IMG/VR virus record: IMGVR_UViG_3300043446_003177
Location: 1 to 64,000 of that record
Strand: one strand, 5' to 3'
DNA from: a virus
DNA length: 64,000 nucleotides
Shown here: in pieces, positions 1 through 64,000 of the stretch
Layout of the letters: every line of letters begins with the position of its first letter
Position numbering within the stretch: position 1 is the first letter of the stretch
Position numbers and translations under genes: made by a program
The notes under the pieces: generated by a model
The model's input: only the letters and a program-made list of their open reading frames with translations
Database searches by the model: none
What the model was told of the DNA's origin: nothing

Positions 1-3000
1 ATTATGGTCCATTACTAGGTCCATATACTAATATTGATATTTCTGGTGCAGCTTCTGCTGAAGTATTTGTTGCAAATCCACCAGAAGATATTGCTCTAGG
101 TACATTCTCTGGTGTCCTTGTAGAGAAGAAGGTTGCTGTAGAAGTTGGTTCTGGAACTATTACTCTAAGTGGTGATGCTATTACTTCTCGTGAGGGAGAA
201 ATAATATTTACAACTTCTGGAACCATTGATGTTTCTGGATCACTCATTGAGAACAGAAGATCCGTTGAAATTGGTAGAGGAACATTATCTGCCCTTTCTG
301 GATCTGCAGAATCTAAGGGATCTAATCCACCAGAAGATACTGCTCTAGGAACATTCTCTGGTGTCCTTGTAGAGAAGAGAACTGCATCTGAAGTTGGTAT
401 CGGAACCATCAGTATTTCTGGTTCTGTTGTAGATAACAGAGTTGCTTCTAATGTTGGTCTTGGAACCATTAATGTTTCTGGATCACTCATTGAGAATAGA
501 AGATCCGTTGAAGTTGGAATTGGAACTCTATCAGGACTCTCTGGTTCTGCAGAATCCAAGACTATTTCATATAACGAATCATCCATCGCAGTAGATGGTG
601 ACTATGGATTTATAGGTTCTGTTGTAACTGAGTTTGCTGATTATGGTACTCTTGGATCTGTTTTAGAAGCAACTGATTATGGAATTTTAACATCACCTAA
701 GACTCCATTTGGTCTCTTTACTATTTCTATTGATAAAGTTGAGAAGAAGATATACAACTACAATGAGTTCTCCATAGTCTTCTATGATGGAACAGAAGAT
801 TATGGTTCTATTGGTGTCTCTACTTCTTATGAAAACAATGGTTCTATTATTGATTATGCTCCATATGATGACTTTGGAACTATTTCTGGGCTTAGAAATG
901 AGACTGTAAATCCATTTGGAACCATTAATGTTTCTGGTTCTTCAGAAATAGACTTTATTGGGGCTAAGATTCATGAAGGTTCTGGAACCATTAATATTTC
1001 TGGATCTGGTGTTGAGAAGAGAATAAGTTATAATGTTGGTTTAGGTACACTTTCTGCCCTTTCTGGTTCTTCAGAATCTAAGGGATCTAATCCACCAGAA
1101 GATACTGCTTTAGGAACATTCTCGGGCGTACTTCGTGAGAAGAAAACTGCATCCGAAGTCGGTCTTGGAACCATTAGTATTTCTGGTTCCGTATCTGACT
1201 TCTTTATTGAATCTCAAGTACATCGTGGATCCGGAACCATTAATGTTTCTGGATCTCTCAATGAAAACAGAAGATCTGTTGAAGTTGGATTCGGTACATT
1301 AACAGCACTTTCTGGATCTGCATCTGTTCTTGGAGTAAATCCGCCAGAAGACACTGCTCTAGGAACATTCTCTGGAACTAATGTTGAAAAGATAACTTAC
1401 AATTATAATGAGACTTCTAATCTTTATGTTGTAGAAATTATTGAACCTTATGGATCAATTAATGATCCTGTTACTGATTCAGAAAACTATGGAGCAATAT
1501 TAGATGCTTCTACTTTAACTGATAGTTATGGATATTTGTCTGATGGTACGAACATAGCTGCATTTGGAACCATTAATATTTCTGGTGCTTCTGATATTAA
1601 TTTTATTACACTTAGAACCCATGAAAGTTCTGGAACTATTAATGCTTCCGGATTACTTGATGAAAGAAGAACCTTTAGTTACATCTCATCTCCATATGAT
1701 GATTATGGATTCATAATTAACACAACAGATTATGATGAAAATTATGGATTGATAATCAACTCTACTTCTTACATTGATTATGGTCCATTACTAGGTCCAT
1801 ATACTAATATTGATATTTCTGGTGCAGCTTCTGCTGAAGTATTTGTTGCAAATCCACCAGAAGATATTGCTCTAGGTACATTCTCTGGTGTCCTTGTAGA
1901 GAAAATTACAGCATCTGAAGTCGGTCTTGGAACTATTACTCTAAGTGGTAATGCTATTACTTCTCGTGAGGGAGAAATAATATTTACAACTTCTGGAACC
2001 ATCAATGTTTCTGGATCTCTTGTTGAAAACAGAAGATCGGTTGAAATTGGTAGAGGAACATTATCAGCACTTTCTGGTTCTGCAGTTGCTTTTGGTGCAA
2101 ATCCAAGAGAAGATACTGCTTTAGGAACATTCTCAGGTGTACTTCGTGAGAAGAGAACTGCATCCGAAGTTGGTCTTGGAACTATTACTCTAAGTGGTAG
2201 TGTTTTTGATTCTAGAATTATTTCTAATGTTGGTCTTGGAACCATTAGTGTTTCTGGATCACTCATTGAAAACAGAAGAGTATCCGAAGTTGGAATTGGA
2301 ACTCTATCAGGACTTTCTGGTTCTGCAGAATCTAAGACTATTTCTTATAATGAATCTTCTGTTGCTGTAGATGGTGACTATGGATTCATTGGATCACCAG
2401 TAACAGAATTTGCTGATTATGGTAGTCTTGGAACTGTTCTAGAAGCCAGTGATTATGGAATCTTAACATCACCTAAGACTCCATTTGGTCTCTTTACTAT
2501 TTCTGTTGATAGAATAGAGAAGAAGATATACAACTACAACCAATTCTCCATAGTCTTCTATGATGGAACAGAAGACTATGGTTCTATTGGGGTCTCTACT
2601 TCTTATGAAGATAATGGTTCTATTGTAGATCTTGCTTCATATGATGACTTTGGAACCATTGTTGGTCTTAGAAATGAGACTGTAAATCCATTTGGAACGA
2701 TTAGCATCTCTGGTAATGTAGAAGAAACCTTTATTGGGGCAAAAGTTCAAGAAGGTTCTGGAACCATTAATATTTCCGGATCACTCATTGAGAACAGAAG
2801 ATCCTCCGAAGTTGGATTCGGTACATTAACAGCACTTTCTGGATCTGCAGTTGCATTTGGTGCAAATCCAAGAGAAGATACTGCTTTAGGAACATTCTCC
2901 GGTGTACTTCGTGAGAAGAGAACTGCATCCGAAGTTGGTCTTGGAACTATTACTCTAAGTGGTAATGTACTTGATGCATTTATAGAATCTCAAGTACATC

Positions 3001-3700
3001 GTGGATCCGGAACCATTAATGTTTCTGGATCTCTCAATGAAAACAGAAGATCTGTTGAAGTTGGATTCGGTACATTAACAGCACTTTCTGGATCTGCAGT
3101 TGCATTTGGTGCAAACCCAAGTGAAGATACTGCTTTAGGAACATTCTCGGGTGTCCTTCTTGAGAAGAAATCTGCTGCAGAAGTTGGTCTTGGAACCATC
3201 ATCATTTCCGGATCTGCTGGTGAAGACTTTGTTGGACAACAAATTCATCAAGGTTCCGGAACCATTAATGTTTCTGGAGCACTTATACAATCCTTTACTC
3301 CAGCAACAGAAGTTGGATCTGGATCTATTTCTGCACTTTCTGGTTCTGCAGAAGTATTTGGTGCAAACCCAGAAGAAGATACACTATTTGGAACATTCTC
3401 TGGTGTACTTGTAGAGAGTACTACAGCATCTGAAATTGGTATTGGAACCATTAGAGTTTCTGGTGATGCTGGAACATCTCCACTACAACCTTTTGTTGGT
3501 CTTGGAACCATTAATACTTCTGGTTCTCTGAATGAAAATAAAACATTCAGTTACATCTCATCTCCATATGATGATTATGGATTCATCATTAACACAACAG
3601 ATTATGATGAGAATTATGGTCTCGTAGTCGATCCAACTTCTTATATTGATTATGGTCCATTACTAGGACCTTATACTAATATTGATATTTCTGGATCAGC
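1..3700 (+). repeat. Higher-order coding repeat, about 1.78 kb period
   Basis: Bases 1-1776 recur from 1777 onward at a constant offset of 1,776 bases (592 codons). Matching landmarks include GPLLGPYTNIDISG (3 and 1779), the SREGEIIFTTSGTI block (about 187 and 1963), the SPKTPFGLF block (about 695 and 2471) and the ESQVHRGSGT block (about 1210 and 2986). A third GPLLGPYTNIDISG copy begins near 3651, offset 1,872 from the second. Some stretches are nearly base-identical. This is repeat growth within one gene. Confidence 0.85.
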
Positions 3701-5816
3701 TATTACATCTGAGAATGATATTTTTGACCAGAATATTGGATCTGGTACGATAACTGTATCTGTAGATAAAGTTGAAAATAGAACATACAACTACAATGAG
3801 TTCTCAATAGTCTTCTACGATGGAACAGAAGACTATGGTTCTATTGGTATTTCCACCTCTTATGAGAACAATGGATTAATTATAGATCTTGCTCCATATG
3901 ATAACTTTGGAACCATTGCTGGTCTTAGAAACGAGACTGTAAGATCCTTTGGAACCATTAATGTTTCTGGAGGCATCAGAACTGATCTTCAGGTTTACAT
4001 ACCAAATTATCCTGGATCTGGAAGCATCAATATTTCTGGAGCACTTAAGCAATCCTTTACTCCAGCAACAGAAATTGGTTCTGGTACATTATCTGCACTT
4101 TCTGGATCTGCAGTTGCCTTTGGTGCAAACCCAGCAGAAGATACTGCTCTAGGTACATTCTCTGGTGTCCTTGTAGAGAAGAAAACTGCATCTGAAGTTG
4201 GTATCGGAACCATCAGTATTTCTGGTACATCTGATAATGCTAATGGTTATGTTTATGTTGGAACAGGAACAGCGTTCGGTATAGATGGTCTTTCAGAATC
4301 CTTTACATCTAATAATGAGTCTACTACTCTCATTAATATTTCTGGATCTGCTATTGATGTATTTAATTCTGTTTATACTAAGGAGGGATCTGGATCTGTT
4401 AATGCTTCTGGATTAGTAACTGAGTCTAAATCTCAAGTTTATATTGGATCTGGGTTATTATTTAATGTTACTGGATATCCAGAATATATTGGTAAAGGAG
4501 ACAATCTATGGGTTGGATCTGGAAGTATTTCAATTATTTCTGGATCTGCTGTTGTCTTTGGTGCAAATCCAGCAGAAGATACTGCTTTAGGAGTATTCTC
4601 TGGTTCAGCTCAGACCAAACTCAATTCTCTTTATGTTGAGTCTGGTATTGGAACAATTACCGTATCTGCTGGATTCACCACAGATCGTCAAGTATATGTT
4701 CCATTACATACTGGAAGTGGACAACTATCTGTACTGGATGGATCTGCTGAGACATATGGTCCAAGTCCAGATGAAGACGCCACACTCTTTAATCTTTCTG
4801 GTGTTGGTAAAGAATCATTTACACCAGCAACGGCAATTGGATTTGGTACAATCTTTACTTTATCTGGTTCTTCAGAATCCTTTGGTGCAAATCCACCAGA
4901 AGATACTGCACTTGGACTTTTCTCTGGTGCATCAGAAAACAGATTTATTGCTGTCTATACCCAGATTGGTATTGGTACGATTAATGTTTCTGGAGGTATT
5001 AGAACTGACCTTCAGGTTTATGTACCAAATTATCCTGGTTCTGGAAGCATTCAGATTTCTGGATCACGTAAAGAATCCTTTACACCAGCAACCGCAATTG
5101 GATTTGGTACAATCTTTACTCTTGTCGGATCGTCCGAATCCTTTGGTGCAAATCCACCAGAAGACACTGCACTTGGAGTTTTCTCAGGAACTAATATCGA
5201 GAAGAGAATCTATGCATTTGGTGGATCTGAGATTGTATCAATTTCTGGTTCTTCTTCCAGTAAGAAAGTATTCTCTTATGATGGAGCAGGATCATTCTCT
5301 GCACTGTCTGGATCTGCAGAATCTGCCCAATTCAACCCACCAGAAGATACTGTACTTGTAACATTATCTGGATCTGCTTCTGCCCCAACAACGAGAGTAC
5401 ATGTTGGAGCAGGATCATTTTCTGCACTATCTGGATCTGCAGAATCTGTTGGGTTTAATCCAACAGAAGATACTGCTCTATTCACTATTTCTGGATCCTC
5501 AGTTGATCGCTTTATTTCTAGATTCACAGAAGTTGGATCTGGAACGATACAAATATCTGGATCCAATGAACAAAACGTACAAGTTTATGTTCCAGCATAT
5601 CCTGGAAGTGGAAGTATTTCTATACTTTCTGGATCTGCAGAAGTATTCGGAGCAAATCCTGCAGAGGATATCGCACTCTTCAATATTTTTGGATCTGGTA
5701 GAGAGTCATTCACTCCAGCAACATACATTTCCTCAGGAATTGCTACTATTTCTGGGGTTGGAATTGCAGTTACAATTCCATTTGTTCCTGGATTTGTATT
5801 TGTACAGATCATTTAA
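1..5816 (+). CDS. Giant repetitive virion fibre-like protein (5' end outside window)
   Basis: The frame is open from base 3 to the stop at 5814-5816, giving 1,937 visible residues; the true start lies left of the window. There is no ATG, GTG or TTG in frame before the TTG at 1536, which sits in mid-repeat and is not a start. The protein is built of roughly 20-residue repeats with cores such as GSGTINISGS, GLGTITLSG and ALSGSA, alternating with ANPPEDTALGTFSG blocks and Tyr/Asp-rich blocks (DDYGFIINTTDYDENYG). I found no Met and no Cys in the visible part. Such Gly/Ser/Thr/Ile beta repeats suit an extended virion fibre, and downstream genes are also fibre-like. No domain gives a precise role. 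It is followed by a T4-late-like box and the next fibre gene. Confidence 0.8.
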   Translation, partial: YGPLLGPYTNIDISGAASAEVFVANPPEDIALGTFSGVLVEKKVAVEVGSGTITLSGDAITSREGEIIFTTSGTIDVSGSLIENRRSVEIGRGTLSALSGSAESKGSNPPEDTALGTFSGVLVEKRTASEVGIGTISISGSVVDNRVASNVGLGTINVSGSLIENRRSVEVGIGTLSGLSGSAESKTISYNESSIAVDGDYGFIGSVVTEFADYGTLGSVLEATDYGILTSPKTPFGLFTISIDKVEKKIYNYNEFSIVFYDGTEDYGSIGVSTSYENNGSIIDYAPYDDFGTISGLRNETVNPFGTINVSGSSEIDFIGAKIHEGSGTINISGSGVEKRISYNVGLGTLSALSGSSESKGSNPPEDTALGTFSGVLREKKTASEVGLGTISISGSVSDFFIESQVHRGSGTINVSGSLNENRRSVEVGFGTLTALSGSASVLGVNPPEDTALGTFSGTNVEKITYNYNETSNLYVVEIIEPYGSINDPVTDSENYGAILDASTLTDSYGYLSDGTNIAAFGTINISGASDINFITLRTHESSGTINASGLLDERRTFSYISSPYDDYGFIINTTDYDENYGLIINSTSYIDYGPLLGPYTNIDISGAASAEVFVANPPEDIALGTFSGVLVEKITASEVGLGTITLSGNAITSREGEIIFTTSGTINVSGSLVENRRSVEIGRGTLSALSGSAVAFGANPREDTALGTFSGVLREKRTASEVGLGTITLSGSVFDSRIISNVGLGTISVSGSLIENRRVSEVGIGTLSGLSGSAESKTISYNESSVAVDGDYGFIGSPVTEFADYGSLGTVLEASDYGILTSPKTPFGLFTISVDRIEKKIYNYNQFSIVFYDGTEDYGSIGVSTSYEDNGSIVDLASYDDFGTIVGLRNETVNPFGTISISGNVEETFIGAKVQEGSGTINISGSLIENRRSSEVGFGTLTALSGSAVAFGANPREDTALGTFSGVLREKRTASEVGLGTITLSGNVLDAFIESQVHRGSGTINVSGSLNENRRSVEVGFGTLTALSGSAVAFGANPSEDTALGTFSGVLLEKKSAAEVGLGTIIISGSAGEDFVGQQIHQGSGTINVSGALIQSFTPATEVGSGSISALSGSAEVFGANPEEDTLFGTFSGVLVESTTASEIGIGTIRVSGDAGTSPLQPFVGLGTINTSGSLNENKTFSYISSPYDDYGFIINTTDYDENYGLVVDPTSYIDYGPLLGPYTNIDISGSAITSENDIFDQNIGSGTITVSVDKVENRTYNYNEFSIVFYDGTEDYGSIGISTSYENNGLIIDLAPYDNFGTIAGLRNETVRSFGTINVSGGIRTDLQVYIPNYPGSGSINISGALKQSFTPATEIGSGTLSALSGSAVAFGANPAEDTALGTFSGVLVEKKTASEVGIGTISISGTSDNANGYVYVGTGTAFGIDGLSESFTSNNESTTLINISGSAIDVFNSVYTKEGSGSVNASGLVTESKSQVYIGSGLLFNVTGYPEYIGKGDNLWVGSGSISIISGSAVVFGANPAEDTALGVFSGSAQTKLNSLYVESGIGTITVSAGFTTDRQVYVPLHTGSGQLSVLDGSAETYGPSPDEDATLFNLSGVGKESFTPATAIGFGTIFTLSGSSESFGANPPEDTALGLFSGASENRFIAVYTQIGIGTINVSGGIRTDLQVYVPNYPGSGSIQISGSRKESFTPATAIGFGTIFTLVGSSESFGANPPEDTALGVFSGTNIEKRIYAFGGSEIVSISGSSSSKKVFSYDGAGSFSALSGSAESAQFNPPEDTVLVTLSGSASAPTTRVHVGAGSFSALSGSAESVGFNPTEDTALFTISGSSVDRFISRFTEVGSGTIQISGSNEQNVQVYVPAYPGSGSISILSGSAEVFGANPAEDIALFNIFGSGRESFTPATYISSGIATISGVGIAVTIPFVPGFVFVQII

Positions 5817-5838
5817 TGATTTGAACAGTTTTTACAGT

Positions 5839-5846
5839 TATAAATA
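5839..5846 (+). promoter_or_regulatory. T4-late-type promoter box
   Basis: An exact TATAAATA lies 31 bases before the ATG at 5877 and just after the giant fibre stop. It matches the T4 late promoter consensus, used by the gp55/gp33/clamp system. Confidence 0.65.
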
Positions 5847-5876
5847 TAATTAACAAGAAATTAATCGCTTAAAATA

Positions 5877-7829
5877 ATGACGAAAGGCGTACAGTTTAGA
5901 AGAGGAAACACTTCTCAGCATGATTTATTTTCTGGTGCAGAGGGTGAAATCACTGTAGATACAGATAAGAAAATTGCTGTTGTTCAAGATGGTGCTAAAG
6001 CTGGCGGATACCCACTAGTTGGAACTGGAGTCACGCAAACTTTATCGAATAAAGAATTTTCTGGTGTTACTACATTTACAAATTCTGATAATACTTCAAC
6101 AGTTAGTATTGGTATTGGAACAACATCTGGTGTTGCACTGAAAATTACTCACACTGGTTCAGGTAATGCTTTTGTAGTTGAAGATGTTAGTCCAGATTCA
6201 ACTCCTTTTGTAATTGATGCAACTGGTAATGTTGGTATTGGAACAACGATTCCAAACTATGAGTTATCTGTTCTTGGAACAGGAGTTACTGCGACAACTC
6301 CTGGTCTCGCTGGGGTAATTGCTGAATTTGTTGGGTATACAACTACATATACTCAATTTAATTTAAGAAATACAGAAGGTATTAGTACTACAGCATCTGC
6401 CGACTTTATTGTAACTGCAGATATTGGAACCGATACTACTAATTATATTGACTTAGGAGTTAATAACGGTAGTTTTGCACAAAGCGACAGTTGGAGTATT
6501 AATGGTGCATTAGATGGATATTTATATTCTCAGACTGGCGGGCTTGCTATTGGTGTTGCTGCAAATACTGGTAATAAGAGATTATCTTTATTTGCTGGAG
6601 GACTTTCCGCATCAAGTGAAAGAGTAGCAATTACGACCACTGGTGTTGGTATAGGTACAACTAATCCAGTAGCTCAATTGCAAATTGGGTCGTTACTTAC
6701 AAACCCAAATGCTGGATTTGGTTCTTTTGCTATTGTTGATAGCTTTGGAAGAATTGGTATTGGAACCACAAATCTTACACAAAATGGTGCTATTATTCAA
6801 GTTGGAGCGGCTGATACAACTTCTATATTCATTTTAGATAATAATGGTGAGGTTGGTATTGGAACCAGTCGCCCATCGGCAAAATTACATATTGCTTTAT
6901 CTCGTTTTACTCCTGGTGGTATTGCTGGTATATTCTCAGGTTCAACAACTGCTGATGTAGTTCAAATTTCCAATCTTGGAGCATCTGGAAATGCCCTAAG
7001 AGTTGGTGTTGGATCTACTGCAGTACCTACTTTGCTTGTCGCTGCAAATAGTATTACAACCTCGCCTGGTACTGTTGGTGTTGGTTCTGTTGGATTCGGA
7101 ACCGCTGTACCAAACTCTCTAGTTGATATTTACGGAAGCGTTAACGTAACTGATGGGGCTGGTGGTATTGGTATTGTTACTGCAAATATGTTCAGGATAA
7201 AACAATATCCTGCGAGTGGTGGTTATACTTCTGCAGTTGGTCTTGGATCAACAGGATCTATACATCATACCTTTGAAGGATTATTAGTATTCTCATCTGG
7301 TGTTGGTACTCACGGTAAGAATCTTATACCAACAGAAACTTTCCACAGACTTGCAGCAGATAGAACTACATTTGCCTCTGCTTCGGCTGCTAACGCATTT
7401 TTTGGTGCTGCAACTCCACTTGCTCCTAGTGGTCTTTATGAAATTAATTATGATATCTATTACAGCAGAAGCACTACTGGAATTACCACATTTAGAATCA
7501 CTAATACAGCAGCCAATGCTGCAATTGTTTCATTAGATGCTACCTCAACTTCTGGTATTAGCACAATTGGTCAAGTTGGTATTGTTCAGATGGTAGCACA
7601 TGCACCAACTACAATGAGTGCAACCAACCCTGGATTAGGATTTAGTTTCTCAAATGGTACTAATAACTTTGCTAGAATCAGAGTTGTCGCTGCGAATACT
7701 AACAGTACAACTAATTTAAGACTAGATGTTCAAAGTTCAGGTGGAACGTTAACTCCTCTCCAAAATAGTATGTGGAAGTGCAGATACCTTGGGGATATTT
7801 CTACACTCGGCATTGGATTAACTGCATAA
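5877..7829 (+). CDS. Tail fibre-like protein with Mtd-type N-terminal domain
   Basis: 650 residues. Residues 1-50 (VQFRRGNTSQHDLFSGAEGE, then DTDKKIAVVQDG) closely resemble the N-terminal domain of the Bordetella phage major tropism determinant, which anchors the protein on the virion. The middle has VGIGTT repeats typical of trimeric phage fibre shafts (NVGIGTTIPNYELSVLG, GVGIGTTNPVAQLQIG). The last 170 or so residues form a globular beta-rich tip with no recognised family. The same N-terminal domain opens the next two genes, so these are probably alternative or stacked components sharing an attachment site. Probably a late gene. Confidence 0.75.
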   Translation: MTKGVQFRRGNTSQHDLFSGAEGEITVDTDKKIAVVQDGAKAGGYPLVGTGVTQTLSNKEFSGVTTFTNSDNTSTVSIGIGTTSGVALKITHTGSGNAFVVEDVSPDSTPFVIDATGNVGIGTTIPNYELSVLGTGVTATTPGLAGVIAEFVGYTTTYTQFNLRNTEGISTTASADFIVTADIGTDTTNYIDLGVNNGSFAQSDSWSINGALDGYLYSQTGGLAIGVAANTGNKRLSLFAGGLSASSERVAITTTGVGIGTTNPVAQLQIGSLLTNPNAGFGSFAIVDSFGRIGIGTTNLTQNGAIIQVGAADTTSIFILDNNGEVGIGTSRPSAKLHIALSRFTPGGIAGIFSGSTTADVVQISNLGASGNALRVGVGSTAVPTLLVAANSITTSPGTVGVGSVGFGTAVPNSLVDIYGSVNVTDGAGGIGIVTANMFRIKQYPASGGYTSAVGLGSTGSIHHTFEGLLVFSSGVGTHGKNLIPTETFHRLAADRTTFASASAANAFFGAATPLAPSGLYEINYDIYYSRSTTGITTFRITNTAANAAIVSLDATSTSGISTIGQVGIVQMVAHAPTTMSATNPGLGFSFSNGTNNFARIRVVAANTNSTTNLRLDVQSSGGTLTPLQNSMWKCRYLGDISTLGIGLTA

Positions 7830-7859
7830 TTTTGATACTTAATTTTTGGGTGTTACTTA

Positions 7860-9311
7860 ATGGCTAAGCAGGTAAGGTTTCGTGCAGGGAGCAGCGCCGA
7901 TCATAGTAATTTTACTGGCGCTGCTTCTGAAGTTACAGTAGATAGCGATAAAAAAGTTCTTATTGTTCATGATGGAAGCAAACAAGGTGGGTACGAACTT
8001 GTCGGTACTGCTGTAACTCAAACCTTATCAAATAAACAATTTACTGGTGTTACAACATTTACTGGAAATGTAAGTTTAGGAACCACAAATCCAGTAGGTC
8101 AATTACAAGTTTCATCTGGTCCAGTTATTATAGGTGCAGCAACTTCTACAGGAACAGCATCACAGAGACTTCAAGTCACTGGTGGTGCTTATATTTCTGG
8201 TTCTGTTGGTATAGGAACCACAAATCCAACAAGTGCCCTTACAGTAAAAGGAAATACTTCTCTTGAAACTTTAAATGTTTCTGGTATTTCTACTTTTTCT
8301 AATACTATTAGATTCCAGAGCAGTGCTACCTTTAGCGATTTTGCTAGAGTTAAATTTGGAGATGGTGAAGATTTAGAGATAGTTCACGATGGAGATAATT
8401 CTTCTATTTATAATAGTACTGGAAGATTAGATATATCATCAAATAATGGTATATATTTATATAATACTGGACAATCTTATATAAAATGTCTTCCTACTAA
8501 TTTTTCTGTAGAACTTTATTATAATAATTCTAAGAAGTTTCAAACACTTGGAACTGGTGTAACAGTCACTGGAACTACCTTCACAAATCAGTTAAGTGTT
8601 TCTGGTGGTGGATACTTCAGTGGTAATGTTGGTATTGGAACAACAATTGCAACCGAAGCATTATCAGTTCTTCCTAAATTGCAGATACTTAATAATTCAA
8701 ATGCGGACGGTAGAATTATTCTGAGAGCAAAACCAGGAAATTCTTATCGTTGGAATATTGATAATGATGGTAGTACAAATGACTTAAGATTTTTCAGAGA
8801 GGATGATGCCGATGCTGCAAATGGAACAGTACCACTATCAATTACTCCGACAGGAAATGCAACTCTATCTGGTAATCTAAATGCTGCTGGAAATTATTTT
8901 GTAAAAATTGCAAGAACATCCAATCAAACTATAACTTCTGGTGCTGATACATTAATTGGATTTTCTACGGTTACTGATAGTAATGGTTGGTTTAATGCAT
9001 CAAATAATCGTATCACTCCAACTGTTGCTGGAAATTATTATATAAGTGCTATGGTAAACTGGGCAGCAGGTTCAGCAACAAATGTTGTTCAATCAAATAT
9101 TCAAATAAGAAAAACAGGAACTACGATTGCACTATCTCAAATTGGAATACAAACGCACCCATATACAATGAATGTTTGTGCTATTGCAACTCTGAATGGT
9201 AGTACCGATTATATTGAATTTACTGCTTATACTGGAAACCCAACAAGTCAAGTTGTTAGTGGAGATGCTACTGGAACTTTAACAAAATTAGAACTATTTA
9301 AACTTAATTGA
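7860..9311 (+). CDS. Tail fibre-like protein, Mtd-type N-terminus and C1q-like tip
   Basis: 483 residues. The N-terminus (VRFRAGSSADHSNFTGAASE, then TVDSDKKVLIVHDG) is the same Mtd-like anchor as in the preceding gene, followed by VGIGTTNPTSALTVKG shaft repeats. Residues about 345-483 resemble a C1q/TNF-type jelly-roll trimer: TPTVAGNYYISAMVNWAAG, then alternating beta strands ending GTLTKLELFKLN. This suggests a trimeric receptor-binding tip. It begins 30 bases after the previous stop. Domain calls are by pattern only. Confidence 0.75.
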   Translation: MAKQVRFRAGSSADHSNFTGAASEVTVDSDKKVLIVHDGSKQGGYELVGTAVTQTLSNKQFTGVTTFTGNVSLGTTNPVGQLQVSSGPVIIGAATSTGTASQRLQVTGGAYISGSVGIGTTNPTSALTVKGNTSLETLNVSGISTFSNTIRFQSSATFSDFARVKFGDGEDLEIVHDGDNSSIYNSTGRLDISSNNGIYLYNTGQSYIKCLPTNFSVELYYNNSKKFQTLGTGVTVTGTTFTNQLSVSGGGYFSGNVGIGTTIATEALSVLPKLQILNNSNADGRIILRAKPGNSYRWNIDNDGSTNDLRFFREDDADAANGTVPLSITPTGNATLSGNLNAAGNYFVKIARTSNQTITSGADTLIGFSTVTDSNGWFNASNNRITPTVAGNYYISAMVNWAAGSATNVVQSNIQIRKTGTTIALSQIGIQTHPYTMNVCAIATLNGSTDYIEFTAYTGNPTSQVVSGDATGTLTKLELFKLN

Positions 9312-9315
9312 TACT

Positions 9316-9323
9316 AATAAATA
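9316..9323 (+). promoter_or_regulatory. Late-type promoter box
   Basis: AATAAATA lies 25 bases before the ATG at 9348. It differs from the T4 late consensus only in its first base. Confidence 0.45.
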
Positions 9324-9347
9324 ATAGTATAAAAAAGCTTTAGATTC

Positions 9348-9536
9348 ATGGCTAAGCAAGTACAGTTAAGAAGGGGTACAACTGCTCAACATGCAACTTT
9401 TACTGGTGCTGAGGGAGAAGTAACTTATGATACTGAAAAAAAAGTTTTAATTGCTCATGATGGTCAAACACAAGCTGGATATGAATTAACTCGCAAGGTA
9501 CAATCTATTGCTTTTGCAATTGCTCTTGGTAGTTGA
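9348..9536 (+). CDS. Short protein consisting only of the Mtd-type anchor domain
   Basis: 62 residues. VQLRRGTTAQHATFTGAEGE followed by DTEKKVLIAHDG is very close to the Bordetella phage Mtd N-terminus and to the starts of the two preceding genes, but the protein ends at IALGS with no shaft or tip. It has its own late-type box and start codon. It may be a free adaptor or cap that occupies the attachment site, or a fibre gene that lost its distal part. The following gene does not continue its frame. Confidence 0.7.
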   Translation: MAKQVQLRRGTTAQHATFTGAEGEVTYDTEKKVLIAHDGQTQAGYELTRKVQSIAFAIALGS

Positions 9537-9539
9537 ATT

Positions 9540-9547
9540 CATAAATA
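9540..9547 (+). promoter_or_regulatory. Late-type promoter box
   Basis: CATAAATA lies 32 bases before the ATG at 9579, between the short anchor gene and the large structural gene. Confidence 0.45.
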
Positions 9548-9578
9548 CTAGTAATAAAAGTAAGAGAAGTTATCGCTA

Positions 9579-12500
9579 ATGGCTAAAAGATTAAAATATA
9601 ATTATACTTTTACTCCTTCAACAAACACATTAGTTGTTGATGGGCATGTTGATTCAATTAGATTGCTTTTAGTTACTAATGTTACTCGCGGAATTATAAT
9701 TTATAATTTCTCCGATCCTAGTTTAGGAGCATCTTCGTCATCTTACGATAGTACTACAAATAAAACAACTTTTGTTTTAGAATACGACTGCTCTGCAATG
9801 TCTGCGACAGATCATATTCAGGTTTTTGCTGAAGATGATTATCAGTATATGGAACCAAGTGAAACATATACTGATCCAGTCAATAAGTTTAGAACTTCTC
9901 AGGCACAGGCACTGATTGATACTGACTTTGAATATGGATCTCAGATTACTAAGTGGGAAAATCTGGGAATGATTGCAAATAGACCATTTGCATTTTCATA
10001 TTCTATTCCAATTGCTGGTATTACTAGTGTTAGTATGGAAACTGGAAGTAGAACAGTTTCTATTGGTTTTAATACTACAGCAGTTCCTGCTCAGTTCACT
10101 CCTATATTTGTTTATGATACGTTTTTACCAATTGCGAATGGAAATTTTGTCGTAGAGCAATCATTTCAGAATACCTCTACCGGTGTTGGGATTATTACAT
10201 ATACGGGAAGAGCGGTAAATACAACAGGAATTACAAGCATTTTTGATACAAATAAGACGGGAATTTATACTGGAGCGACATTCACAAACGTTGCGATTGG
10301 AACTAATCCTTCAAAATTTGATGTCTCCTCAGGATTTGCAGTTACTGTAACCACTCCGGTTGCTCATGGACTTTCCGTTGGTAATGAAGTTGCGATTACA
10401 AATATTACTGGTACAAATCCCCCAAACGGATCTTTTACTGTAGTATCTGTAGCTTCTAGTGATAAATTTACCATTTACTCTCCAGGTGGAGTTCCAAGTG
10501 GATTAACAACTACAAGTTCTAGAGTTTTTGTAAGACCACAGGCTCAGTTTTTACATAGACCAGTTGATGGTGGCGTGGTATTTACGAATGGTGGTGGTGG
10601 AAATTATGAGCAGGCTGTTCGTCAAACAAGAAGATATTTCCGTTATCAATCTGGTAAAGGAATTCAGGCAAGTTCTGGTACTATTTTAAAACCAAACCTA
10701 CAATTAGATTCTTTAACATCATCAGGAACAGTAATTACTGTAACAACTAAAGAACCACATAATATTTTAAATATCATTCCTGGTACTGAAATAAGAATTC
10801 AAGGTGCAAATGAATCAGAATATAATGGTACATTTACTGTAGACTCTGTAACTGGATTTAATCAGTTTACATTCATAGCAAATTCCCAACCATCAAAAAC
10901 TACAGCATCTGGAAATTATTCGATGTCTGTGACGAAATGGTATGGTGCTGTAAATAGACTTGGAATTTTTGATTCACAGAATGGAATGTTCTTTGAATTT
11001 GATGGTATTAATTTATATGCAGTTAGAAGAACTTCAACATTCCAAATATCAGGTAAAGTAACAGTAACTCAAGGTCAAAACACAGTAACTCAATCAAGTA
11101 GTTCCTTCCCAACATATTTTTCTAAGCAATTAGCGGTAGGAGATAGTATTGTTATTCGTGGGCAGACTTATAGAATTATAGAAATTGCAAGTGATACTTC
11201 TATGACCATTACTCCTTCTTATAGAGGAAGTACTGCTTCGTTTGCTATTTGCTCAAGAACAGTCGATATAAAGTACCCTCAATCTCAGTGGACTCTTGAT
11301 AAATGTGATGGTACAGGCCCTTCTGGATATAACTTAGATATATCCAAGATGCAGATGTTCTACATTGATTATTCTTGGTATGGTGCTGGATTTATTCGCT
11401 ATGGATTTAGAGGAAATAATGGAAATGTATTCTATGCTCATAAGATTCCGAACAATAATGTAAACTATGAAGCTTACATGAGATCTGGTAACTTACCAGC
11501 AAGATATGAAAGTGCTACTGAACCACCAAGGACTGCTATAACAACAAGTGTTACGACTACAGACACTTATATTGGTATAGGAAGCACTGCTGGATTCCCT
11601 CCTAGTGGAACTATAAAAGTAGGAACTACAAATTTTGAGTTTATTAACTATACTGGAATTGGAACAACTGCTCTTACTGGACTTATTAGAGAAAAAACTG
11701 GATACCCAACGGGTATTGCAATGACTGCCGTTCAAGGTAGTAGTAAAGTTTCAATCGCACAAACTGGAAACCTACAAATAGGACAAAGAGTTCTAGGTCA
11801 TGCGTTCCCTGATAATACTTTTGTTATTGCAATTGGTGTTGGAACAATGACTGTAAGTCAGTCCGCAACAGCAAGTATCACTGGTGTTGCTCAAACAGTT
11901 TATCCGATTGGAATTGGAACTATTAGATCATTCACTTATTCTGAGACTAATCCAATTGGTGTCGAACTAGCCTTCCCAACATTTGGACCTTCTATCTCGC
12001 ACTGGGGAACAAGTGTAATTATGGATGGTAGATTCGATGATGATAAATCATTGGTCTTTACTTATGGACAGGAACGTGCTTCTGCTGCAGTTTCTCCTGG
12101 TGCATCAAGAGCTCTATTTGCAATTCGCGTAGCACCTTCTGTTGATAATGGTATTGCTGCAGGATTTGGTCAAAGAGAATTGACCAATAGAATGCAGTTA
12201 GTTCTTCGTACTCTTGATATTACAGTTAATGGTGGTGTTTCTGCAAACGCTAACTTGCTTGTTCGTACATATCTTAATTCCGTTCCTTCGATTGGAGTTA
12301 CTTGGACAAACGCTGTAGGTAACGTTCCAAACCAAGCAAACTCTAGTTTTGCACAAATCGCAGATTATCCTTTCGGAGTTGGATCTGCAACCACAGTTAC
12401 AGTTAATGGTGGAGAAGTTGTTGCTGGATTCTTTGTAGGATCTGGTGCAAACTCTATTGAACTTGATAGAGTTAGAGATCTTGGTAATTCTATTCAAGGT

Positions 12501-12653
12501 GGTGGAGGCCATCCGATTGTTGGTGCTGCTGCAACTTCTGCATCTGGAATTTATCCTGATGGTCCAGATACTCTAACGATTGTTGTTACAAACGTTGGAT
12601 CTGGTATTGCAACAGTAAGTGGTCGTCTCTCTTGGACAGAAGCACAAGCATAA
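9579..12653 (+). CDS. Large virion structural protein (paralogue of 49932-55067)
   Basis: 1,024 residues, no recognised enzyme domain. It aligns along most of its length with the 1,711-residue protein at 49932: the N-terminus (NKFRTSQAQALIDTDFEYGS), a central RQTRRYFRYQSGKGIQ motif, and residues about 568-650 with KCDGTGPSGYNLD, DYSWYGAGFIRYGF and MRSGNLPARYE. Ig-like or Big-like beta segments such as VTTPVAHGLSVGNEVAI lie between. Proteins of this type are common as large structural proteins in T4-like cyanophages, probably fibre or baseplate-periphery components; the exact position in the virion is unknown. A terminator follows directly, ending the first virion block. Confidence 0.7.
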   Translation: MAKRLKYNYTFTPSTNTLVVDGHVDSIRLLLVTNVTRGIIIYNFSDPSLGASSSSYDSTTNKTTFVLEYDCSAMSATDHIQVFAEDDYQYMEPSETYTDPVNKFRTSQAQALIDTDFEYGSQITKWENLGMIANRPFAFSYSIPIAGITSVSMETGSRTVSIGFNTTAVPAQFTPIFVYDTFLPIANGNFVVEQSFQNTSTGVGIITYTGRAVNTTGITSIFDTNKTGIYTGATFTNVAIGTNPSKFDVSSGFAVTVTTPVAHGLSVGNEVAITNITGTNPPNGSFTVVSVASSDKFTIYSPGGVPSGLTTTSSRVFVRPQAQFLHRPVDGGVVFTNGGGGNYEQAVRQTRRYFRYQSGKGIQASSGTILKPNLQLDSLTSSGTVITVTTKEPHNILNIIPGTEIRIQGANESEYNGTFTVDSVTGFNQFTFIANSQPSKTTASGNYSMSVTKWYGAVNRLGIFDSQNGMFFEFDGINLYAVRRTSTFQISGKVTVTQGQNTVTQSSSSFPTYFSKQLAVGDSIVIRGQTYRIIEIASDTSMTITPSYRGSTASFAICSRTVDIKYPQSQWTLDKCDGTGPSGYNLDISKMQMFYIDYSWYGAGFIRYGFRGNNGNVFYAHKIPNNNVNYEAYMRSGNLPARYESATEPPRTAITTSVTTTDTYIGIGSTAGFPPSGTIKVGTTNFEFINYTGIGTTALTGLIREKTGYPTGIAMTAVQGSSKVSIAQTGNLQIGQRVLGHAFPDNTFVIAIGVGTMTVSQSATASITGVAQTVYPIGIGTIRSFTYSETNPIGVELAFPTFGPSISHWGTSVIMDGRFDDDKSLVFTYGQERASAAVSPGASRALFAIRVAPSVDNGIAAGFGQRELTNRMQLVLRTLDITVNGGVSANANLLVRTYLNSVPSIGVTWTNAVGNVPNQANSSFAQIADYPFGVGSATTVTVNGGEVVAGFFVGSGANSIELDRVRDLGNSIQGGGGHPIVGAAATSASGIYPDGPDTLTIVVTNVGSGIATVSGRLSWTEAQA

Positions 12654-12680
12654 TAATCGATATACAATATAAAAGTATGA

Positions 12681-12712
12681 GGAGAGAAGCATTGACTTCT
12701 CTCCTTTTTTTT
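12681..12712 (+). terminator. Rho-independent terminator
   Basis: A perfect 9-bp stem (GGAGAGAAG/CTTCTCTCC) with a 6-base loop is followed by eight T. It separates the fibre operon from the glutaredoxin gene. Confidence 0.9.
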
Positions 12713-12761
12713 AGTAAAATGTATTGAGGCTAAATAAGTAAAAAATCATTTATAAAGAATT

Positions 12762-13001
12762 ATGAAATTTACGGTTTATTCTAAAGATGGTTGCCCATAC
12801 TGCAGTAAGATTGAACAAGTTTTAAAACTTACAGAACTTCAGCATGTTGTCTACAAGTTAGATAGAGATTTTAATAGAGATGAGTTTTACTCCGAATTTG
12901 GAAATGGATCCACTTTTCCACAAGTAGTTTTAAACGATCAAACCCATCTTGGCGGATGCACCGATACAGTTCAATACCTCAAGGAGAATAATTTAGTCTA
13001 A
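12762..13001 (+). CDS. grx: Glutaredoxin
   Basis: 79 residues. A CPYC dithiol active site at residues 11-14 follows strand MKFTVYSKDG; the TFPQVV cis-proline loop and GGCTD glutathione-binding turn complete a minimal glutaredoxin. It probably supplies reducing equivalents to ribonucleotide reductase or other thiol enzymes in the infected cell. The stop TAA overlaps the next ATG by one base (TAATG), so the two genes are probably translationally coupled. Confidence 0.92.
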   Translation: MKFTVYSKDGCPYCSKIEQVLKLTELQHVVYKLDRDFNRDEFYSEFGNGSTFPQVVLNDQTHLGGCTDTVQYLKENNLV

Positions 13002-13360
13002 TGGGATCTTCTTTTCACGAAGTTTATTTCGATGTTGAAAAGGCAATTGATCTTGCTTTTACTGGTCATTTTGTGTTAAAATTTTACGACTATCTGAAAA
13101 TTCGCGGAGCCAAAAAATACGAAGTTGAAGAATTTATTGAAAGTGCAACTGCAAATAATATCAATAATTTGGTAATGGATCTTGATGAATACCTTGAAGG
13201 TGGTTCGGATAATATTCATAAACAATTGAGGGAAGCATATGGGCACATTCCAAAACCTCAGGCAAGAAAAATTAGAGATTATCTCTATGGAATACTAGAA
13301 GATTCTTGGAAGTACAGTTATGATAAGCGACCAGGAAGACGAAAAAAGGAATCTAAATAA
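13001..13360 (+). CDS. Phage protein of unknown function
   Basis: 119 residues, no known domain recognised. Predicted mostly helical and soluble, with a very basic tail (KRPGRRKKESK). It overlaps the glutaredoxin stop by one base, so it is co-translated. Its place between metabolic and small genes is the only functional clue. Confidence 0.7.
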   Translation: MGSSFHEVYFDVEKAIDLAFTGHFVLKFYDYLKIRGAKKYEVEEFIESATANNINNLVMDLDEYLEGGSDNIHKQLREAYGHIPKPQARKIRDYLYGILEDSWKYSYDKRPGRRKKESK

Positions 13361-13439
13361 TAAAGAACCTCATATCAATAGAGGTTTTGAGTTATTACTT
13401 AGAAATAGGAGGAGAAACCAAGAGAATCCAAAGTCAATT

Positions 13440-13550
13440 ATGTTGAGGTTTGGTAAAATGGTTTCTCTCTTTTACCGAGAGATTCATTTTTATTTTGAAA
13501 TATCTTTGGACTTTAAAAAAAGTAAATCTCGGGAGAATAAAAAATGTTAG
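13440..13550 (+). CDS. Possible 36-residue peptide
   Basis: An ATG at 13440 opens a short frame rich in aromatic and basic residues (MLRFGKMVSLFYREIHFYFE), ending in KSKSRENKKC and overlapping the next start by 7 bases. A purine-rich AGGAGGAG stretch lies about 25 bases upstream, too far for an ideal ribosome site. The stretch 13361-13543 otherwise holds only a weak hairpin (AACCTC/GAGGTT, 13366-13386). It may be a small membrane-associated peptide or noncoding leader for the next gene. Confidence 0.3.
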   Translation: MLRFGKMVSLFYREIHFYFEISLDFKKSKSRENKKC

Positions 13551-13783
13551 CAGTAACTTTAACCATCACAACATTAATTTCGATAATGTTCTTTTTTGTT
13601 GGCGGGATTGTTGGGTGGATATCAAAGCAACATTTTTATGAAAAAAATTACATTGCATCATTAAATACTCACCCCGAAATGTTTGATAGAAACGGGAATA
13701 TTATTCCTGATGAAATAATCGCACTACGAATTGAAAATGACTATGACTACGACGACATCGAAGACGAAGAAGACGGAAACTGA
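13544..13783 (+). CDS. Small membrane protein, single N-terminal helix
   Basis: 79 residues. Residues 2-26 (LAVTLTITTLISIMFFFVGG and following) form one hydrophobic helix; the rest is a soluble domain with THPEMFDRNGNIIPDEIIA and an acidic tail DYDYDDIEDEEDGN. A good ribosome site (GGGAG) precedes the ATG. The NGNIIPDEI motif recurs in small proteins of marine T4-like phages. The function is unknown. Its end overlaps the next gene in another frame. Confidence 0.75.
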   Translation: MLAVTLTITTLISIMFFFVGGIVGWISKQHFYEKNYIASLNTHPEMFDRNGNIIPDEIIALRIENDYDYDDIEDEEDGN

Positions 13784-14303
13784 ACTACCAACAAATCCGT
13801 TTGTTTTTGAAATTTTAGAATTAGCATCAAAACAAAGATCTAATAGTAAGAAAGTAGAAATTCTTAAAACCTACGAACACGACTCCCTTAAGGTAATTTT
13901 TGTTTGGAATTTTGACTCCAGCGTAATTTCTCTTTTACCAGAGGGAGAAGTTCCTTATGCAGAAATTAAAGACCAAAGTGTTTATAGCGGAACTTTATCT
14001 GAAAATCTTTCAAGAGAATCTGCTGGTGGAGAATCAGCTACAGGGCAGGATATGGATGGAAGAGGTAAGACCTCTTTGAGAAGAGAATATCAGAATCTTT
14101 ATCACTATGTAAAAGGAGGGAACGATAGTCTTTCTTCTATTCGTAGAGAAATGATGTTTATTAACCTTCTTCAGGGACTTCATCCAAAAGAAGCAGAACT
14201 TGTTTGTCTAGTAAAGGATAAAAAACTTTCTGATAAATATAAAATTACTTTTGAAAATGTAAAAGAAGCCTATCCGGACATTAAGTGGGGAGGTCGTTCG
14301 TGA
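13731..14303 (+). CDS. Conserved phage protein of unknown function (DUF6433-like)
   Basis: 190 residues from the first ATG; ATGs at 13737 and 13743 are also possible, because the first residues (MKMTMTTTTSK) are low complexity. The body has NPFVFEILELASKQRSNSKK, a loop rich in Gly/Ser (SAGGESATGQDMDGRGK) and a helical C-terminus (MMFINLLQGLHPKEAELVCL, ending YPDIKWGGRS). I believe it matches a T4-like phage family of unknown function, DUF6433; this is from memory. It overlaps both the preceding membrane gene and the next gene. Confidence 0.7.
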   Translation: MKMTMTTTTSKTKKTETELPTNPFVFEILELASKQRSNSKKVEILKTYEHDSLKVIFVWNFDSSVISLLPEGEVPYAEIKDQSVYSGTLSENLSRESAGGESATGQDMDGRGKTSLRREYQNLYHYVKGGNDSLSSIRREMMFINLLQGLHPKEAELVCLVKDKKLSDKYKITFENVKEAYPDIKWGGRS

Positions 14304-14323
14304 CAAAAGTATTGGAGAAACAA

Positions 14324-14632
14324 ATGTCTAAGCAAAGAGTGGATGAAAATACAAATGATCCTTCATCGTATGGATGTGAGGTTCTTCTTGAAAAAACTAC
14401 TTTGCAACAAGCAAAAGATCCTTCATTTCCAACTGATGCCTATTTGGTAACATATATTGTTGATGGACAAGAATGTTTGGATCTTTGTAGAGGTGGTAAG
14501 AGAGTAAATATTTTTGATTTTTATTATGATAAGTATGGCCCAGGGTCCTTACAAAAAATCAATTGGGGATATGGAAAAGTAAATCCCAGATCCTGGGGAT
14601 ACAAAGCACCTGAGAAGAAGAAAAGAAAATGA
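14324..14632 (+). CDS. Phage protein of unknown function
   Basis: About 102 residues from the ATG at 14324, which has a GGAG 7 bases upstream. A GTG at 14300, overlapping the previous stop as GTGA, would add 8 residues. A central stretch (DAYLVTYIVDGQECLDLCRG) and a Lys/Arg-rich C-terminus (YKAPEKKKRK) are visible; no family recognised. The stop overlaps the next ATG (ATGA). Confidence 0.7.
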   Translation: MSKQRVDENTNDPSSYGCEVLLEKTTLQQAKDPSFPTDAYLVTYIVDGQECLDLCRGGKRVNIFDFYYDKYGPGSLQKINWGYGKVNPRSWGYKAPEKKKRK

Positions 14633-14832
14633 GTGAAGGATTTAATAATAATGAACTGAAAGTTACAGTTCATACCGATGAAGTTCAAAAAATTCTTAAA
14701 GATTATAAGAGAATTAAAAGATACATGAAATCCTCTATTTTTGAAGTCAAGAATATGGATGGAACTGAAAAAGTAGTTAAAAATTTGTTAAAACATTTAG
14801 ACGACAACAATGGGGAAACATTATCTTCTTAA
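14629..14832 (+). CDS. Small phage protein of unknown function
   Basis: 67 residues, charged and helical (DEVQKILKDYKRIKRYMKSS), no recognised domain. It starts in an ATGA overlap with the previous gene and overlaps speD by 23 bases, so it is embedded in a tightly coupled operon. Confidence 0.65.
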   Translation: MSEGFNNNELKVTVHTDEVQKILKDYKRIKRYMKSSIFEVKNMDGTEKVVKNLLKHLDDNNGETLSS

Positions 14833-15136
14833 CCTATATGGATGTTCGTTTGTTCTTTTGAACAACGAGCGTTGTCTTATTGACTTATTAGAGTGTGCAG
14901 CAGAAGCAAGCGGTGCTACTGTGGTTCAAACTATATCTAAAAAGTTTGAACCACAAGGAGTAACCGTTATTTGTTTGTTGTCTGAAAGTCATATTAGTAT
15001 TCATACATGGCCAGAAGAAGGTAAGGCAGCAGTAGATGTATATACCTGTGGCGATTGTAATCCAAAGATTGGATGTGATATGATCATCCATCAACTTTTT
15101 GCTACTAATCATACGTTAAGTTATATTGAGAGATAG
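14810..15136 (+). CDS. speD: S-adenosylmethionine decarboxylase proenzyme (SpeD family)
   Basis: 108 residues, the short prokaryotic form. The family signature is intact: LLSESHISIHTWPEEGKAAV, with self-cleavage expected between Glu59 and Ser60 to give the pyruvoyl cofactor, then the VDVYTCGDC segment with Cys80. The classic product, decarboxylated SAM, donates aminopropyl groups for spermidine. No spermidine synthase is in the window. Some phage SpeD homologues have been reported as pyruvoyl arginine or ornithine decarboxylases, so the substrate should be tested. It overlaps the preceding gene by 23 bases. The window also encodes a SAM synthetase at 41042. Confidence 0.9.
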   Translation: MGKHYLLNLYGCSFVLLNNERCLIDLLECAAEASGATVVQTISKKFEPQGVTVICLLSESHISIHTWPEEGKAAVDVYTCGDCNPKIGCDMIIHQLFATNHTLSYIER

Positions 15137-15166
15137 AAAAATTGTATCAGGAAATACACACAAAAC

Positions 15167-15195
15167 TTGCTATATAAGTTGAATAGGGGTATAGT
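15167..15195 (+). promoter_or_regulatory. Sigma70-type promoter
   Basis: TTGCTA, 17 bases, then TATAGT, with the next ATG at 15216. The -10 element sits in the loop of a small AGGGG/CCCCT hairpin (15185-15203). Confidence 0.55.
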
Positions 15196-15215
15196 AATCC
15201 CCTAACGTTCATCCT

Positions 15216-15422
15216 ATGACTAAAGCACTTTTGCTTTTGGCATGGGTTCCACTTCTTTCTGTCTCTACGCCACGACTTATTCAAAATCCATATCCTGTGA
15301 CTATAAGTTGTGACGCGGCGTGGGAACTAATGGACATCGTTAAAAACGACGATGTAGTTTATCAGAAAAAAGAAGACCAACTGCTATTAGAACTCCGAAA
15401 GGATGTTATTCAAAGGTGCTAA
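15216..15422 (+). CDS. Small putative exported or membrane-anchored protein
   Basis: 68 residues. The start MTKALLLLAWVPLLSVSTPR looks like a signal peptide or a short anchor; the rest (ISCDAAWELMDIVKNDDVVY) is soluble and acidic. No family recognised. No clear ribosome site precedes the ATG. It follows a sigma70-type promoter by about 20 bases, so it may be expressed early from a short-leader mRNA. Confidence 0.6.
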   Translation: MTKALLLLAWVPLLSVSTPRLIQNPYPVTISCDAAWELMDIVKNDDVVYQKKEDQLLLELRKDVIQRC

Positions 15423-15429
15423 AATTAAA

Positions 15430-15510
15430 TAGGACGCAAGTAGGACGGCGGAACGGATCGTTCATTCGCTATTCGCAAATAGCGAACGCAAACCGCCTGA
15501 AGGAACGGGA
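15430..15510 (+). promoter_or_regulatory. Structured RNA leader, three-way-junction candidate
   Basis: The noncoding stretch 15423-15539 is clearly more GC-rich than its surroundings. GGCG (15447-15450) can pair with CGCC (15494-15497), enclosing a 5-bp hairpin GAACG-GAT-CGTTC (15451-15463) and a 9-bp hairpin TTCGCTATT/AATAGCGAA (15465-15486, loop CGCA). AGGACG occurs twice and GGAACGG flanks the fold on both sides. A strong ribosome site (GGAGGA) and the DUF4278-type gene follow. It may be a cis-regulatory RNA; cyanobacteria and their phages have known leader motifs such as wcaG and PhotoRC. Confidence 0.6.
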
Positions 15511-15539
15511 CTAACCATCTCATTCTGGAGGAATCCCCA

Positions 15540-15677
15540 ATGTCTAAAGTAGTTTACCGTGGCGTTGAATACGATACGCAAAAGCGTTTAGAGTATCAAC
15601 AGCAGATGATGCAACAACCCCAACAATACAACGAAACCTATCGTGGTGTTAAGTTTGTAAAGGAGGGGCATAAGTGA
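15540..15677 (+). CDS. DUF4278-type small protein
   Basis: 45 residues with two YRGV-type motifs (VVYRGVEYDT near the start and TYRGVKFVKE near the end) separated by a Gln-rich linker. The paired YRG motifs are the hallmark of the cyanobacterial and cyanophage DUF4278 family, of unknown function. A strong GGAGGA ribosome site lies 7 bases upstream, below the structured leader. Its stop TGA overlaps the next ATG by one base (TGATG). Confidence 0.75.
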   Translation: MSKVVYRGVEYDTQKRLEYQQQMMQQPQQYNETYRGVKFVKEGHK

Positions 15678-15775
15678 TGCAGAAACTAAACTTCCTACAA
15701 ATTATCAAAGAAAAGAAGCAAAAAGAAGAAAGGCTTCGTAAAGCGTCTATTGCTACTCTGGTAGCATCAAAATAA
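15677..15775 (+). CDS. Very small basic peptide
   Basis: 32 residues: hydrophobic start MQKLNFLQIIKEKKQKEERL, then RKASIATLVASK. One long amphipathic, highly charged helix. Its start codon overlaps the DUF4278-type stop, an AAGGAGGGG ribosome site lies just upstream, and a strong terminator follows 3 bases after its stop, so it is very likely a translated last gene. Function unknown. Confidence 0.6.
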   Translation: MQKLNFLQIIKEKKQKEERLRKASIATLVASK

Positions 15776-15778
15776 TTC

Positions 15779-15808
15779 AGAGGGGGACTTGACTCCCCCT
15801 CTTTTTTT
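15779..15808 (+). terminator. Rho-independent terminator
   Basis: A 9-bp stem (AGAGGGGGA/TCCCCCTCT) with a CTTGAC loop is followed by seven T. It closes the transcript carrying the DUF4278-type gene. Confidence 0.92.
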
Positions 15809-15840
15809 GTGTAGAATTATCCTTGTCGAGGTTGATAAAA

Positions 15841-16080
15841 ATGGATAGAGAAAAGCTTAAGCTAATCATAAAAAACCTTGAGTCTCTTGTTGAATGTCTC
15901 AAATCAGAAGTTTATTCTGATGTTAACTCTTATAAACAAGATATGAGATATGAAGAAGTAGCTCCATATATTGATGATTATGATGAGATTTTTTATGATG
16001 ATGAAGGAGATGATGATTTATTCAAATCAGTAAATCAAAAGTATAAACTAACAAACGATGATGATGGAGACGGATTGTGA
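15841..16080 (+). CDS. Small acidic phage protein of unknown function
   Basis: 79 residues from the ATG at 15841; an upstream TTG at 15823 would add six. The N-terminal helix is amphipathic (MDREKLKLIIKNLESLVECL); the C-terminal half is strongly acidic (DDYDEIFYDDEGDDDLF and a DDDGDG end). No known family. It overlaps the thyX start by 4 bases (GTGA), so it is probably coupled to thyX. Confidence 0.65.
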   Translation: MDREKLKLIIKNLESLVECLKSEVYSDVNSYKQDMRYEEVAPYIDDYDEIFYDDEGDDDLFKSVNQKYKLTNDDDGDGL

Positions 16081-16802
16081 ATCTAATTAACGAAGAATTT
16101 GAATTCATGAAACCAGAAGTAAAACTGATCAGCGTTACTCCTGATGCAGAGAAACATATGGCTTACTGTGCCCGAGTAAGTAATCCACAGAATCAGGAGA
16201 ATGAAAAGTTTTCTGGACTGCTCAAGTATTGCATTCAACATCAACACTGGAGCATTTTTGAGCAGGCAATGATGACGGTTGAGATCAATACTACAAGAGG
16301 TATCGCGGCTCAAATCCTTCGTCATAGGTCTTTTACATATCAAGAATTTTCACAACGGTATGCTGATACAAATCTTTTGAATAAGACAATTCCACTTCCA
16401 GAACTTCGTCGTCAAGATACAAAGAATCGTCAGAATAGTATCGATGACCTTCCTGATTATCTCAAACTTACCTTGCTTGAAGATATTCGCGTTCTCTTTG
16501 AGCACTCTCAGCGCCTCTACAATCGCCTTCTAGAGAAGGGAGTAGCAAAGGAGTGTGCAAGGTTTGTATTGCCCCTAGCGACGCCTACACGCCTCTATAT
16601 GACCGGTTCTGTGAGGTCATGGCTACATTATATCGATCTTCGATCTGCACATGGTACACAGAAAGAACATATGGAGATTGCAGAACTTATTCGTTGTATT
16701 TTTATCTGCCAGTTTCCTGCAGTTTCTGAAGCAATGGGTTGGGTTCGCGGAGATCATTGTGCTGATTGTGAAAGCGTTCAACCATCAGTTCGCATAGACT
16801 AA
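16077..16802 (+). CDS. thyX: Flavin-dependent thymidylate synthase ThyX
   Basis: 241 residues from GTG 16077, which has a GGAG ribosome site 8 bases upstream; ATG at 16107 would give 231 and fits the usual family start better. The ThyX signature RHRSFTYQEFSQR lies at residues 82-94. It converts dUMP to dTMP with methylenetetrahydrofolate and FAD, supplying dTTP for phage replication, and is common in marine cyanophages. The length is normal and no key residue is missing. Confidence 0.96.
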   Translation: MNLINEEFEFMKPEVKLISVTPDAEKHMAYCARVSNPQNQENEKFSGLLKYCIQHQHWSIFEQAMMTVEINTTRGIAAQILRHRSFTYQEFSQRYADTNLLNKTIPLPELRRQDTKNRQNSIDDLPDYLKLTLLEDIRVLFEHSQRLYNRLLEKGVAKECARFVLPLATPTRLYMTGSVRSWLHYIDLRSAHGTQKEHMEIAELIRCIFICQFPAVSEAMGWVRGDHCADCESVQPSVRID

Positions 16803-16831
16803 ATATTCTTATACAAAATGGAGGTGTAACA

Positions 16832-17080
16832 TTGCCTACTTATCCTGTTATTAATAAAGTTACTGGTGAGCAAAAAGAAGTTACCATGAGTATCCATGTC
16901 TGGGATCAATGGAAAGAAGAAAATCCAGACTGGGATAGGGATTGGTCAGATCCTTCAACTTGCCCTTCTTCGGGCGAGATTGGTGAGGTTTATGATAAAT
17001 TGAAGAAGTCTCATCCAGGGTGGAATGATGTCCTCCATAAAGTATCAAAAGCTCCAAAGTCACAAGTAAAACCTGTCTGA
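16832..17080 (+). CDS. Conserved cyanophage protein, unknown function, TTG start
   Basis: 82 residues beginning MPTYPVINKVTGEQKE from a TTG; the ribosome site GGAGGT ends 6 bases before it, and the only nearby ATG (16818) is followed at once by a stop. Trp-rich centre (SIHVWDQWKEENPDWDRDW) and HPGWNDVLHKVSKAPKS end. The start resembles FmdB-like zinc-ribbon proteins, but the cysteine pairs are absent (one Cys). Lies between thyX and phoH. Confidence 0.75.
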   Translation: MPTYPVINKVTGEQKEVTMSIHVWDQWKEENPDWDRDWSDPSTCPSSGEIGEVYDKLKKSHPGWNDVLHKVSKAPKSQVKPV

Positions 17081-17090
17081 TTTTTTTCAT

Positions 17091-17849
17091 ATGGCTAGAA
17101 ATAGAAGAAGAGGAAACGATCAACCAATTGGCGTTGGTATGACTGCAAAACAAATGAAACGCAAGAAACCAATCAATTGGGATTTGCTTTTAGACATTGA
17201 TCCTCTTACAAATAATCAGACTCGATTGTTTGATTCTTATAAGAAAGGTAAAAACATTGTTGCATATGGTGCTGCTGGAACAGGTAAAACTTTTATTACT
17301 TTCTACAATGCTTTGCGTGACGTTCTAGATGAAAATACGCCTTACGAAAAAGTATATATTGTTAGGTCTCTTGTTGCTACTCGTGAAATTGGGTTTCTTC
17401 CTGGTGATCATGAAGACAAGTCCTCACTTTATCAAATTCCTTACAAGAATATGGTGAAGTATATGTTTAGTATGCCTGATGATGCATCGTTTGAGATGCT
17501 CTACGGCAATCTAAAAGCACAAGAAACTATCAAGTTCTGGAGCACCTCTTTTATTCGTGGAACAACTCTCGATAATGCAATTATTATTGTAGATGAATTC
17601 CAAAACTTGAACTTTCACGAATTAGATAGTATAATTACTCGTGTTGGCGAGAACAGTAAAATTTGTTTCTGTGGTGATGCAACTCAGTCTGATCTAACAA
17701 AAACAAATGAACGCAACGGTATTATTGATTTTATGTCTATTTTGAGAGCAATGCCTTCATTTGATGTTATCGAATTTGGTGTTGAAGATATTGTGAGATC
17801 TGGTCTTGTTAAGGAGTATATTATCGCTAAGATGGAATTAAATCTGTAA
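17091..17849 (+). CDS. phoH: PhoH-like ATPase
   Basis: 252 residues. Walker A GAAGTGKT at 60-67 and Walker B VDEFQN at 167-172, with the GDATQSDL motif that follows in PhoH and SF1-like ATPases. PhoH-like proteins are widespread in marine phages; an RNA-processing or stress role is suspected but not settled. Its stop codon overlaps the next ATG by one base (TAATG), so it is in an operon with the exonuclease. Confidence 0.93.
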   Translation: MARNRRRGNDQPIGVGMTAKQMKRKKPINWDLLLDIDPLTNNQTRLFDSYKKGKNIVAYGAAGTGKTFITFYNALRDVLDENTPYEKVYIVRSLVATREIGFLPGDHEDKSSLYQIPYKNMVKYMFSMPDDASFEMLYGNLKAQETIKFWSTSFIRGTTLDNAIIIVDEFQNLNFHELDSIITRVGENSKICFCGDATQSDLTKTNERNGIIDFMSILRAMPSFDVIEFGVEDIVRSGLVKEYIIAKMELNL

Positions 17850-18529
17850 TGTTTAAACATATTGAATTAGATCTTCCTCAACTTGAAAGAGAAACAATTG
17901 ATGGTGTTCGTTATTACAAAGTCCCTGATGATGGAGAACTGCTTCGGTTAGTCTCCATCACTTCCGTAACAAGTCATAAAAACCGTAAGTTTTTTGCGGA
18001 GTGGCGAAAAAAAGTAGGGGAAAAGGAAGCGGATAGGATTACAAAAGCCGCAACAAGTCGTGGTACAGATATGCACACACTTGTTGAAATGTATTTGAAG
18101 AATGAAGAGTTACCAAAAAACATTCTTCCAATTTCCCAAACTCTTTTTCAAATTGCAAAGAAAGATTTAAGGAATATAAATAATATCTATGCACTTGAAA
18201 GTTCTTTATACAGTAAGTTTTTAGGAATTGCTGGAACTGTAGACTGTATCGCAGAATATAACGGCGAACTCGCTATTATTGATTTTAAAACATCAAAAGC
18301 ACCAAAACCAAGAGATTGGATAGAACACTATTTCGTGCAATGCTGCGCCTATGCTTGTATGTTGCATGAAATGACCGGACTATCAGTCAAAAAATTTGTT
18401 ATTATTATGTCTTGTGAAAACGGAGAATCCATTGTTTATGAAGAGTATGACAAAACAAAATACATTAAGTTACTCACCCAGTATATTAGAGAGTTTATTC
18501 AATCCAAGCTCGAGCAGTATGGAACATGA
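17849..18529 (+). CDS. RecB-like PD-(D/E)XK exonuclease
   Basis: 226 residues. It has the motifs of the RecB/MGME1-like nuclease family: RGTDMH at 71-76, Glu117 in ALESSLYSKF, Asp132 in GIAGTVDCIA and Asp145-Phe-Lys147 in LAIIDFKTSK, then the helix with QCCAYACM. This type is a standard cyanophage replication or recombination nuclease and probably processes DNA ends. It overlaps phoH by one base and the gp33 gene by 11 bases. Confidence 0.85.
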   Translation: MFKHIELDLPQLERETIDGVRYYKVPDDGELLRLVSITSVTSHKNRKFFAEWRKKVGEKEADRITKAATSRGTDMHTLVEMYLKNEELPKNILPISQTLFQIAKKDLRNINNIYALESSLYSKFLGIAGTVDCIAEYNGELAIIDFKTSKAPKPRDWIEHYFVQCCAYACMLHEMTGLSVKKFVIIMSCENGESIVYEEYDKTKYIKLLTQYIREFIQSKLEQYGT

Positions 18530-18782
18530 ATTAGAGTTAGAAAAAGCATTAGAAAGTAAGTTTTTTTGCCCATCAAAATTTTCACAGGAGATTGAATCTC
18601 TCGTGAAAAATAATAATGAGATGAATTACATCGACGCAATCATTTATTTTTGTGAACTTAATAGTCTTGATCTGGAGTCGGTTCCGAAACTAATTTCAAA
18701 ACCACTCAAAGAAAAAATAAAGTATGATGCGATGGAGTTGAATTTCTTGAAGAGAACTTCCAGAGCAAAATTAGTTTTTTAA
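18519..18782 (+). CDS. 33: Late transcription co-activator gp33
   Basis: 87 residues. The core (MNYIDAIIYFCELNSLDLES, then KLISKPLKEKIKYDAMELNF) aligns with the T4 gp33 core (MSYLEATTAFLEENSI, then KIQSEAIDENLL). In T4, gp33 binds RNA polymerase and the sliding clamp and, with gp55, activates late promoters. The C-terminus here ends in a hydrophobic AKLVF, a plausible clamp-binding tail like that of T4. It overlaps the exonuclease gene. It supports reading the ATAAATA boxes in this window as late promoters. Confidence 0.82.
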   Translation: MEHELELEKALESKFFCPSKFSQEIESLVKNNNEMNYIDAIIYFCELNSLDLESVPKLISKPLKEKIKYDAMELNFLKRTSRAKLVF

Positions 18783-18837
18783 TCCATTTTTGGTCGAAAA
18801 AAACTCCCGGCAAAAATTGCTATATTACTTTTTTGAG

Positions 18838-19425
18838 ATGATGCCTTTTGATTGCTATAAGAATTACATTGCCCTAAAAAATCATTTTACAAGAGATAAT
18901 TACGATTATTATAAGTATTGTGGGAAAAGCAGGGCAAGTCTTCAATCCTTTTACAAAAGAAAGGATAGATTTTGGTTTGAAAAAATTTCTCGACAAAAAA
19001 CAGATAAAGAAATTGAAGAATTTTTTGTGTCTAATTTTGTTTCCTGTTCTGATCCAGAGTCACTTTGGATTGGTGAGATAATTAGGAACGGGGAATCAAG
19101 TTACACTGAATGGAAGAAAAAAATACAATCTCTTTCTTATATCTTTAAAGAAGAATCTGAAAAATTGTTTAGCGAAAATAAATTGGATGATGTTTTTGAC
19201 TGTTCCAGAGGTCATCCACCTGTTCTTAAAAAGTTCCTGAGCGGGAAAATTAGCCTAGAAACGCTAGTCATATACGATAAAATATTCCTGTTCGGGAAAA
19301 ACTTTGATAAGAAATTGAACGATCCGGTGTGGGAAACCGTCAGTCGTAGAATTAAAAAATATAACCCATTTCTAAATATTGATGTACCGAGATATAAAAA
19401 AATACTTAGGGAGTGTATTTTATGA
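18838..19425 (+). CDS. 59: Helicase loader gp59
   Basis: 195 residues from the first of two adjacent ATGs (18838, 18841); T4 gp59 has 217. Shared features with T4 gp59 include an N-terminal YDYYKYCGKSRASLQSFYKR block, RKDRFWFEKISRQ, an IGEI segment, and a C-terminal SLETLVIYDKIFLF and KIL end. In T4 it loads the gp41 helicase at gp32-coated forks, consistent with gp32 two genes downstream. Its end overlaps the next ATG (ATGA). An alternative TTG start at 18790 would add a tail that the family lacks. Confidence 0.85.
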   Translation: MMPFDCYKNYIALKNHFTRDNYDYYKYCGKSRASLQSFYKRKDRFWFEKISRQKTDKEIEEFFVSNFVSCSDPESLWIGEIIRNGESSYTEWKKKIQSLSYIFKEESEKLFSENKLDDVFDCSRGHPPVLKKFLSGKISLETLVIYDKIFLFGKNFDKKLNDPVWETVSRRIKKYNPFLNIDVPRYKKILRECIL

Positions 19426-19763
19426 GTTTTTTTGATTCTGAAGTTGTTCGTTCGGAAATGACCGAAATTGCGGAACTTCAAGAGGAAGTATATCGAAGTG
19501 TTTTTGGTTTTCCTTCGATGATGAAGGAAGACAAGATAAAGCACGTTGAGTTACTTCAAAAACTCTTAGATAAGCAAAGAATTCTTTACACTCGTTTAAG
19601 TCTATCTGATGATCCAGAAGCTAAAAAAATGAAATCTCGTATTATGCAGTCTGCTCAGATGATGGGACTTCCCCAAAATGTTGATATGAACGTCATATTT
19701 AACAATATGACTCAAGTCATCGAGAGCATGAGGAAGCAGATTGACAAGTTTGACTCCTTCTGA
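19422..19763 (+). CDS. DUF1825-type protein
   Basis: 113 residues from MSFFDSEVVRSEMTEIAELQ; an upstream ATG at 19413 is less likely because this one has a GGGAG ribosome site and the ATGA overlap with gene 59. The FFDSE start and helical pattern (LLDKQRILYTRLSLSDDPEA, then MMGLPQNVDMNVIFNNM) resemble the cyanobacterial DUF1825 family found also in cyanophages. Function unknown; wedged between gp59 and gp32, so perhaps replication-linked. Confidence 0.75.
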   Translation: MSFFDSEVVRSEMTEIAELQEEVYRSVFGFPSMMKEDKIKHVELLQKLLDKQRILYTRLSLSDDPEAKKMKSRIMQSAQMMGLPQNVDMNVIFNNMTQVIESMRKQIDKFDSF

Positions 19764-19816
19764 TAAGATACAACAGGTACACAAAAGCCAAATCCACCGT
19801 AATCCGTATTAATCCA

Positions 19817-20785
19817 ATGTCTTTTAACGATCTTAAAAAGCAATCTAGTATTGGTTCTCTGACTCAAAAACTTGTGAAAGAAGTTGAGAAGATGAACAAT
19901 ACTTCGTCAATGTCTGATGACCGTCTCTGGAAACCAGAGATGGACAAAACTGGAAACGGTTATGCCGTAATTCGTTTCCTTCCCGCACCTGAGGGAGAAG
20001 ATCTTCCTTGGATCAAAATGTACAGTCATGGATTCCAAGGTCCTGGCGGTTGGTATATCGAAAATTCTCTGACTACAGTTGGTCAGAAAGATCCTGTTTC
20101 TGAGTACAATCGTGGACTCTGGAACAGTGGAAGTGAGAAAGATAAAGAAACTGTCCGTAAGCAAAAGCGTAAACTGTCTTACTACAGCAACATCTACGTT
20201 GTAAAAGATCCTGCAAATCCCGCAAACGAAGGTAAAGTCTTCCTGTTCAAGTATGGTAAGAAAATCTTCGACAAAGTGATGGCTGCAATGCAACCAGAAT
20301 TTGAAGATGAGACCCCTATTAATCCTTTTGATTTCTGGCAGGGTGCAAACTTCAAACTGAAGATTCGTAAGGTTGATGGTTATTGGAACTACGATAAGTC
20401 CGAATTTGATCGTTCCAGTCCTCTCCTTGACGACGATGATGCTCTGGAAGCAATCTGGAAAAAAGAGTATTCTCTGACTGCACTTGTTGCTCCCGATCAA
20501 TTCAAAACATACGAAGAACTTGAAAAGCGTCTTCAGTATGTTCTGGGACAAAAAGGTACTCCTCGCAACCAACATCTGGAGGAAGAGGAAGAGTATGATT
20601 CTTATCTTCCGAAAGAAACAAAGGAAGATCGTGTGATCCAAGAACTTGAGGAATCCTACCAGCGTAGTAAAGCAGTTCCTTCAGTTCCCGAAAGCATGAA
20701 AAAGGAATTGAGCAATCTCTCTTCTCAATCTGACGATGATGAAGATGACGCTCTGAGTTATTTTCAGAAACTTGCAGAAAGTTAA
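19817..20785 (+). CDS. 32: Single-stranded DNA-binding protein gp32
   Basis: 322 residues against 301 in T4. The core has YAVIRFLPAPEGEDLPWIKM, YSHGFQGPGGWYIE and NPFDFWQGANFKLKIRKV, as in T4-like gp32, and the acidic C-terminal tail (SDDDEDDALSYF) needed to interact with replication partners. The zinc-binding cysteines of T4 gp32 are absent: the protein has no Cys, as in other cyanophage versions. It coats single-stranded DNA in replication and recombination. It ends in a 4-base convergent overlap with gp53. Confidence 0.93.
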   Translation: MSFNDLKKQSSIGSLTQKLVKEVEKMNNTSSMSDDRLWKPEMDKTGNGYAVIRFLPAPEGEDLPWIKMYSHGFQGPGGWYIENSLTTVGQKDPVSEYNRGLWNSGSEKDKETVRKQKRKLSYYSNIYVVKDPANPANEGKVFLFKYGKKIFDKVMAAMQPEFEDETPINPFDFWQGANFKLKIRKVDGYWNYDKSEFDRSSPLLDDDDALEAIWKKEYSLTALVAPDQFKTYEELEKRLQYVLGQKGTPRNQHLEEEEEYDSYLPKETKEDRVIQELEESYQRSKAVPSVPESMKKELSNLSSQSDDDEDDALSYFQKLAES

Positions 20786-21453
20786 CTGAATAGTCTGATA
20801 TTATCAGCTCTCTTCTGGGTTTCACTCAAATATTGGGTGGAACCCTCTTTATATGGCATGATCTGATCCAGATCATTTAGTACTACGTTTAGATATCTAG
20901 ATTTTAGTACATAGATGTTTCTTTTTTTATCTTCTAACTTATTCTCATATTCAAAATAAGTGACTGGCCTTGTAATGTTATTTTTAAAGGTATCGATACC
21001 TAGACCAGAATCATAAAATTGAACTTCAAAATTTTTATCAACGACTAGACCTTCTGGTATTATGACTTGACCATCAGACGAAGTTACTTCGATAGTTTCA
21101 TAATGCTTTGTTTCGTATGAATTTTCTAAAGATCCGTATTTTTGATCAATAAATTTATAAAATGCATCATGAGTTAGTGGCCATTCTGTGTATATATTTT
21201 GAATATTGTTGCATAGTAAGATTACCCAATCTAACGTTGGATCTTCATATAACTCATATGCAACATTGTCTGGACGATTGTCGCCAATGATTTTATACTT
21301 GGTAAAAAAACTTAAGTCCTGAATAATATCTTCACGGATCTTTCCTCTTTTGAAAAGATTTTTTACAGCAATATAATCTGATATATTTTTTTTATCAGTT
21401 GTTCTACTAATGTAGTCGAAATCTGGAACTTTTCTGAAATAAGGGTTAGCCAT
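20782..21453 (-). CDS. 53: Baseplate wedge protein gp53
   Basis: 223 residues. The start MANPYFRKVPDFDYISRTTD, the NLFKRGKIREDIIQDLSFF segment and VAYELYEDPTLDWVILLCNN are typical of T4-like gp53, which joins baseplate wedges and is homologous in part to LysM-like folds. First of a minus-strand virion block (gp53, gp48, unknown, gp4), though transcribed last. Its stop shares TTAA with the stop of gp32. One base separates it from gp48. Confidence 0.85.
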   Translation of the reverse strand: MANPYFRKVPDFDYISRTTDKKNISDYIAVKNLFKRGKIREDIIQDLSFFTKYKIIGDNRPDNVAYELYEDPTLDWVILLCNNIQNIYTEWPLTHDAFYKFIDQKYGSLENSYETKHYETIEVTSSDGQVIIPEGLVVDKNFEVQFYDSGLGIDTFKNNITRPVTYFEYENKLEDKKRNIYVLKSRYLNVVLNDLDQIMPYKEGSTQYLSETQKRADNIRLFS

Positions 21454-21454
21454 T

Positions 21455-22858
21455 TTAGAATCCTACACTACCTTCGTCGCCATACTCATCATCATATACT
21501 GGTTCAAGTTCACTGAAAGTCAGACTCATTTCATATGCAGTCATTGATGGAATTTCAGAGAAAGTCATATAAGTTTGATCTGGAACGTAATTCACGCTAC
21601 AACTTAGTAAAGCACATTCTTTAATTTTACCAATATAAGGATGATCCTTATTATTATTTAAGTATTGTATGATGAAAGTATTTGGAGCTTTGAGGAATAG
21701 TTCAGATTTTCCTCTTTTTACAGACATTCCTTGCTTGAAAAATCTGATTATTTTTCTAACTTCTTCTGCTTCTTCTTTGAATCTTGGAGTCATTCTGAAT
21801 GTGAATGAGAACTGTCTTAGTTGAGGTCCATTGAATAGAAGTTCTAGGTTTGGGTTTAAAATTGCTCCCGACGTTCTGGAAAGTAAGTTTTGAGCACCTA
21901 CTGCTTCACCAGCAAAGTGAACCGCTAATGCTTTTTGAATGTCTGCTTTACTATTACCAACCAAATCAACCAATTCTTGCCCACTTGCAGCAGCACCCTG
22001 TCCAATACCACCAGTAATCATATCTGCAGATGCGGATGCTCCCATTGCTTGCATTGGATTTATTCCGCTTCCTGCCCAATCGACAGTGTTTGTATCCATT
22101 GCACCCTGAATCGGTAGAATTGCACTACCAATCGCGTCTTTTAGACGTGCTTCATTTCCTCCTCTAGATGCAAATCCAGTTCCCTCCGATATTTTGCTAG
22201 ATGAAAGAGGTTTTGCTGAATATTTGAGCATTGAAAATTTCATACAATCTTGAATTTTCAAATCAATGTTTCTTGGATATTTGTAGTTTCCGTATGATCC
22301 TCTTGTTCCTTGATTATCTCCAATTGATACATTGATATCTTTCATCTTTGATGAATCAAACCCACCATTTCCAGATGAAGATCCTGCTTTTTGAGTATCT
22401 TTATTTGTTGGAGATGCGTTTGCGAGACTACTTTTATATTCTGATGAATTTTTTACTGCATCTGTTGTTCCAGTTTTAGTCATTAATGTTGATGCAGCAC
22501 TTTTGCTGTTATTTTGTAAAGTTGCTAACCCAGAATCCCCATAACTTGCCTTGATTTGATCATAACCAGAAAGTTTGGTAACATTTCCAGAAGAATCGAC
22601 AGACATTACAGGAAGTCTACTTCCACCCACATTGAAATATTGTCCAGTTACTTGATTTTGCAACCCTGTAGATATTTGCGGAGCATTAGCATAGACTATT
22701 CTATCTCCTGTTTGAGGATTTACCGAATAAGTATAATTTAAGTTTGGATTTGCTCCTGGATTAGCTGAACTTTTTGTTACTGACCTAAATTCGGCTGAAT
22801 AATAACCATTATTTCCATCTTTAACCCAACCTGCAGGAATAGTAGTCGGTGTCGCCAT
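21455..22858 (-). CDS. 48: Baseplate tail-tube cap gp48
   Basis: 467 residues. The C-terminal third carries the gp48/gp54 tube-cap signature: NPNLELLFNGPQLRQFSFTF, MTPRFKEEAEEVRKIIRFFK and VNYVPDQTYMTFSEIPSMTA. The N-terminal half is an extension rich in Ser, Asn and Gly and may be flexible decoration. In T4, gp48 caps the baseplate hub and starts tail-tube polymerisation. The function is probably conserved; T4 gp48 is shorter (about 364 residues). Confidence 0.85.
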   Translation of the reverse strand: MATPTTIPAGWVKDGNNGYYSAEFRSVTKSSANPGANPNLNYTYSVNPQTGDRIVYANAPQISTGLQNQVTGQYFNVGGSRLPVMSVDSSGNVTKLSGYDQIKASYGDSGLATLQNNSKSAASTLMTKTGTTDAVKNSSEYKSSLANASPTNKDTQKAGSSSGNGGFDSSKMKDINVSIGDNQGTRGSYGNYKYPRNIDLKIQDCMKFSMLKYSAKPLSSSKISEGTGFASRGGNEARLKDAIGSAILPIQGAMDTNTVDWAGSGINPMQAMGASASADMITGGIGQGAAASGQELVDLVGNSKADIQKALAVHFAGEAVGAQNLLSRTSGAILNPNLELLFNGPQLRQFSFTFRMTPRFKEEAEEVRKIIRFFKQGMSVKRGKSELFLKAPNTFIIQYLNNNKDHPYIGKIKECALLSCSVNYVPDQTYMTFSEIPSMTAYEMSLTFSELEPVYDDEYGDEGSVGF

Positions 22859-22870
22859 TATGGGTTTATA

Positions 22871-23239
22871 CTACCTTTTATTATACCAACTATTTAGATG
22901 GTATTTTCCATATCTAAGTTCAATTAGATCACTTAGTTCTTCTTTATTTACTTTATAAAAATTACTTTTGACTGATTCCCACGAGTAACTTTTATCAGAT
23001 TTCCAATGAAAATTATATCCTCTAAATCCCCATTCTTTTATGTCCATTATTGCTATTAATGGATACTGATCATATTCTTTTTGCTTTGATATTGGGGAAT
23101 ATTTAAATGTATAATATTTTCCTATTTGTGGAATATTTTCCGTGACGTTCAATACATTAAAAATTTCATTTATTAATTCCTGATTAGTTTCATAATTATA
23201 TAAGTTATTCTTAATGTATTGAATCCGATTAATCGCCAT
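22871..23239 (-). CDS. Virion-region protein of unknown function
   Basis: 122 residues, basic and aromatic-rich (FKYSPISKQKEYDQYPLIAI, EWGFRGYNFHWKSDKSYSWE, ending WYNKR). It lies between gp48 and gp4 and overlaps gp4 by 11 bases, so it is probably expressed with structural genes. No known family recognised. The layout suggests a small baseplate or tail component. Confidence 0.65.
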   Translation of the reverse strand: MAINRIQYIKNNLYNYETNQELINEIFNVLNVTENIPQIGKYYTFKYSPISKQKEYDQYPLIAIMDIKEWGFRGYNFHWKSDKSYSWESVKSNFYKVNKEELSDLIELRYGKYHLNSWYNKR

Positions 23240-23690
23240 CTTTGATTCCTAGTTCTTTTTCTGTTATGATTTTAAATTCTAAACCTCTATCTAAACACCA
23301 CTCCTTTGCTGCTCTCCACTTTGCCTTATTTTTTTCGTAAGTTAAAGCTTCAGTAATAAGTGTTTTTCTTTTCTTTTTCCCCGCTACAGGTGGTACAGTT
23401 TGTTTTTGAGGTTTCACTTCAATTAAATATTTTTTAATTTTTCCACTACTTTCTTTTAATTTCACAATAAAGTCTGGAAAATATCTACGAACTTTATTCG
23501 TAGTTGGATCAAGGTAAGGAATAAAAAACTCTTCACTACCCCACTCTAATATCGCGGTATTTCTATCACAGTATCTCATAAATTTGAGTTCCCAAGAACT
23601 CCTGTAAATAATATTATGAGGATCTCCTTTATATTTTTCTGGGTTTTGTGGGTTGAATTTTCCTTGATAGTATTTTGAGTCACGAGGCAT
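23229..23690 (-). CDS. 4: Head completion protein gp4
   Basis: 153 residues from MPRDSKYYQGKFNPQNPEKY, chosen because T4 gp4 starts just before the YQGKF motif; the frame is open 22 codons further upstream. Motifs: YRSSWELKFMRYCD, EWGSEEFFIPY, RRYFPDFIVK, LIEVKPQKQT and an AKWRAAKEWC helix. The layout E...D...ExK resembles TnsA-type nucleases. T4 gp4 (gp50/65) is needed to complete the packaged head for tail joining. It is transcribed away from the 23691-23754 divergent promoter region. Confidence 0.85.
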   Translation of the reverse strand: MPRDSKYYQGKFNPQNPEKYKGDPHNIIYRSSWELKFMRYCDRNTAILEWGSEEFFIPYLDPTTNKVRRYFPDFIVKLKESSGKIKKYLIEVKPQKQTVPPVAGKKKRKTLITEALTYEKNKAKWRAAKEWCLDRGLEFKIITEKELGIKDGD

Positions 23691-23754
23691 ATTGATAATT
23701 TGTAAATACTTGTCTACATAATATATAAGCAATAAAATATTTATAAATTTATAC
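23691..23754. promoter_or_regulatory. Divergent late promoter region
   Basis: The 64-base gap between divergent gp4 and the tail-tube-like gene is nearly all A+T. On the minus strand TATAAATA reads at 23745-23738, 48 bases before the gp4 start. An overlapping plus-strand TATAAATT (23742-23749) is only 6 bases before the next ATG, and another TAAATA occurs at 23703. Late transcription probably starts both ways from here. Confidence 0.6.
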
Positions 23755-24672
23755 ATGGCTCAGTCTATCCAGACACCAGCAGTAAGACCAAGAAAAATGT
23801 CGGACATTAAGTCCGCACTACTTCAACCAGCTTTAACTAATAATTTTGAAGTTTATATTTCAACTCCAGAAGGAGTTAAAAGTATTCTTCCTCCAAATGG
23901 ATTAGTTGATGATCCAGACAAACTTATTCTATCTTGTTCCGAAGCAAGTCTTCCTGGATCTTCAATCGCAACACATGAAATTACTAATGATTTTTCTGGG
24001 GTTACTGAAAGGCATGGATATAGAAGATTGTATGATGATAAAGCAGACTTTACTTTCTATGTTGATAGGAACTACTATCAGATTAGATACTTTGAGGCGT
24101 GGTTGAGATACATTGTAAACGAGCAGGTTAGTACGGGAACTGGAAACGATATTAGAAGGAATTCTTACACTTATCGAGTAAACTGGCCTACGTTATATCA
24201 AACATCAATCGTCATTACTAAATTTGAAAAAGATTATGGAGCATCTTATGGTATAAACAATACCAAGTTAGCTTATCAGTTTATTAATGCCTTTCCAACA
24301 AGCATTAATTCTATGCCTGTTACTTATGAATCAGCAAGTTTGTTGAAGTGTACAGTTTCTTTTTCTTATTCTAGATACTTTGTCGATAAGGTAGCGGCAA
24401 CGGCTATTCAACCTCAGCAATCTCCTCCGGCTGCACCTTCACCTGGAAATCCAGATGTGCCTAAAAGCAATAATCCTGCAGTTGATGATAACCTTGCTAT
24501 CTGGGCACTTTCTAATCAGAAGATGATTCAAAATCAAAATCGTGCTCCTGTTAATATTGAAAGTCAGAATCAAATTCTTGCGAATGCAAATGCAACATAT
24601 CCTCCAGGTTCTCCACAAAGAGCGCAGCTTTTACAAAAAGCACAATCGTATAATCCTAATGTTAAGTTCTAA
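23755..24672 (+). CDS. Tail-tube-like protein, probably baseplate tube initiator gp54
   Basis: 305 residues. It has the gp19/gp54 superfamily layout: NNFEVYIST, LILSCSEASLPGSSIATHEI, a DFTFYVDRNYYQIRYFEAWL strand-helix, and INAFPTSINSMPVTYESASL followed by CTVSFSYSRYFVD. The C-terminal 80 residues are a Pro/Asn/Gln-rich extension (SPPAAPSPGNP and onward), unlike tube proteins. In T4, gp54 sits on gp48 and starts the tube; the tail neighbours here agree. It could also be a tube protein variant. Confidence 0.65.
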   Translation: MAQSIQTPAVRPRKMSDIKSALLQPALTNNFEVYISTPEGVKSILPPNGLVDDPDKLILSCSEASLPGSSIATHEITNDFSGVTERHGYRRLYDDKADFTFYVDRNYYQIRYFEAWLRYIVNEQVSTGTGNDIRRNSYTYRVNWPTLYQTSIVITKFEKDYGASYGINNTKLAYQFINAFPTSINSMPVTYESASLLKCTVSFSYSRYFVDKVAATAIQPQQSPPAAPSPGNPDVPKSNNPAVDDNLAIWALSNQKMIQNQNRAPVNIESQNQILANANATYPPGSPQRAQLLQKAQSYNPNVKF

Positions 24673-24679
24673 TATTAGG

Positions 24680-24687
24680 AATAAATA
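24680..24687 (+). promoter_or_regulatory. Late-type promoter box
   Basis: AATAAATA lies 27 bases before the gp26 ATG at 24714. Confidence 0.45.
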
Positions 24688-24713
24688 ATCATACTGAATT
24701 TTTATAGGACATT

Positions 24714-25433
24714 ATGCCTTTACCAAAGATTTCTACACCAACATATGAGTTGGAATTGCCATCATCAGGAGAAACAATTCAATATAGACCATTTCTAGTA
24801 AGAGAAGAAAAACTTCTTGTTTTAGCATTAGAAAGTGAGGACACAAAGCAAATTACTACTGCTATTAAGACAGTAATTAAAAATTGTATTCTTACTAAAA
24901 ATATCAAAGTAGAAGCACTGCCTACTTTTGATATTGAGTATCTGTTCCTCAATATTCGTGGTAAGTCTGTTGGGGAAGAAGTTGAAGTAAATATAATTTG
25001 CCCAGACGATGAAGATACTTCAGTTCTAGTAAAAATTAATATTGATGACATTAAAGTTCAAAAGAACGAAGAACACTCTAAAGTAATTCAAGTTGATGAT
25101 TCTATTGCGATGGAAATGAGGTATCCATCACTTGATCAATTCATCAAGAATAATTTCGACATGAGTGGAAATACAAATGTAGAGCAATCTTTTGATTTGA
25201 TTGCTGCCTGTATTGATAAAGTTTATACTGAAGATGAGGCATGGTCATCTTCTGATGTTTCTAAGAAAGAGTTTTCTGATTTCTTAGATCAAATGAATTC
25301 TTCTCAATTCAAAAAGATTGAAAAGTTCTTTGAAACTATGCCTAGATTAACTCACAAAGTCAATGTTAAAAATCCTGTTACTGGAGTTGAGAGCGAAGTA
25401 GTGCTGGAGGGTCTTTCGAGTTTTTTCGCATAG
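24714..25433 (+). CDS. 26: Baseplate hub assembly protein gp26 (zero frame of a frameshift pair)
   Basis: 239 residues, T4 gp26 family. Typical features are MPLPKISTPTYELELPSSGE, QYRPFLVREEKLLVLALE and a conserved PRLTHKVNVKNP near the end, closing EGLSSFFA. AGGA lies 6 bases upstream. Just before its stop (TAG 25431-25433) lies T TTT TTC (25421-25427), from which a -1 slip would continue into the next frame for 64 codons. Position directly before the tape-measure genes is that of the tail-assembly chaperones of other phages, so it may act as such a chaperone. Confidence 0.85.
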   Translation: MPLPKISTPTYELELPSSGETIQYRPFLVREEKLLVLALESEDTKQITTAIKTVIKNCILTKNIKVEALPTFDIEYLFLNIRGKSVGEEVEVNIICPDDEDTSVLVKINIDDIKVQKNEEHSKVIQVDDSIAMEMRYPSLDQFIKNNFDMSGNTNVEQSFDLIAACIDKVYTEDEAWSSSDVSKKEFSDFLDQMNSSQFKKIEKFFETMPRLTHKVNVKNPVTGVESEVVLEGLSSFFA

Positions 25434-25621
25434 CCCTAGTCCATATGGACTTGGAGAATTATTATAAGTTAAATTTTTCGTTGGTTCAGTACCATAAATA
25501 CTCATTAACTGAGATTGAAAATTTAATGCCATGGGAAAGAGACATTTATGTTTCTTTATTGAAAAATCATCTAGAAGAAGAAAACGCAAGACAAATGGCA
25601 CAGCAAAATGGCGGTTGGTAA
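25421..25621 (+). CDS. -1 frame extension of gp26, tail-assembly chaperone-like (frameshift product)
   Basis: After T TTT TTC the -1 frame reads RIALVHMDLENYYKLNFSLV, then HHKYSL-like QYHKYSLTEIENLMPWERDI, ending ENARQMAQQNGGW at 25619-25621. As a fusion, the product would be about 302 residues. A separate start at ATG 25445 (58 residues) has no ribosome site. The arrangement mirrors the lambda G/GT and P2 E/E' frameshift pairs, which lie directly before the tape measure, as here. It overlaps the next gene by 14 bases. Annotators often list this frame as an independent small baseplate gene. Confidence 0.7.
   Translation, partial: FFRIALVHMDLENYYKLNFSLVQYHKYSLTEIENLMPWERDIYVSLLKNHLEEENARQMAQQNGGW
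25493..25500 (+). promoter_or_regulatory. Late-type promoter box inside the -1 frame
   Basis: CATAAATA within the frameshift extension, 107 bases before the tape-measure-like start at 25608. It may give extra late transcription of the tape-measure genes, or be chance. Confidence 0.25.
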
Positions 25622-28445
25622 TCCAAAAGCAGGATCAAATCAAGGAAACGTCTCAGAAAAAATCGACGAAAGAATTCTGAGACTCCTTGGTTTAGAGGAT
25701 GTTTTTGACTTAGATTACGATACATATCTAACTCTTTTAAAAGAAAGGTTAGTATCCGCCAGAATGACTGGAAGTCAAATTCCAGTTGAAGAAGATGAAC
25801 TTCTGCGCGAAGAATATAAAAAAGTAAGGGGTAAGACTGGAAGATTTAAGGTAAATAAAAAGAAGATAAACGTTAATGATATAAAGAAAAAGGGTCCTTT
25901 AAGGATAACAAAAGAGAAATATTTTATAGCATCTTCGGTTAATGTAATATCACCACAAAAGTTATTACCTGGCTCTAAAACAGCAGATGTAAGTGATAAA
26001 GTCAAACCTGTTTTGGGTGATGAGTTAGAGAACAATATTGCGGCAATAAAGAAGTCTGTATTTTCTATTTTTGATATTTTAAAAAATCAATTCTCTTTCA
26101 TGCAAAAAGAAAGAGAGTCGGATAGAAAAGCAAGTGAAGGTAGAAGAAGGAAAAAAAGAGAAGAAGAACTTGAGAAAAAACCATTTGAGAAAATTTCAAA
26201 AGCGATTAAAAGTATTCTTGCTCCAGTAAAATCAATCTGGGATAAGATTATTAATTTTATCGTTCAAACTTTTCTTGGAAGAGTTGTATTTAAATTAATA
26301 GATTGGTTTGCTGATCCTGCTAACAAGGATAAAATACAGTCGATCATACGATTTGTGAAAGATTGGTGGCCTGCTTTGCTTGGTGCTTATCTTTTATTCG
26401 GAACTTCTTTTGGTGGTCTGATAAGATTTACTATTGGATGGGTATCGAAATTTATATTCCAATTAGGTAGAGTTGTAATACCGTCTCTTCTAAGGTTTAT
26501 TGCTAACCCAATTGGAGCAGGATTAGCATTGTTTTCGGCGGGGGCACTCATCCCTGCTATGTTCCCTGGAACTGTTAATGAGCAGGAAAGAAAAACTGCT
26601 GCTGCTCCTGGATCAAATGAAGATAAAATTAAGGAACTTGAAAAGCAAAAGGCAAATCTGAATCTTTTTGAGAAACTTCAAGGAAAAGAATCTGAAATCA
26701 ATGAGCAAATTGAGTTTCTAAAAACTGGTAAAACCAAAGGATATGGATTTGCTAGTGGTGGATTTGTAAGTGGTGAAAAGGGAGTTGATAAAGTCCCAGC
26801 CATGCTTAGCGATGGCGAATTTGTTATGTCTCGCGGAGCCGTTGATAAATTTGGACTTGGATTTTTAGAAGCACTAAACACAGCTGGTGGTGGAAATAAT
26901 AGACCTAAAATCCTAGGTGGAGTTCCTCATGCTGCTGGTGGTGGACAAATAGGATCAGCGATGGGTGAAAAAGGACCTTCTGAGCAGGGTCTTGTTGATA
27001 GAATGATGAGACAAAGATCCAAAGGGATCGATATGAGTTTAGCAAAAGGATTTAAAGATCTTACAAATAGTAGATTAACTAAAAATCCATTAGATGCTGT
27101 TAATAGATTCATTCAGTATAAGTTTGGTTCTGATCCTTCAAAACCATCTACGTGGGGAGATAAAGGATCTGGTGGAGTACCAGGAATTCCTGGAATAACT
27201 TCTCCAATTTCTACACCATCTGGAATGCCCTCTATGGGAGGTGCTGGTTCCGCTGTAAGTAATTCTATGAAAGCAGTGGATAAATTGATATCTGGAAAAT
27301 TTTCTGGTATGTCGAATGTTAAAGTTCCTTCAATTGGAACTTCTGTTATGAATAAACTGAATAAAGTAAAATCTGGTGTAGGCGACACAATAAAGAAAAT
27401 GCAGGAGAGATTTAGTTCTCCCAAAAAACCAGGAGAAAAGGGATTTATTGATAATCTTAAAAGTGCTACTTATAGAGATGCTGGGGCAATATATGCTAAA
27501 CAAATGCTTGGTGGTATGGGAGGTCCATTAAGTGAACAAGATTTAAGCAAAGAGTCTCAAGCAGAGTTGCAAAAGGCAATTGCTAGGGCAAAGAAAAGAA
27601 CTGGATCTGAGATTGCAAAAGCAGAAGCAAAGATTAAAGAACTAGAAGCTTCTGGTGCATCAAAGACTGCTGATGGTAAAAAAGCTTTAGCAACCCAAAG
27701 AAGTTTCTTAAGTAAGTTAAAGGCAGGTGGAATAAGAGTTCAATATACTGATTATAATGATGAAAAAGGTAAGTTGTCTGAGTCTGCAAAAAATGCTAAA
27801 AATATTCTTGGGCAGTTTTGGGCTACAGAAAGAAGTAAAAAAGAGGGTGGTGGATATAGAATAGAAGATAAGTATGATTTTGATATGCTTAAGAAGAAGG
27901 ATGAAAAAACTGGTAAAATGCGAGACATGAATACCGGTGAACTTCTTATGGAAGGTGTATTTGGTAAAGGAAAAACTATACAACAAAGACTTCAAGCAGC
28001 TCATTTATTAAATCCTTTTAAGGGTAAAGGTGATGTTGATATGGTTCTTGGTGGAAGAAGAACAGCACAAGAAGCATTTGGTCTTGCTGGTAGTAAAACT
28101 ACTCTTGGTGCAATGTTGGGAATGTCTGGAAAACCAAAAGATAAAAATACTCAAGCACTTGAAGCAAAACGTCCTTGGTGGGATAAAGCTGGTTGGTTTG
28201 GTGGTGGATCAAGAATTGCTAAGGAACAAGCAGCTAAAGCAAAAATGTCTAAGAGGCAACCACCAAAATCTTTGACTCCTCCTCCACCAAGACCTCCTGC
28301 TCCTGTTGTAACTATTAAAAAACCAAGAACAAAAGCAGATACCATTGGTAAGGGTGGTGGAAATCCCAAAGTAAATACTCCAAGAATAAATGCTCAAAGA
28401 CCTAGTGGTACTAGGAATGCAAAAGCAACACACGGAATTAAGTAA
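25608..28445 (+). CDS. Tape-measure-like tail protein 1
   Basis: 945 residues. Charged coiled-coil N-terminal third (KKREEELEKKPFEKISKAIK), then hydrophobic segments at about 214-240 and 255-320 (LLGAYLLFGTSFGGLIRF, LRFIANPIGAGLALF), then SGGFVSGEKGVDKVPAMLSD and GEFVMSRGAVDKFG at about 383-415, a motif common in tail tape measures. The C-terminal half is Gly/Lys/Ala-rich with helical stretches (KAEAKIKELEASGA). Directly after the gp26 frameshift pair, as expected for a tape measure. The next gene shares its architecture, so the role may be split between them. T4 gp29 is the functional counterpart, but I see no clear sequence match. Confidence 0.7.
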   Translation: MAVGNPKAGSNQGNVSEKIDERILRLLGLEDVFDLDYDTYLTLLKERLVSARMTGSQIPVEEDELLREEYKKVRGKTGRFKVNKKKINVNDIKKKGPLRITKEKYFIASSVNVISPQKLLPGSKTADVSDKVKPVLGDELENNIAAIKKSVFSIFDILKNQFSFMQKERESDRKASEGRRRKKREEELEKKPFEKISKAIKSILAPVKSIWDKIINFIVQTFLGRVVFKLIDWFADPANKDKIQSIIRFVKDWWPALLGAYLLFGTSFGGLIRFTIGWVSKFIFQLGRVVIPSLLRFIANPIGAGLALFSAGALIPAMFPGTVNEQERKTAAAPGSNEDKIKELEKQKANLNLFEKLQGKESEINEQIEFLKTGKTKGYGFASGGFVSGEKGVDKVPAMLSDGEFVMSRGAVDKFGLGFLEALNTAGGGNNRPKILGGVPHAAGGGQIGSAMGEKGPSEQGLVDRMMRQRSKGIDMSLAKGFKDLTNSRLTKNPLDAVNRFIQYKFGSDPSKPSTWGDKGSGGVPGIPGITSPISTPSGMPSMGGAGSAVSNSMKAVDKLISGKFSGMSNVKVPSIGTSVMNKLNKVKSGVGDTIKKMQERFSSPKKPGEKGFIDNLKSATYRDAGAIYAKQMLGGMGGPLSEQDLSKESQAELQKAIARAKKRTGSEIAKAEAKIKELEASGASKTADGKKALATQRSFLSKLKAGGIRVQYTDYNDEKGKLSESAKNAKNILGQFWATERSKKEGGGYRIEDKYDFDMLKKKDEKTGKMRDMNTGELLMEGVFGKGKTIQQRLQAAHLLNPFKGKGDVDMVLGGRRTAQEAFGLAGSKTTLGAMLGMSGKPKDKNTQALEAKRPWWDKAGWFGGGSRIAKEQAAKAKMSKRQPPKSLTPPPPRPPAPVVTIKKPRTKADTIGKGGGNPKVNTPRINAQRPSGTRNAKATHGIK

Positions 28446-28449
28446 GTAA

Positions 28450-31383
28450 ATGGCTAATTTAGATCCCAAAAAAATGTTGCCGCCTTCAAAAAGTTTTCTT
28501 GCGAAAACTAAGAAGTCGTTTATCGTACCTCAGTCTCAAATGCTTGGTACGAAAAAAATCAATGTATCTGATGTAGTAAAAGGATCGGGAAAAAAACAAG
28601 ATTTTTCTGATAGAATTCAGGAAGATATATACGAAATTAAAGTTAAAGTAATTGATATTGAAAAGTTACTTAAGAGTAGTTTTTCTGATCAGAAAAAGTT
28701 TGCAGAAAGAAAAAGAAGAACTGTAGAAAAAGACCAGAGAGAAACTAAAGAAAAAAAACTTGAGGAAAAACCAAAAACAGATTTAAAAACTCCTCAAATA
28801 AAAAATTTCCCTAAGATAGGTCTCTTAGATACAATTAAAAGATTTATCTTAAATACTGTTCTTGGATTTTTTGCTGTAAGGTTGTTAGATCAGTTACCTC
28901 TTTTGATGAAGTTTTTAACTGTGATTGGTCGTATCGCTGATTTTGTTATTGATATTGGTGGAAAATTATTAAATGGGTTGGTAACATTTATAGACTGGGG
29001 ATATAAAGCGTATGATGCTACACGAGGATTTCTAAAAAATCTATTTGGAGCTGATGGGGTTAAACAATTTGATAAGTTAATGGGCGTGATGAACAAGGTT
29101 TTAAACCTTGCTATTATTGCTGGATTGATTCTTGGTGCTGGTAAATTTGGTGGTGGAAAGGGATCACCTGGACGTGGTGGCGGTGCGAGACCAAAGCCGG
29201 GACAAGGTGGGAGACCAAAGGTTACTAGAAGTGGAGGTGGACCAGCAGGGAGACCTGATGTTAGAAATCCATTCAGACAAAGACCAAAAGTAACTACTGG
29301 TGGTGGAAGAGGATTTGGAAATCCATTTAGAATGAAACCAAAGATTACTGGAAGTGGAAGCAAGGGAATTGCTAGACTTTTAGGGAAAGGTTTGGGTAGA
29401 GTTCCTATTATTGGTGGATTGATTGATTTTGCAATTAATCTTTTAATGGGAGAAAATCCTGGAAGAGCAGCTGCTCGTGCAGTTGGTTCTACGATTGGTG
29501 CTTCTCTTGGTGGTATTGCCGCTGGTGCTGTAGGTAGCATTGTTCCAATTGCAGGAACAATGGTTGGTGGATTAATTGGTGCTACCTTAGGTGGACTGTT
29601 GGGTGATGCTGTGGGTGGAACACTTTATGATGTATTGGTTGGAACAAAACAAAAAATGGCTGAAGGTGGTAAAGTAACTACTAGAGCAGGAAAAATTGTT
29701 GGTGGTGGAACTACAAGATCTCTTAAAAAAACAAAGAGAAAATTAGAAGCAAGAATGCCTGATGAAGTTCAGTTGAATCCTGGAGAATCTGTAGGTGGAG
29801 ATATAAAACTGAAAAAACTTTTCCCCGAATCTTCTGATACTAAAACTATGAGTCCATTTGGAGTCATTGAAGGTACGGCTAAACAGTTTACTGGTGTGAA
29901 TTATCTCGGTCCATTATTTGGAGTATTTTCAAAAGTCCTTTTAGGGCAAAAACCATCATCAAAAGATTATGAAAATATTGGATTGGGAATTAACGCATGG
30001 ATTACTAAAGGAATTAATAGTGGTGATATAAAAGGAGGTATTACCGCTGCATTTGCTGAAGGGGGAGTAGTTGATTCTGCATCTCTTACTGCTGATACAG
30101 ACATAAGTAAATGGGTTGAGTATTCATCTAAAGATCTTTTAAATTCTGCCGTTGATGAATCAACAAAAACTATTATGCAAAACTTGATGCTCAAACCTGC
30201 TGAAGAAACCAAGACCACTGCTCCTGGTGAAGAACCCGGAGCGGGTGGAGATATGGGTGGTCCTATGGGTGCAGCGAATGATTCTGTTGGTGGGGCAAGA
30301 TTATTCATGCAATTGGGATTCCCAATGCTTGCCGCTGCTATCTTATCTGGTAATGTTCAGCAAGAATCTGGATGGAAGGGGCAGAGGACACCTTGGGTCT
30401 TAAACGATGGTGCTGGTACAAATAAAGGATTGATTAGTTGGAATAGAAGTAGAATTAAAAATGCAGAAAAGTTTTTGGGTAAACCTCTTGAAAAAGCGAG
30501 TAATGCAGAACAAGTCAGGTGGATTAAGGAAGAATTGAAACAATATGGACTTCTTGATGATTTTATGAATCCCAAGGCAACTGAAGCTCAATTAAAAGCA
30601 GCGTCTTATAAGTATATTGGATGGGGAGATGTTGGTGCTCGTTGGAAATATTCTTCTCAAATTTTTGCTGCATTGCAGAAAGGTGAAAAAGGAACTTTTA
30701 CCTCTGGTGGTTCGGGTGGAGGAATATCCTTGGGTAAGGGGTATGGATCTGCTGGAAGTAAACTAGCAGGAGAACTTGGAAGATATGTTAAAAAATTAGG
30801 CGTAGTTCCTGGAAGTATTCATGAACATCCAGAACATGGTGGAGTTCGTGGTAGACACTCTCCAAATTCTTATCACTATCAGGGTAGAGCAATTGACCTG
30901 GGTGCATATGCATACGAGCAAGGACCAGTTTTAAAAGCCATTGCAGATTTTAATAGAATGAAAGGTATAAAACCAGTTGAACTTCTTAAAGCAGGAGATC
31001 CTGGTCACAGTGATCATGTTCACGTTGCATATCGAGAGGGTGGATTTGCTGACGGACCACAATATGCAATGTTGGGTGAGGAAGGAACTGAGGCGATTAC
31101 AGATGCAGATTCTACAAGATTGCTTGGAAAAAATTTCTTTGCAACAATTAATGCTATCGAAAACAAATCACAACTTAAGAAACACGCAGGATCTCTTATT
31201 AATACATTAAATAGTTATGCTGGTTATGAGAATGGAGCTCCAATTATGGTTGTTGATCCTGGACCATCTCCAGCAAGTCAACAAGAAGATGCTTCACCAA
31301 AACCAAAATCTGATCCATTCACAGGAGAGTCTAGTAATGCAAATGCATATGATCCATTCAACAAACTATATGCTCTAGGATAA
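28450..31383 (+). CDS. Tape-measure-like tail protein 2 with lysozyme-like and M15-like peptidase domains
   Basis: 977 residues. Charged coiled coil to about 130, hydrophobic helices about 137-200 (VLGFFAVRLLDQLPLLMKFL), a Gly/Arg/Pro-rich linker, a Gly/Ala membrane-like stretch (about 320-395), then two enzymatic modules. Residues about 616-745 resemble tail lysozymes (NVQQESGW with Glu639, NKGLISWNRSR). Residues about 776-862 resemble M15-type D-Ala-D-Ala or endopeptidases: His803, SYHYQGRAIDLG with His809 and Asp816, and GHSDHVHVA with His856 and His858. GEEGTEAITDAD near the end is a common tape-measure motif. It probably digests peptidoglycan as DNA enters. It starts 5 bases after the previous stop. 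Confidence 0.75.
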   Translation: MANLDPKKMLPPSKSFLAKTKKSFIVPQSQMLGTKKINVSDVVKGSGKKQDFSDRIQEDIYEIKVKVIDIEKLLKSSFSDQKKFAERKRRTVEKDQRETKEKKLEEKPKTDLKTPQIKNFPKIGLLDTIKRFILNTVLGFFAVRLLDQLPLLMKFLTVIGRIADFVIDIGGKLLNGLVTFIDWGYKAYDATRGFLKNLFGADGVKQFDKLMGVMNKVLNLAIIAGLILGAGKFGGGKGSPGRGGGARPKPGQGGRPKVTRSGGGPAGRPDVRNPFRQRPKVTTGGGRGFGNPFRMKPKITGSGSKGIARLLGKGLGRVPIIGGLIDFAINLLMGENPGRAAARAVGSTIGASLGGIAAGAVGSIVPIAGTMVGGLIGATLGGLLGDAVGGTLYDVLVGTKQKMAEGGKVTTRAGKIVGGGTTRSLKKTKRKLEARMPDEVQLNPGESVGGDIKLKKLFPESSDTKTMSPFGVIEGTAKQFTGVNYLGPLFGVFSKVLLGQKPSSKDYENIGLGINAWITKGINSGDIKGGITAAFAEGGVVDSASLTADTDISKWVEYSSKDLLNSAVDESTKTIMQNLMLKPAEETKTTAPGEEPGAGGDMGGPMGAANDSVGGARLFMQLGFPMLAAAILSGNVQQESGWKGQRTPWVLNDGAGTNKGLISWNRSRIKNAEKFLGKPLEKASNAEQVRWIKEELKQYGLLDDFMNPKATEAQLKAASYKYIGWGDVGARWKYSSQIFAALQKGEKGTFTSGGSGGGISLGKGYGSAGSKLAGELGRYVKKLGVVPGSIHEHPEHGGVRGRHSPNSYHYQGRAIDLGAYAYEQGPVLKAIADFNRMKGIKPVELLKAGDPGHSDHVHVAYREGGFADGPQYAMLGEEGTEAITDADSTRLLGKNFFATINAIENKSQLKKHAGSLINTLNSYAGYENGAPIMVVDPGPSPASQQEDASPKPKSDPFTGESSNANAYDPFNKLYALG

Positions 31384-31384
31384 A

Positions 31385-32683
31385 ATGGCTGAAAGTAGAA
31401 GAGCAGAACCTAGTAATATTAAAAAACTCTTGATTAAATCTAATCAAGGGGGGAAATCTATTGACGTTTCGACTGGATTAGTTCGATTGGAATTTTATGA
31501 GAGTATCTTACAAGAGTGTATTGCTGTAAATTTGATTTTTATGGATACTGGAAACAGTATTGATGGTAGTATGGGAGTAATTGAAGGTCTTCCTGTAGTT
31601 GGTGGTGAAGAGGTAGAACTAGTAATGAATGATAATTATGACCAAGAAATATCAATAAAACTAAATGTAAATAAATTTTCATCAACAACTCAAGATAACC
31701 TGAGAAATGTTGTTGCGATGGAATTGGTTACTAAAGAATTTTTCTTAAATGAAATTTCTCGTGTCGTAAAAAGATATGATGGGGTAGTTTCAGATTCTGT
31801 TACTAAGATACTAAAAGATGTTTTGAAAACAGAAAAAAAACTAATCATTGATGCTACACTAAACAAATATAACTTTATAGGAAATTCTAGAAAACCTTTT
31901 TATGTTTGTATGTGGTTATGTAAAAAATCTATTCCAGACCTTCCCAATGCAAAAGGTGCAGCAGCTGGATATTTTTTATATGAAACTACCAAAGGAATTA
32001 ATTTCAAATCTATTGATAAACTTCTTTCTACTGAGGGAAAAACTCCTAAGAAAATGATTTATAATAATAGTACTGATATTCCACCTGGATATGATATTAA
32101 GATTTTAGATTATTCGGTAAGTGGACCAAAAGAAGGAGATAGTGGTGGATTAGATTTGCAGTCAAAACTAATGATGGGTGCATATGGAAGTAAGATTCGT
32201 ACTTTAAACCCATATGATGTAAAATATCAAGATAAAGATTTGGAAGGATCTAAACAGAAAAAAGGTATAAAAACTGCAGGAAAAGATTTTAATTCTAATT
32301 TACCTACTTGGTTGAAAGATAAACCAACCAGACAGTTTTCTAATATCTTACCAATAGGTTCTTTACCAAGTGGAAATTCTGTAGATGAACAACTTAAAGA
32401 TTCAAAGAAACCTACTTTTGATGTCGATGCTGCTTTAATTCAAGCTCCAATGAGATATAATCAACTTTTTGCATCTAAAGTTGAAATTACTATTGCTGGT
32501 TATTATAAATTAAATGCAGGTGATATTGTATCATGTGAGTTTCCTGAACTGTCTGGAAAAACTAATCAAGCGCCAAGTAAGCGTTTAGGAGGTATATATA
32601 TGATATCAGATATATGTCATTTGGTAACTCCTAAAAAAACTTTTACTAAATTAAACTTAGTAAGAGATTCTTATGGTAAATAA
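31385..32683 (+). CDS. Baseplate hub protein, gp27-like
   Basis: 432 residues. The start (NIKKLLIKSNQGGKSIDVST, then VRLEFYESILQECIAVNLIF) and a TKEFFLNEISRVVKRYDGVV segment match the hub ring fold of T4 gp27 and P2 gpD-like proteins; the end (YYKLNAGDIVSCEFPELSGK, then GGIYMISDICHLVTPKKTFT) gives the closing beta domain. In T4, gp27 binds gp5 and caps the tube; here the gp5-like gene follows after one small gene. The start is one base after the tape-measure stop. Confidence 0.7.
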   Translation: MAESRRAEPSNIKKLLIKSNQGGKSIDVSTGLVRLEFYESILQECIAVNLIFMDTGNSIDGSMGVIEGLPVVGGEEVELVMNDNYDQEISIKLNVNKFSSTTQDNLRNVVAMELVTKEFFLNEISRVVKRYDGVVSDSVTKILKDVLKTEKKLIIDATLNKYNFIGNSRKPFYVCMWLCKKSIPDLPNAKGAAAGYFLYETTKGINFKSIDKLLSTEGKTPKKMIYNNSTDIPPGYDIKILDYSVSGPKEGDSGGLDLQSKLMMGAYGSKIRTLNPYDVKYQDKDLEGSKQKKGIKTAGKDFNSNLPTWLKDKPTRQFSNILPIGSLPSGNSVDEQLKDSKKPTFDVDAALIQAPMRYNQLFASKVEITIAGYYKLNAGDIVSCEFPELSGKTNQAPSKRLGGIYMISDICHLVTPKKTFTKLNLVRDSYGK

Positions 32684-32698
32684 ACCTTAGGTAACAAA

Positions 32699-32911
32699 AT
32701 GGAAAACATTCACCAACACATTGAACAAGATAAAAAAATATTAGATGATCCTCAAACGTCTCCTCAAGCACGTAGACATACTGAGGAAGAACTTGCATCA
32801 TTGGAAAGATATGTAAAAAGACATCCAGATGATGATCATGATCCAACTTCTTTGGAATTATATTGTGACGATAATCCAGATGCTCTGGAATGTAAAATTT
32901 ATGAAGACTGA
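32699..32911 (+). CDS. Small acidic phage protein of unknown function
   Basis: 70 residues, His- and Asp-rich (MENIHQHIEQDKKILDDPQT, KRHPDDDHDPTSLELYCDDN), predicted helical N-terminal half. No known family. It lies between the two hub genes, and its stop TGA overlaps the hub ATG by one base (TGATG), so it is coupled to the gp5-like hub protein and may be a baseplate assembly factor. Confidence 0.65.
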   Translation: MENIHQHIEQDKKILDDPQTSPQARRHTEEELASLERYVKRHPDDDHDPTSLELYCDDNPDALECKIYED

Positions 32912-35364
32912 TGCTCGAAAACTCTTTATTTAATTCCAACCTCGTAGGATCCGAGGGTTTTTATTGGTGGATAGGCCAAGTTGTTGATAATAAAACTTGG
33001 AATGATAATATTCAGAAAAAAAAGTTTATAGATCCAAATGAGATAAAAGGTTTTGGATCTCGATATAAAGTAAGAATATTTGGACACCACACCGATAAAA
33101 AAGATGATATAAAAGACATGGATCTGCCGTGGGCGCAGGCAATGTTGCCTATTACCGCTGGTGGTGGACAAATGTCTGCATCACAAACTCCAAATATAAA
33201 ACAGGGTAATATTGTATTTGGATTTTTCTTAGATGGTATTGAAGCGCAACAACCCATTATTATGGGAATATTGGGCAATAATGCTCAGACTTCTTTAGAC
33301 CAGAGAATACCAGAAAAGGGATTTATTCCTACAAGTGGATTTGCTAATGGAGAAAAAGTTCCAGGATATGCAAAACCTGCAGAATCAAAAAGTGGTGTTC
33401 CTTCTGGAACTGCTAAAGGCGGAGGACCAGCAACTGGTAAAGGATCTGCTTCTAATAATGGAAAACCTTTAGAGGGTGATGGGGCAAATATCAATCAAAC
33501 TAATAATGATGACTTAGAGCAGGAAAAGGATGGAAATGTAAAAACACATTTAGCTAAGACTCAAAAATGTGGTGGTAATGATCTTGATGGTATTCAACTT
33601 GAGATTGAGAAGTTGATGAAGCAGATTGAACGAGTTAAAAGCTCGGTTGATAAGTTTCAATCTGCTGTAAATGATACTGTAAATAATGCTCAGGAAAAAA
33701 TTAAAGAATTAGTTGGAAGAGCGGCAAAATTTATTGCTCGCTTCATGAAAACAATTATTGATTTTATTAGAAAATATGTAATTGAATTCACTCGGGAACA
33801 AACAAAAAAAGTTTATTATTTGTTGATGCCCAATGAAAGACCAACTTTAAAGAAAGCCGAAGAAAAAATACTAGATCTTCTTGGATGCTTATTCAATTTA
33901 ATAATTGATGCTTTGATTGGTATGATTACTAATGCTTTGAATAATGCATTAGATCAAATGGTCAACGTTGCATCCTGTGCGGTTGAAAATATTATGGGAT
34001 CTCTTTTGGGAGAAATGCTTGGGTTTATTGATGGTGCAGTAAATTCTATTCTAGGTCCATTAAATTCATTGTTATCTACTTTTGGTGCTGCTATTAGTTT
34101 TGGTGGGCAAATTTTAGGACTGCTTTCGCAACTTCTTGGATTTTTAACTTGTGATGTTGATGGGGAGTGTCCAGAAGTAAATCAATGGAGTATGTGGAGT
34201 GGTATCGGAGATAATGGTGGATTATCTGGTACACTTCAAGGTGTATTTGACCAAGCAAAAGCGATTGGAAGTCAAATAACAGATGCTGTTGATATTAATA
34301 ATTTTGATTTTAGTTCTCTGGGAACAAATGCAAGTCCATCGAGTGCATCGGGTGGATCTTGTAATGTTGGACCTCAATTGTGTGGACCTCCTGTAGTAAG
34401 TTTCTTTGGATCTGGATCTGGCGCAAAGGGAAATGCTATTGTTTCTCCAACTGGAAGTATTCTTGGAATTGATATTATTTCAACTGGATCTGGGTATAAT
34501 GGCGCAAGTACAGTTTCTGTTATAGATCCATGTGGGCAAGGATCTGGTGCAATCGGAAAAGTTATACTTGGACCAGCACAACCACCAAATGGTGGATCAA
34601 ATCCAGATCAAAATAGAGGAAAACCGGGAACTGGAATTTTAGAAGTTGTAATGATTGATCCTGGATCTGGATATCTTCCAAAATACAACGGAAGCCAGGG
34701 TGGAATGCAAAGAACTTGGGCAGAAAACTATCAAACAACAGTTTATAGAGGAAATGGTAGATATGATAGACCATATAATCCTGGAATAGAGATTCAGGTA
34801 TGCCCCGGAGACACTGTAACTCTTCCCTTTTTCACTACTGCAGAAATTTATGATACAGATGGAAATTCTACCGAAACTTTAGTTGGTGGAAAAAATATTG
34901 TTAAAAATAAATGTGGAACACTAACTACACCTAGAATTTCTGATGAGGATTTCAATAGATTGAATACAGAAGGTCTTTCTGAGCAAGCAATTGCTAATCT
35001 TGGTTTAGATGCAGCAGTTACTTCTAAAGGAACCTATCCAGTTATTATGAAAATATGTGATGTACTTGTTAAGGATGGTGGAATTAATTATGATCCAGAC
35101 GTAGACAAGATAGTAGTAAGTCCTGCTAATGGTGCTGTATTGGAACCAGTTTTTGGTCAATTTGGTAGATTGGTAAAAGTTAATGTTATTAATAGTGGAG
35201 AAGGATTTACTGAACCTCCAGATATTTACATTCAAAGTCAAACGGGTTATAATGCATTAATTATTCCTTTAATGTGTGTAAATAGAGTAGGAGATGATCT
35301 AGATGGTGAAGAACCCGATCCAACAAAGGTCATTCAAGTAATCGATTGTGTTGGTAAAGTTTAA
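32911..35364 (+). CDS. 5: Baseplate hub protein with gp5-like OB fold, no lysozyme domain
   Basis: 817 residues. The first 150 residues (FYWWIGQVVDNKTW, YKVRIFGHHTDKKDDI, LPWAQAMLPITAGGGQMSAS, GNIVFGFFLDGIEAQQPIIM) are the OB-fold start of gp5/gpV-type hub proteins. No T4-type lysozyme domain follows; instead there is a Gly/Pro linker, a long helical region (about 225-400) and C-terminal GSGY repeats (IDIISTGSGYNGASTVSVID, VVMIDPGSGYLPKYNG). The spike beta-helix is in the next gene. So gp5 functions appear split, with the hydrolase moved to the tape measure. Confidence 0.75.
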   Translation: MLENSLFNSNLVGSEGFYWWIGQVVDNKTWNDNIQKKKFIDPNEIKGFGSRYKVRIFGHHTDKKDDIKDMDLPWAQAMLPITAGGGQMSASQTPNIKQGNIVFGFFLDGIEAQQPIIMGILGNNAQTSLDQRIPEKGFIPTSGFANGEKVPGYAKPAESKSGVPSGTAKGGGPATGKGSASNNGKPLEGDGANINQTNNDDLEQEKDGNVKTHLAKTQKCGGNDLDGIQLEIEKLMKQIERVKSSVDKFQSAVNDTVNNAQEKIKELVGRAAKFIARFMKTIIDFIRKYVIEFTREQTKKVYYLLMPNERPTLKKAEEKILDLLGCLFNLIIDALIGMITNALNNALDQMVNVASCAVENIMGSLLGEMLGFIDGAVNSILGPLNSLLSTFGAAISFGGQILGLLSQLLGFLTCDVDGECPEVNQWSMWSGIGDNGGLSGTLQGVFDQAKAIGSQITDAVDINNFDFSSLGTNASPSSASGGSCNVGPQLCGPPVVSFFGSGSGAKGNAIVSPTGSILGIDIISTGSGYNGASTVSVIDPCGQGSGAIGKVILGPAQPPNGGSNPDQNRGKPGTGILEVVMIDPGSGYLPKYNGSQGGMQRTWAENYQTTVYRGNGRYDRPYNPGIEIQVCPGDTVTLPFFTTAEIYDTDGNSTETLVGGKNIVKNKCGTLTTPRISDEDFNRLNTEGLSEQAIANLGLDAAVTSKGTYPVIMKICDVLVKDGGINYDPDVDKIVVSPANGAVLEPVFGQFGRLVKVNVINSGEGFTEPPDIYIQSQTGYNALIIPLMCVNRVGDDLDGEEPDPTKVIQVIDCVGKV

Positions 35365-35939
35365 TGGCCAAGAGTAATTATCATACAGTTAGATATGGGA
35401 CTGCAGATGGTGAAATACAATTTGGACATATGCACACTGATGGAGTTACATCAGCATTCACTGTAAGAAGTGGTCATGAAAATTTGCATTACATGCAAAT
35501 GGACATTGATGGGCAAAGGGAAGGGTGGACAACTAACAGATGCACTGGAGTATATCAAGTACAATGTGGCGATAACGTAAAAGATAAGCAACCAGCGTTT
35601 TTTGTTGATGCTGTAAATGGTGATATTGTTATATCTGCATTAAACGGAAGAATCCGTATGCAAGCAGAAAATATTGATATTATTGCTAAAGGTCCAGATA
35701 ATAAGAATGGAAATATAACTTTAGATGCTAATGAAAGAATCGAACTCAAATCAAAACATGTTGAGGTAAATGCAACATCAGTTGCTAAGTTTTTTTCTTC
35801 TGGTACTTTAGAAACAATTGGTAATGGGTTGTTAAATATATACGGAGGACTTATTGATAGTGCTGATGGTGCGACAAAACTCAATAGGTCAAAAGCAAAT
35901 TCAACTCTTGAGAATAGAGAAGCAAACAAATCTTTCTAA
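35364..35939 (+). CDS. Central spike protein, gp5 C-terminal-like beta helix
   Basis: 191 residues. It contains regular beta-helix needle repeats (GDIVISALNGRIRMQAENID, NGNITLDANERIELKSKHVE, KFFSSGTLETIGNGLLNIYG) like the gp5 C-terminal prism and gpV spikes. It overlaps the hub stop by one base (TAATG), consistent with equimolar production. The N-terminal 60 residues (MAKSNYHTVRYGTADGEIQF) probably bind the OB-fold hub. No PAAR-type tip motif is visible. Confidence 0.75.
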   Translation: MAKSNYHTVRYGTADGEIQFGHMHTDGVTSAFTVRSGHENLHYMQMDIDGQREGWTTNRCTGVYQVQCGDNVKDKQPAFFVDAVNGDIVISALNGRIRMQAENIDIIAKGPDNKNGNITLDANERIELKSKHVEVNATSVAKFFSSGTLETIGNGLLNIYGGLIDSADGATKLNRSKANSTLENREANKSF

Positions 35940-35945
35940 GAAATT

Positions 35946-36617
35946 ATGAGTAACATCAATACAGATTTAGCTACTGGAAAAAGATTATTTGTTGGTGATG
36001 GAAAACCAGAGATTTTGGGTAGGGGTCCTTTAGAAGTTCGTGGTTCTGCGTATATTGAAGGTCCAGAGATTGTTGGAAATCCTGGAGCTTTTAACAGTCC
36101 CAATCCATTTACACTTGGGACATTGATGGCTGCAGAGACCACCAACCCTGATATGAAACCAATTCCATTTTATTCTTTGATGGTAAGAACTTTTGCAAGA
36201 ATTAAAAGTTTCTTGAAAGTTGATACTCTTTTATGTGTTAAATTGATCAGATCTAAAGTAATTTACACCGAAGTTCTTTTAGCTAAATCTAAGAATTTTA
36301 TCATTGATCATCCTCTTAAAGAAGGTAAGAAATTAGTTCATGCATGTTTGGAAGGACCTGAAAATGGAGTTTATTTCCGTGGTCGATTAAGAAATGAGAA
36401 AGTAATTTATCTTCCAGAGTACTGGGAAAAATTGGTTGATGAAAGGTCAATTACTGTTCAACTTCAACCAATTGGTGCTCATCAGAACATTATCGTAAAG
36501 AGAATTAAAGATAATGAAATTGTTCTTCAATCTGCTGGGGAAATGCCGATCGATTGTTTTTATCATGTTTATGCTGAAAGAATTGATATTGGAAAGTTAC
36601 AAACGGAGACTGACTGA
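35946..36617 (+). CDS. Virion protein with C-terminal LEGPE domain (paralogue of next gene)
   Basis: 223 residues. Residues about 113-223 contain HPLKEGKKLVHACLEGPENG, VYFRGRLRNEKVIYLPEYWE and ITVQLQPIGAHQNIIVKRIK, a domain shared with the next protein and with many marine phage structural proteins. The N-terminal half is a fibre-like beta segment (GKPEILGRGPLEVRGSAYIE). It is the seventh base after the spike stop and overlaps the next gene by one base. The role is probably baseplate or fibre attachment. Confidence 0.65.
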   Translation: MSNINTDLATGKRLFVGDGKPEILGRGPLEVRGSAYIEGPEIVGNPGAFNSPNPFTLGTLMAAETTNPDMKPIPFYSLMVRTFARIKSFLKVDTLLCVKLIRSKVIYTEVLLAKSKNFIIDHPLKEGKKLVHACLEGPENGVYFRGRLRNEKVIYLPEYWEKLVDERSITVQLQPIGAHQNIIVKRIKDNEIVLQSAGEMPIDCFYHVYAERIDIGKLQTETD

Positions 36618-37408
36618 TGCCTTTTCAATTTAGAAATTATGGAACCTTTACGGGACCTGCAGGAACTTACGATTATCTAGATGAGGAACCTACTTGGCCC
36701 GAAGATCTTCCAGAAGATGTTTCCTTTAAACTAACTGATCTTGCTGTTGTTCTATTCAACAATCAAGCAAATTATGTCGGGTTCTATTGTAATGGAACAA
36801 ACACCCAGTTAATGACTCTTGCTCATAGCACTGGTAATATTCCAACTCTTAGAATTCAGGCTGATAATACTATTGTTAATGGAAAAGCATTAATAAATGG
36901 AAATACTATTGTAAATGGAACTGTTCTTGTAAATGGTTCATTAACTGTTACTGGATCTATTTCTGGTCCAACAATTACTCAGTTACAAGCTCAGATAGCA
37001 TCTAAGAAATCTTTTGATATCCCACACCCAACTAAAAAAGATCACAGACTGAGATATATCTGCTTAGAAGGACCTGCTGCTGAAGTATATTTTAGAGGTA
37101 AATTGCAGAACCAATCTGTAATTGAAATTCCAGAATATTGGTCAGAATTGGTTGATATGGAGACTTTGGGAGTTCAATTGACCCCAATTGGTGCTTATCA
37201 AGAATTGTTTGTCGATAAGGTCGAGTGGGGTAAGAGAATTGTTATCCGCAATAATGCTGGTTCAAACATCAATTGTTATTATACTGTTACAGCAGAAAGA
37301 AAAGACGTTGAAAGAAATATACCAGAATATCCAGGAAATAGTCCTAAAGATTATCCTGGAAATAATTCCGAATACGCCATTAATGGTGGAACTAAGTTAG
37401 ATATTTGA
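36617..37408 (+). CDS. Virion protein with C-terminal LEGPA/LEGPE domain
   Basis: 263 residues. The N-terminus (LDEEPTWPEDLPEDVSFKLT) leads into an INGNTIVNGTVLVNGSLTVT shaft repeat, then the same C-terminal domain as the previous gene (HPTKKDHRLRYICLEGPAAE, VYFRGKLQNQSVIEIPEYWS, VQLTPIGAYQELFVDKV). The last 30 residues are Pro/Gly/Asn-rich. The tandem paralogues suggest one fold used at two sites in the virion. Its start overlaps the previous stop by one base. Confidence 0.65.
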   Translation: MPFQFRNYGTFTGPAGTYDYLDEEPTWPEDLPEDVSFKLTDLAVVLFNNQANYVGFYCNGTNTQLMTLAHSTGNIPTLRIQADNTIVNGKALINGNTIVNGTVLVNGSLTVTGSISGPTITQLQAQIASKKSFDIPHPTKKDHRLRYICLEGPAAEVYFRGKLQNQSVIEIPEYWSELVDMETLGVQLTPIGAYQELFVDKVEWGKRIVIRNNAGSNINCYYTVTAERKDVERNIPEYPGNSPKDYPGNNSEYAINGGTKLDI

Positions 37409-37418
37409 GGTAAAAATT

Positions 37419-38207
37419 ATGGGTTTTCCAACACCAATTCCACCTACAGCAGTTGAGTTATTGCAAAGTCAAGTATCAAACATTGGTATAGGAACTACTG
37501 GATTAAATGAACCAATTGATGAATCTGCACAAAGGTTGGGTTTAGTTTCTCCTGCTTGTGCAGGTATTGATAATTACATCATTCCTATAGTCAACTCTAT
37601 TAATAGTAAAAAACAACAAATTGTAGATATTTGTGATGCTGCAGAAGCAAGTTGTGGATTTTCAACCCGTGCATCTGATGTTACGTCTACTTATGGAGAT
37701 GTTGTAACAAGTGTAGGTGCTACATTTGGAAATCTTGTTGGTTTGGGTACGACTGCTGTAGTTGGATATGGGATAATTAGAAAAGATACTCTTAGAGCTT
37801 ACCAATTCCCCAATTTGGAAAACGGAGTATATAATACAGATAATCCTGTAGATTCTCCTGGCGAAGTCAATCTTACAGTTTCAAATGCTGGTATTGGAAA
37901 GACTACATTACTTTATCAAAATTATTCATCTGGAGATCTTGTTGGTTATTGTTATGTTATTTTGGGTAGTGGATCTTGTGCTTCATCTGCAAGTTCTATT
38001 ACAACTATGATAAATGAAATAGTATCAATAAGAAGTGGTCTAACTAGTCATATAACTGCTTCAAATACAACTAAAGATGTTCGATATGGGTTGCAACTTG
38101 AAAATTGGTCATATAAAAGATCTGTCCAAAGTCAAATTGAAAGGAGTAATGCCCTGAAAGGAGCAATTAATATTATTCAGAATCCTCTTTATGGTGGACC
38201 TTACTAA
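37419..38207 (+). CDS. Structural-region protein of unknown function
   Basis: 262 residues, conserved-looking but not recognised. It starts MGFPTPIPPTAVELLQSQVS, has a possible disulfide-prone segment (IVDICDAAEASCGFSTRASD), a beta-rich middle and a helical C-terminus (VQSQIERSNALKGAINIIQN). The neighbours on both sides are virion genes and AAGGAG precedes the next gene, so it is probably another baseplate or fibre component. Confidence 0.6.
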   Translation: MGFPTPIPPTAVELLQSQVSNIGIGTTGLNEPIDESAQRLGLVSPACAGIDNYIIPIVNSINSKKQQIVDICDAAEASCGFSTRASDVTSTYGDVVTSVGATFGNLVGLGTTAVVGYGIIRKDTLRAYQFPNLENGVYNTDNPVDSPGEVNLTVSNAGIGKTTLLYQNYSSGDLVGYCYVILGSGSCASSASSITTMINEIVSIRSGLTSHITASNTTKDVRYGLQLENWSYKRSVQSQIERSNALKGAINIIQNPLYGGPY

Positions 38208-38216
38208 GGAGATAAT

Positions 38217-38921
38217 ATGGCTATTAATGTAGTACAAACTTCAGATAATCTTGGAATTACGAGTGTAGGTATATACTATACGGATAGAGATCCTGATTTT
38301 ACAACTTTCAATGTAAGTAGCAACATTGATGTTGGTGTAATAACATGCACTCAAATTAGACCTGAGGGTGCAAGTTTTGGATCATCTGGGCAAATTTTGA
38401 GTTCAGATGGGTCAAAAATTGCATGGACCAATCCATCTATGACCTCTGTCGGAGCAGCAATATCATTTGGTATTACGGATACACAAACTACAAATCAAAG
38501 TTTTTATGTTGTTTTTGTTTCTGAGACTACTGGTAATGCTATTGGAAGAATTGATACCCAAAGTTTGACTTACAATCCATCGACAAATATATTAAACGAT
38601 TCTAAGGGAAATCTGAGATCTATTCCTAGAAGAATTCCTGCTATTGGATCAACTGTTGTTGCGTCTTCTTTTGCTGGGGAATTTTTAAGTGTAACTGGTA
38701 TCGTTACCTTTTCTTCTGCAACTGCGTTTTCTCCTGGAGACGCAGTGACCATTTACAACAATAGTACTTCAAATATTACAATAAGCGCAGGAGCTGGGGT
38801 AACAATTAGGTTAGCCGGAACTAACAGTACAGGAAATCGAACTCTATCTCAAAGGGGCGTATGTAGTTTTATTTGTGTGGAGACTGATGTTTATGTTGGA
38901 AGCGGTGGAGGATTAACTTGA
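38217..38921 (+). CDS. Fibre-like virion protein
   Basis: 234 residues. A strong AAGGAG site lies 5 bases upstream. N-terminal beta repeats (NVVQTSDNLGITSVGIYYTD, then GASFGSSGQILSSDGSKIAW) are typical of phage fibre attachment regions; the C-terminal half is a beta-rich domain ending in YVGSGGGLT. No enzyme motif. The last base overlaps the start of the glycine-rich gene (TGATG), so the two may form a fibre and its tip. Confidence 0.65.
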   Translation: MAINVVQTSDNLGITSVGIYYTDRDPDFTTFNVSSNIDVGVITCTQIRPEGASFGSSGQILSSDGSKIAWTNPSMTSVGAAISFGITDTQTTNQSFYVVFVSETTGNAIGRIDTQSLTYNPSTNILNDSKGNLRSIPRRIPAIGSTVVASSFAGEFLSVTGIVTFSSATAFSPGDAVTIYNNSTSNITISAGAGVTIRLAGTNSTGNRTLSQRGVCSFICVETDVYVGSGGGLT

Positions 38922-39754
38922 TGTCTATCATGCAAATGTTCTTTGGTGGTGGAGTAATCCCAGCAACTGGAGGAACAACGACTGATATTACAGTTTCTGG
39001 AATTACATATCGTGTGCATAGATTTAGTACAACTGGAACATTAAGTCTTCCCGCAGAACTTTCAAGTGTTGAATATTTGATTGTTGGTGGCGGTGGTGCG
39101 GGACGGGTTGGTGGTGGCGGTGGCGGCGCAGTTGAAAGCGGAACTTTTGCAACTCTTGCTGCTGGTTCATATAATGTTGCAGTTGGAGCAGGTGGCGGAC
39201 CATCTTCTAATGGATCTTTCAGTTCTTTTAATGGAATAACCGCTACAGGTGGCGGCCGTGGTGGATCTACAGGTGCGGGTAGTGCTGGTGCATCTGGTGG
39301 TGGTGGAGGAGCTCAGCAGGGAAGTACAACAGTATATGCTGGAGGAACTGCTACAAATGGTAATCCTGGTGGTTCTGGAACTGGTGGAACTGGTAACAAT
39401 ATTTCTGCTGCTTCTGGCGGTGGCGGCGGCGGCGCTGGTACTGCTGGTCAGAATGCTGGTGGGACAAATGGAATAATCGCTGGTAATGGTGGACTTGGAC
39501 TTAATTCTTCGATAACTGGAACCTCAGTTGCTTATGGCGGAGGTGGTGGTGGTGGAACTACGGATGGTAGTGGCGGCGGAGTTCCGGGTATTGGACGTGG
39601 CGGTGGTGGTAATGGAGGTGTCCTTGGGGGAAGTCCATCATCTCCGACTCCTGGAACTGACGGTCAAGGCGGCGGCGGTGGCGGAGATGCTTTTGGTGAT
39701 GGAGCTGCTGGTGGAGATGGGGTAGTTATTGTTCGATACAAACTGGCCGGTTGA
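38921..39754 (+). CDS. Glycine-rich adhesin-like protein
   Basis: 277 residues from ATG 38921, with GGAGG 9 bases upstream; a TTG at 38918 is unlikely. After about 60 ordered residues (SSVEYLIVGGGGAGRVGGGG) the protein is dominated by Gly-Gly tracts with Ala, Ser, Thr and Asn, ending GDGVVIVRYKLAG. This pattern fits the glycine-rich domain seen in phage receptor-binding tips such as T-even gp38-type adhesins, built of polyglycine II helices. It probably contacts the cell surface. Its end contains the -35 of the next promoter. Confidence 0.75.
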   Translation: MSIMQMFFGGGVIPATGGTTTDITVSGITYRVHRFSTTGTLSLPAELSSVEYLIVGGGGAGRVGGGGGGAVESGTFATLAAGSYNVAVGAGGGPSSNGSFSSFNGITATGGGRGGSTGAGSAGASGGGGGAQQGSTTVYAGGTATNGNPGGSGTGGTGNNISAASGGGGGGAGTAGQNAGGTNGIIAGNGGLGLNSSITGTSVAYGGGGGGGTTDGSGGGVPGIGRGGGGNGGVLGGSPSSPTPGTDGQGGGGGGDAFGDGAAGGDGVVIVRYKLAG

Positions 39755-39779
39755 CGCCCTACCAAGACCCTGTTATAAT
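39751..39779 (+). promoter_or_regulatory. Strong sigma70-type promoter before the tRNA island
   Basis: TTGACG, exactly 17 bases, then TATAAT. It overlaps the end of the glycine-rich gene and starts transcripts about 20 bases before the ATG at 39807, able to cover the tRNA genes and metabolic genes downstream. Confidence 0.85.
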
Positions 39780-39806
39780 AAGTGGGTAATCGAGAGAACC
39801 TCCTTC

Positions 39807-40013
39807 ATGACCTCCGAAATTGAACAAGACGAGTATTTGACTCGTTGCGTTGTAAACACAAGCGCACGTACTTTTAATTTGTATTCTAACCTTGGTGAAG
39901 AAAAAGTGGTTGAATGCGCCAATGTGAATGAGTTCATGAATGTTCTTTCTTTTGTGCGAGGTGTTCTTGATGAGGATACTCTTGCTTACTCAGATCCCCT
40001 TGTAAAAGGGTGA
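39807..40013 (+). CDS. Small phage protein of unknown function
   Basis: 68 residues from ATG 39807 (MTSEIEQDEYLTRCVVNTSA); an earlier TTG at 39729 would begin before the predicted promoter and is rejected. Acidic, with a beta segment (RTFNLYSNLGEEKVVECANV) and helix (VNEFMNVLSFVRGVLDEDTL). No family recognised. It is the first gene after the sigma70 promoter and ends 6 bases before tRNA-Gly. Confidence 0.65.
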   Translation: MTSEIEQDEYLTRCVVNTSARTFNLYSNLGEEKVVECANVNEFMNVLSFVRGVLDEDTLAYSDPLVKG

Positions 40014-40019
40014 TCTATC

Positions 40020-40090
40020 GCGGGCATGGTGTAGCGGTAACATCTGAGCCTTCCAAGCTCCAGTCACGGGTTCGATCCCCGTTGCCCGCT
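40020..40090 (+). tRNA. tRNA-Gly(UCC)
   Basis: 71 bases. The acceptor GCGGGCA pairs with TGCCCGC, the T-arm is ACGGG-TTCGATC-CCCGT, and the anticodon loop CTTCCAA gives anticodon TCC. There is one mismatch at the base of the anticodon stem. CCA is not encoded. Confidence 0.95.
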
Positions 40091-40110
40091 CTTACCTTTA
40101 ATGGTAAATT

Positions 40111-40293
40111 ATGAACTTAAAAGAACCTAGAGTTAAAACAACACCACAGAATGTAAAAGAAGCGAATGAAGCACTTTTTACAGCAAAATGGAATCTTCCT
40201 CAAGCGGCAAAGCATTGTGGAATGTCTCAAAAAGAAATGAAGTTGACCTTTTTTGAGTATTTGAAGTATAATCCTATCACCTACGAAGGGTGA
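40111..40293 (+). CDS. Small helical phage protein of unknown function
   Basis: 60 residues lying between two tRNA genes. Contains a helix-turn-helix-like stretch (NLPQAAKHCGMSQKEMKLTF), which could mean DNA binding, then FEYLKYNPITYEG. The HTH reading is only a pattern impression. ORFs inserted between tRNA genes are common in cyanophages. Confidence 0.6.
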   Translation: MNLKEPRVKTTPQNVKEANEALFTAKWNLPQAAKHCGMSQKEMKLTFFEYLKYNPITYEG

Positions 40294-40299
40294 TTTCTT

Positions 40300-40383
40300 G
40301 GGGCGGTGGTGGAAGTGGTAGACACATCAGACTTAAAATCTGCTGGGAGTAATCCCGTGGGGGTTCAAGTCCCCCTCGCCCTA
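40300..40383 (+). tRNA. tRNA-Leu(UAA)
   Basis: 84 bases with the long variable arm expected of tRNA-Leu. The acceptor GGGGCGG pairs with TCGCCCT (G1-U72, as in E. coli tRNA-Leu UAA), the T-arm is GGGGG-TTCAAGT-CCCCC, and the anticodon loop CTTAAAA gives TAA. It is followed by a GAGGTT-TTTT-AACCTC hairpin (40387-40403). Confidence 0.94.
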
Positions 40384-40430
40384 CTGGAGGTTTTTTTAAC
40401 CTCTAAATAAACAAAAGTAGGAAAAGTCCT

Positions 40431-40700
40431 ATGAAATACAAAATTGATACGGCATATTGCTGGTACAATAAAGGAACTCAAATAGTTCTTATGTATTTCA
40501 TAAATCATATTCCATTTACTTTTGACGACGTTCCTGATAGTTACCTATACGATTCGGAAGTCATAGAGTCGGCAGATAAGCAAAGACGCTTTGAACCAGA
40601 GGATTTATATAGATCATCATTCTATTTGATTGATGAACAATGTCATCCAATGTTGTTTGAGGTTGAACTGGAAAATCCAGAAATGTTACCTGTTGATTGA
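40431..40700 (+). CDS. Phage protein of unknown function
   Basis: 89 residues, acidic, with aromatic beta segments (YKIDTAYCWYNKGTQIVLMY, FINHIPFTFDDVPDSYLYDS) and EDLYRSSFYLIDEQCHPMLF. No known family recognised. It lies between tRNA-Leu and tRNA-Thr. An AGGA-AAAG-TCCT hairpin covers its likely ribosome site. Confidence 0.6.
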   Translation: MKYKIDTAYCWYNKGTQIVLMYFINHIPFTFDDVPDSYLYDSEVIESADKQRRFEPEDLYRSSFYLIDEQCHPMLFEVELENPEMLPVD

Positions 40701-40701
40701 T

Positions 40702-40773
40702 GCCCTTGTAGCTCAGTGGTAGAGCAACGGTTTTGTAAACCGTTGGTCGCTGGTTCAAATCCAGTCGGGGGCT
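40702..40773 (+). tRNA. tRNA-Thr(UGU)
   Basis: 72 bases. The acceptor GCCCTTG pairs with CGGGGGC (two G-U pairs), the D-arm is AGCTCAGTGGTAGAGC, the anticodon loop TTTGTAA gives TGT, and the T-arm is GCTGG-TTCAAAT-CCAGT. Only 3 bases separate it from the next tRNA. Confidence 0.94.
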
Positions 40774-40776
40774 TCC

Positions 40777-40857
40777 GCCTGAGTGGTGGAATGGTAGACA
40801 CGCATGACTTAGGATCATGTGCCGCAAGGCGTGAAGGTTCAAGTCCTTTCTCAGGCA
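40777..40857 (+). tRNA. tRNA-Leu(UAG)
   Basis: 81 bases. The acceptor GCCTGAG pairs with CTCAGGC, the anticodon loop CTTAGGA gives TAG, the variable arm is GCCGCAAGGCG-like and the T-arm is AAGG-TTCAAGT-CCTT. CCA is not encoded. Confidence 0.94.
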
Positions 40858-40873
40858 CTTATTGAGGTGTTTT

Positions 40874-41029
40874 ATGTCTTTAATATCACAAAAAGATAGA
40901 GAAGTTGCTATTGAAGCACTTGATTTTTATCTCTTCAGTAAAGGTATAGACTTCACTGAAGAAAAAAGAATGGAAGTTAACGCACTTTTGAATTGGATTA
41001 AACTAGAGTATGAAAAAAATAATTTGTAA
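40874..41029 (+). CDS. Small helical phage protein of unknown function
   Basis: 51 residues (MSLISQKDREVAIEALDFYL, then SKGIDFTEEKRMEVNALLNW), predicted two helices and acidic-basic mixed. GAGG lies 8 bases upstream of the ATG. It sits 12 bases before metK and probably belongs to the same transcript. No family recognised. Confidence 0.6.
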   Translation: MSLISQKDREVAIEALDFYLFSKGIDFTEEKRMEVNALLNWIKLEYEKNNL

Positions 41030-41041
41030 GGTTAAACAAAT

Positions 41042-43538
<2,497 letters not shown>

Positions 43539-43552
43539 GGCATTATCATTTA

Positions 43553-44176
43553 ATGAAGTCTGACTATTATATTGAACGTGTGAATAAATCAGAATCCGCA
43601 GAGTTACTTCTGCGGTTTCATTATCTTAAAGACTTTTCTAAAGGATTTAAGAGTGGATATAACTATGGTTTATATAAAAGTAATGACTTTTGTCCATTAA
43701 ATATTGGTGGTATTCAGGGAGTTTGTCTTTTTACTGGTCTACCAGTTCCAGAAATTGCAGTAGGAGCATTTGGCTTAAATCGTGATGAACAGCAAGGAAT
43801 ATTTGAACTTTCGAGACTCTGCATCCACCCAGACACACAATCTGTGGAGCATAATATCACTTCTTGGTTTGTTTCAAGAGCGATTAGACAGTTACGGAAG
43901 GATACTGAAGTTAAAGCAATCATCTCTTACGCTGATAGTGATTTCCATAATGGTACAATCTATCGCGCTTGTAATTTTAAATATTGCGGACTCACAGACC
44001 CAAAGAAAGATTTCTACTATGCAGACGGAACTAAACACTCTAGAGGTAAAGTTAAAGGTGCTGCAGGAGAATGGAAAGACCGGTCCCGCAAACATCGGTA
44101 TGTGATGATCTTTGATAAAAATCTTAAATGTTTGTGGGAAAGTGAGAATTGTGCTATAATTGATGGGTCCGTGTGA
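43553..44176 (+). CDS. Mom-like DNA modification protein (GNAT-type fold)
   Basis: 207 residues. Features of the Mu Mom family: ELSRLCIHPD at 85-94, SYADSDFHNGTIYRACNFKY with SYAD at 125-128, a KHSRGK motif and RSRKHRYVMIFDK at 177-189. Mu Mom converts adenine to a carbamoylmethylated form that blocks restriction, and it has an acetyltransferase-like fold. This protein may modify phage DNA. The match is to the family pattern, not to proven activity. It lies next to metK and ahcY but Mom itself is not known to use SAM. Confidence 0.75.
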   Translation: MKSDYYIERVNKSESAELLLRFHYLKDFSKGFKSGYNYGLYKSNDFCPLNIGGIQGVCLFTGLPVPEIAVGAFGLNRDEQQGIFELSRLCIHPDTQSVEHNITSWFVSRAIRQLRKDTEVKAIISYADSDFHNGTIYRACNFKYCGLTDPKKDFYYADGTKHSRGKVKGAAGEWKDRSRKHRYVMIFDKNLKCLWESENCAIIDGSV

Positions 44177-44191
44177 AGGAAGTCCAATTTC

Positions 44192-44218
44192 TCCCCTCTA
44201 ATTGTTAATTAGAGGGGA
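44192..44218 (+). terminator. Hairpin terminator, possibly bidirectional
   Basis: A 12-bp stem TCCCCTCTAATT/AATTAGAGGGGA with a GTT loop, followed by TTTCTTAT. It ends the accessory operon and lies just before the next late-type box. Confidence 0.75.
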
Positions 44219-44227
44219 TTTCTTATA

Positions 44228-44235
44228 GATAAATA
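44228..44235 (+). promoter_or_regulatory. Late-type promoter box
   Basis: GATAAATA lies 32 bases before the ATG at 44267, after the island terminator. Confidence 0.45.
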
Positions 44236-44266
44236 ACTTATAACGGAACTCAATAACAGTAATAAA

Positions 44267-47200
44267 ATGGGTCTTAGTCGTTTAAATAATTTTCTTAAGA
44301 ATCCAAGAGGAGAGATCATTTATGTTGATCCCTCAAGTTTAGACTCTACTGATAGTATTGAAAATCAGGGAAACTCTCTTACTAGACCTTTTAAAACTCT
44401 ACAAAGAGCTTTAATTGAAGCGGCAAGATTTTCCTACCAAGCAGGAAAAAATAATGATAGGTTTGGTAGAACAACAATCATGCTCTATCCAGGAGAGCAT
44501 ACTATTGATAATAGACCAGGATTAATTCCTATTCATGAAGCGCCTATTTCTGGAAATAACTTTTTAGCGAGATCTGGAACTCCTACTAATAATTTTTATG
44601 AATTAGATGCAGCATCTAATTTTGATTTAGAATCTCAAGATAATGTCCTTTACAAATTCAATAGCATTCATGGTGGTGTTATTATTCCAAGAGGATGTTC
44701 TATTGTAGGATTGGATCTAAGAAAGACTACTTTGAGACCAAGATATGTTCCAAATCCAGAGAATGATCAAATTGAGAGATCTGCTGTTTTTAGAGTAACT
44801 GGTGCAAGTTATTTCTGGCAGTTTACTTTGCTTGATGGTAGCCCAAGTGGGTATGTTTATAAAGATTATACTAATAATAAATTTATTCCCAATTTTTCTC
44901 ACCACAAATTAACTTGTTTTGAGTATGCGGATGGAGTTAATGATGTAGTTATTAATGATGATTTTGTTACTTGGGTTTCTACAAGAACAGATCTTGAAAT
45001 GTATTATGAAAAAATTGGTATTGCGTTCGGACCTTCAAGTGGAAGACCTGTTCCTGCAGCAGATAGCATTTATGGTGATTATCCATCTACGATAGATATT
45101 GAACCAAAAATTGATGAATTTAGAATTGTTGGATCTCCTGCCGATAGCGTAGGAATTTCAAGTATTAAGGCAGGAGATGGTACAACATCATCAACAACAG
45201 TTACAGTAACATTTACTTCTCCTTCAAATGTATTCCAGGTAGACTCTCCAATTAGAGTTCAAGGTGTAACAGCTTCTGGATACAATGGACAATATGTTAT
45301 TAGTGAAGTTGTAAGTTCAAGTCAAATTAAATATACTGTACAAAATCCACCATCACAACCACTTCCAACTATTAATGGTTCTCCTACTGTTACGGCTGTA
45401 GTTGATACGGTATCTTCAGCTTCTCCATACATTTTCAACGTTTCTCTACGTTCAGTATTTGGAATGTGTGGATTACATGCCGATGGTGATAAGGCAACAG
45501 GATTTAAATCCATGGTTGTCGCTCAATTTACTGCGATTGGACTACAGAAAGATCCAAATGCATTTATTAAATATGATCCTACATCTGGATCATATTTGGA
45601 TTATACTTCTCCTGGTAATGAGAATATTGGATCTGATTCAAAAGCGAGATATAATCCCAAATATGAGAATTACCATATTAAAGCATCAAATGATGCGATT
45701 TTGCAGTTAGTTTCTATCTTTGCTATTGGATATGCAAATCAATTTGTTGCTGACGAAGGTGGAGATTTATCATTAACAAACTCAAACTCAAACTTTGGTG
45801 CTAGAGCTCTAATTGCTAGAGGATTTAAGAGAGAGGCATTCTTAAAGGATGATACTGGATACATTACTCATATTATTCCACCTAGAGAACTTGAAACTGA
45901 AGAGATTACTGTTGAATTTTTGGGAATAGATGTTGGTGTGACGACTGCTGTTGGTGCAGCAGCTTCTACAAGACTGTACTTATATGATTATCAGGACCAA
46001 GATACTCCACCAAATCATGTTATTCAGGGATATAGATTTGGTGCTAGGTATGATGATAAACTATATCTTACTATAATTAAACCTACTGGATCTGAAAAAG
46101 TTTCAACACCAATTTTAATGGAAGGAACTCCAGGAACTGGAGCTGAAGCAGTTGCTAAAAAAGTATTTACTGTTGGTATATCTGGAGTTGGTGTAAACCT
46201 AATACAGAATAATGTTTTAACCTTAACTAGTCCACATACTTTAAGAACTGGAGAAAGTGTTAGAGTTTTGAGTGCAAATGGAGCACTTCCTGATGGTATT
46301 ACATTCAACCAAGTTTATTATGCAATTACTTCTGAATATTCTCCATCACTACTTCCAAATCAGATTAAATTAGCACAAACAGTTAACGAAGCAATTAATG
46401 ATACTCCTTTAATTATTAATAGTAGAGGTGGATTATTAACTGTAGAAAGTAGAGTTTCTGATAAGGATCCTGGAGAACTTGGTCATCCAATTCAATTTGA
46501 TTCTGTTAGAAATCAGTGGTATATTACTGTTCCCGATAGTGTTGATAATGAAATTTATCCCATAATTAAAAAATATGGAATTGCAAATCTTGGCGAAACA
46601 ACATCAAAAACATATTTAAAGAGAAGACCTGATCCTAGACCATTATCAGATACTATTTTTAGACTTAGATATGTAATCCCTAAAGATTCTTCGATTAAAG
46701 GAAGACCACCTCTAGATGGATTTATTATCCAAGAATCAAATAGTTCTCTACCAGCAACAACTGCAGAAATTCAAAAGTATTTTGGATCAACTTACCAAGA
46801 ACTCAGTAACTCTACTGAATTAAGAAATCCAAAATTTATATCTTATGCTTATTGGGTTGATCAACCTGGATTTGGAAAAGTTGCAATCATCTCAACTGAG
46901 ATGCCGCACAACTTGTTCTTTGGATCTGAAGTTGAAATTCGCAATATTGTAAGTTCTGGTAACTTAACAGCAGAGTATGGTAAAGGATTCAATGGAAACT
47001 TTAGAGTTCTAACTACAATTTCTAGAAAAGAATTTGTTATTGCATTACCAAATAATCCAGGTATTTTCTTAAGCAATACTGCGGTTAGAACTTCTTCTCT
47101 TCCATATTACAAGAGAAAGAAATATCTTGGTACTTATGTTGTATATCGTACACAAGAAATCCAAGAATATATTCAGGGAGAAAAGGATGGTATTTACTAT

Positions 47201-49879
47201 CTAACGATTATTAATAGTGGAAATGGACCTTCAGTTGCTCCATTTAGAGGATCAGTAACAGCAACAACAGATATTTACGGAAACGCAATTCCCGAAGATA
47301 TCCTGTCTTTCCAATCTACTGGTGATAAGTATTTGCAACCAATTCAATATTTGTATCCACAAACAAATAGGGATAATCCTGTATCAGATCCTCCACCATC
47401 AGTATCTTTTGCATTGCCTGATCCAATTGGTCAAGTTATTATCAATAACCCAGAGCACAGTATTTCTAAAGAAACTCTTGGAAGAGCACTTGTAGACTTG
47501 GGAGTTGGTGTTGGATTAACGAACATTGTTTCTTCTTTAGATGGACCATCAGTTTCTCAATATAATCATACAATCTATACCAGACTTGAGCATGGATATA
47601 ATAGGGCAACTGGACTTACAATTTTAAGTGGTGGTTATAATTATGGATTTGGTGTCTCTGGAACTTTATACAATGCTCGTTTAGTAAATCCAGGAATTAC
47701 GCCGTTCACTGTAGGAGAGGCTGCTACTGCTGCAATTAAAGTTAATTCTAGTGGTTCTATTACTGGAATTAGTATAATGGATGGTGGTAGTGCTTATAAA
47801 GTTGGAGATGTTCTTGCTGTTGTTGGTGTTGTAACTGCGGCTGGAACTGGACTTGGTATTCACACTGTTGGATTAGTTCAAGTAACTAGCATTTATGATA
47901 ACGTTGGAGATACTGTTTCTGTTCAGGGAGTCGTTCCTCCAATCTATGATAGTTACAATACTCTTTATAAGATTACGTCAGTACCCACTCCAACTTCACT
48001 TTCTGTAAAATCTACTGATGCAGTGACTGCAGCAAATCCTCTTGGAGTCGGAGCTACGTTTACTTTATATTCTGTTCTTCAGAATAATGCTCCTTCTATA
48101 AAAATTAGTAATCTTACATATGATTTCCGTACAGGAATTGCTACTGTTAATTGTACAGATAGTCATGGAATATTTGTTGATAGTAAGGTTAAACTTGGTG
48201 GATTTGATGAACCAATTTTCAACAGTTATTCTATTGTTAAAAAAATTAATAGTTTTACTTCTTTCAATATTAAAGTTGGAGTCAGCACAGTCGCAATTTC
48301 AACTGGTGGAAGTGATTTAACTGTTTATAAGGCTGGATTTGGTGCTAATGGTGGCGCATTAAGTAAAGAAAAGGAGAGAGTATCTGCTAGACTCGTTACT
48401 GAATATGCAGGAATTACGACTGTTTTAGGTGCATCGATTGTAGATACTACTGTTTCTACCGTCGTGATTCAAAATGTACAAAAATTTGACTTCAAGATTG
48501 GAGACTTCTTCTCAGTTGATGATGAAGTCTTTAGAATCAAGGCAGCTCCTGGAATTGGAAGTGCTTTATCAAACCCAGTTTCTGTGTTCAGAGGTGTATT
48601 TGGATCGAGAAAATCTCCTCACCCAATTGGATCTTCCGTAAGAAGAATCTATGCTAGACCTTCAGAACTAAGAAGACACTCTATTGTAAGAGCATCTGGT
48701 CATACATTTGAATATGTTGGATTTGGTCCTGGTAATTATTCTACGGCTCTTCCAAGTTATCAAGATAGAGAACTAAGACCAGCAGAAGATCTTATTTCCA
48801 AGTCTCTTCGTGTTAATGGTGGTATCAATGTATTCACTGGAATGAATAATGATGGTGACTTCTTTATCGGTAACAAGAGAGTAAGTTCTGCTACTGGACA
48901 AGAGGAAATCTTTGATGCTCCTGTTCCATCAGTTACTGGTGAAGATATTACCTCCACTCTAGGTGGTCTGAGTGTAGGATTTGATTTAATCACTCCACTT
49001 GAAGCAAAAATTGATAGATCATTGAGAGTTGATGGTGGATCCGACAATAATGTTATCTCCGAATTTAACGGACCAGTTGTATTCAATAACCAAATTATTT
49101 CTAATACTGAAAGAGGAGTTCAAGTTAAGAACCTCGTCCTTCAGGGTGAGTCTGATACAACTCAAAAGTTAAGTGTTGGAATTTCTACTCCAACTGTTGC
49201 TGGTGATTATGGAGACGTTACATTTACAGATAATCCAATTAGTGGTGGTTATATTGGTTGGGTCTATACAGTTGATAACAAGTGGGAAAGATTTGGTCCA
49301 ATCCAAAAGACTGATAGATATGTTGGAATTTGGTCTGGAATGGGTCTAAATGTTCCATCATTCTTCGGAGACGGTTCTGGACTTTATAATGTTTCTGATA
49401 TTTGGGAGACTGATGCGGTTGGTATTCATACAACTGTAAACATTGGTATTGGAACCTTATCCGCAAAGGCGGGAGTTTCGATGTTCGTTAATGGAACAGT
49501 TGAGATTGCTGGAGTTTCTACCTTCACAAATACAACTCAATCTACAAGTGCATCAAACGGTTCTGTAGTTATTAGAGGTGGAGTTGGTATTGGTAGTAAC
49601 TTAAATGTTGGTCAGGACTTTGGAGTAATTGGTGAAAGCACATTTGCAAATAATGTTTATATTTCTCCTTTACTTGATGTTACTGGTCAATCTAATTTTG
49701 ATACAATCAGAGTTTCTGGTATATCTACTTTTGAAAATAGAGTAGGATTTAATACTTATGTTTTCATTGGAAATGGACTAAGAGTTGCTGGAATTACCAC
49801 ATTTAATAGTAATGTGTTCTTCGGATCAGTTCCATATAGAGCTCTAATTTCAAGTTATGCTATTGTCTTTGGGGTTTGA
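44267..49879 (+). CDS. Very large virion fibre or baseplate-periphery protein
   Basis: 1,870 residues. The N-terminus (NPRGEIIYVDPSSLDSTDSI, then RPFKTLQRALIEAARFSYQA and TIMLYPGEHTIDN) looks like the first coils of a pectate-lyase-type beta helix. The middle holds several beta-sandwich modules and YDFRTGIATVNCTDSHGIF-like segments. The last 330 residues return to fibre repeats (ESTFANNVYIS, DVTGQSNFDTIRVSGISTFE), and the chain ends in AIVFGV without a chaperone domain. No enzyme site is recognised. A late gene after the island terminator. Confidence 0.7.
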   Translation: MGLSRLNNFLKNPRGEIIYVDPSSLDSTDSIENQGNSLTRPFKTLQRALIEAARFSYQAGKNNDRFGRTTIMLYPGEHTIDNRPGLIPIHEAPISGNNFLARSGTPTNNFYELDAASNFDLESQDNVLYKFNSIHGGVIIPRGCSIVGLDLRKTTLRPRYVPNPENDQIERSAVFRVTGASYFWQFTLLDGSPSGYVYKDYTNNKFIPNFSHHKLTCFEYADGVNDVVINDDFVTWVSTRTDLEMYYEKIGIAFGPSSGRPVPAADSIYGDYPSTIDIEPKIDEFRIVGSPADSVGISSIKAGDGTTSSTTVTVTFTSPSNVFQVDSPIRVQGVTASGYNGQYVISEVVSSSQIKYTVQNPPSQPLPTINGSPTVTAVVDTVSSASPYIFNVSLRSVFGMCGLHADGDKATGFKSMVVAQFTAIGLQKDPNAFIKYDPTSGSYLDYTSPGNENIGSDSKARYNPKYENYHIKASNDAILQLVSIFAIGYANQFVADEGGDLSLTNSNSNFGARALIARGFKREAFLKDDTGYITHIIPPRELETEEITVEFLGIDVGVTTAVGAAASTRLYLYDYQDQDTPPNHVIQGYRFGARYDDKLYLTIIKPTGSEKVSTPILMEGTPGTGAEAVAKKVFTVGISGVGVNLIQNNVLTLTSPHTLRTGESVRVLSANGALPDGITFNQVYYAITSEYSPSLLPNQIKLAQTVNEAINDTPLIINSRGGLLTVESRVSDKDPGELGHPIQFDSVRNQWYITVPDSVDNEIYPIIKKYGIANLGETTSKTYLKRRPDPRPLSDTIFRLRYVIPKDSSIKGRPPLDGFIIQESNSSLPATTAEIQKYFGSTYQELSNSTELRNPKFISYAYWVDQPGFGKVAIISTEMPHNLFFGSEVEIRNIVSSGNLTAEYGKGFNGNFRVLTTISRKEFVIALPNNPGIFLSNTAVRTSSLPYYKRKKYLGTYVVYRTQEIQEYIQGEKDGIYYLTIINSGNGPSVAPFRGSVTATTDIYGNAIPEDILSFQSTGDKYLQPIQYLYPQTNRDNPVSDPPPSVSFALPDPIGQVIINNPEHSISKETLGRALVDLGVGVGLTNIVSSLDGPSVSQYNHTIYTRLEHGYNRATGLTILSGGYNYGFGVSGTLYNARLVNPGITPFTVGEAATAAIKVNSSGSITGISIMDGGSAYKVGDVLAVVGVVTAAGTGLGIHTVGLVQVTSIYDNVGDTVSVQGVVPPIYDSYNTLYKITSVPTPTSLSVKSTDAVTAANPLGVGATFTLYSVLQNNAPSIKISNLTYDFRTGIATVNCTDSHGIFVDSKVKLGGFDEPIFNSYSIVKKINSFTSFNIKVGVSTVAISTGGSDLTVYKAGFGANGGALSKEKERVSARLVTEYAGITTVLGASIVDTTVSTVVIQNVQKFDFKIGDFFSVDDEVFRIKAAPGIGSALSNPVSVFRGVFGSRKSPHPIGSSVRRIYARPSELRRHSIVRASGHTFEYVGFGPGNYSTALPSYQDRELRPAEDLISKSLRVNGGINVFTGMNNDGDFFIGNKRVSSATGQEEIFDAPVPSVTGEDITSTLGGLSVGFDLITPLEAKIDRSLRVDGGSDNNVISEFNGPVVFNNQIISNTERGVQVKNLVLQGESDTTQKLSVGISTPTVAGDYGDVTFTDNPISGGYIGWVYTVDNKWERFGPIQKTDRYVGIWSGMGLNVPSFFGDGSGLYNVSDIWETDAVGIHTTVNIGIGTLSAKAGVSMFVNGTVEIAGVSTFTNTTQSTSASNGSVVIRGGVGIGSNLNVGQDFGVIGESTFANNVYISPLLDVTGQSNFDTIRVSGISTFENRVGFNTYVFIGNGLRVAGITTFNSNVFFGSVPYRALISSYAIVFGV

Positions 49880-49931
49880 GTATTTTACTAAATAATAGAA
49901 AGCTAAAAAAGTCACACAATAAGAGGGTCTA

Positions 49932-52900
49932 ATGGCTAGAAAACTGATTTATGGTCCTGATATTCTAGGTTTTACTCCATCTACCGGTATTCTAACGGCA
50001 AAGGGATATATTCCTGGGCAAAGAGTATTATTGATTAATAATCAAACAATCAATACTTCTCTTTTTAATTTTTCTGACCCTCTAACAACAGTAACAACAA
50101 ATTATGATGGTACTGCGAACAAAACTACGATAGATTTATCTGTAGATACTTCGTCAATGAGTGCAGATGATAAACTGCAAATTTATTATGAGACTGAAGA
50201 CGTTACCTTTGAACCCGGCGCTGCTTATGTTGACGGAGTAAATAAATTCAGAGTTAGTGAAGGTGAATCGCTAATTGATACTGACTTTGAATATGGTCTT
50301 CAGTATTCAAAATGGGAAACGTTAAAGCAAGTTAACAATATTCCTACAACATATTCTCTTGCAGCAGCAACTCAAGATCCTCTTACTGTATCAAGTATTG
50401 ACGTTAAAAAAAATAGCACAACAGTAACCGTCAACTGTGCAGAACCTCATAATTTGATTCCAGGATCGATTGTAGAACTTATTGGTCTTGTTGAAAGTCT
50501 GTATGAAGGAACATATATTGTTAGTTCTGTTGCCGATGTAGATACATTTACTTATAAAGTAAAATTCAAGGCAAATAAATATAAAAATTTATTAACTCCA
50601 TATACCTTAGTATATCCTGGAGCATTTTATACTGGTTCTGGGGTTAATGTTCTTAATGTTGAAACTGATGCAAATCCTGTTGCAACTGGATCTACAATTA
50701 CTGTAACAACTCTAACTGATCATGGATTCAATGATGGAACTAAACTTTATCTTAAATCTTCTAGAGCTGTAAAAGTAAAGAAAATTGATAGTCCTGTAAA
50801 TATTATTGCTGGAACAGCAACTACTACGCAGAGATCGACAATTAACTCTGCAACAACACCAAATGATAATAGATATTTTGCAAACAAACCTATCATTATT
50901 GATGATTGGATTGGGGATTTTGAGATTAATTTCCCATTCTCTGCTGTTAATACATCAACTGGTCAATTTACTTATACAAGTAATCAGCAAGTTGGTATGG
51001 CTAGAACCACTCCTCTTGTTACTGGTGATGCAATTTCATTCTATACTCCTGTAGGCAATACTCTTCCTGGAGGAATTACATCTTTCAGAACTTTCTATGT
51101 ATTCAATGCATCTTCTGTAACAACTGGAATTACCACAACAAATAAAGTTGGAGTAACAACAACTACTTTCAATATTGCAAGCAGCTGGGGAAGTACAACT
51201 CCTTTCGTACCAACAAGCACTGGTAATACTCTGTATGGTAATCACAGAATTATAGTTGGAAATAAAGTTAATAATATTACCTCAAAAGATGTAATTACAT
51301 TTAGTAAAGCACACAAACTTAAAGTCAATGATACTTTAGTTGCAGTTTCCCCAAGTTCTGTTTCTAATGTAACAAGATCGAGATCGAACCATACAAAAAA
51401 TGAATACACTTATTACTATGTAAGAAAAGTAAACAGTACTACTCAAATAGAAGTATCAACTACTCAAGGTGGTAAAATTGCAAATATTAATAGTGGAGGT
51501 TCAACAGTAACTCCAGTTGCATCAAATATTTGCGTGTTTGCTAAAATTAAGGCGCATCCATATGCAAACTGTTTATGGTTACCACCTCAGGTTGGATTTG
51601 CAACACATCCGTATGAAACTGGAGATACTGTTAGATATACTGCTTCTGGTGGTGTTGGATTTGTTCCAGCAGGATTAACTAATAATGAAGATTATATCTT
51701 GAGAAGAAGATATCCAAATAGATTCTGGTATGATTTGCATCCAAAAACAACTCCTGCAATAAACGCTCCAATTAATCTTGTATTCAGTAATGCTGCTGCA
51801 GGAAATGTTTATGCTGGTATTCATACCATATCAAGAACAACTCCAAGTTTGGCCGCTTCTACTTTTAGAATTCCTATTCCCCCAAGAGGTGGTATAAACA
51901 ACAACAAATACTTACAGTATTCTTCTGGTGTAACTGTTTCTGCTGTTGGTAACCTTGTTAATAATGGATACTATTACGCTAAGACTGGGGATAAAGAAAC
52001 CATCATCAACCCAGGAATTAGTACAGTAAACGACAGATTCAGATTATCTGAATCAAATGCCGAAACTAGCATTTATGCGGTTGCATATTCCAAAAACCAA
52101 ACTTACATGGACATTTATGTAAATAACACAAATGTCGTTGGGTATGGAATTAGTGTAGGAAAAATGATCCAGGTTTCTGGATTTGATGGTACTCCATATG
52201 AGCAAAATATTTTAAACGGATTGCATTATGTCACTGGTGTTACTACATCTAATAGTGGTACATATAAATCAAAACCAAGAGTTAGAGTATTCTTCCCTAC
52301 AACAACTAAGAACAAATTTAACTCTGTTTCGATCGTAAAAGGAAGTACGAGTTTAAAAAATACTAGAGTTTGTGGAATTGTTTCTTTTTCATCTAATGGT
52401 GGTGTTGGAACTCATTTCTTATATGATAATAATGATAATGCCGTTGATGGTTTATATGAAATTGATAATTGCTCGGGAACTACATTTACATTTAATACTG
52501 GAGTAGAAGTACCAGCAATTGTTAAAACTTTTACTGGTGGTGTCGCTGCTGGTAATGTTGGTTGGGGAACTACTGCTGCTGATCCAATTAATAATTCAAC
52601 TTGGATTAAGGTTTTAAACCATAATTTTGCAGATGGTACGCAAGTAATTTATAATGTTGGATCTGGAAATTCTGCGATTGGTGGACTTGTAAATGGAACA
52701 GAATATTATGTTAGAGTTCGTGATAGAAACCACATTGGATTAACCACTATTGCTGTAGAAGCAGTAGACAGAATTCTTGATGATAATGATTATTTGATTA
52801 TCTTTAGTAGCGCAGGAGCTAATGCTGCACACTCTTTGACTTCAAATAGTATTAAAGGATTCCTTACTGGTGCTGGAACCATTGGATTCTCAACAACTTC

Positions 52901-55067
52901 TCAAATTATAACAGGAACAACACAAACTAGATTTAACTCTGATTTCTCCATTGGAGATATCTTCAGAGTTTATACTTTAAAACCATCTGGAAGTGGTCCA
53001 GGAACTTATTTTGAGTCTAGAATTACTCAAATCAAAAATAATCAAATTTTACAAATTGAACAACTACCTGAATATAATTCATCCGCTTCAAATTATTTTG
53101 TCCCAACAAGACTGTATCCTATTTCGGATGCAAGAATTTCGCATAGATCTTATGATGGTGGAATTGCAATGACTCCTGGTTTAGTACCAAATACTCAGGT
53201 AATTCGTCAAACAAGAAGATACTTTAAGTATCAATCTGGTAAAGGAATTCAATGTTCAATGGCGGTTAACTTCAATCCAACTATTGATATTGATCAAATT
53301 ACTCCATATGGAACAGTCGGAGTTACCACTATTGCTCTTATTGATTGTAAATATCCTCATGGTCTTGCTGATAGTGCAACTGATCTTGAAGATTTAAGAA
53401 TTCATGTTATGGGATGTGAAGGACCATATGATGATGATTATAATCAAGATTTCCCATTAGTCAATATAATTGATCAATATTCATTCACTGTTGCATTCCC
53501 AGATGAAGTTCCTAAAAAAGAACCTTTAGGATTCCCCAAATTCTCTGTACTTAATTGGGGAGATGCTGATGTAAGTATTAAGTGTGGAATGTTTGATGCC
53601 CAGAATGGATTCTTCTTTAAATATAATGGTTCTAAACTTTATTGCGTAAGAAGATCTTCAACCACTCAACTTGCTGGATGGGTCAACGTACAAACTTTAG
53701 AAACTGAAGTAAGAGGTGTTGATACTAGTTTTGTTGAGCAACTTGCCGCAAATGATAGAATTGTAATTAGAGGTCAGACTTATAAAGTTGTTAGAGTTGT
53801 TGATGATGATCAAGTTTATATTCAACCAGGATATAGAGCTAGAAGTCAAAATAGAGTGTTTGCAAGTAAAGTAATTGATACTGAAATTCCTCAGGAAGAT
53901 TGGAGTATTGACCCATGCGATGGAACAGGAAGATTTGGTTATGACTTAGACGTTAATAAAATCCAGATGATCTACATGGATTATTCTTGGTATGGTGCTG
54001 GTAAGATTCGTTATGGATTTAAAGATCAAACAGGAAACTTGAGATATGTGCATGAATTTGTACATAATAATGATTTTACTGAGGCATACTTTAGATCTGG
54101 TAACCTACCTGTTAGATACGAAATTGAAACTTTAGATACACCATTATTCAGCCCAACTCTCTATCATTGGGGAGTATCAGTCATTATGGATGGTGGATAT
54201 GATGAAGATAAGGGATACTTATTCAGTGCTGACTCCAATGCATTACCATTTACAAATGGTGGTTATGCGAACAATGGTACTGGAACAAGACCTGTTGGAA
54301 GTACTACAAATGGATCTAAAATTATCACCGCAATTAACGCAACAGAAGCAAGCACTCTTGTTGTAGGTGAGGTGGTTGAAGATAATGCTTCATCTTCAAC
54401 ATTCCCAGCAGGAACTAAAATTACTGCTATTGAAATAGATCAGACCAATGCTACTACAAGATCAAGTAATACTTATCAGGTCACTGTAAGTAAAAACGCA
54501 ACATCTGGTGGATCTAAGACATTTAATATTTACTCTGGAACTTCTACTCAACTTAAAAATTATGTTCCTCTTGTATCAATTCGTCTTGCACCATCTGTTG
54601 ATAATGGATTAACTGGTAGTCTTGGATTTAGAGATTTGATCAATCGTATGCAGATTGTTCTTAGAGAAGCGAGCATCTTAACAACTCATGATTGTGAGGC
54701 TGCTCTTTACTTAAATGCTGAACTTTCTGATGATAACTTCTTCCAAGTTGGGCCTCCAAGTTTGTCTCAAATTTATAAGCATGAGGTAGGTGATTATTTC
54801 ACTGGAGGTACAAAAATTTATTCATTCCGTGTTTCTGGTGGTGGTATTGTAAACACTACTAGCGGTAAGAGAGGATTGAATATTTCTAAGATTGATCTTA
54901 ACGATATTGCGGTCTTAGGAAATTCAATTCTTGGTGGAGATAGAGTTTTCCCTGACGGTCCAGATATTCTAACTTTGGTTGCAAAACCAATTGATACCTC
55001 TCAGGTTACTGGTTCTTCTCCATTAATTCTATCTGCACGTATTACTTGGGCTGAACAACAAGTCTAA
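49932..55067 (+). CDS. Very large virion structural protein (paralogue of 9579-12653)
   Basis: 1,711 residues. It shares with the 9579 protein an N-terminal block (NKFRVSEGESLIDTDFEYGL), RQTRRYFKYQSGKGIQCSMA and residues about 1324-1405 (DPCDGTGRFGYDLD, DYSWYGAGKIRYGF, FRSGNLPVRYE), but carries roughly 700 extra residues between these blocks, including many beta segments. The shared C-terminal block suggests the same attachment or assembly role with a different surface-exposed portion. CTAAATAA at 49889 may be its late box. AAGAGGG precedes the ATG. Confidence 0.7.
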   Translation: MARKLIYGPDILGFTPSTGILTAKGYIPGQRVLLINNQTINTSLFNFSDPLTTVTTNYDGTANKTTIDLSVDTSSMSADDKLQIYYETEDVTFEPGAAYVDGVNKFRVSEGESLIDTDFEYGLQYSKWETLKQVNNIPTTYSLAAATQDPLTVSSIDVKKNSTTVTVNCAEPHNLIPGSIVELIGLVESLYEGTYIVSSVADVDTFTYKVKFKANKYKNLLTPYTLVYPGAFYTGSGVNVLNVETDANPVATGSTITVTTLTDHGFNDGTKLYLKSSRAVKVKKIDSPVNIIAGTATTTQRSTINSATTPNDNRYFANKPIIIDDWIGDFEINFPFSAVNTSTGQFTYTSNQQVGMARTTPLVTGDAISFYTPVGNTLPGGITSFRTFYVFNASSVTTGITTTNKVGVTTTTFNIASSWGSTTPFVPTSTGNTLYGNHRIIVGNKVNNITSKDVITFSKAHKLKVNDTLVAVSPSSVSNVTRSRSNHTKNEYTYYYVRKVNSTTQIEVSTTQGGKIANINSGGSTVTPVASNICVFAKIKAHPYANCLWLPPQVGFATHPYETGDTVRYTASGGVGFVPAGLTNNEDYILRRRYPNRFWYDLHPKTTPAINAPINLVFSNAAAGNVYAGIHTISRTTPSLAASTFRIPIPPRGGINNNKYLQYSSGVTVSAVGNLVNNGYYYAKTGDKETIINPGISTVNDRFRLSESNAETSIYAVAYSKNQTYMDIYVNNTNVVGYGISVGKMIQVSGFDGTPYEQNILNGLHYVTGVTTSNSGTYKSKPRVRVFFPTTTKNKFNSVSIVKGSTSLKNTRVCGIVSFSSNGGVGTHFLYDNNDNAVDGLYEIDNCSGTTFTFNTGVEVPAIVKTFTGGVAAGNVGWGTTAADPINNSTWIKVLNHNFADGTQVIYNVGSGNSAIGGLVNGTEYYVRVRDRNHIGLTTIAVEAVDRILDDNDYLIIFSSAGANAAHSLTSNSIKGFLTGAGTIGFSTTSQIITGTTQTRFNSDFSIGDIFRVYTLKPSGSGPGTYFESRITQIKNNQILQIEQLPEYNSSASNYFVPTRLYPISDARISHRSYDGGIAMTPGLVPNTQVIRQTRRYFKYQSGKGIQCSMAVNFNPTIDIDQITPYGTVGVTTIALIDCKYPHGLADSATDLEDLRIHVMGCEGPYDDDYNQDFPLVNIIDQYSFTVAFPDEVPKKEPLGFPKFSVLNWGDADVSIKCGMFDAQNGFFFKYNGSKLYCVRRSSTTQLAGWVNVQTLETEVRGVDTSFVEQLAANDRIVIRGQTYKVVRVVDDDQVYIQPGYRARSQNRVFASKVIDTEIPQEDWSIDPCDGTGRFGYDLDVNKIQMIYMDYSWYGAGKIRYGFKDQTGNLRYVHEFVHNNDFTEAYFRSGNLPVRYEIETLDTPLFSPTLYHWGVSVIMDGGYDEDKGYLFSADSNALPFTNGGYANNGTGTRPVGSTTNGSKIITAINATEASTLVVGEVVEDNASSSTFPAGTKITAIEIDQTNATTRSSNTYQVTVSKNATSGGSKTFNIYSGTSTQLKNYVPLVSIRLAPSVDNGLTGSLGFRDLINRMQIVLREASILTTHDCEAALYLNAELSDDNFFQVGPPSLSQIYKHEVGDYFTGGTKIYSFRVSGGGIVNTTSGKRGLNISKIDLNDIAVLGNSILGGDRVFPDGPDILTLVAKPIDTSQVTGSSPLILSARITWAEQQV

Positions 55068-55073
55068 TAAATA
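55066..55073 (+). promoter_or_regulatory. Late-type promoter box
   Basis: AATAAATA overlaps the previous stop region, 29 bases before the ATG at 55103. Confidence 0.45.
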
Positions 55074-55102
55074 GAAAAAACTCGGGTGGAGAGTGAAACC
55101 CC

Positions 55103-58100
55103 ATGTCTATCAATAAAAACTTTATTGTTAAAAATGGCCTTGAAGTTGGTACAAATGTAATTGTTGCTGATGAGTCTACGAAGAAGGTGGGTGTTGGAAC
55201 TACCCCATCTTCTTATAAACTTGAAGTATTTGGTGGACTGGGAACAAAAGATTTAACAGTAACTGGAGTATCTACTCTAACAACTATGAATGTTGTTGGA
55301 GTAGCGTCTTTTGTAAATCTAAGACCTCAAGGCATTTCTTGCATTGGAGTTGTTACTAGTGCTCAGTTTTCTACTGGATATCCTGGATTAGCTACTGCTA
55401 TTGGAATTACAACTGATACTATTAGTGGACCTTCTGAGTTATTCATTGATCCTGCTCCGATAGGGACTGATCTTGGAGTTCTTCATATCAAAGGTGATTT
55501 GTATGTAGATGGATCTTATGTTTCTCTATCTGCTGGAGATCTTGATGTAGCAGACAAACTCATTGGAATTTCATCAAATGCTTCACCTGATGATGCAACC
55601 ACTGCAGATCAAAGTGGTATAAAAGTTTATGGTACAACAGATAAGACATTTGTATATAACTATGCATCAGATTCCTGGTTATCTGATCAAAATTTAGATA
55701 TTTCTGTTGGTAAAACATATAAAATTAATGGTGTCGATGTATTATCAAGTAATACTTTAGGTTCTGGAGTTACAATTTCTAGTTTACAGGATGTTGGTAC
55801 ACTCAGAAATTTAAACGTACAGGGTTATATAAACGCTGCTGGAGGTATTGTTGGAGTTTTAACTGGTACTTCTACTGGATTGAGTGGAACCCCAGATATC
55901 CTAGTTGGTTTAGTAACCGCAAGCACAGTATATGTTGGATCGGCTTCAACATTAGATTCCAGTGGTATCAATGTAACTGGAGTGGTAACTGCATCTTATT
56001 TCTATGGTGATGCTACAAACTTATTCAATGTTCCAATTAGTTCTAGATGGTTAATTAATAGCGCAGGTATCCACACCCTTGCAAATGTTGGAATCGGATC
56101 TACACTTCCAACATCAAAATTAACGGTAACTGGAGATTCTAGAATTACTGGAGTAGTAACGGCTCAAAAGTTTATTGGTGATGGATCTGGTTTAACTGGT
56201 GTTGTAGGAAGTGGTAGTGGTACTATTATCCAAGATGATGGTGTTTTAGTTGGTACTGCTGGTACAATTAATTTTGGAAATAATCTAATTGTTTCTCCAA
56301 TTTCTGCTGGTTTAGTTACAGTTACTGCAGAAAGTTCTCCTTGGGTATTCACATCTTCTGGTATTCATACCCTTGGAAATGTCGGAGTCGGAACCACAAA
56401 TCCAGCAGCATTATTAGATGTTTTTGGAAATGTCTCGGTAGGGAATAGTACAACATCAAATGCATCAATTACCAGAAAGAATACAGATTCTGGATTAGTT
56501 TTAAGTGGAAACGGTGCAAATATTGAACTTTATGGTTCTGACCACGCATCTTTTGCAGGTGAAGCTTATTATGATGCTTTAGATCATAACTTTAGAAATA
56601 TTGACTCATCAATAGTTTATGCAAGTATAAGCACCAATACTTCTTATTTTAACAATACTGTTTTAATTGGATCTGCAACATCAACTGGAACTGTAGATCA
56701 AGATCTTCAAATAACTGGTGGTGCTTATGTTTCTGGTAATTTGGGTATAGGAACGACAAATCCAAACTCTAAACTATCTGTTTTTGGATCTGTTGATATT
56801 TCTGGTGGAACAGTTACTTTTGGATCAACTATATTCCAAGGAAATAGTAGACTTGGTTGGGGAGTTGGTAGTTTTAACACTACTAATTTAACATTTGGAA
56901 TCAATGCTGGTGCAGCAACTACAAATGGAACCTCCAACGTTGCTATAGGTCACTCTTCTCTATTCTTATCTCAGACTGGATTTGGAAATGTTGCTATTGG
57001 TAATTCTGCTGCTAGAGGATTAACGAGAGGAAGTGGAAACATTGCGGTGGGGCACAGGGCTTTGAGTGCTCCTTTCCAGGTAGATTTGACTGGAAGTGGT
57101 AATATTGCTCTTGGATATCTTGCTGGTAGAGATTTATCTCTTGGTGCAAGCGGAAACGTCATTATTGGTAGCGCAGATCCATCACTTTCATCTCCAACTG
57201 GTTTTGTCTTAGCACCACCTCTTCCAACTGGAAATGAACAACTTGTAATAGGATCTTACAATGGAACATGGATACATGGTAATAGCAGTTATAATGTTGG
57301 ATTAGGTGTAACGAATCCTTCATATAAACTGCATGTTGATGGAACTGTAAGGGGCAGTTTGTTTATTGGTGATGGATCTGGACTTACTGGATTCAACGCA
57401 ACTGGTGTTGGTATGGAGGTTCGTGATGATGATATTCTTGTTGGTGTTGCAACTATTATAAACTTCGGTGATAATGTAAATGTAACACAAATTTCAACGG
57501 GTATTATTACAGTAACTTCTCCTAGAAGTCAGTGGGTTAATACAAATGCAGGTATTCATACACTCTCTAGTGTTGGTATTGGTAGCACAAATCCTCAATC
57601 CAGGTTAACTGTATATGGTGATGCAAGAATATCTGATGGATTATCAGTAACTGGTGTTACTACAATTACAACAGTAGGTGCAGATGTTGCAACTCTAAAA
57701 ATTAAATCTGATTATACGGACGCAAAAATCGTTATTGAAAGAGATGAAATTGTAGATAAGGCTCAAATTGAATTTTACAGCGAAGAGTTAGGTGTAAATG
57801 ATTTCACTATTGGTTTATCTGGAGATCGAGTATTTAATTTCTTAGATGAAAATGGAAGTCAACTTGTTGGTATCGATACCACTGGAAACCTTAAGGTTGC
57901 TGGTATTGTAACTGCTAGTGGTTTTGTTGGTGATATTTCTGGTACTAACTTTAATCTTAGTGGAATATCAACACTCAATACCATTCAAACAAACGCTCTG
58001 AAAGTTTCTGGAATCACTACTACAGATTTCTTAAATATTGCTGGAACCAATGTAATCAGTTCTGGAAGACAACTTCAGAATATTGTTTCTCTTGATGCGA

Positions 58101-58654
58101 CGACAACAGCAACTATTGAGTCTGCAATCGCAAGTGCTCCAAATGATTTTACGAATATTAATGTATCTGCTGGTGCAACATTAGCATCTCTAAATGTAAC
58201 TGGAGTTTCTACCTTTACTAGAGTTGGAGTTACTACATTAACTACTTCTCAACTAACTGTAAGTGGAATAGTAACTGCCCCTGTGGTTTCTATTTCAACT
58301 GTAGCAGGGTCTCAAACAGGAACTGGAACTACAATCGTAGCGTCTAATGGATCTATATCTTATATTAGTTTACCAACATCTGGAACTGCACATAGCATTA
58401 CGGTTTCTTCTGCAACTCCTGGTCAGAACTTGAAACTCTTTGTTCTCAATCCTACTACCGCAAAGACTGTTACTTTCTTTGTTGGTCCCGTTGGTGCTGC
58501 TGTTTCTATTCCTAATGCAGGTGTTTCTACATTCTCAGCTACAACAAACGGTGGAACTTGGGCAATTGGTGCGAAATATATGGTAGATATGATCTTCCTT
58601 GCAGGTCCATTGGGCGTAACCACGGCAACACATACATTCTTCACTCTTACTTGA
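55103..58654 (+). CDS. Large tail fibre-like protein with VGIGTT and head-type repeats
   Basis: 1,183 residues. N-terminal attachment region (MSINKNFIVKNGLEVGTNVI), then several VGIGTTNPxSKLxVxG shaft repeats. Residues about 610-700 carry NVAIGNSAARGLTRGSGNIA-type repeats like the head repeats of trimeric adhesins. The final 250 residues repeat TLNVTGVSTFTRVGVTT-type strands and end AGPLGVTTATHTFFTLT. No cleaved chaperone or S74 peptidase site recognised. A terminator follows; this closes the second fibre block. Confidence 0.75.
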   Translation: MSINKNFIVKNGLEVGTNVIVADESTKKVGVGTTPSSYKLEVFGGLGTKDLTVTGVSTLTTMNVVGVASFVNLRPQGISCIGVVTSAQFSTGYPGLATAIGITTDTISGPSELFIDPAPIGTDLGVLHIKGDLYVDGSYVSLSAGDLDVADKLIGISSNASPDDATTADQSGIKVYGTTDKTFVYNYASDSWLSDQNLDISVGKTYKINGVDVLSSNTLGSGVTISSLQDVGTLRNLNVQGYINAAGGIVGVLTGTSTGLSGTPDILVGLVTASTVYVGSASTLDSSGINVTGVVTASYFYGDATNLFNVPISSRWLINSAGIHTLANVGIGSTLPTSKLTVTGDSRITGVVTAQKFIGDGSGLTGVVGSGSGTIIQDDGVLVGTAGTINFGNNLIVSPISAGLVTVTAESSPWVFTSSGIHTLGNVGVGTTNPAALLDVFGNVSVGNSTTSNASITRKNTDSGLVLSGNGANIELYGSDHASFAGEAYYDALDHNFRNIDSSIVYASISTNTSYFNNTVLIGSATSTGTVDQDLQITGGAYVSGNLGIGTTNPNSKLSVFGSVDISGGTVTFGSTIFQGNSRLGWGVGSFNTTNLTFGINAGAATTNGTSNVAIGHSSLFLSQTGFGNVAIGNSAARGLTRGSGNIAVGHRALSAPFQVDLTGSGNIALGYLAGRDLSLGASGNVIIGSADPSLSSPTGFVLAPPLPTGNEQLVIGSYNGTWIHGNSSYNVGLGVTNPSYKLHVDGTVRGSLFIGDGSGLTGFNATGVGMEVRDDDILVGVATIINFGDNVNVTQISTGIITVTSPRSQWVNTNAGIHTLSSVGIGSTNPQSRLTVYGDARISDGLSVTGVTTITTVGADVATLKIKSDYTDAKIVIERDEIVDKAQIEFYSEELGVNDFTIGLSGDRVFNFLDENGSQLVGIDTTGNLKVAGIVTASGFVGDISGTNFNLSGISTLNTIQTNALKVSGITTTDFLNIAGTNVISSGRQLQNIVSLDATTTATIESAIASAPNDFTNINVSAGATLASLNVTGVSTFTRVGVTTLTTSQLTVSGIVTAPVVSISTVAGSQTGTGTTIVASNGSISYISLPTSGTAHSITVSSATPGQNLKLFVLNPTTAKTVTFFVGPVGAAVSIPNAGVSTFSATTNGGTWAIGAKYMVDMIFLAGPLGVTTATHTFFTLT

Positions 58655-58676
58655 GGACACTTTAAAAACTGTCACA

Positions 58677-58706
58677 CCCTCCTTCCAGATCTGGGAGGAG
58701 GGTTTT
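58677..58706 (+). terminator. Hairpin terminator
   Basis: CCCTCCTTCCAGA pairs with TCTGGGAGGAGGG (13 bp, one G-T pair; the central bases form the loop), followed by TTTT. A TATAAT (58706-58711) starts right after it, but no good -35 is visible. The gap 58655-58820 also has an AAGACTC/GAGTCTT hairpin near 58749. Confidence 0.7.
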
Positions 58707-58820
58707 ATAATGTATGGAGATACAAACTTCTGATGTACTCAAACGTCGAAAGACTCGTTTTTGTTGGGAGTCTTCTTTTGTTAATGAATTGGGGGGTTCG
58801 TCTTACTCAGGTAATTATCA

Positions 58821-59255
58821 ATGCTGTACTTTGATCATTCTGGTCGAGGATACTCAAAAAAACGTTGCGAAAATATCGTAGACTGGTTTTTTGATAAGTA
58901 CCTTCCTCGCCATAAAATTGACCTAACTATTGTTCATCGAGGTCTCAAAAGAGAAAATGTGTTTGGGTGGGCAAATATTGAGGATGATACTTATCGCCCT
59001 CGTTGTTTTTTGATCGAGATTCAAAGTAATCTCAATTCTCATGCATATTCCACAACTCTTTTGCATGAACTTTGGCATGTTTATCAGTGGGTTATGGGAG
59101 ATTTGAAAGAAAAAAGATTGAAAAGAATCTGGAAAGGTATCGATCATACCGAAACAGACTATCAAGATCAACCTTGGGAACAAGAAGCATCTTCTATGGA
59201 GCAAAAATTGTACCTAGAGTACTTGACGGATGTTTCAAAAGGGTATATACTTTAA
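58821..59255 (+). CDS. SprT-like zinc metalloprotease domain protein
   Basis: 144 residues. HELWH at 82-86 is a gluzincin HExxH motif on a helix after LNSHAYSTTLL, with a possible third ligand in WEQEASSMEQK. The strand before it (RPRCFLIEIQSNL) fits a small metallopeptidase such as SprT. The target is unknown; phage SprT-like proteins may cut host DNA-bound proteins. Its end overlaps a strong sigma70 promoter for the next gene. Confidence 0.7.
   Translation: MLYFDHSGRGYSKKRCENIVDWFFDKYLPRHKIDLTIVHRGLKRENVFGWANIEDDTYRPRCFLIEIQSNLNSHAYSTTLLHELWHVYQWVMGDLKEKRLKRIWKGIDHTETDYQDQPWEQEASSMEQKLYLEYLTDVSKGYIL
59223..59251 (+). promoter_or_regulatory. Strong sigma70-type promoter inside the gene end
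   Basis: TTGACG, exactly 17 bases, then TATACT, all within the last codons of the SprT-like gene. A transcript would start near 59258, immediately at a 7-bp hairpin. Confidence 0.85.
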
Positions 59256-59258
59256 ACA

Positions 59259-59310
59259 CTGACCAAGTTGGTCAGATAAACCCTTGAGATAAGGTATCTC
59301 GCATAAGGGT
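59259..59310 (+). promoter_or_regulatory. Structured 5' leader, two hairpins
   Basis: First hairpin CTGACCA-AGT-TGGTCAG (59259-59275) lies at the predicted 5' end of the mRNA. Second, ACCCTT (59280-59285) pairs with AAGGGT (59305-59310), enclosing GAGATA-AGG-TATCTC (59286-59300). The ATG follows at 59344 after AGGAG. The fold may protect the transcript or tune translation; no known motif recognised. Confidence 0.6.
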
Positions 59311-59343
59311 ATTCTTAACCTTAATTTCACAGGAGTGAATAAA

Positions 59344-60477
59344 ATGGCGATGAAAGATCGTACAGTGTACGATAACTATTCTTCTATGAAGAAAGGCGGG
59401 GTAGAAAGCCCTCGTCTAGCACATGCACCGATTACACGGGTGTATAGTCTAAAAGAACAAATCTTAGAGCAATCTAAATTGCTGCAAGAAAACCCAAATC
59501 ATGAAGTTGAACTTAAACTTTATGAGAGTGAAAATGCCGTTCAAGTTCTGAAGCAGCGTACAGTTGCCGACAGCGTAATTCTTGGAGAAGCACAACGTCA
59601 ATTTACAAAAAGTCACAGCAAGAAAATTGCAAAAAGCGTATTTGATGTCTCTGTTCGTGGAGTGTTTCAGTCTGTACAAGATAAAAATGGTTTGAACAAA
59701 TTGTTTGACCAGCAACATTCTTTGACTGGACTTCTTGATAATGTCGATGGAGACAAAAACTTTACTGTTCCTTTTGCAGTAACTGTTCTAAAAGATAGTT
59801 CTAAAGTATCTGCAACTGATATTTGTGCTTTTGGATATGACTGTGTTAATAACAAGTCTAAAAAAAGCAACCCAGTTGAAAATTTTTACATTGGTTTGAA
59901 CTCTGGAAATCCAAAGTGCATCAAAATCTATGAGCACCTGGATAACCTTGAGTTGGATGTGATGGAAAACAATTACAAAGTTTTTCCTGAGTGTCCTAAT
60001 CGTTTTTCTCTTGAAGGATTTGCCCTTTTCCAAGGAGTTTATGAGGGTAAAAACCTTGCTCCATGGGTTCGATACATGAAAAAGGCTGTGGGAATTCTGA
60101 GAACTTCCTACACTGATAGTGCATATGCAAAAGTAAATCCAACTAAGGCAAAGATTCTCAATATCTATGATATGAAGGGTGTTTCCTACCTCTTGTATCG
60201 TGTAAGCACTCTTGCTGATACCGTTAGTTTTGATCAAGAACACCTTGAGTATTCAATCAAATCTTATTGGAATCGACACCCTGAGATGTTGCAACTTGAT
60301 GGGGAGAAAATGAATCGTTTGAACACTCCTAAAGTTTCTGGACTTTGGGAAGAAAGTGTGGCTTATAACTATGTTTTGAGAGCATATAACCGATTTGCAG
60401 TTGAAAAATCAGTTCTTCCTCTTGATTTGAAGCAACTTTTCCCCAACGTCTGGCAAGTATATCACCCTGCGGGTTGA
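59344..60477 (+). CDS. Phage protein of unknown function, about 377 aa
   Basis: 377 residues from ATG 59344 (MAMKDRTVYDNYSSMKKGGV), chosen because AGGAG lies 8 bases upstream; GTG at 59335 would add three. It is a single globular protein with mixed helices and strands (RQFTKSHSKKIAKSVFDVSV, FPECPNRFSLEGFALFQGVY). No recognised family or catalytic motif. It has its own strong promoter and a structured leader, followed by a strong terminator, so it is a monocistronic, probably abundantly expressed early product. Confidence 0.8.
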   Translation: MAMKDRTVYDNYSSMKKGGVESPRLAHAPITRVYSLKEQILEQSKLLQENPNHEVELKLYESENAVQVLKQRTVADSVILGEAQRQFTKSHSKKIAKSVFDVSVRGVFQSVQDKNGLNKLFDQQHSLTGLLDNVDGDKNFTVPFAVTVLKDSSKVSATDICAFGYDCVNNKSKKSNPVENFYIGLNSGNPKCIKIYEHLDNLELDVMENNYKVFPECPNRFSLEGFALFQGVYEGKNLAPWVRYMKKAVGILRTSYTDSAYAKVNPTKAKILNIYDMKGVSYLLYRVSTLADTVSFDQEHLEYSIKSYWNRHPEMLQLDGEKMNRLNTPKVSGLWEESVAYNYVLRAYNRFAVEKSVLPLDLKQLFPNVWQVYHPAG

Positions 60478-60501
60478 TAGACACTTTCATAACCGTCACA
60501 T

Positions 60502-60524
60502 GGGGTCCTGTTGGACCCCTTTTT
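60502..60524 (+). terminator. Rho-independent terminator
   Basis: A perfect 7-bp stem GGGGTCC/GGACCCC with a TGTT loop, then TTTTT. It is followed at once by the -10 of the helicase gene. Confidence 0.92.
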
Positions 60525-60528
60525 GTGT

Positions 60529-60534
60529 TATAAT
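60529..60534 (+). promoter_or_regulatory. -10 element, helicase gene
   Basis: TATAAT, 13 bases before the ATG at 60548; no convincing -35 at the normal distance, where the terminator stem lies. If real, the transcript would have almost no leader. Confidence 0.45.
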
Positions 60535-60547
60535 ATTCCTATACGCG

Positions 60548-61783
60548 ATGAGACCTGTGTTCCAACTCCGACCTCACCAGCAACGCGCTCTGGACGCCCT
60601 TGCTAAGTATCTGCGTGGTCAAGTCATTATCCCCACTGGCGGCGGTAAGACCAACGTTGCTATCTTTGATGCAATTCGTGAGTTTCTGAAAGATATTCCT
60701 CAGACGATTGTTGTTGTTGCTCCTCGCATTCTGCTTGCTGAGCAACTGTCTTCTGAGTTTCTTGAGTTTATCACGAATGCTCAAGTGTTGCATGTCCACA
60801 GCGGTGAAACTCACCACTTCAGTACCACTCGTCCGAATGTAATTCGTGCTTGGTATGAGCAGGCCAAAGGTCACAAACTGATTTTCACCACCTACAACTC
60901 CCTGCAGCGTCTGCAACAGGCAGATATCCACGTCGATACCATTTACTTTGATGAGGCGCACAATTCTGTTCAGCGTCACTTTTTCCCTGCTACGGAGCAC
61001 TTCGCTTCTGCTGCTGACCGCTGCTATTTCTTCACTGCTACTCCTAAGCATTCTGCTACTATTTCCAAACCTGGGATGAATATGCCTGAGGTGTATGGTC
61101 AGGTTATTTGCAACGTTCCTGCTCCTGAACTGGTGGATGGTGGTTTCATTGTTCCCCCTAAGGTTGTTGTGCAGCAGTTTGAGATGCTGGGCAAGGGTCA
61201 GATTGTTGCCGATGTTGACTGCGAGAACTTGATTCAGACTATTGATGCTCAAGATGTGAGCAAGGTTCTGATCTGCTCTAAGGCAACCAAACAGATCCAG
61301 AGTCTCGTTTCTCAGACTGATTTCTGCAAGCAATTGGAGGATCGTGGTTTCTCTTGGATGTATATCACTTCCAAGACTGGTGCTGTGATCGATGGGCGCA
61401 AGGTGAACCGTGAGGTGTTTTTCGACACCCTGAGCGCCTGGGGCAAGGACAACGACAAGAAGTTCGTTGTGCTGCACCATAGCATCCTCTCCGAAGGCAT
61501 CAACGTGTCTGGTCTGGAGGCAGTGCTGTTCATGCGGTCCATGGATTACATCGGCATCTCTCAGACCATTGGGCGGGTCATTCGCCTGCACAAGGACGAC
61601 GCAGAGGCGCTCAGGAGCGGCAGGATCGCCCCTGGTGCCCTTGGAGACTACACTAAGGCATTTGGGTTGGTTTGCATCCCTGTCTACTCTGCTGTGGGCA
61701 TCAGCACCGCTAAGAAGGTGCAGGCAGTGGTGGATACCGTGTTCCAGCAGGGTCAACCTGCTATTTCTGTGGTGAAGCGATGA
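60548..61783 (+). CDS. SF2 (DEAH-type) helicase
   Basis: 411 residues from ATG 60548; the frame is open upstream but starts inside the terminator. Motifs in order: Q-like LRPHQQRALDALAKYLRG, Walker A PTGGGKT at 29-35, DEAH at 135-138, FFTATP at 161-166, and ISQTIGRVIRLHKDD near 350. It is a short superfamily 2 helicase of the kind found in cyanophages, related in architecture to UvsW and type III or RecG-like enzymes but without clear gp41 or UvsW identity. Its base composition is far higher in GC than its neighbours, with a rising GC trend to its end, suggesting transfer from a GC-richer source. Confidence 0.9.
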   Translation: MRPVFQLRPHQQRALDALAKYLRGQVIIPTGGGKTNVAIFDAIREFLKDIPQTIVVVAPRILLAEQLSSEFLEFITNAQVLHVHSGETHHFSTTRPNVIRAWYEQAKGHKLIFTTYNSLQRLQQADIHVDTIYFDEAHNSVQRHFFPATEHFASAADRCYFFTATPKHSATISKPGMNMPEVYGQVICNVPAPELVDGGFIVPPKVVVQQFEMLGKGQIVADVDCENLIQTIDAQDVSKVLICSKATKQIQSLVSQTDFCKQLEDRGFSWMYITSKTGAVIDGRKVNREVFFDTLSAWGKDNDKKFVVLHHSILSEGINVSGLEAVLFMRSMDYIGISQTIGRVIRLHKDDAEALRSGRIAPGALGDYTKAFGLVCIPVYSAVGISTAKKVQAVVDTVFQQGQPAISVVKR

Positions 61784-61953
61784 AAGAAGGGTTTATTACG
61801 ACCGATGGGTACGCAGCCGTCCCATGGGGAAAGAGACTGGTTATTATCTACAATGGAGAACAATTGTCTGATGTAAGTACAGTAAAACAAGCACACAAGT
61901 TTATAAAGGATCATCGATCCAATCCTCAAACTGGCACAGTTTTTGTTCCGTAA
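61780..61953 (+). CDS. Small phage protein of unknown function
   Basis: 57 residues (MKEGFITTDGYAAVPWGKRL, then VIIYNGEQLSDVSTVKQAHK). Its ATG overlaps the helicase stop (ATGA), so it is co-translated. A beta-hairpin start and a helix are visible; no recognised family. Composition returns to the AT-rich norm in this gene. Confidence 0.65.
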   Translation: MKEGFITTDGYAAVPWGKRLVIIYNGEQLSDVSTVKQAHKFIKDHRSNPQTGTVFVP

Positions 61954-61972
61954 GCACCTTTTACCTTATAAT
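61943..61972 (+). promoter_or_regulatory. Sigma70-type promoter
   Basis: TTGTTC, 18 bases, TATAAT; a transcript would start near 61979, before the ATG at 61995. Confidence 0.5.
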
Positions 61973-61994
61973 ACATATGTCTAAGGCATCCACC

Positions 61995-62189
61995 ATGAAA
62001 ACCGAATTTGTTTGCGTCAAACCGAAGTCAAACAAAGCAAAAAATAGATTTGCAAATCAGATGAATGGACTTCATTCCTGTCGAGTGGAGCAAAAAAAAG
62101 ATGGAAAGTTGTTTCTAGCTTCGATTACTGGTCAATACTTTTTCTGGATTCCTGAGAGCGGAGATGAGCACTGGGAGATTGTGAAATGA
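61995..62189 (+). CDS. Small phage protein of unknown function
   Basis: 64 residues from the ATG at 61995 (MKTEFVCVKPKSNKAKNRFA, then CRVEQKKDGKLFLASITGQY). An earlier ATG at 61977 would lie before the predicted transcript start. A mixed beta fold with SITGQYFFWIPESGDEHWEI is visible and seems conserved in cyanophages. Stop overlaps the next ATG (ATGA). Confidence 0.7.
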   Translation: MKTEFVCVKPKSNKAKNRFANQMNGLHSCRVEQKKDGKLFLASITGQYFFWIPESGDEHWEIVK

Positions 62190-62401
62190 AAAAAGTTTTT
62201 ATTTTCCTTTCTGTAATTTCTTTTGCTGCTCCCTCTTTTGCAGAGGTTCGATTTAGGAATAAAGTTGTCTCCTTTAACGCAGATCGTGTTTGTGCAAATC
62301 TAATTGGAATTCCAAAAAATTCAAAGAATGTTTCGTATGAGGAATGGGAACAATTTCAATCTTGCATAAGGTATTTTGATCTGGTTGATGGTGTCTATTA
62401 A
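62186..62401 (+). CDS. Small secreted protein with signal peptide
   Basis: 71 residues. The start MKKVFIFLSVISFAAPSFAE is a classic Sec signal peptide with cleavage expected after SFA (residue 19). The mature part, about 52 residues, has two Cys (RVCANLIG and FQSCIRYF) that could form a disulfide, so it probably works in the periplasm. Function unknown. Confidence 0.75.
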   Translation: MKKVFIFLSVISFAAPSFAEVRFRNKVVSFNADRVCANLIGIPKNSKNVSYEEWEQFQSCIRYFDLVDGVY

Positions 62402-62436
62402 AAGTCTATTAAATATTAATAGAATAGGAGAGGGCC

Positions 62437-62604
62437 ATGGTTGCTCTGTTTCTCACGACCACAATTACTTGCAGTCAAGCATTCAGCATTATTAACAAAA
62501 TCAAATCTAATGGTGCTTTACCAGAATACTTAAAAACTGAACTGATTGAAACGATTCGTGAAACTATTCCAACTTGTCCTGTGAAAGTTAAAAAAGATGG
62601 ATGA
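62437..62604 (+). CDS. Small phage protein of unknown function
   Basis: 55 residues (MVALFLTTTITCSQAFSIIN, then LPEYLKTELIETIRETIPTC). A GGAGAGG ribosome site ends a few bases upstream. The first 18 residues are moderately hydrophobic, perhaps a weak signal peptide. Overlaps the next gene by 8 bases. Confidence 0.6.
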   Translation: MVALFLTTTITCSQAFSIINKIKSNGALPEYLKTELIETIRETIPTCPVKVKKDG

Positions 62605-62767
62605 AGCGCCAGACGTTAAATGGAATCGCGGATTAGATTTGTTTATTGAAAGTGTGCATAAACCAGACCATGAACTGAGACAGTGTGCTCACAATCAAAA
62701 ATGTTATAATGAACTCATGGCGGTTAGAGATAATGTATTAGAATACCTTAAAACATTAAGAAAATGA
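62597..62767 (+). CDS. Small phage protein of unknown function
   Basis: 56 residues (MDEAPDVKWNRGLDLFIESV, then HKPDHELRQCAHNQKCYNEL), helical, charged, with two Cys in CAHNQKC, a possible but single metal-binding pair. It overlaps its neighbours on both sides, consistent with a packed early operon. Confidence 0.6.
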   Translation: MDEAPDVKWNRGLDLFIESVHKPDHELRQCAHNQKCYNELMAVRDNVLEYLKTLRK

Positions 62768-63003
62768 ACCCTTATACAATTTGGTTTATATTGTTTGCTT
62801 TTGCTGCATATTTCATCGCAACTGATGAAAGTGTTGCAAAGGCAGTTTTTTATGCTACCAAAATCATTCAAAATAAATTTGTAATCTTTCGTTGGTGGTT
62901 GGTTCATAATCCAGCAACACCATGGGCACGTTACTCCATGTGGAGACGCTCAAATAAACTTGCAAAAGAGTTGATGAAAGAGTTAGAATCAAGAAATAAA
63001 TAA
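62764..63003 (+). CDS. Small membrane protein
   Basis: 79 residues. The N-terminus NPYTIWFILFAFAAYFIATD is one transmembrane helix, followed by a basic amphipathic region (WARYSMWRRSNKLAKELMKE). Start overlaps the previous stop (ATGA). Function unknown. Confidence 0.65.
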   Translation: MNPYTIWFILFAFAAYFIATDESVAKAVFYATKIIQNKFVIFRWWLVHNPATPWARYSMWRRSNKLAKELMKELESRNK

Positions 63004-63023
63004 TCATTATCACAATAATACAC

Positions 63024-63350
63024 ATGCTTTCTACACAATATCGACTCCGACTTGAGGCAATCTGTGAGAAAATTGTAAAGAGTGAGGAGGTGAGTTTGGA
63101 AGATATGATCTGGGCTGAAAAACTTGCAAAGGCAAATAGATCTGCAGCAACTATGCTGCGTCAAGCAAGAAGAAAAGCAGAAAACCCAGACATGAAAGAA
63201 GGAGATCTTGATGATTTTTTAAATCAACTTGATATTGGTGGTACTGGATTTGATCGTTTTGGTAAACGTGGTTTTGATAGCGTCGATGATATGGTAGACT
63301 GGTGGACAGAAGGAAAAGACAAACCTGATGACTGGAGACAACGTGACTGA
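63024..63350 (+). CDS. Phage protein of unknown function
   Basis: 108 residues (MLSTQYRLRLEAICEKIVKS, MIWAEKLAKANRSAATMLRQ, then an acidic, Gly-containing C-terminus with DSVDDMVDWWTEGKDKPDDW). Predicted helical N-terminal half. Similar proteins occur in cyanophages; no function. The next gene overlaps it by 8 bases if GTG 63343 is its start. Confidence 0.65.
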   Translation: MLSTQYRLRLEAICEKIVKSEEVSLEDMIWAEKLAKANRSAATMLRQARRKAENPDMKEGDLDDFLNQLDIGGTGFDRFGKRGFDSVDDMVDWWTEGKDKPDDWRQRD

Positions 63351-63714
63351 GAAAAAACTAAATGAGTTTGGTAAAGCAATGCAGGAGTGGTGGGATTCTG
63401 ATGCTTGCAAAGAACTTCAAAAAGCAAATAAAGAAGCACGAGAACGTGCTATTGGAAAGTACCATATGCTATCGGAAGAAGATAAGATTGATATGGTAGA
63501 AGCAATTACCCATATTATGTGTAAGGCAGAGAGTGAAGGTTGTTCTCATCGTGGTTTGCAACACGAACTCGGCATTTATCCTGGAGGTTTCTGGGTAGAT
63601 CATCTTATGGATGTTCATAATGCTCTCTGGTCTTATTATCATGATAAAAAGAGAGAGAAAGAATTGTGTGATGACCTAGATTCACTTGAAGAATTTTTGA
63701 ATAAAGAAGAGTGA
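63343..63714 (+). CDS. Conserved phage protein of unknown function
   Basis: 123 residues from GTG 63343 (MTEKKLNEFGKAMQEWWDSD); GGAG lies 5 bases before it. ATG 63328 is possible and adds five. Helical, with CKAESEGCSHRGLQHELGIY and FWVDHLMDVHNALWSYYHDK. No known function. Confidence 0.7.
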   Translation: MTEKKLNEFGKAMQEWWDSDACKELQKANKEARERAIGKYHMLSEEDKIDMVEAITHIMCKAESEGCSHRGLQHELGIYPGGFWVDHLMDVHNALWSYYHDKKREKELCDDLDSLEEFLNKEE

Positions 63715-63743
63715 GGGACAGAACACAAACTGTCCACTGATTC

Positions 63744-63772
63744 TTGACTTGCGTTGGTTTGGGATCTATAGT
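63744..63772 (+). promoter_or_regulatory. Strong sigma70-type promoter
   Basis: TTGACT, exactly 17 bases, then TATAGT, 22 bases before the ATG at 63795. A GGACAG/CTGTCC hairpin (63716-63735) lies just upstream, after the previous stop. Confidence 0.85.
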
Positions 63773-63794
63773 AGGTTCATAGATCACAAGACAC

Positions 63795-64000
63795 ATGACC
63801 TACAAAGCAACTCTCAAAGTTCAGTTTGATACTGAGTTCGTCAATCAAACTTCTTATGGTGTATATGATGATGAAATTCTCCCCGAGGAGCATTATACCT
63901 TTGAGATTCCTGCTCAAGACCTCAATACCATTCAACTGTTCCGTTTCTTTGGAACTGTTGCCCGCACAATGGGACATAATGAAATTGGTATCATGAAGGG
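63795..64000 (+). CDS. Phage protein of unknown function (3' end outside window)
   Basis: 68 residues visible, running off the right edge (MTYKATLKVQFDTEFVNQTS, then EEHYTFEIPAQDLNTIQLFR). Acidic, beta-rich start. It follows the TTGACT/TATAGT promoter directly, so it is probably an early gene. Confidence 0.65.
   Translation, partial: MTYKATLKVQFDTEFVNQTSYGVYDDEILPEEHYTFEIPAQDLNTIQLFRFFGTVARTMGHNEIGIMK

What the first reader, a model, noticed from the sequence alone, without database searches (positions are those of the whole stretch)
25401..25621. Probable programmed -1 frameshift before the tape measure
gp26 reads AGT TTT TTC GCA TAG; the heptamer T TTT TTC (25421-25427) allows a -1 slip into a frame that runs 64 codons further with a coherent protein (HKYSLTEIENLMPWERDI). 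The independent ATG has no ribosome site. Gene order (gp26 pair, then tape measure) equals lambda G/GT and P2 E/E'. This suggests that T4-like cyanophage gp26 is a tail-assembly chaperone made in two forms.
Basis: partly seen in the sequence, partly recalled or inferred. Interest (0 to 1): 0.8.

Follow-up and report, generated by a model that had tools for sequence, protein, structure and literature searches.

The report
Frameshifted tail assembly chaperone in cyanophage
At the end of a tail-building gene of this ocean virus the ribosome is very probably made to slip back one base on a fixed T-rich motif, so that one gene yields a short and a long helper protein for tail assembly; this is a well-known trick of tailed phages, here left unannotated, with conserved RNA signals on both sides of the motif.

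Summary
gp26 (24714-25433) ends AGT TTT TTC GCA TAG, and the -1 frame from T_TTT_TTC (25421-25427) stays open for 64 codons up to the tape-measure gene. Chance is excluded. In 140 distinct cyanophage-type relatives the heptamer is invariant, and its two Phe codons are the only ones of 127 conserved gp26 codons without synonymous change. The -1 frame is open in all 140. The heptamer recurs in Vibrio, Aeromonas, Stenotrophomonas, Desulfovibrio, Rhizobium, Pseudomonas and Pelagibacter phages. In a Desulfovibrio phage the -1 ORF has no ATG/GTG/TTG in its first 40 codons; in Aeromonas phages the first is at codon 32. T4 gp51 is the in-frame equivalent of the fusion and T4 gp26 of the short form. 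Best explanation: -1 programmed frameshifting makes short and long tail assembly chaperones. That gp26/gp51-type genes are chaperones in T4-like phages has been published (Vladimirov et al. 2022, known here only through papers that cite it), so this is a new, unannotated member of a known kind. Expression and frameshift efficiency are not shown.

The parts
24714..25433 (+). gp26, short form (TAC-N): 239 aa, PF12322 / phrog_150
   Evidence: AlphaFold2 model pLDDT 86
25406..25410 (+). SD-like GGAGG, 10 nt upstream of the heptamer; likely stimulator
   Evidence: strongest excess of anti-SD pairing over synonymous expectation among 228 windows of gp26 in relatives
25421..25427 (+). slippery heptamer T_TTT_TTC
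   Evidence: 140/140 gp26 sequences, zero synonymous change; TTTTTT[C/T/G] in 17 of 19 relatives fetched from annotated phage records
25431..25433 (+). zero-frame stop TAG that ends the short form
25435..25454 (+). stem-loop (CC.AGUCC AUAU GGACU.GG) 7 nt after the heptamer; likely stimulator
   Evidence: fold, covariation, strongest of 114 windows
25427..25621 (+). -1 frame extension (64 aa and stop), C-terminal part of the long form (TAC-NC); phrog_634, often annotated separately as 'gp51' or 'baseplate hub assembly catalyst'
25445..25447 (+). first ATG of the -1 frame, inside the stem-loop, no SD; not needed if the frame is entered by slippage
25608..28445 (+). probable tape measure gene, presumed client, overlaps the -1 ORF by 14 nt
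   Evidence: gene order; weak PHROG tape-measure hits

Best explanation
Ribosomes translating gp26 reach T_TTT_TTC just before the stop. Most terminate at TAG and give the 239-aa short chaperone. A minority slip back one base, helped by an SD-like GGAGG 10 nt upstream and a stem-loop 7 nt downstream, and read 64 more codons to give a long form of about 302 aa (238 gp26 residues plus 64). Short and long forms together would coat or recruit the tape measure protein encoded immediately downstream and guide tube assembly, as lambda gpG and gpGT do. Shown by comparison: heptamer, open -1 frame, both flanking signals, T4 gp51 homology. Inferred: that slippage occurs, its rate, and the chaperone function.
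For: Slip codons TTT and TTC are the only 2 of 127 conserved codon columns with no synonymous change; TTC is a minority Phe codon, 593 of 1875; parsimony changes 0 against a median of 27 over 74 columns. The -1 frame is open in 140/140, the 0 and +1 frames always closed; the -1 codons before the first ATG keep their amino acids (R1, I/V2, H6) while third bases vary. In 3 loci the -1 frame opens exactly at the heptamer. The heptamer (TTTTTT followed by C, T or G) recurs in Vibrio, Aeromonas, Stenotrophomonas, Desulfovibrio, Rhizobium, Agrobacterium, Sinorhizobium, Pseudomonas, Pelagibacter and Methylophilales phages. Aeromonas phages 65 and AS-szw have no start codon before codon 32 of the -1 ORF, and the Desulfovibrio phage none in 40. 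T4 gp26 is PF12322 alone, while T4 gp51 is PF12322 plus the C-terminal domain in frame and runs across the junction without a gap. phrog_150 matches positions 5-233 in frame 0 and 230-280 in frame -1 from 25418, and there is no second copy in the 172-kb record. Stem-loop with covariation and SD-like element. Foldseek: the three highest probabilities among the 50 PDB matches listed are HK97 tail assembly chaperone chains (0.63, 0.60) and YqbN (0.41).
Against: No peptide, reporter or ribosome-profiling data. The Foldseek PDB matches have E-values above 1, and the T4-gp51-like model gave no chaperone match. Kuttervirus phages and Vibrio phage D495 keep the -1 ORF without a canonical heptamer. Several distant phages (S-H38, AS-szw, Aeromonas 65, HTVC008M) show no strong downstream hairpin in 40 nt, so the hairpin is not universal.
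Confidence: 0.9

Rival explanations
1. The -1 ORF is a separate small gene ('gp51') translated from its own ATG by termination-reinitiation after the gp26 stop, as most database records imply; no fusion is made.
For: About half of the relatives have an ATG 2 nt after the gp26 stop (73/140 at -1 codon 4), and many records annotate a separate ORF.
Against: The heptamer is invariant at synonymous sites. The other half lack that ATG, one locus has none until codon 20, and Desulfovibrio and Aeromonas phages lack any usable start. The -1 codons before the ATG are conserved as protein. T4 gp51 is a natural fusion. No SD, and the window's ATG lies inside a hairpin.
Confidence: 0.05
2. Both routes operate: frameshifting gives the fusion, and in lineages with an early ATG some free C-terminal domain is also made by reinitiation.
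For: Early ATG in about half of the loci; the two routes do not exclude each other.
Against: No SD upstream of those ATGs; residue 4 is M or L, so the ATG may simply encode a tolerated residue.
Confidence: 0.1
3. The frameshift and fusion are real, but gp26 is a baseplate-hub assembly factor unrelated to tail assembly chaperones of the lambda G type.
For: Historical T4 annotation as baseplate hub; a 2010 review lists gp26 and gp51 as hub assembly chaperones. PDB fold matches are not significant.
Against: Position just before the tape measure, short plus long architecture, best fold probabilities to HK97 tail assembly chaperone, and published identification of T4-like tail assembly chaperone genes.
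Confidence: 0.1
4. Chance homopolymer or sequencing indel that splits a single gene.
For: Homopolymers are error-prone, and the heptamer sequence as such is at chance frequency in the window.
Against: Same arrangement in 140 distinct sequences and in isolate genomes.
Confidence: 0.005

Closest known systems
Lambda G/G-T tail assembly chaperones (conserved tail-gene frameshift, Xu, Hendrix and Duda 2004)
   Same: Two overlapping frames just before the tape measure, -1 slip near the end of the first, short protein plus long fusion.
   Different: Heptamer TTTTTTC rather than lambda GGGAAAG (the latter from memory); gp26 is larger (239 aa) and of the PF12322 family; extra SD-like and stem-loop signals.
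T4 gp26 / gp51
   Same: Same protein family; T4 gp26 is the short form and gp51 the long form including the C-terminal domain.
   Different: In T4 the forms come from two divergent genes without a frameshift; here one gene with a slip site.
TAC-N/TAC-NC of Vandenendeviridae and Andersonviridae phages (phage Adele paper, PMC12846349)
   Same: Invariant poly-T slip motif (GTTTTT) near the end of TAC-N, -1 frame without stops, unannotated fusion.
   Different: Different phage families; no covarying hairpin or SD element mentioned in the section read.
E. coli dnaX -1 frameshift cassette (from memory)
   Same: SD-like element about 10 nt upstream, heptamer, stem-loop a few nt downstream.
   Different: A AAA AAG heptamer in a DNA polymerase gene; no common ancestry implied.

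Membership tests
-1 programmed ribosomal frameshift signal | X_XXY_YYZ heptamer in zero-frame phase, conserved beyond protein coding | tested here: met
-1 programmed ribosomal frameshift signal | Open, protein-coding -1 frame starting at the heptamer | tested here: met
-1 programmed ribosomal frameshift signal | Stimulatory elements (upstream SD-like, downstream structure 5-9 nt away) | tested here: met
   present as conserved sequence/structure: in the cyanophage group; structure absent in several distant relatives; stimulatory effect itself not measured
-1 programmed ribosomal frameshift signal | Measured slippage and a fusion protein | not testable with these tools
   needs a reporter or proteomics
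Tail assembly chaperone TAC-N/TAC-NC | Short and long forms sharing the N-terminal domain | tested here: met
   coding capacity only: one gene plus slip here; two genes in T4
Tail assembly chaperone TAC-N/TAC-NC | Encoded directly upstream of the tape measure | tested here: met
   gene order; tape-measure assignment itself weak
Tail assembly chaperone TAC-N/TAC-NC | Chaperone fold (HK97 tail assembly chaperone, YqbN) | tested here: inconclusive
   best probabilities among listed PDB matches but E above 1; no such match for the gp51-like model
Tail assembly chaperone TAC-N/TAC-NC | Binding to the tape measure, absence from the virion | not testable with these tools
   needs biochemistry and virion proteomics
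T4 gp26 family (PF12322 / phrog_150) | Profile match above the curated cut-off | tested here: met
   255.9 bits against 24.5; phrog_150 E 3.8e-81

The most novel reading that the evidence does not exclude
The cyanophage gp26 junction is a three-part -1 frameshift cassette (SD-like element, T_TTT_TTC, covarying stem-loop), ancestral to T4-like and several other large myoviruses. It was replaced in the T4 and Biquartavirus lineages by two separate genes (26 and 51), and the slip site was rewritten to a non-canonical one in Ackermannviridae.
Probability: 0.5. Interest if true: 0.5.

Novelty: new member of a known kind. Interest (0 to 1): 0.42.

Why it matters
The 'baseplate hub' and 'hub assembly catalyst' ORFs of marine T4-like phages are very probably one frameshifted chaperone gene; none of the 19 fetched relatives with this arrangement is annotated that way (18 of these records carry annotation). 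Correct annotation would explain the puzzling 'gp51' mini-gene, tie T4 genes 26 and 51 to lambda G/GT, and give a testable cassette for -1 frameshifting in cyanobacterial and pelagic hosts.

Tried and rejected
Independent start for the -1 ORF: rejected as the general route because relatives lack usable starts. Sequencing error: rejected by conservation. Sequence search of PDB with the gp26/gp51 profile: nothing. Fold search with the T4-gp51-like model: nothing useful. The fusion itself was not folded, because a -1 junction cannot be read letter for letter from the DNA as the tool requires. Full texts of Xu 2004 and Vladimirov 2022 are not held. No paper in the held library was found that describes the cyanophage site.

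Full report
Observation. gp26 (24714-25433) ends AGT TTT TTC GCA TAG. The heptamer T_TTT_TTC lies at 25421-25427 in slippage phase, and the -1 frame runs 64 codons from 25427 to a TAA at 25619-25621, overlapping by 14 nt the start of the large ORF at 25608. The heptamer as a string is at chance frequency in the window, 39 against 39.6 expected. In-phase on a coding strand it occurs once in 17,774 codons of 34 genes.

Conservation. Two scans of viral contigs gave 160 loci; 135 non-redundant loci all have TTTTTTC at -10 from the gp26 stop and the second frame at -1. On 140 distinct gp26 sequences, window included, the two slip codons are TTT 140/140 and TTC 140/140. They are the only ones of 127 conserved codon columns with no synonymous change, while over the whole gene TTC makes up 593 of 1875 Phe codons. 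On a tree they have 0 changes against a median of 27 over 74 strongly conserved columns, and other conserved Phe codons change 3 to 42 times. The -1 frame is open over 55 codons in all, and the other two frames are always closed. The -1 codons between heptamer and first ATG are conserved as amino acids and vary at third positions, which independent initiation at the ATG would not explain.

Breadth. Among 19 further relatives fetched from annotated phage records, 17 have TTTTTT followed by C, T or G in phase before the stop, followed by a homologous -1 ORF. They are S-PM2, P-SSM2, S-PRM1, S-H38, S-CRM01, the pelagiphages HTVC008M and Mosig, Methylophilales phage Melnitz-2, KVP40, Aeromonas phages 65 and AS-szw, Stenotrophomonas YB07, Desulfovibrio 7757, Pseudomonas pf16, Sinorhizobium phiM7, Rhizobium RHph_I34 and Agrobacterium OLIVR5. 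The two exceptions are a Kuttervirus and Vibrio phage D495. In the Desulfovibrio phage no ATG, GTG or TTG occurs in 40 codons of the -1 ORF, and in the two Aeromonas phages the first is codon 32. No joined CDS is flagged in the records fetched; the Desulfovibrio record carries no annotation at all.

T4 link. T4 gp26 matches only PF12322 / phrog_150 positions 14-235. T4 gp51 matches the same domain and continues through phrog_150 position 280 and phrog_634. In the alignment T4-type gp51 runs without a gap past the Phe that corresponds to the second slip-site Phe into the C-terminal segment (matching the -1 product to it residue by residue is my reading of the two sequences). Genes 26 and 51 are separate and divergent in T4, and the same holds in a Biquartavirus. 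In the window's own 172-kb record phrog_150 matches positions 5-233 in frame 0 and 230-280 in frame -1 starting at 25418, with no other copy. So the frame change sits at the slip site to within a few residues.

Downstream, a stem-loop 25435-25454 starts 7 nt after the heptamer. In 107 distinct sequences the pair between -1 codon 5 base 1 and codon 8 base 3 covaries (GTC..GAC 41, ATC..GAT 27) and has by far the highest mutual information for that base, 0.31 against 0.07 for the next. Parsimony infers about 10 double GC/AT switches. The folding gain over synonymous shuffles is the largest of 114 windows. S-PM2, P-SSM2 and S-PRM1 have longer stems in the same place. Upstream, GGAGG at 25406-25410 lies 10 nt before the heptamer, and its anti-SD pairing excess over synonymous expectation is the largest of 228 windows in gp26. 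These are comparative signals; a stimulatory role is inferred.

Function. AlphaFold2 models of gp26 and a T4-type gp51 are confident (pLDDT 86 and 89). In PDB the highest match probabilities for gp26 are HK97 tail assembly chaperone (0.63, 0.60) and YqbN (0.41), but E-values exceed 1, so the fold test is only suggestive. Order before the tape measure and short/long forms fit a tail assembly chaperone.

Literature. [quoted passage not shown] The PRFect paper states, citing Vladimirov et al. 2022, that some T4-like phages carry a short gene plus a separate long fusion gene instead of frameshifting. The Adele paper cites the same work for poly-T slip signals in TAC-N genes of T4-like phages and shows a similar case in other families. 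I could not read that work itself, so whether the cyanophage site is listed there is open.

Verdict. The case is a new, unannotated member of a known kind, with two additional cis-elements documented here. Slippage, its rate and chaperone function remain untested.

Noticed in passing
L203-L216, L218, L220 (Kuttervirus-type, Ackermannviridae) at the gp26 stop: gp26 ends [A/G]ATT TTC AT[T/C] TAA with a conserved -1 ORF (FHLIFEIDLLSYF...) whose first possible start is codon 13; third-base changes suggest -1 coding before it, yet there is no canonical heptamer. Possible non-canonical slip site.
   Followed up: partly
41042-44176: Adjacent genes for S-adenosylmethionine synthetase (PF00438/02772/02773), S-adenosylhomocysteine hydrolase (PF05221/00670) and a Mom-family DNA modification protein (PF25680): a SAM-cycle pair next to a DNA modification gene.
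   Followed up: partly
25608-28445 and 28450-31383: Two consecutive large tape-measure-like ORFs; the second carries a weak phage tail lysozyme match (PF18013, below cut-off).
   Followed up: no
L177 (S-PM2) just after its slip site: A 14-bp near-perfect stem follows the heptamer, z -7.6: a good model for testing the hairpin's role.
   Followed up: no
1536-5816: 1426-aa ORF of many degenerate GSGTINVSG-type repeats with no Pfam match.
   Followed up: no
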